DNA from: Turicibacter sp.
GTDB taxonomy: Bacteria; Bacillota; Bacilli; MOL361; Turicibacteraceae
DNA length: 13,261 nt
Direction: 5' to 3'
Assembly: GCA_030531025.1 (NCBI GenBank)
Contig: JAUMTV010000084.1
Location: 1 to 13,261, forward strand
Below are positions 1 through 13,261 of the stretch, one piece after another; position 1 is the stretch's first letter, and every line of letters starts with the position of its first letter. Below the pieces are notes generated by a model that saw only the letters and a program-made list of their open reading frames with translations, was not told where the DNA came from and made no database searches. The position numbers and the translations under genes are program-made.

Positions 1-3
1 TTT

Positions 4-30
4 CAAAGCTGACCTCGCGGAGGGAGTTTG
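4..30. other. GC-rich imperfect hairpin at window start
   Basis: CAAA, CT and CCTC on the left can pair with GAGG, AG and TTTG on the right around a GCG loop. A T-rich stretch follows. This could be the terminator of a gene outside the window to the left. The stem is interrupted and the upstream gene is not visible, so the role is uncertain. Confidence 0.25.
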
Positions 31-117
31 GATTTATTTTCATAGTAGAAACAGATAAGTATTCTACAATTGAGCTTATAAATGGAAATGAGTAAAGTCA
101 TTTCCTAATCAAGGTAA

Positions 118-310
118 CCTATAGTCCAGTTAGAAATTTTATCTGAAGAAAATTTATCTGGACTTATATAGGTACAAGATGATATTTCATCGCAATTTCA
201 TTAAATTTTTCTTGTGAGTGGGTCCCCTGCCATTTTCGAAGAAAATGTATCTAGCGCTGATAGGGATTTAAAAGTTTTTATAATGTGAAAAACTTATCTG
301 GATTTATATA
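118..310 (-). repeat. Composite copy of TIR-bounded modular repeat (family 1)
   Basis: Read on the - strand, this starts with a TATATAAATCCAG end (310-298). Next come a short A/T hairpin, one 46-bp B module (265-220) with a CATTTTC-TTC-GAAAATG hairpin, about 50 bp of unrelated sequence, a second TATATAAGTCCAG end (170-158) and the closing end CTGGACTATAG (129-119). It belongs to the same family as 7465-7611 and 13127-13261. It looks like a nested or partly decayed pair of elements. It contains no coding capacity. Confidence 0.75.
120..170 (-). repeat. Minimal family 1 element (ends plus one hairpin)
   Basis: This 51-bp unit has both inverted ends, TATAGTCCAG (120-129) and CTGGACTTATATA (158-170). 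Only the A/T hairpin (AAATTTT/AAAATTT on the - strand) lies between them, with no B module. It is the shortest form of the repeat in this window and defines its ends. Confidence 0.65.
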
Positions 311-430
311 ATCTATTTGATAATTAGAGTTTTTGCTTGTTGCGACATTAATTCTTTTTGAACGGATGAAGCGATGCTTTTTTAGGAGAAAGATGAGGTA
401 ATCATCTGTTTTACTTAATCTGAGTGCCTT

Positions 431-464
431 CTCATTTCTTGATAGGAATCATTTAAGAAATGAG
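431..464. repeat. Perfect 10-bp inverted repeat upstream of gerA
   Basis: CTCATTTCTT (431-440) and AAGAAATGAG (455-464) are exact reverse complements around a 14-nt spacer. The dyad ends about 26 bp before the putative sigma-G -35 element. It could be a regulator site or an RNA hairpin. It is not followed by a convincing T-run, so I do not call it a terminator. Confidence 0.5.
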
Positions 465-489
465 GTTTAATTTGGAAAAGGATATCTAT

Positions 490-518
490 GCATAACTCAC
501 TATATTTCACAAATAATA
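490..518 (+). promoter_or_regulatory. Sigma-G-like promoter of the gerA operon
   Basis: GCATA (490-494) fits the sigma-G -35 form GYATR. AATAATA (512-518) fits CATNNTA except for its first base. The spacer is 17 bp. Transcription would start near 525, too late to leave a usable leader for an ATG at 526 but suitable for the ATG at 553. Forespore-specific expression is what is known for gerA-type operons. Confidence 0.5.
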
Positions 519-552
519 GGGATAAATGTTGAAAAAAGTGGGTGAAAATGAG

Positions 553-2121
553 ATGGATCTTTTTAAAATCTTTAAAGGGAAAAAGAATACAAAGGCACCA
601 ATTCCAAAGGAGAAACAAAATCGTCTGTATCCGGAGCTTGATCAAAATCTTTCAACGATTAAAGAAGCTTTAGGAAATGCGAATGACCTTTTGATTCGTC
701 AGCTTCGTTTAGCGGGTGAAAACAATATAGGGGCTGCTGTTTTAGGAATTGATGGCTTAATTGATGCAAATCAAGCGGAGCAATTTATTGTTCATGTGTT
801 AGCCATTGATCTATCACTAGTGGATGATACTAACAATCGTTCATATGGTGTGTTTCAATCGATTTTTGAATCGCGAATTAGCATGATTGATGCGAAGTGT
901 GGCCAAAGTTTTCAAGATTTGTATACAAATTTACTAAATGGTCACGTGATTGTGTTAATTGATGGTGTTGACCAGTTTATGATGTTTGATTGTAAAGGAT
1001 GGCAAATGCGCTCCATTAGTGAACCGCAGACAGAACAATCGGTTTATGGACCGAAAGATTGTTTTGTTGAAACGATTCGTGTCAATACAGCAACTCTTCG
1101 TCGTCGAATTAAAGATCATCGCCTTCGTTTTGATGCACACGTTGTTGGGAAAGTGACGCAAACCGATGTGTTTGTCGCTTATATTGATGGCGTGACCGAT
1201 CCCAAGTTAGTAGAGACGGTGAATAAACGAATTGAAAGTATTGATATTGATGGATTTGTCGATTCAAGTGAGTTAATGCAGTTAATTGAAGACCATCATA
1301 TTACAATTTTTCCACGCCTTCATCAAAGTGAACGACCAGATAAAGTCTCAGCAGCCCTCATGCAAGGTGGCATTGTGATTTTATTTGATGGATCACCATT
1401 TGTAACAATAGGACCTGCCTATTTTGCGACGATGTTTCAAGCAACGGACGACTATTATTCACGACCGTTAATTGCAACATTGATGCGAATTCTTCGTTAC
1501 GCTTCCTTTTTCATGGTGATTTTAGTTCCAGGACTATATGTGGCGATTTCAACGTTTCATCAAGAAATGATTCCAACTGTTTTACTAATAACAATTATTA
1601 ATCAGCGAAGTGCCAATCCATTTCCAACCTATATTGAGACTTTAGTGATTCTCGTTTTATTTGAGGTTATCCGTGAAGCTTCTATCCGTACACCGAGCGT
1701 TGTTGGGAACTCAATGACAATTGTAGGATCATTAATTATTGGACAGACCATTGTGCAGGCTGGATTAGTGTCTTATATGGTGATTATTATTGTTTCGATT
1801 ACCTCAATTGCTGCTTTTATTTTATCAAGTAGCCGTTTAAATAATGCCACACGTATTTTAACCTTTATCTTCTTATTTTTAGGGGCAACATTTGGACTTT
1901 ATGGCATTACAATAGGATTTATTCTTCTGATTTTACATTTATGTTCCTTAACAACGCTTGATCAACCTTATCTTGCCTCAATGGCACCATTTAATCTTCA
2001 TGATCAAGAAGATCAATTTTTACGTTTGCCTTTATCATGGATGAAGTATCGTCCACGTATTTTTAAAACTCGTAATAAAATTCGTCATAATCTTGACGAT
2101 GCGATGAGGGAGGAAGAATAA
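553..2121 (+). CDS. gerKA: Spore germination receptor subunit A (GerA/GerKA family)
   Basis: This is the A subunit of a nutrient germinant receptor in the spore inner membrane, where A, B and C subunits together trigger germination. A soluble N-terminal region of about 300 residues is followed by a cluster of hydrophobic helices from roughly residue 315. The family-typical stretches GGIVILFDGSPF, YYSRP and EVIREASIRTP are present, and the tail is basic. I place the start at 553 (MDLFKIF). It has an AAGTGGGTGA-like ribosome site 7 bp upstream, whereas the in-frame ATG at 526 lacks one and sits at the predicted transcript start. At about 522 residues the length is usual for the family. The order A-C-B resembles the gerK operon; the symbol follows that order and is by family, not orthology. 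The germinant cannot be read from the sequence. Confidence 0.93.
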   Translation: MDLFKIFKGKKNTKAPIPKEKQNRLYPELDQNLSTIKEALGNANDLLIRQLRLAGENNIGAAVLGIDGLIDANQAEQFIVHVLAIDLSLVDDTNNRSYGVFQSIFESRISMIDAKCGQSFQDLYTNLLNGHVIVLIDGVDQFMMFDCKGWQMRSISEPQTEQSVYGPKDCFVETIRVNTATLRRRIKDHRLRFDAHVVGKVTQTDVFVAYIDGVTDPKLVETVNKRIESIDIDGFVDSSELMQLIEDHHITIFPRLHQSERPDKVSAALMQGGIVILFDGSPFVTIGPAYFATMFQATDDYYSRPLIATLMRILRYASFFMVILVPGLYVAISTFHQEMIPTVLLITIINQRSANPFPTYIETLVILVLFEVIREASIRTPSVVGNSMTIVGSLIIGQTIVQAGLVSYMVIIIVSITSIAAFILSSSRLNNATRILTFIFLFLGATFGLYGITIGFILLILHLCSLTTLDQPYLASMAPFNLHDQEDQFLRLPLSWMKYRPRIFKTRNKIRHNLDDAMREEE

Positions 2122-2123
2122 AC

Positions 2124-3287
2124 ATGAAGCGTTTGTTTTTACTGTTAGGGTGTTTGCTTTGTTTAGTTGGCTGCTCGAATAAAATTGAGATGAGTGAACT
2201 TGGAATTGTTAGTGGATTTGGGATTGACCAAACCGAAAATGGTTATCGATTAAGCGCTCAAGTTATTAACCCAAGTTCAGTAGCAGGAAATCATCAAGAC
2301 ACTTTACCCGTGTATATTTTAGAAGCAGAAGGTGTCTCTCTTTATGATGCGTATCGTGAGTTAAATACAATGACTTCGAAAACGTTATATTTACCGCATT
2401 TAAGTGTCATTGTAATCGATGAAGCGACAGCTAAAAAGGGTATTAATGAGGTGTTAGATTTTACATTAAGAAATGTCAAGATTCGTCCGAATATATCACT
2501 CGTGGTCGCAAATGAATCACCTGCTAGTGAAATACTAAAAGTCCTAGTTCCGAGTGAGACAGTTCCAATTAATCAAATAGATGCGGTTTCCAATGTATGT
2601 GAAACTTGTACTTCTCGATTGGTTCATTATAACTTATATGATGTCAGTGGAAAGGTAAATGCAAAAGGCGATAATATTGTTTTAAATACTGCAAGTATTA
2701 AAGGTGCCAAAAGTGAGACAGGTGAAGATGTTGAAAATATCTTAGAGTCTTTTTCACCAGTTCAGTTACAACTGAATGGGCTAGCTGCTTTTAATTCAGA
2801 TCAAATGGTCGGTTACTTAACTAATCAAGAAGCTGAAATTTTTAATTTACTTGCCAATGAAGGAAACAGTGTCGTAATCGATAAGAAACAAGAGGATTAC
2901 TTGATTACATTTGAAGGTCGTGATGGAAAAGTTGAAATGAAGCCAAACATTGATGCAAAAAAAGTTGCAGTGAAATGCGAAGTCAAAGGTGATTTAATGC
3001 AAATTAATTATCCGATCGATTTATCAAATCCAAAAAATCTTGCTGATCTTGAGCAATATTTATCTGATGACGTAAAGGCTCAAGTAGAGGCCTTACTTAA
3101 AAAATCTCAAGAGGAGTTGAAGTCAGATATTTTTGGGGTTGGAAGTAAAGTGTATCAAAAAGAACCGAAATATTGGAGTCAGATTGAAGGCTATTGGAAT
3201 GAGATTTATCCAGAATTAACATTTGAAGTTGATGTGAAAGTTAAAATTGCATCTGTTGGAGATATTCAAAATTTAGTGGAACAATAG
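2124..3287 (+). CDS. gerKC: Ger(x)C family spore germination lipoprotein
   Basis: This is the C subunit of the germinant receptor, a lipoprotein on the outer face of the spore inner membrane. The first 17 residues form a lipoprotein signal peptide with lipobox LVGC, making Cys17 the acylated residue. The next stretch (EMSELGIVSGFGIDQTENGY) is typical of the Ger(x)C N-terminal domain. The remainder is soluble and mixed alpha/beta, ending in a long C-terminal domain. The ATG lies two bases after the stop of the A-subunit gene, with GGGAGGAAG upstream, so the two are translated from one message. At 387 residues the length is normal. There is no sign of damage. Confidence 0.93.
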   Translation: MKRLFLLLGCLLCLVGCSNKIEMSELGIVSGFGIDQTENGYRLSAQVINPSSVAGNHQDTLPVYILEAEGVSLYDAYRELNTMTSKTLYLPHLSVIVIDEATAKKGINEVLDFTLRNVKIRPNISLVVANESPASEILKVLVPSETVPINQIDAVSNVCETCTSRLVHYNLYDVSGKVNAKGDNIVLNTASIKGAKSETGEDVENILESFSPVQLQLNGLAAFNSDQMVGYLTNQEAEIFNLLANEGNSVVIDKKQEDYLITFEGRDGKVEMKPNIDAKKVAVKCEVKGDLMQINYPIDLSNPKNLADLEQYLSDDVKAQVEALLKKSQEELKSDIFGVGSKVYQKEPKYWSQIEGYWNEIYPELTFEVDVKVKIASVGDIQNLVEQ

Positions 3288-3302
3288 AAAGGGGTGTTTT
3301 AG

Positions 3303-4427
3303 ATGAAAACGTCACGATTAAGTTTAAACCAAATGTTTACGTTAATGGTTCTCTTTTTAATCGCTAGTCCAACGTTAACGATGGTCGGTCGAATGTCAGG
3401 CCAAGATGTTTGGATTGTTATATTAATCGCTTCAGTCATTGGATTAGTTTTATTTTTAATGTTTTATCGGATTAGTCGTCTACATTCTTATGCGCCGTTA
3501 TGGAGTATTATTCAAGATAGTTTTGGAAAGTGGTTGGGTGGTTTAGTCGCTTTAGGTTATTCGGGATACTTTTTATATCTGGCTACGAGTCTACTAAAAA
3601 GTACAGGAGACATGATTCAGTTTACGTTACTGCCCCAAGCTAATTTGTTTGTCGTTAATGGCTTATTAATGTTAGCCGTGGTTTATGGGATGATTTTAGG
3701 GATAAATGCTATTGGACGCTCTTCTGAATTGTTATTTTATGTCGTTATCTTGTTACTCGTACCATTAATCTTCTGTATTTTCACCTCAGATATTTTTAAA
3801 TTTGATAATTTCTTACCAGTTCTTGAAAAAGGATTTTATGGCATTCGACGAGATATTTATACAGCAACCTTTCTTCCATTTGGAGAGTTAGTCTGTTTTT
3901 TAGCGATTTTTCCGCTGATTCCTGGAAAACATCAATCCGGTATTTTAAAAATTAGTTTAATTAGTATTGTACTAGGAACTTTTATTATTGTTATGTTAGA
4001 TGCTCTAAATGTTGGAATTTTAGGTCCTGATTTAGCTAAAAACTTCGTTTATCCATTTTATAATGCGATGAAGATGGTTGGTGTGGGAGTCTTCTTTGAA
4101 CGATTAGATCCTATTGCCATTTTAATTTTAATGATGACTTGCTTTTTTAAGATGGCAGTTTATTTTTATTCAGGTGTCGTTTGTTTAGATGGCTTAATGT
4201 CGCGCTTTACTTATCGTCAATTAGCCATCCCTGTTGGAATCATTGTTGTAGTGGCTAGTGGGTTTATAAGTGAAAATCGAGTGCAAGATTTATATCGAGC
4301 GATCCATTTTAATTCTCGTTATGTTCATCCGGCTTTTCAACTAGCGATTCCACTTCTTTTATGGATTATTAGTGAAATGAAGTATCGTAAACATCCAAGG
4401 CAAATAAAAACTGAGACTAGCAACTAG
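3303..4427 (+). CDS. gerKB: Spore germination permease-like subunit B (GerAB/GerKB family)
   Basis: This is the B subunit of the receptor, related to amino-acid/polyamine permeases and, from family knowledge, the likely germinant-binding subunit. The 374-residue protein is almost entirely hydrophobic, with about ten membrane segments. It begins with SLNQMFTLMVLFLIASPTL, as spore permeases do. AAAGGGGTG sits just before the ATG, and the gene follows the C-subunit gene by 15 bp, completing an A-C-B operon. The last six codons and the stop codon lie inside the stem of the downstream terminator. The protein looks intact. Confidence 0.93.
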   Translation: MKTSRLSLNQMFTLMVLFLIASPTLTMVGRMSGQDVWIVILIASVIGLVLFLMFYRISRLHSYAPLWSIIQDSFGKWLGGLVALGYSGYFLYLATSLLKSTGDMIQFTLLPQANLFVVNGLLMLAVVYGMILGINAIGRSSELLFYVVILLLVPLIFCIFTSDIFKFDNFLPVLEKGFYGIRRDIYTATFLPFGELVCFLAIFPLIPGKHQSGILKISLISIVLGTFIIVMLDALNVGILGPDLAKNFVYPFYNAMKMVGVGVFFERLDPIAILILMMTCFFKMAVYFYSGVVCLDGLMSRFTYRQLAIPVGIIVVVASGFISENRVQDLYRAIHFNSRYVHPAFQLAIPLLLWIISEMKYRKHPRQIKTETSN

Positions 4428-4438
4428 CCTCAGTTTTT
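4406..4438. terminator. Bidirectional terminator between gerKB and the lipoprotein gene
   Basis: AAAAACTGAG, a bulged A, CTAG, loop CAA, CTAG, a C, then CTCAGTTTTT. T-runs on both strands let it end the ger operon (+) and the 5096-4440 gene (-). It overlaps the gerKB stop codon (4425-4427) and ends one base before the other gene's stop at 4440. Confidence 0.88.
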
Positions 4439-4439
4439 A

Positions 4440-5096
4440 TTATTTACGGTCATAGCTTGTTTCTGATAGTCGATCAATTTCTGACCAGGCAAGTGTCAAA
4501 TAGTTTTGTGCTTGACGTTCTACTTCTGCATTCGAATCTAATAATGTTTGACGCTCTTCTAGTGTCTCTGCTTGAAAGATTTCATATTCAGCTGTTTTAT
4601 ACTGAATATTGTAGTCGTACGCTTTGACGACGTATTCTTGTAAAGTAGCGACTTCTTCTGTTGGGCGTAGCAGTGCTTCGATAGTATTCATTTCATTGGT
4701 TGTTTGATTTAACAAGTTTTCACGAATTGAAAGTTGTGCTGCTTCTGCATCTGTCCCAACAACAGAATAAACTTGTGTTAAGTTTGAGTCAAGCAGTGAA
4801 ATGGTATCTTCAAGAGCCGTTACTTTTTCATACATATAGTCGACAAATTCTTGTTGAGTTGCAAATGTTTTTTCAGTGGTTTGTGTTGAGTTAGATTCGG
4901 CACTTGAGTCTGAAGCATCTGATGTCTCACCTTCAGTCGATGAATTCGTCACCGTGCTTGAGCTATTTCCGGTTGGTTTAGTAATCGATAAACTCTGTAA
5001 AGATTGAGGTGTCGAGATCGTTGTTGATTCATTATTACCAGCACAACCAGATAAAGCAATGAGGGTTAATCCTAACAGTAAAGATACAGGTTTCAT
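4440..5096 (-). CDS. Lipoprotein of unknown function
   Basis: I do not recognise a family. The N-terminus is a clear lipoprotein signal peptide with lipobox LSGC (Cys18). It is followed by about 60 residues rich in Ser, Thr, Asn, Glu and Asp, probably a flexible linker holding the protein off the membrane. From about residue 78 to the end it is predicted alpha-helical and acidic, with heptad-like hydrophobic spacing. This suggests a small helical-bundle or coiled-coil domain exposed outside the membrane. GAGGTGA lies upstream of the ATG. The YihY-family gene ends 71 bp upstream on the same strand, so cotranscription is possible. It converges on the ger operon and shares its terminator. A spore-envelope role would be a guess from position only. 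Confidence 0.8.
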   Translation of the reverse strand: MKPVSLLLGLTLIALSGCAGNNESTTISTPQSLQSLSITKPTGNSSSTVTNSSTEGETSDASDSSAESNSTQTTEKTFATQQEFVDYMYEKVTALEDTISLLDSNLTQVYSVVGTDAEAAQLSIRENLLNQTTNEMNTIEALLRPTEEVATLQEYVVKAYDYNIQYKTAEYEIFQAETLEERQTLLDSNAEVERQAQNYLTLAWSEIDRLSETSYDRK

Positions 5097-5167
5097 ATTT
5101 TTTCACCTCAGTTATCAGTATGTTTCATTGTATTCATGAATGAGGTGATTCATACAAGAAGTTGAAG

Positions 5168-6100
5168 CTATTTGTTTATCTTTTGTTCGTCATCAACTGA
5201 AAATTTTGTCCATTTAGAAAGATATTTGAATCTTTGAATAAAGGTCAGTCGAGGTAAATAGTCAACCCCACCCAAATAGTCACGTTTTAAAACATAGTTC
5301 ACTTGTAAACCAAGCGTGATCGTATAACCTAAAAGATAAAGCCAAAATAAAAGAATGATGATAACAGAGAGACTTCCATAAAATTTATTGTAGTTAGCAA
5401 TATAATTGACATAAAAACTAAATCCAATGGAAGTAATGCTCCAACCAACCGCCGTAATTAATGCACCTGGGATAATTTCATGAATTTTAATTTTAATTGT
5501 TGGTGCGAGGTAAAACAAAAGTAAGAAAAAGGAGAAGTAAGCTAAAAAACTAACGAGTGAGCGGATGATATTAAAGAGTACAATCATATAAGGATCGAGA
5601 CTGATATGAAAAACGTGAAGGATTAAGGAGATAAACACTTGACCAAAAAACGCAAAGATAATAGCAACTACTAAGAGTAAGATCATAAAACAAAGCATTA
5701 AAAAGGAAAAGATGCGTTCTAAATAGGCGAATTTCATGAGTGGAACTTGATAGGTCGTATTTGCTGCATTTGAAATTCCATAAAATCCTTTAGAAATAAG
5801 CCAAAAGAACGAGATGGCTGTGAAGATGACAAAGAGGGTTCCTGATTGTATAGTCGAAGAGGTATTGAATAAATAAAGTAGGAGTTGTTGAACTTCTTGA
5901 GGAGCATAAGCCGTAATTAAGTATTTAACAATATCCGTATTAAGGGATAAATAGGTTCCGAGTTGGACGGTGACGACGAGTAGCGGGACGATTGCCATAA
6001 TTAAATTAAAGGCAATTTGTTCAGGTAAAGCTTTGATTTCACGGTGTTTCATTTGTTCTTGTATTTTTTTTATAAAGGTTAAGCTAAAAAGATGTTGCAT
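5168..6100 (-). CDS. YihY/BrkB-family inner membrane protein
   Basis: This integral membrane protein of 310 residues has about six hydrophobic segments. It shows family features: an N-terminal amphipathic stretch, then LPEQIAFNLIMAIVPLLVV, a central glycine-rich FYGISNAANTTYQVP region, a PGALITAVGWSITSIGFSFYVNY segment and IILLFWLYLLGYTITLGLQVNYVL near the end. The family was once annotated as ribonuclease BN or BrkB; that enzymatic label is not supported, and the function is unsettled (transporter-like). GGGAGGGA lies 6 bp before the ATG. The gene is divergent from pdaA and may be cotranscribed with the downstream lipoprotein gene. The protein looks complete. Confidence 0.88.
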   Translation of the reverse strand: MQHLFSLTFIKKIQEQMKHREIKALPEQIAFNLIMAIVPLLVVTVQLGTYLSLNTDIVKYLITAYAPQEVQQLLLYLFNTSSTIQSGTLFVIFTAISFFWLISKGFYGISNAANTTYQVPLMKFAYLERIFSFLMLCFMILLLVVAIIFAFFGQVFISLILHVFHISLDPYMIVLFNIIRSLVSFLAYFSFFLLLFYLAPTIKIKIHEIIPGALITAVGWSITSIGFSFYVNYIANYNKFYGSLSVIIILLFWLYLLGYTITLGLQVNYVLKRDYLGGVDYLPRLTFIQRFKYLSKWTKFSVDDEQKINK

Positions 6101-6191
6101 AGATGTTCCCTCCCAGTTAGAGTTGCTAATTCATGATATGTAGTAAGTTTAAGGGACATACCATGATTAATCAATCGTTTTATGTTGTTTA

Positions 6192-6221
6192 TGTATATTT
6201 TAATCAAAATTCGACAAATTA
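6192..6221 (+). promoter_or_regulatory. Sigma-G-like promoter of pdaA
   Basis: TGTATA (6192-6197, containing GTATA, a GYATR match) and CAAATTA (6215-6221, fits CATNNTA in six of seven positions) are 17 bp apart, the same spacing as upstream of the ger operon. Transcription would begin near 6228, ahead of the ribosome site at 6245. Sigma-G control is known for Bacillus subtilis pdaA. Confidence 0.5.
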
Positions 6222-6257
6222 TTAGTGATAATTTTTTTATAATGAGAGGTGAACAAC

Positions 6258-7046
6258 ATGAATCGACGTTTTAATTGGAAGTTGACTGTTCTAACATTCC
6301 TCTTATGCTTTATCTCAGTTTGTCACGCAGATGCGAAAGATATTGGCTGGGGTATCCCAAAAGGTGAGAATCATGAGCAACCATGGCCAGGTCAAGAATT
6401 TGATGACATTGTTCGTAACAATGATGCCTATTATATTGGACCTGCAGATGAAAAGATGATTTATTTAACATTTGACTGCGGATATGAAAATGGAAATACA
6501 CCGTTAATCTTAGATGTCTTGAAAAAATATGATGTTCCTGCGCTCTTCTTTGTGACTGGACATTTCATGGAACAAAATCCAGAGCTTGTGAAGCGAATGG
6601 TTGATGAAGGACATATTGTAGGAAATCATACGTGGCATCATCCGGATTTAGCGAAAGTGACAAAAGAAAAGTTTAATGAAGAATTACAATTAATTGAAGA
6701 TAAATATAAAGAGTTAACAGGACAAGAGATGGTCCGTTACTTAAGACCACCTGAAGGACATTTCAATCAACAAATGTTAGATTGGGCGAAAGAACGTGGC
6801 TATTATACAATTTTATGGTCACTTGCTTATATGGATTGGAATGTCGATCAACAAAAAGGTGCCGATTATGCGTATCAACAAATTTTAGACCGAATGCATC
6901 CCGGTGCGATTATTTTAATGCACAGTATTTCAAGTGATAATGCAGAGTGCTTAGATAAGTTAATTCCTGAACTTCGTCGTGAAGGATATGAATTTAAATC
7001 ATTACAATACTTAATGACTCATGAAAGTCCTGTGGTTATTGAGTAA
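6258..7046 (+). CDS. pdaA: PdaA-type spore cortex N-acetylmuramic acid deacetylase
   Basis: This exported NodB-fold deacetylase removes the acetyl group from muramic acid in spore-cortex peptidoglycan, the step that leads to muramic delta-lactam and allows cortex lysis at germination. I choose ATG 6258 over the upstream GTG at 6249 because AGAGGTGA (6245-6252) is then 5 bp away. Residues 1-25 are a signal peptide. PdaA-specific features follow: GWG, HEQP, TFDCGYENG (Asp73, Cys74), GNHTWHHPD (His124, His128), RPPEG (Arg163), YMDWN and ILMHS (His222). The 262-residue length matches PdaA. Position 74, normally Asp in NodB metal sites and Asn in B. subtilis PdaA as I recall it, is Cys here. The gene stands alone, divergent from the YihY-family gene. 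Confidence 0.92.
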   Translation: MNRRFNWKLTVLTFLLCFISVCHADAKDIGWGIPKGENHEQPWPGQEFDDIVRNNDAYYIGPADEKMIYLTFDCGYENGNTPLILDVLKKYDVPALFFVTGHFMEQNPELVKRMVDEGHIVGNHTWHHPDLAKVTKEKFNEELQLIEDKYKELTGQEMVRYLRPPEGHFNQQMLDWAKERGYYTILWSLAYMDWNVDQQKGADYAYQQILDRMHPGAIILMHSISSDNAECLDKLIPELRREGYEFKSLQYLMTHESPVVIE

Positions 7047-7083
7047 AAAAAGAGATTTTTGTTGAAATTTAGTGTTTTTTTGA

Positions 7084-7098
7084 ATGTAAACGTTCTAA
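7084..7098 (+). promoter_or_regulatory. cre-like site (possible CcpA operator)
   Basis: The 15-mer ATGTAAACGTTCTAA matches the catabolite-responsive element consensus WTGNAANCGNWNNCW at every fixed position except the C at position 14. It lies about 50 bp upstream of the extended -10 of the candidate RNA below, where CcpA could activate or modulate. No CcpA gene is in the window. Confidence 0.4.
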
Positions 7099-7144
7099 GA
7101 ACACTAAAAAGACACGATTAATTCATTTTTTGTACATAATTTTG

Positions 7145-7153
7145 TGCCATAAT
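7145..7153 (+). promoter_or_regulatory. Extended -10 promoter of candidate small RNA 1
   Basis: TGCCATAAT reads as TGn followed by CATAAT, five of six matches to the sigma-A -10. The -35 region is only a T-run, which is common with an extended -10. Predicted start is near 7160. Confidence 0.45.
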
Positions 7154-7159
7154 AACTAT

Positions 7160-7293
7160 GGATGAAAATGATAATAAATTTTCTCCCCCTTTGATTTTCT
7201 TATTCATTATGTTTTCTCACTCCCTAAACGGATCGTGTTCCCCCACGACCGTTTAACCAGTCCTCGAGAGTTCCCCCTCTCGAGGGCTTTTTT
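7160..7293 (+). ncRNA. Candidate small regulatory RNA with UUCCCC loops
   Basis: From a predicted start near 7160 to a strong terminator there is no ORF. There are four C-rich motifs in an AT-rich setting: CTCCCCCTTTG (7183-7193), CACTCCC (7218-7224) and two hairpin loops. Hairpin 1 pairs AAACGG-A-TCGTG (7226-7237) with CACGACCGTTT (7244-7254). Hairpin 2 pairs CCTCGAGAG (7262-7270) with CTCTCGAGG (7277-7285) and runs into T6. Both loops are exactly TTCCCC. C-rich UCCC loops and CCCCUUUG segments are known in Gram-positive regulatory RNAs that pair with Shine-Dalgarno sites (Rsa RNAs, RoxS/RsaE, FsrA). Homology to any named RNA is not claimed. It could instead be an untranslated tail of pdaA. 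Confidence 0.5.
7262..7293 (+). terminator. Rho-independent terminator
   Basis: A perfect 9-bp stem CCTCGAGAG/CTCTCGAGG with loop TTCCCC is followed by GC and six T residues. It ends the candidate RNA and any read-through from pdaA. Confidence 0.9.
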
Positions 7294-7337
7294 GTTATAT
7301 CAAGATGCAATCTGATATGGTTAAGGAGGAAATCACA

Positions 7338-7421
7338 GTACTAAAGAATGATTTGTTGATCACACTTTTACTATTAATCGTATTAGAAAAAGAAGAGAGT
7401 GGAAGTTCCTTTATAAGTTGA
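7338..7421 (+). pseudogene. Possible decayed mini-ORF for a short membrane peptide
   Basis: AAGGAGG (7323-7329) is a perfect ribosome site. At the right distance (8 bp) the frame has GTA rather than ATG or GTG, then codes LKNDLLITLLLLIVLEKEE and a short tail to TGA at 7419-7421. The peptide would have one hydrophobic helix and a charged tail. The only standard start in frame is TTG at 7353 or 7356, 23 to 26 bp from the ribosome site. Either the start codon was lost or the likeness is chance. Confidence 0.25.
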
Positions 7422-7464
7422 ATGGTTTTGGTTAGAAGTAAGCCTTCATTTAGAAAGAAGAAAT

Positions 7465-7611
7465 TATATAAGTCCAGATAAGTTTTTCATATCGGAAAAC
7501 TTTTAAATCCCTAGCAATGGTCGATTGTTTTACAAGTAAAACTGCTAGGTGACCCAAGCCCTACTAATGGAGGAAACATGCTTCGCATGGTAGGTGACCC
7601 CTGGACTATAG
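7465..7611 (+). repeat. Complete family 1 repeat with two B modules
   Basis: Ends are TATATAAGTCCAG (7465-7477) and CTGGACTATAG (7601-7611), inverted copies with the core GTCCAG/CTGGAC. Inside are hairpin A (AAGTTTTTC/GGAAAACTT, 7480-7502), B module 1 (7509-7555) and B module 2 (7559-7600). Each B module starts CCCTA, ends GGTGACCC and holds an inner hairpin. No transposase is present, so it would be a non-autonomous element. Confidence 0.8.
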
Positions 7612-7622
7612 TCTGTCTTAGT

Positions 7623-7712
7623 ATTAAAGCAATCGATTAACTAAGCCTGTTTCTTAGAATGTGAAATATATTTCGCTATGTATATAGATAGAAAAATCGA
7701 AAGTATAATTTA
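7623..7712 (+). repeat. Repeat family 2, copy 1
   Basis: About 90 bp similar to 11721-11808. The best-conserved part is CTAAGCCTGTTTCTTA, then AATGTRAAATATATTTC, with ATTAAAG at the left end and AATTTAT at the right. CTAAG and CTTAG flank a CCTGTTT loop, and GAAATATATTTC is a palindrome. It has no ORF. It begins 11 bp after the family 1 element. Confidence 0.65.
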
Positions 7713-7775
7713 TCAAATCACTTGGATAGATTGGGTTAATTGCCAATCGTTTAATCAAAGATATGGTTAATGCTC

Positions 7776-7835
7776 AAAAATATTTTTTAAAAAATTTGAA
7801 ATTTTTGTTTAAGATTTAAAGTGGGTGCCTATAAT
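7776..7835 (+). promoter_or_regulatory. Promoter of candidate RNA 2
   Basis: A perfect -10 TATAAT (7830-7835) is preceded by a GTGCC similar to that at the first RNA promoter. The -35 region is poor (TTTAAG at 16 bp). Just upstream lies a dense block of A and T tracts (7776-7806), including the palindrome AAAAATTT-G-AAATTTTT (7790-7806), which could act as an UP element. Predicted start is near 7842. Confidence 0.5.
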
Positions 7836-7841
7836 GATGGT

Positions 7842-8004
7842 GTGTAGAGATAACCTCCCAAGTTAATAGTCTTTCATGGTGGGACTATACTTTAGGTTTG
7901 TACTAAAGTTCTCTAGACTTTCTTCTCCAATTCTCTCAACCTCTCTTTAATATATAAAAAAGGAGCTAACAAGCAGTTTCCCCCCTGCTGTTAGCTCCTT
8001 TTGT
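7842..8004 (+). ncRNA. Candidate structured RNA with a perfect four-way junction
   Basis: Five consecutive paired blocks abut with no unpaired linkers. P1 is TAGAGA (7845-7850) with TCTCTA (7910-7915). P2 is TAAC/GTTA (7851-7865, loop CTCCCAA). P3 is ATAGTC/GACTAT (7866-7888, 11-nt loop with GGTGG). P4 is ACTTTAG/CTAAAGT (7889-7909, loop GTTTGTA). A C/U-rich tail (7916-7950) and a strong terminator with a C-rich loop follow. The predicted 5' end lies at the base of P1. There is no ORF and no downstream gene on this strand, so it would be a free-standing RNA rather than a riboswitch. The loops do not fit a tRNA. I do not recognise a known class. Confidence 0.45.
7957..8004. terminator. Bidirectional terminator
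   Basis: A long stem pairs AAAAGGAGCTAACA-A-GCAG (7958-7976) with CTGCTGTTAGCTCCTTTT (7985-8002); the loop is TTTCCCCC. T-runs on both strands let it end the candidate RNA (+) and the transporter gene (-), whose stop is at 8009-8011. Confidence 0.92.
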
Positions 8005-8008
8005 TTAT

Positions 8009-9595
8009 TTATTTGATTTTTTCCACCTTTGATTTTTGTGATTTTGCATAAAAGATTGTTGCGATAATCCCGATGAACATCACAAGATAAGCCATCAATA
8101 AACTTTCAGTTAAGCCAAATGCAATGTATCCAAGTGATGCAATAATAGCTGATAAAATCGCATAAGGTAATTGTGAGTTAAAGTGTGCCGCTAAGTCACA
8201 TCCAGATCCGGTTGCGGATAATAACGTTGTATCTGAAATTGGAGAGGCGTGATCTCCGAAAATCGCACCTGATAAGACAGCGGCCATGACTGGAATCATT
8301 AAATTCATATCAATAGCAGCAGCGACTGACCCAGCAATTGGAAGTAAAATTCCAAATGATCCCCATGATGTTCCGGTTGCAAAAGCCATAAAGCTTGCAA
8401 CAATAAACATCACGACAGGAATAAAGTTAGGATTAATATTAGCTGACATAATAATAGACGCTAAGTAGCCACCCGCATCAAGGGCTCCAACTAAATCACA
8501 GATTGTCCATGCTAATAATAAAATAACAATCGCTCCAACCATCGACTTCATTCCAAAGAAGAAAGCACGAATGTATTGGTTTTGTGTAACCTCACCATTT
8601 GAAACATGGCGATAAGCTAATACCATAGATACGATTAGTCCCGCTGCTCCACCGAAGCGTAGTGATGTTGATAAATTAATGTTATCTAAAATCGCAAAGA
8701 ATAAGTTGAATTCAGATTCACTACTTATTGCACCTACATAGCCCGTATACGTCATCGTTAACACTGTGACGATAATTAAAGTCAAGATCGGGATAATTAA
8801 ATCCCATACCGTTCCTTTTGATGACTCCACGTCAGATGCGTGAGCATTTGCCACTTCAGCACTCGTTAAAGAACTGTCGTGTCCATTAATAGCATCTTGT
8901 TCATACTTTTTCATCGATCCAAGATTTAAGTTATACTTAATAACAACAAAGACCATAATGACACAAGTGATCACATAAAAATGATAAGGAATCGTCTGTA
9001 AGAAAGCTGAGAATGTGTTATAAGTTGCGCCTGTACTTGCAAAGATCACAGCCATCGATCCCATAATTCCGGTTGCCCAACTTGAAATCGGAGAGATGAC
9101 ACAAATTGGAGCCGACGTTGAATCGACAATATACGCTAAACGGACACGTGAAATATTTTGTTCTTTTGCTAACGGTTTCGAGACATTTCCAACGACAAGT
9201 GCATTGAAGTAGTCATCTATGAAAATTAAAATCCCAAGAATAGCTGACGTATACTGAACGCCTTCACGTGATTTTACACGTTTAATAATGGCTTTAGTAA
9301 ACGCAGAAGCACCACCTGATAAAACGATATAAGCCGTAATCGCACCGAGTGCTAATAAGAAAAAGATAATGGATAGATTCCAATCGTTTAAAAAACCAAG
9401 CAATCCGTTTTCTTCAAAAATCAGATTTAAAAACGTGCTTACTAATGTGTGTAATGTTTGAAAAACATTGAAGTTGGCTAAAATAAAAGCAGCAGAGATC
9501 GCACCCACACTAAGTGATAACACGACACGGCGTGTGAAAATAACAAGGGCAATCGTTAAGAGTGCTGGAATTAATGCATAGATCGTTCCAATCAT
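8009..9595 (-). CDS. lysW: NhaC-family transporter, probable lysine transporter (LysW type)
   Basis: This 528-residue membrane protein with roughly a dozen hydrophobic segments belongs to the NhaC Na+/H+ antiporter family. Family marks include IFIDDYFNALVVG, DSTSAPICVISPISSWA, ATGTSWGSFGILLPI and FGDHASPISDTTLLSATGSGCD (from about residue 445). The usual family label is sodium/proton antiport. A complete lysine riboswitch in its leader argues instead for lysine uptake, repressed when lysine is plentiful. NhaC-type genes under the LYS element have been proposed as lysine transporters and called lysW. GAGGAG lies 9 bp before the ATG. It is a single-gene unit with its own terminator, and the protein looks intact. 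Substrate is inferred from regulation, not from the protein. Confidence 0.88.
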   Translation of the reverse strand: MIGTIYALIPALLTIALVIFTRRVVLSLSVGAISAAFILANFNVFQTLHTLVSTFLNLIFEENGLLGFLNDWNLSIIFFLLALGAITAYIVLSGGASAFTKAIIKRVKSREGVQYTSAILGILIFIDDYFNALVVGNVSKPLAKEQNISRVRLAYIVDSTSAPICVISPISSWATGIMGSMAVIFASTGATYNTFSAFLQTIPYHFYVITCVIMVFVVIKYNLNLGSMKKYEQDAINGHDSSLTSAEVANAHASDVESSKGTVWDLIIPILTLIIVTVLTMTYTGYVGAISSESEFNLFFAILDNINLSTSLRFGGAAGLIVSMVLAYRHVSNGEVTQNQYIRAFFFGMKSMVGAIVILLLAWTICDLVGALDAGGYLASIIMSANINPNFIPVVMFIVASFMAFATGTSWGSFGILLPIAGSVAAAIDMNLMIPVMAAVLSGAIFGDHASPISDTTLLSATGSGCDLAAHFNSQLPYAILSAIIASLGYIAFGLTESLLMAYLVMFIGIIATIFYAKSQKSKVEKIK

Positions 9596-9652
9596 AATTA
9601 TTCACTCCTCGATTATTGATGGAATTGAATAAGATATTGTTCTTTTGATAAA

Positions 9653-9692
9653 GAAAAAAGAGCCACGTTGAGTTAAACTCATACATGGCTCT
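9653..9692 (-). terminator. Riboswitch-controlled terminator ahead of lysW
   Basis: On the - strand AGAGCCATGT pairs with ACGTGGCTCT, then after a bulged A TGAGT pairs with ACTCA around TTA, followed by T6. The upper stem contains TTTAACTC, complementary to GAGTTAAA at the 3' edge of aptamer helix P1. P1 formation and antitermination are therefore mutually exclusive: bound lysine favours P1 and termination. Confidence 0.88.
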
Positions 9693-9737
9693 AAAAAGTC
9701 TAAATTTGTAGACAATAGGTGCAAGTATATCATTTAA

Positions 9738-9919
9738 CTCTCCGATCATTAGTCCTCCACTACATTTGTAGTGACAGTGTTACATTTCTTCAATGTAACA
9801 CCAGTACCTGTTTGGTTGACACAAACAAGACTTCGGCGTGGACACCTTTTGGAATTTGTCATCGACGTCACTCTCAAAACTCCTACTCATTGGACACGCA
9901 CCTCTAACTCATCAAAGAG
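9738..9919 (-). promoter_or_regulatory. Lysine riboswitch (L box) aptamer
   Basis: The - strand leader of lysW carries the lysine-riboswitch core in order: AGAGGTGCG after P1 5', a GAGTAGGAG loop-E-like segment, CGCCGAAG in the middle, a hairpin GTTACATTGAAGAAATGTAAC, a hairpin CACTACAAATGTAGTG and GGAGGACTA before the closing strand. P1 pairs CTCTTTGATGAGTTAG (9919-9904) with CTAATGATCGGAGAG (9752-9738) with one mismatch. The length of about 180 nt fits the class. The downstream terminator makes it a transcriptional OFF switch. Confidence 0.93.
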
Positions 9920-9946
9920 AACAAGAGACATATTCAATTAAACATT

Positions 9947-9974
9947 ATTCTATCACCTTTTAATAAATAGTCAA
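9947..9974 (-). promoter_or_regulatory. Sigma-A promoter of the riboswitch-lysW transcript
   Basis: On the - strand TTGACT (9974-9969) is followed after 16 bp by TAGAAT (9952-9947). The predicted start near 9940 is about 20 nt before the aptamer. Confidence 0.65.
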
Positions 9975-10056
9975 GCAATATTTATGAAATTTACTTAATT
10001 TCTAATCAAAATATGTCGTGAAATGTAGGGATTTCGATGTAAAATCACAGGGAATG

Positions 10057-10065
10057 TGGTAAGAT
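10057..10065 (+). promoter_or_regulatory. Probable extended -10 promoter of rlmD
   Basis: TGGTAAGAT is a TGn plus TAAGAT (five of six -10 matches). No good -35 is visible. The start would be near 10072, about 30 bp before the coding start. Confidence 0.4.
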
Positions 10066-10102
10066 AAAGGATAGCTTAAGAAAGCATTGGAGGTTTTAAT
10101 AC

Positions 10103-11491
10103 ATGAATATGTCGCCTTTAAAGGTTGGTCAAGAATTTTTAGTTACGATTAAACGTATCGGTATCAATGGAGAAGGTATCGGTTATTATAAAAAACAAGC
10201 GGTCTTTATTCCAGGCACGCTAGTCGGTGAAGAAGTTGTTGCGACTTGTACACGTGTGGCGGGTGGTTACGCGGAAGCGGAACTCGTACGTGTAAAACGT
10301 AAATCTAGACATCGTGTTCAACCTTCATGTGAAGTGTATGGTCAATGTGGTGGATGTCAATTACAACATATGTCTTACCAAGAGCAACTTCGTATTAAAC
10401 GTGACGCGGTGACACAAGCGATTGAACGTTATACGAATTTAGATCCAGATGAGTGTGATATTCGTCCAACAATCGGAATGAAAGATCCATATAACTACCG
10501 TAATCGCGCACAGATGCCAGTTGGGTATGATCAAGATGGAATCATGGTTGGACTTTATAGTATGAATTCACGAGAGCTTGTGAATGTGACGGATTGTGAC
10601 GTTCAATATGAAGAAATTAATACCGTGATTAATCACGCAGTTGATTTATTAGATGATTATAAAGTCTTTGCTTATGCCCCAAAAACACGTAAAGGAACAG
10701 CGCGTTATATTGTTGTTCGTCGTGGATTTAAAACAGGTGAGATGCAAGTAACCTTCGTTTTTGCAAACAATGACTTTAAGAAAATGAATGCATTAGCGAA
10801 AGATTTAATGAAGTATTGTAAAGACGTTAAGTCTGTTTATTTAAGTATTAATAACGAAGATACGCATGAAATCTTCGGTAAAGAGATGAAGCATATTGCG
10901 GGAGAAAAATTCATTTCAGATGAATTAGGACGCTTTAAGTTCAATTTATCACCACGTGCGTTCTATCAATTAAACCCTGAACAAACGATTAAATTATACA
11001 ACCAAGTGAAGTATGCAGCGGCTTTAACAGGAAATGAAAAAGTCGTAGATGCTTATTGTGGAGTTGGAACAATCGGTCAGTGGGTAGCGGATAAGGCAAG
11101 CGAAGTTCGCGGAGTGGATATTACGCGTCAAGCGATTGCAGATGCTAAAGAAAATGCAAAATTAAACGGATTAACGAACACTTACTACGCAGTTGGAAAA
11201 GCTGAGCAAATCGTACCAAAATGGGCGAATGAAGGATTTAAACCGGATGTCGTGATTGTCGATCCACCTCGTACAGGACTCGGTGAAGAGTTAATTGAAA
11301 TGTTAAAACGTGTTCAACCAAAAACAATCGTTTATGTATCATGTAACCCATCAACCCTTGCGAAAAACTTAAAAGAATTAGCGAAAAAATATCGTGTGGA
11401 CTATGTTCAACCCGTTGATATGTTCCCACAAACTTCACATGTTGAAGCGGTGGTACGCTTAGTTCGTCAAGATCGTAAAAAACAACGCTAA
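10103..11491 (+). CDS. rlmD: 23S rRNA (uracil-C5)-methyltransferase, TrmA/RlmD family
   Basis: This enzyme uses S-adenosylmethionine to methylate C5 of uridine in 23S rRNA. Gram-positive homologues (RlmCD) modify both U747 and U1939, though which one cannot be told here. An N-terminal TRAM domain (to about residue 65) is followed by a 4Fe-4S cysteine set: Cys76, Cys82, Cys85 and probably Cys165. The methyltransferase domain has VVDAYCGVGTIG (about 314-325) for SAM binding, DPPRTGL (about 386), catalytic Cys414 in YVSCNPSTLAKNL and the general-base Glu448 in SHVEAVV. GGAGG lies 9 bp before the ATG at 10103. At 462 residues it is full length. It is monocistronic with its own terminator. Confidence 0.93.
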   Translation: MNMSPLKVGQEFLVTIKRIGINGEGIGYYKKQAVFIPGTLVGEEVVATCTRVAGGYAEAELVRVKRKSRHRVQPSCEVYGQCGGCQLQHMSYQEQLRIKRDAVTQAIERYTNLDPDECDIRPTIGMKDPYNYRNRAQMPVGYDQDGIMVGLYSMNSRELVNVTDCDVQYEEINTVINHAVDLLDDYKVFAYAPKTRKGTARYIVVRRGFKTGEMQVTFVFANNDFKKMNALAKDLMKYCKDVKSVYLSINNEDTHEIFGKEMKHIAGEKFISDELGRFKFNLSPRAFYQLNPEQTIKLYNQVKYAAALTGNEKVVDAYCGVGTIGQWVADKASEVRGVDITRQAIADAKENAKLNGLTNTYYAVGKAEQIVPKWANEGFKPDVVIVDPPRTGLGEELIEMLKRVQPKTIVYVSCNPSTLAKNLKELAKKYRVDYVQPVDMFPQTSHVEAVVRLVRQDRKKQR

Positions 11492-11497
11492 CCATTT

Positions 11498-11526
11498 AGA
11501 CAGTATCTTTGGATGCTGTCTTTTTT
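11498..11526 (+). terminator. Rho-independent terminator of rlmD
   Basis: AGACAGTATC pairs with GATGCTGTCT (one G-T pair) around TTTG and is followed by T6, 6 bp after the stop codon. Confidence 0.9.
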
Positions 11527-11585
11527 ATATTTGAGGGCTTCAACATACGGTAAAGTAACTTTTTAGAAAAAATTAACTTTTTCTC

Positions 11586-11616
11586 TTGCTATGGAGTTCA
11601 CTTCACGCTATATAAT
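11586..11616 (+). promoter_or_regulatory. MerR-type operator-promoter with 19-bp spacer
   Basis: -35 TTGCTA (11586-11591) and -10 TATAAT (11611-11616) are separated by 19 bp, the over-long spacer that MerR-family activators correct by bending DNA. The spacer carries the dyad TGGAGTTCACTTCA (11592-11605). It faces the merR-aldo/keto reductase pair, so autoregulation is the natural reading. The merR start is about 250 bp downstream. Confidence 0.75.
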
Positions 11617-11659
11617 AGCAGTATGATGCAATAAAAGTTAAGGGGGGAAAGCAGAGTTC

Positions 11660-11725
11660 ATGTCACGTCATGAGTGCAACAGAAAGGTTTTATGTTGGGA
11701 GTTAGTTTGAAAAGAGAGCATTAAA
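11660..11725 (+). CDS. Doubtful 21-codon ORF after the MerR-type promoter
   Basis: The ATG at 11660 follows a purine run (AAGGGGGG, spacing 12) and encodes MSRHECNRKVLCWEVSLKREH. Its stop lies just inside repeat family 2. It could be a leader peptide, the remnant of a gene cut by the repeat, or chance. Confidence 0.2.
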
Positions 11726-11808
11726 GACTAATCAACTAAGCCTGTTTCTTAAAATGTAAAATATATTTCTGTTTCTATATAGGTTAGAAATTGAAAAATT
11801 AATTTATT
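11721..11808 (+). repeat. Repeat family 2, copy 2
   Basis: Same element as 7623-7712: ATTAAAG, then CTAAGCCTGTTTCTTA, AATGTAAAATATATTTC and AATTTAT, with scattered substitutions and small gaps. It lies between the MerR-type promoter and merR and lengthens that leader. It contains no ORF. Confidence 0.65.
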
Positions 11809-11870
11809 GTGTTGAAATTAAGAGGATAAGTAAAATTTGGTTTTAAATTGAACGTAGAAGAGGTTAGGGA

Positions 11871-13126
<1,256 letters not shown>

Positions 13127-13261
13127 TATATAAGTCCAGATAAATTTTCTTCATAGAAAATTTAAGCCCTACTAGCGGTAGATACATTTTCTTCGAAAAT
13201 GGTAGGTGACCCATACCCTACTAGTGGTAGATACATTTTCTTCGAAAATGGTAGGTGACCC
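13127..13261 (+). repeat. Family 1 repeat, truncated by window end
   Basis: Begins TATATAAGTCCAG, then hairpin A (AAATTTTC/GAAAATTT), then two 46-bp B modules (13167-13212 and 13216-13261) that differ at one base and are separated by ATA. Each holds CATTTTC-TTC-GAAAATG within CCTAC/GTAGG. The right-hand CTGGACTATAG end is not seen; more modules may follow outside the window. Confidence 0.8.

Follow-up and report, generated by a model that had tools for sequence, protein, structure and literature searches.

The window analysed here is a stretch of 13,261 nucleotides of Turicibacter sp. (GCA_030531025.1, contig JAUMTV010000084.1), and at position 7465 it carries a short repeat in which two hairpin units stand between characteristic ends. 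How does such a repeat move, and why does the number of its inner units vary? For BOX-type repeats, which share this build, neither point is settled in the literature consulted here. The Turicibacter repeat makes the question testable: a plausible autonomous partner exists for the outer part, its ends being almost alike, and the inner module can be viewed as a very small mobile unit of its own, with filled and empty sites in one genome. We consider it probable that two mobile layers are present, an outer element (A-C) and an independently moving unit (B) nested inside it. The case is a comparative one, and the alignments show dispersal of the repeat, the match of its ends to an IS630 element, a TA that is counted once, precise B insertions with empty counterparts, and filling of the same site across species. 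The comparisons behind the mobility of B come from five genomes of one genus, labelled G001 to G005; their placement in Turicibacter is based on locus L001 (UBA7094), part of G001, and on how they group at genus level.

The window holds five occurrences: 42-170 (-), 220-310 (-), 7465-7686 (+), 11722-11780 (+) and 13127 to the window end (+). The copy at 7465-7686 is a complete element of 222 bp with two B units and TA at both outer edges; related copies are found in G005 and G002. A profile of B-less copies matches its A module at 7465-7506 and its C module at 7601-7686. The A module (7465-7508, +) comprises the end TATATAAGTCCAG and an AAGTTTT/AAAACTT hairpin, and resembles the right end of an IS630 element. 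It is followed on the same strand by a B unit of the 47 nt hairpin type (7509-7555; R2 53.7 bits, E 6e-13) and another of the 42 nt type (7559-7600; R2 53.7 bits, E 6.1e-13). The C module (7601-7686, +) opens with CTGGACT, the pairing partner of AGTCCAG in A, and closes at the actual outer end of the element, GCTATGTATATA. A sequence-only reading had closed the element at CTGGACTATAG (7611). This was wrong; the similarity runs on to 7686 and other copies end alike, while CTGGACTATAG is the start of C, the internal stem partner of AGTCCAG in A.

The common end TATATAAGTCCAG is present as first read at 7465 (+), 13127 (+) and 170 (-); at 310 (-) the shared end is there too, but it reads TATATAAATCCAG. 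What had been described as one locus at 118-310 is actually a complete A-C element without B at 42-170 (-), with a second A and C subtype (profile match 46-170, E 1.6e-17), plus a truncated piece at 220-310 (-) that consists of A (269-310) and one B unit (220-265), its own C not being recognised. The copy at 13127-13261 (+) begins right behind the stop codon of the gene at 12275-13126 and is cut by the window end after A and two B units of the 46 nt type, at 13167-13212 (+; R2 55 bits, E 2.6e-13) and, preceded by an ATA spacer, at 13216-13261 (+; R2 57.9 bits, E 3.9e-14). The initial description of the inner units held: two diverged ones in the 7465 copy, two near-identical ones from 13127 and one at 220-265 (-), all five at E<=2e-8 with the unit model. 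Overlooked at that stage was a C-end remnant without A at 11722-11780 (+), which covers profile positions 67-126 (E 1e-5). Window positions 1-45, beyond the outer end of the 42-170 element, recur directly past the IS630 right end in G002 (locus L109) and G005 (L115); this may be either a common target repeat or a longer end variant.

The window comes from a Turicibacter-like spore former, and most of it is collinear with G005 and G002. Its genes comprise a GerX-type germination operon, PdaA, RlmD, a MerR-like regulator and an aldo/keto reductase-like enzyme, some of them scoring below curated cut-offs. A lysine riboswitch (RF00168; 9742-9914, -) lies upstream of an NhaC-like transporter gene (8009-9595). 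It is the sole Rfam match in the window at gathering scores, and the element matches no family there.

The complete element can be written A-(B)n-C, with A and C flanking a variable number of B units. The B-less form, defined from aligned copies mostly of G002 and G005, is 127 bp long; A takes up about 42 nt and C, directly after it, about 85 nt. It starts with TATATAAGTCCAG and ends with CTGTTTCTATATA. A G comes next after the outer C end in 45 of 59 elements delimited by script, and an extra TA stands ahead of the element in 31. These 59 elements are all shorter than 600 bp (the over-long spans L016 and L031 were excluded) and contain from 0 to 8 B units: 29 have none, four have one, 14 two, eight three, two four, and one each has six and eight. 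To one of the 59, the window piece at 220-310, the script assigned the C of the adjacent element. Ten more A ends have no recognisable C; L001 and L002 duplicate L003 and L005, so these represent fewer than ten places.

The B units sit between the two strands of the A/C stem AGTCCAG/CTGGACT. This stem covaries, with AGTGGCG/CGCCACT and AGTAGCG/CGCTACT as the other forms. In an alignment of 20 of the 28 B-less copies, both sides are changed in five of the 16 predicted pairs of A with its stem, and three of the five lie in AGTCCAG/CTGGACT. A B-less copy folds better than its shuffles (z -3.37); the whole window element 7465..7686 does not clearly do so (z -1.85; 9 of 200 shuffles equal it). Covariation of this kind would also be expected if the A-C elements were regulatory RNA structures of the host and not parasites, and the positions of two copies, one in an apparent terminator loop (judged by eye) and another right behind a stop codon, would suit that role. 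Against it, the elements occupy many places, one is inserted in an IS66 gene, some lie within the ends of other copies, and copies are absent from orthologous sites. We regard a host regulatory role as very unlikely.

The reading of A-C as a mobile element agrees with its distribution. Dispersal proved to be far beyond chance, with up to 55 copies in one Turicibacter genome. A covariance model of the B-less element, with at most 150 candidates scored per genome, gave 55 matches at E<=1e-3 in G002, 41 in G005, 24 in G004, one in G001 and none in G003; three genomes from elsewhere in the order likewise gave none at this threshold. A BLAST search started from the window copy, which counts partial matches, returned 63 in G002, 41 in G005, 29 in G004, eight in G001 and 12 in G003; nine of the 12 in G003 span B only. 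Among genome contigs, the 22-nt end pattern matched one Turicibacter assembly only, and it had no match in viral contigs. Plasmid and phage collections contained no similar DNA at E<=1e-5. A lone viral-contig match to the B pattern was set aside; the stretch around it is GC-rich and phage-terminase-like by eye, and the match looks like chance. Judged from search listings, the open-access literature holds no description of Turicibacter repeats of this kind.

We note one stretch (G005:C1:1545145-1553063 and G002:C1:1262303-1270256) that is about 95% identical between the two genomes, 98% in parts, against 73-91% for most other stretches aligned there. It was perhaps exchanged between species. 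In both genomes it carries A-C elements with three B units.

A transposase-carrying element with the same ends, as the IS630/Tc1-type assignment had called for, was found in two of the five genomes. Matches to PF13358 occur only in G002 (two) and G005 (eight matches at seven places). The IS630-family element is 1,179 bp long and has two overlapping ORFs, which jointly cover most of the model NF033545, both halves scoring above its cut-off. Its left end TATATAGAAACAGAAATGTATTTCAT is identical to the final 26 nt of C (26/26) at nine G005 element places among the matches listed, and three more element places match it over 32-35 nt at 91-94%. The right end, when reversed, differs from the A end by four bases after TATATA and then shares CAGATAAGTTTTTCA, 15 contiguous nt. 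Five copies in G005 are near-complete, two being identical, and others there are damaged; G002 has two copies at 91%. Neither Pfam nor DNA matching located the IS630 element in G001, G003 or G004. G004 nevertheless holds 24 A-C copies, which means that the partner there has been lost or is a different one. One IS630 copy (G005:C1:1589630-1592358) is split into two parts that share 8 bp of query range, as would be seen after the insertion of another element.

A TA duplication is supported by two comparisons, one between paralogues and one between species. At locus L067 in G002 an A-C element lies inside an IS66 tnpB gene, and its flanks, with a single TA kept between them, align gap-free over the junction to two uninterrupted paralogues. 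The window copy at 7465 obeys the same rule against G002 (72.6% identity over 146 columns). As the element ends are themselves TATATA, a longer duplication is possible in any single case. In the comparison with G005 a large stretch is missing around 7465, and no clean empty site is seen. Two G005 copies, one in an apparent terminator loop and one at a gene end that it seemingly truncates (both by eye), are absent in G002 and were not seen in G003. Several A-C copies are set into the TATA end of another copy. The matching ends, the fit of a single TA in IS66 and the empty orthologous sites bear out the earlier suggestion of a non-autonomous element at TA sites, and these alignments support A-C as a putative IS630/Tc1-type miniature element that would insert at TA.

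The inner unit has a different character. B has the form CCCTA....(G)GTGACCC, is 42-51 nt long and occurs with several stem types, the sequence of the inner stem varying between types while the pairing is kept. Of 68 distinct units, 81% form a perfect inner stem of 5 bp or more, as against 3.9% of shuffles. In the outer stem one of the six pairs switches between G-C and C-G (49 of 55 paired; shuffles average 26.5 and none reaches this value); pairing at the other five does not clearly exceed that in shuffles. Single units mostly fold no better than their shuffles. At E<=1e-6, B occurs in five of 247 genomes of the class, all five Turicibacter, in a search with stricter filters and fewer candidates scored than the one at order level. 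A weaker match to the B model (E 1.3e-6) was seen in G006, a genome of the same order outside the five.

B is also found without A or C, as insertions of 44-49 bp in IS3, IS66 and ISL3 transposase genes for which related empty copies are available. At one mid-gene site in ISL3-type genes of G003, six copies carry B and six close relatives do not, the difference being 44 bp; the alignment covers all six filled and two of the six empty copies. The filled copies are at different places, as similarity stops at the IS borders. Their ORF stops after 110-216 aa, compared with 457 and 465 aa in the two empty copies. The filled copy L147 shares 99.7% identity with the empty L155, and L139 and L151, both filled, share 99.7% with one another; fresh insertion may therefore have taken place as well as the copying of an IS that already contained B.

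In an IS3-type gene a 49-bp B follows HTDRGN in two of 13 aligned copies, one in G005 and one in G002, the other 11 being empty; 16 copies were found. Each filled copy has an empty copy of its own genome as its nearest relative. For L195 this is L198 (92%, compared with 82% to the filled L196), and for L196 it is L203 (95%). At a C-terminal site (FYH) of ISL3 genes, different B units are present in G003, G004 and G005 (45 bp). The G003 copy L021 shares 94-96% identity with empty copies and 68-69% with filled ones of other genomes, and filled copies in the main group are about equally close to filled and empty ones. In G002, B occupies IS66 tnpB and the end of tnpC, both of which have empty paralogues for comparison; a middle site of tnpC is filled twice there, and the empties set against it are diverged. 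Further B units lie in a Mutator-type (IS256-like) transposase gene, an IS30-like integrase-core gene, IS3 orfA, radC and fic, and also in an aldo/keto reductase-like gene (by eye; a short piece without a Pfam match). B keeps the reading frame in fic and at the C-terminal site of ISL3, and breaks it at the ISL3 mid-gene and IS3 sites.

From these alignments we infer repeated landing, in which related transposase genes of different species were hit by B at one position. Gene conversion could instead have produced the recurrence at one site, some filled copies at the ISL3 mid-gene site being nearest to filled ones. Two loci in G002 carry several insertions. A single IS66 tnpB gene (L067, G002:C1:236900-238500) holds both a B unit and an A-C element, and a stretch with one IS3-type element (L231, G002:C1:2346400-2350200) has three B units and a degraded fourth, at least two of them inside the genes of that element.

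Could B nevertheless be merely a module of A-C, its number shifting by slippage or unequal recombination, with lone B units as debris or carried along? Arrays give this idea some substance. In a cluster of 16 elements a near-identical C module accompanies 0, 1, 2 or 3 B units; the single B of L049 looks by eye like a fusion of two units of its relatives; and L084 has eight B units, six of them identical. Such a module would not, however, be expected as a lone, precise insertion within transposase genes that have empty copies in the same genome, or in radC and fic, and G003 has 26 B matches and zero A-C matches at E<=1e-3. We hold a mere module to be decidedly unlikely, and as the sole mechanism it is contradicted by the exact filled and empty pairs. 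The original proposal that the inner unit expands by duplication is not supported as a full account: duplication and recombination of B units probably do occur, as L049 and the cluster of 16 indicate, but B is also a precise insertion outside the element.

Independent movement of B is also suggested by its edges. The counts, made by eye, cover 21 B sites, a non-random set picked from the listed matches as apparently outside arrays and A-C elements, in which L190 repeats the tnpB site and L195/L231 and L013/L218 are paralogous pairs. AT stands right after the unit in 16 of the 21 and on both sides of [T/A]CCC...CCC in 13; C precedes the left three in 14. The filled and empty pairs at IS3 orfB, tnpB and tnpC fit a 2-bp duplication of AT, and the IS3 pair fits 3 bp too. 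AT on both sides is absent at both ISL3 sites (44 and 45 bp inserted), and the further B in the tnpB gene of L067 is preceded by AAG and gives no 2-bp AT fit. These patterns lead us to infer a preference of B for a C-AT target. The right edge of B is mostly CCC-AT, itself a C-AT target, so that the next B could insert right next to it. Of 79 spacers in arrays, 69 have a length of 3 nt, 37 of these 69 starting with AT and 19 being AAG; the spacers were made distinct by context, and overlapping loci may count some twice. The AAG spacers in some arrays point to duplication rather than self-targeting.

The enzyme that would move B could belong to a REP-type system, in which a Y1 (IS200/REP-associated) transposase acts on single-stranded hairpin DNA. 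REP sequences resemble B in being short palindromes in many copies, sometimes in arrays, and have REP-associated Y1 transposases. B is a hairpin, and Y1_Tnp genes are present in four of the five genomes. The fifth, G004, has 12 B units without a Y1_Tnp match, so no Y1 transposase was found alongside the palindrome there. The B model was run on six of the 12 Y1 loci and matched only at L239, where the B units are part of an adjacent element that has an A end (L071). Movement of the REP/Y1 type is not known to leave AT on both sides, unlike what is seen at many B units. A REP-type origin of the B insertions appears unlikely to us.

Bypassing elements are known from the mitochondria of Magnusiomyces, in the part of the account consulted (PMC5009743). 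The matching end triplets of B led us to consider that ribosomes might hop over it in the same way and that B would be neutral in coding sequence. Each unit starts and ends with one triplet (CCC, or GGG read on the opposite strand), and hopping from one to the other would bring insertions of unit length + 3 back into frame. Furthermore, no stops lie outside B in the flanks of eight filled ISL3 and IS3 copies, within the aligned part. The 44-bp ISL3 insertion is not rescued by this hop rule, though, and the gene fragment behind B in L221 ends after 77 aa. L195 shows eight non-synonymous and 10 synonymous changes against 1/11 in its empty sister L198, counts too small to show constraint, and units in intergenic arrays have no need of such a property. 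We attach hardly any weight to ribosome hopping.

The preferred reading, a mobile B nested in a mobile A-C, would work as follows. A-C would be a miniature element of BOX-like build, its ends resembling those of an IS630-family insertion sequence. The IS630 transposase, which the ends suggest as the enzyme, would act in trans to cut A-C out and insert it at TA, duplicating the TA. B would be a separately moving hairpin of about 43-50 nt, inserted by some trans-acting enzyme, preferably at C-AT and often with AT remaining at either edge. Arrays of 0 to 8 units would arise from landing at the CCC-AT edge, a self-targeting suggested by that edge, together with recombination between units. B would spread as a passenger of A-C and of the transposase genes that other insertion sequences carry.

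Among known systems, the architecture is like that of BOX of Streptococcus pneumoniae and S. suis, where A and C ends enclose a variable tandem array of B hairpins, with terminal inverted repeats and a target duplication, as given in the sections consulted of PMC3049150. The genus is another one, and the likeness is one of architecture. The proposed partner of BOX is ISSpn2, of low end similarity, whereas the Turicibacter partner is an IS630-family element with an exact end match of 26 nt. RUP of pneumococcus with IS630-Spn1, treated in the same sections, is likewise a miniature element with IS630-family-like ends; it is a simple 107-bp repeat without inner modules, unlike A-(B)n-C. By analogy, A-C appears to work like BOX and, through its partner, like RUP.

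For B alone, the nearest parallels in the literature consulted are the Rickettsia palindromic elements and the yeast mitochondrial GC clusters. The former are small palindromes, nearly half of those of Rickettsia lying in protein-coding genes, according to the parts seen of PMC10969869. They are about 150 bp long, in frame and in metabolic genes, whereas B has 42-51 nt, breaks the frame at several sites and is mostly in transposase genes among the examined sites; B is thus not a palindrome of about 150 bp lying in frame in ORFs. The GC clusters (GC42) are mobile hairpins of about 42 nt with direct repeats of 2-3 bp at their edges; unlike B, they belong to organelle DNA and are mainly intergenic, and the mechanism of their amplification is unsettled (PMC4478555, as far as consulted).

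Free B insertions with empty sites are not described for BOX in the sections consulted of PMC3049150. These do count 17 lone box modules in pneumococcus and report two different frames around one boxB type in S. suis. By analogy, both the lone modules and the shared boxB of S. suis would fit independent B units there too.

That B is a mobile bacterial hairpin of about 45 nt new to description, which homes repeatedly to conserved sites in transposase genes and regenerates its target at its edge, is a proposition for which we see an even chance. If it is true, arrays of the BOX type would be stacking places of B, and the B modules of other BOX-like repeats may likewise be independent parasites. 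The free mobility of hairpins of about 45 nt, which is known from mitochondria, may then extend to bacteria.
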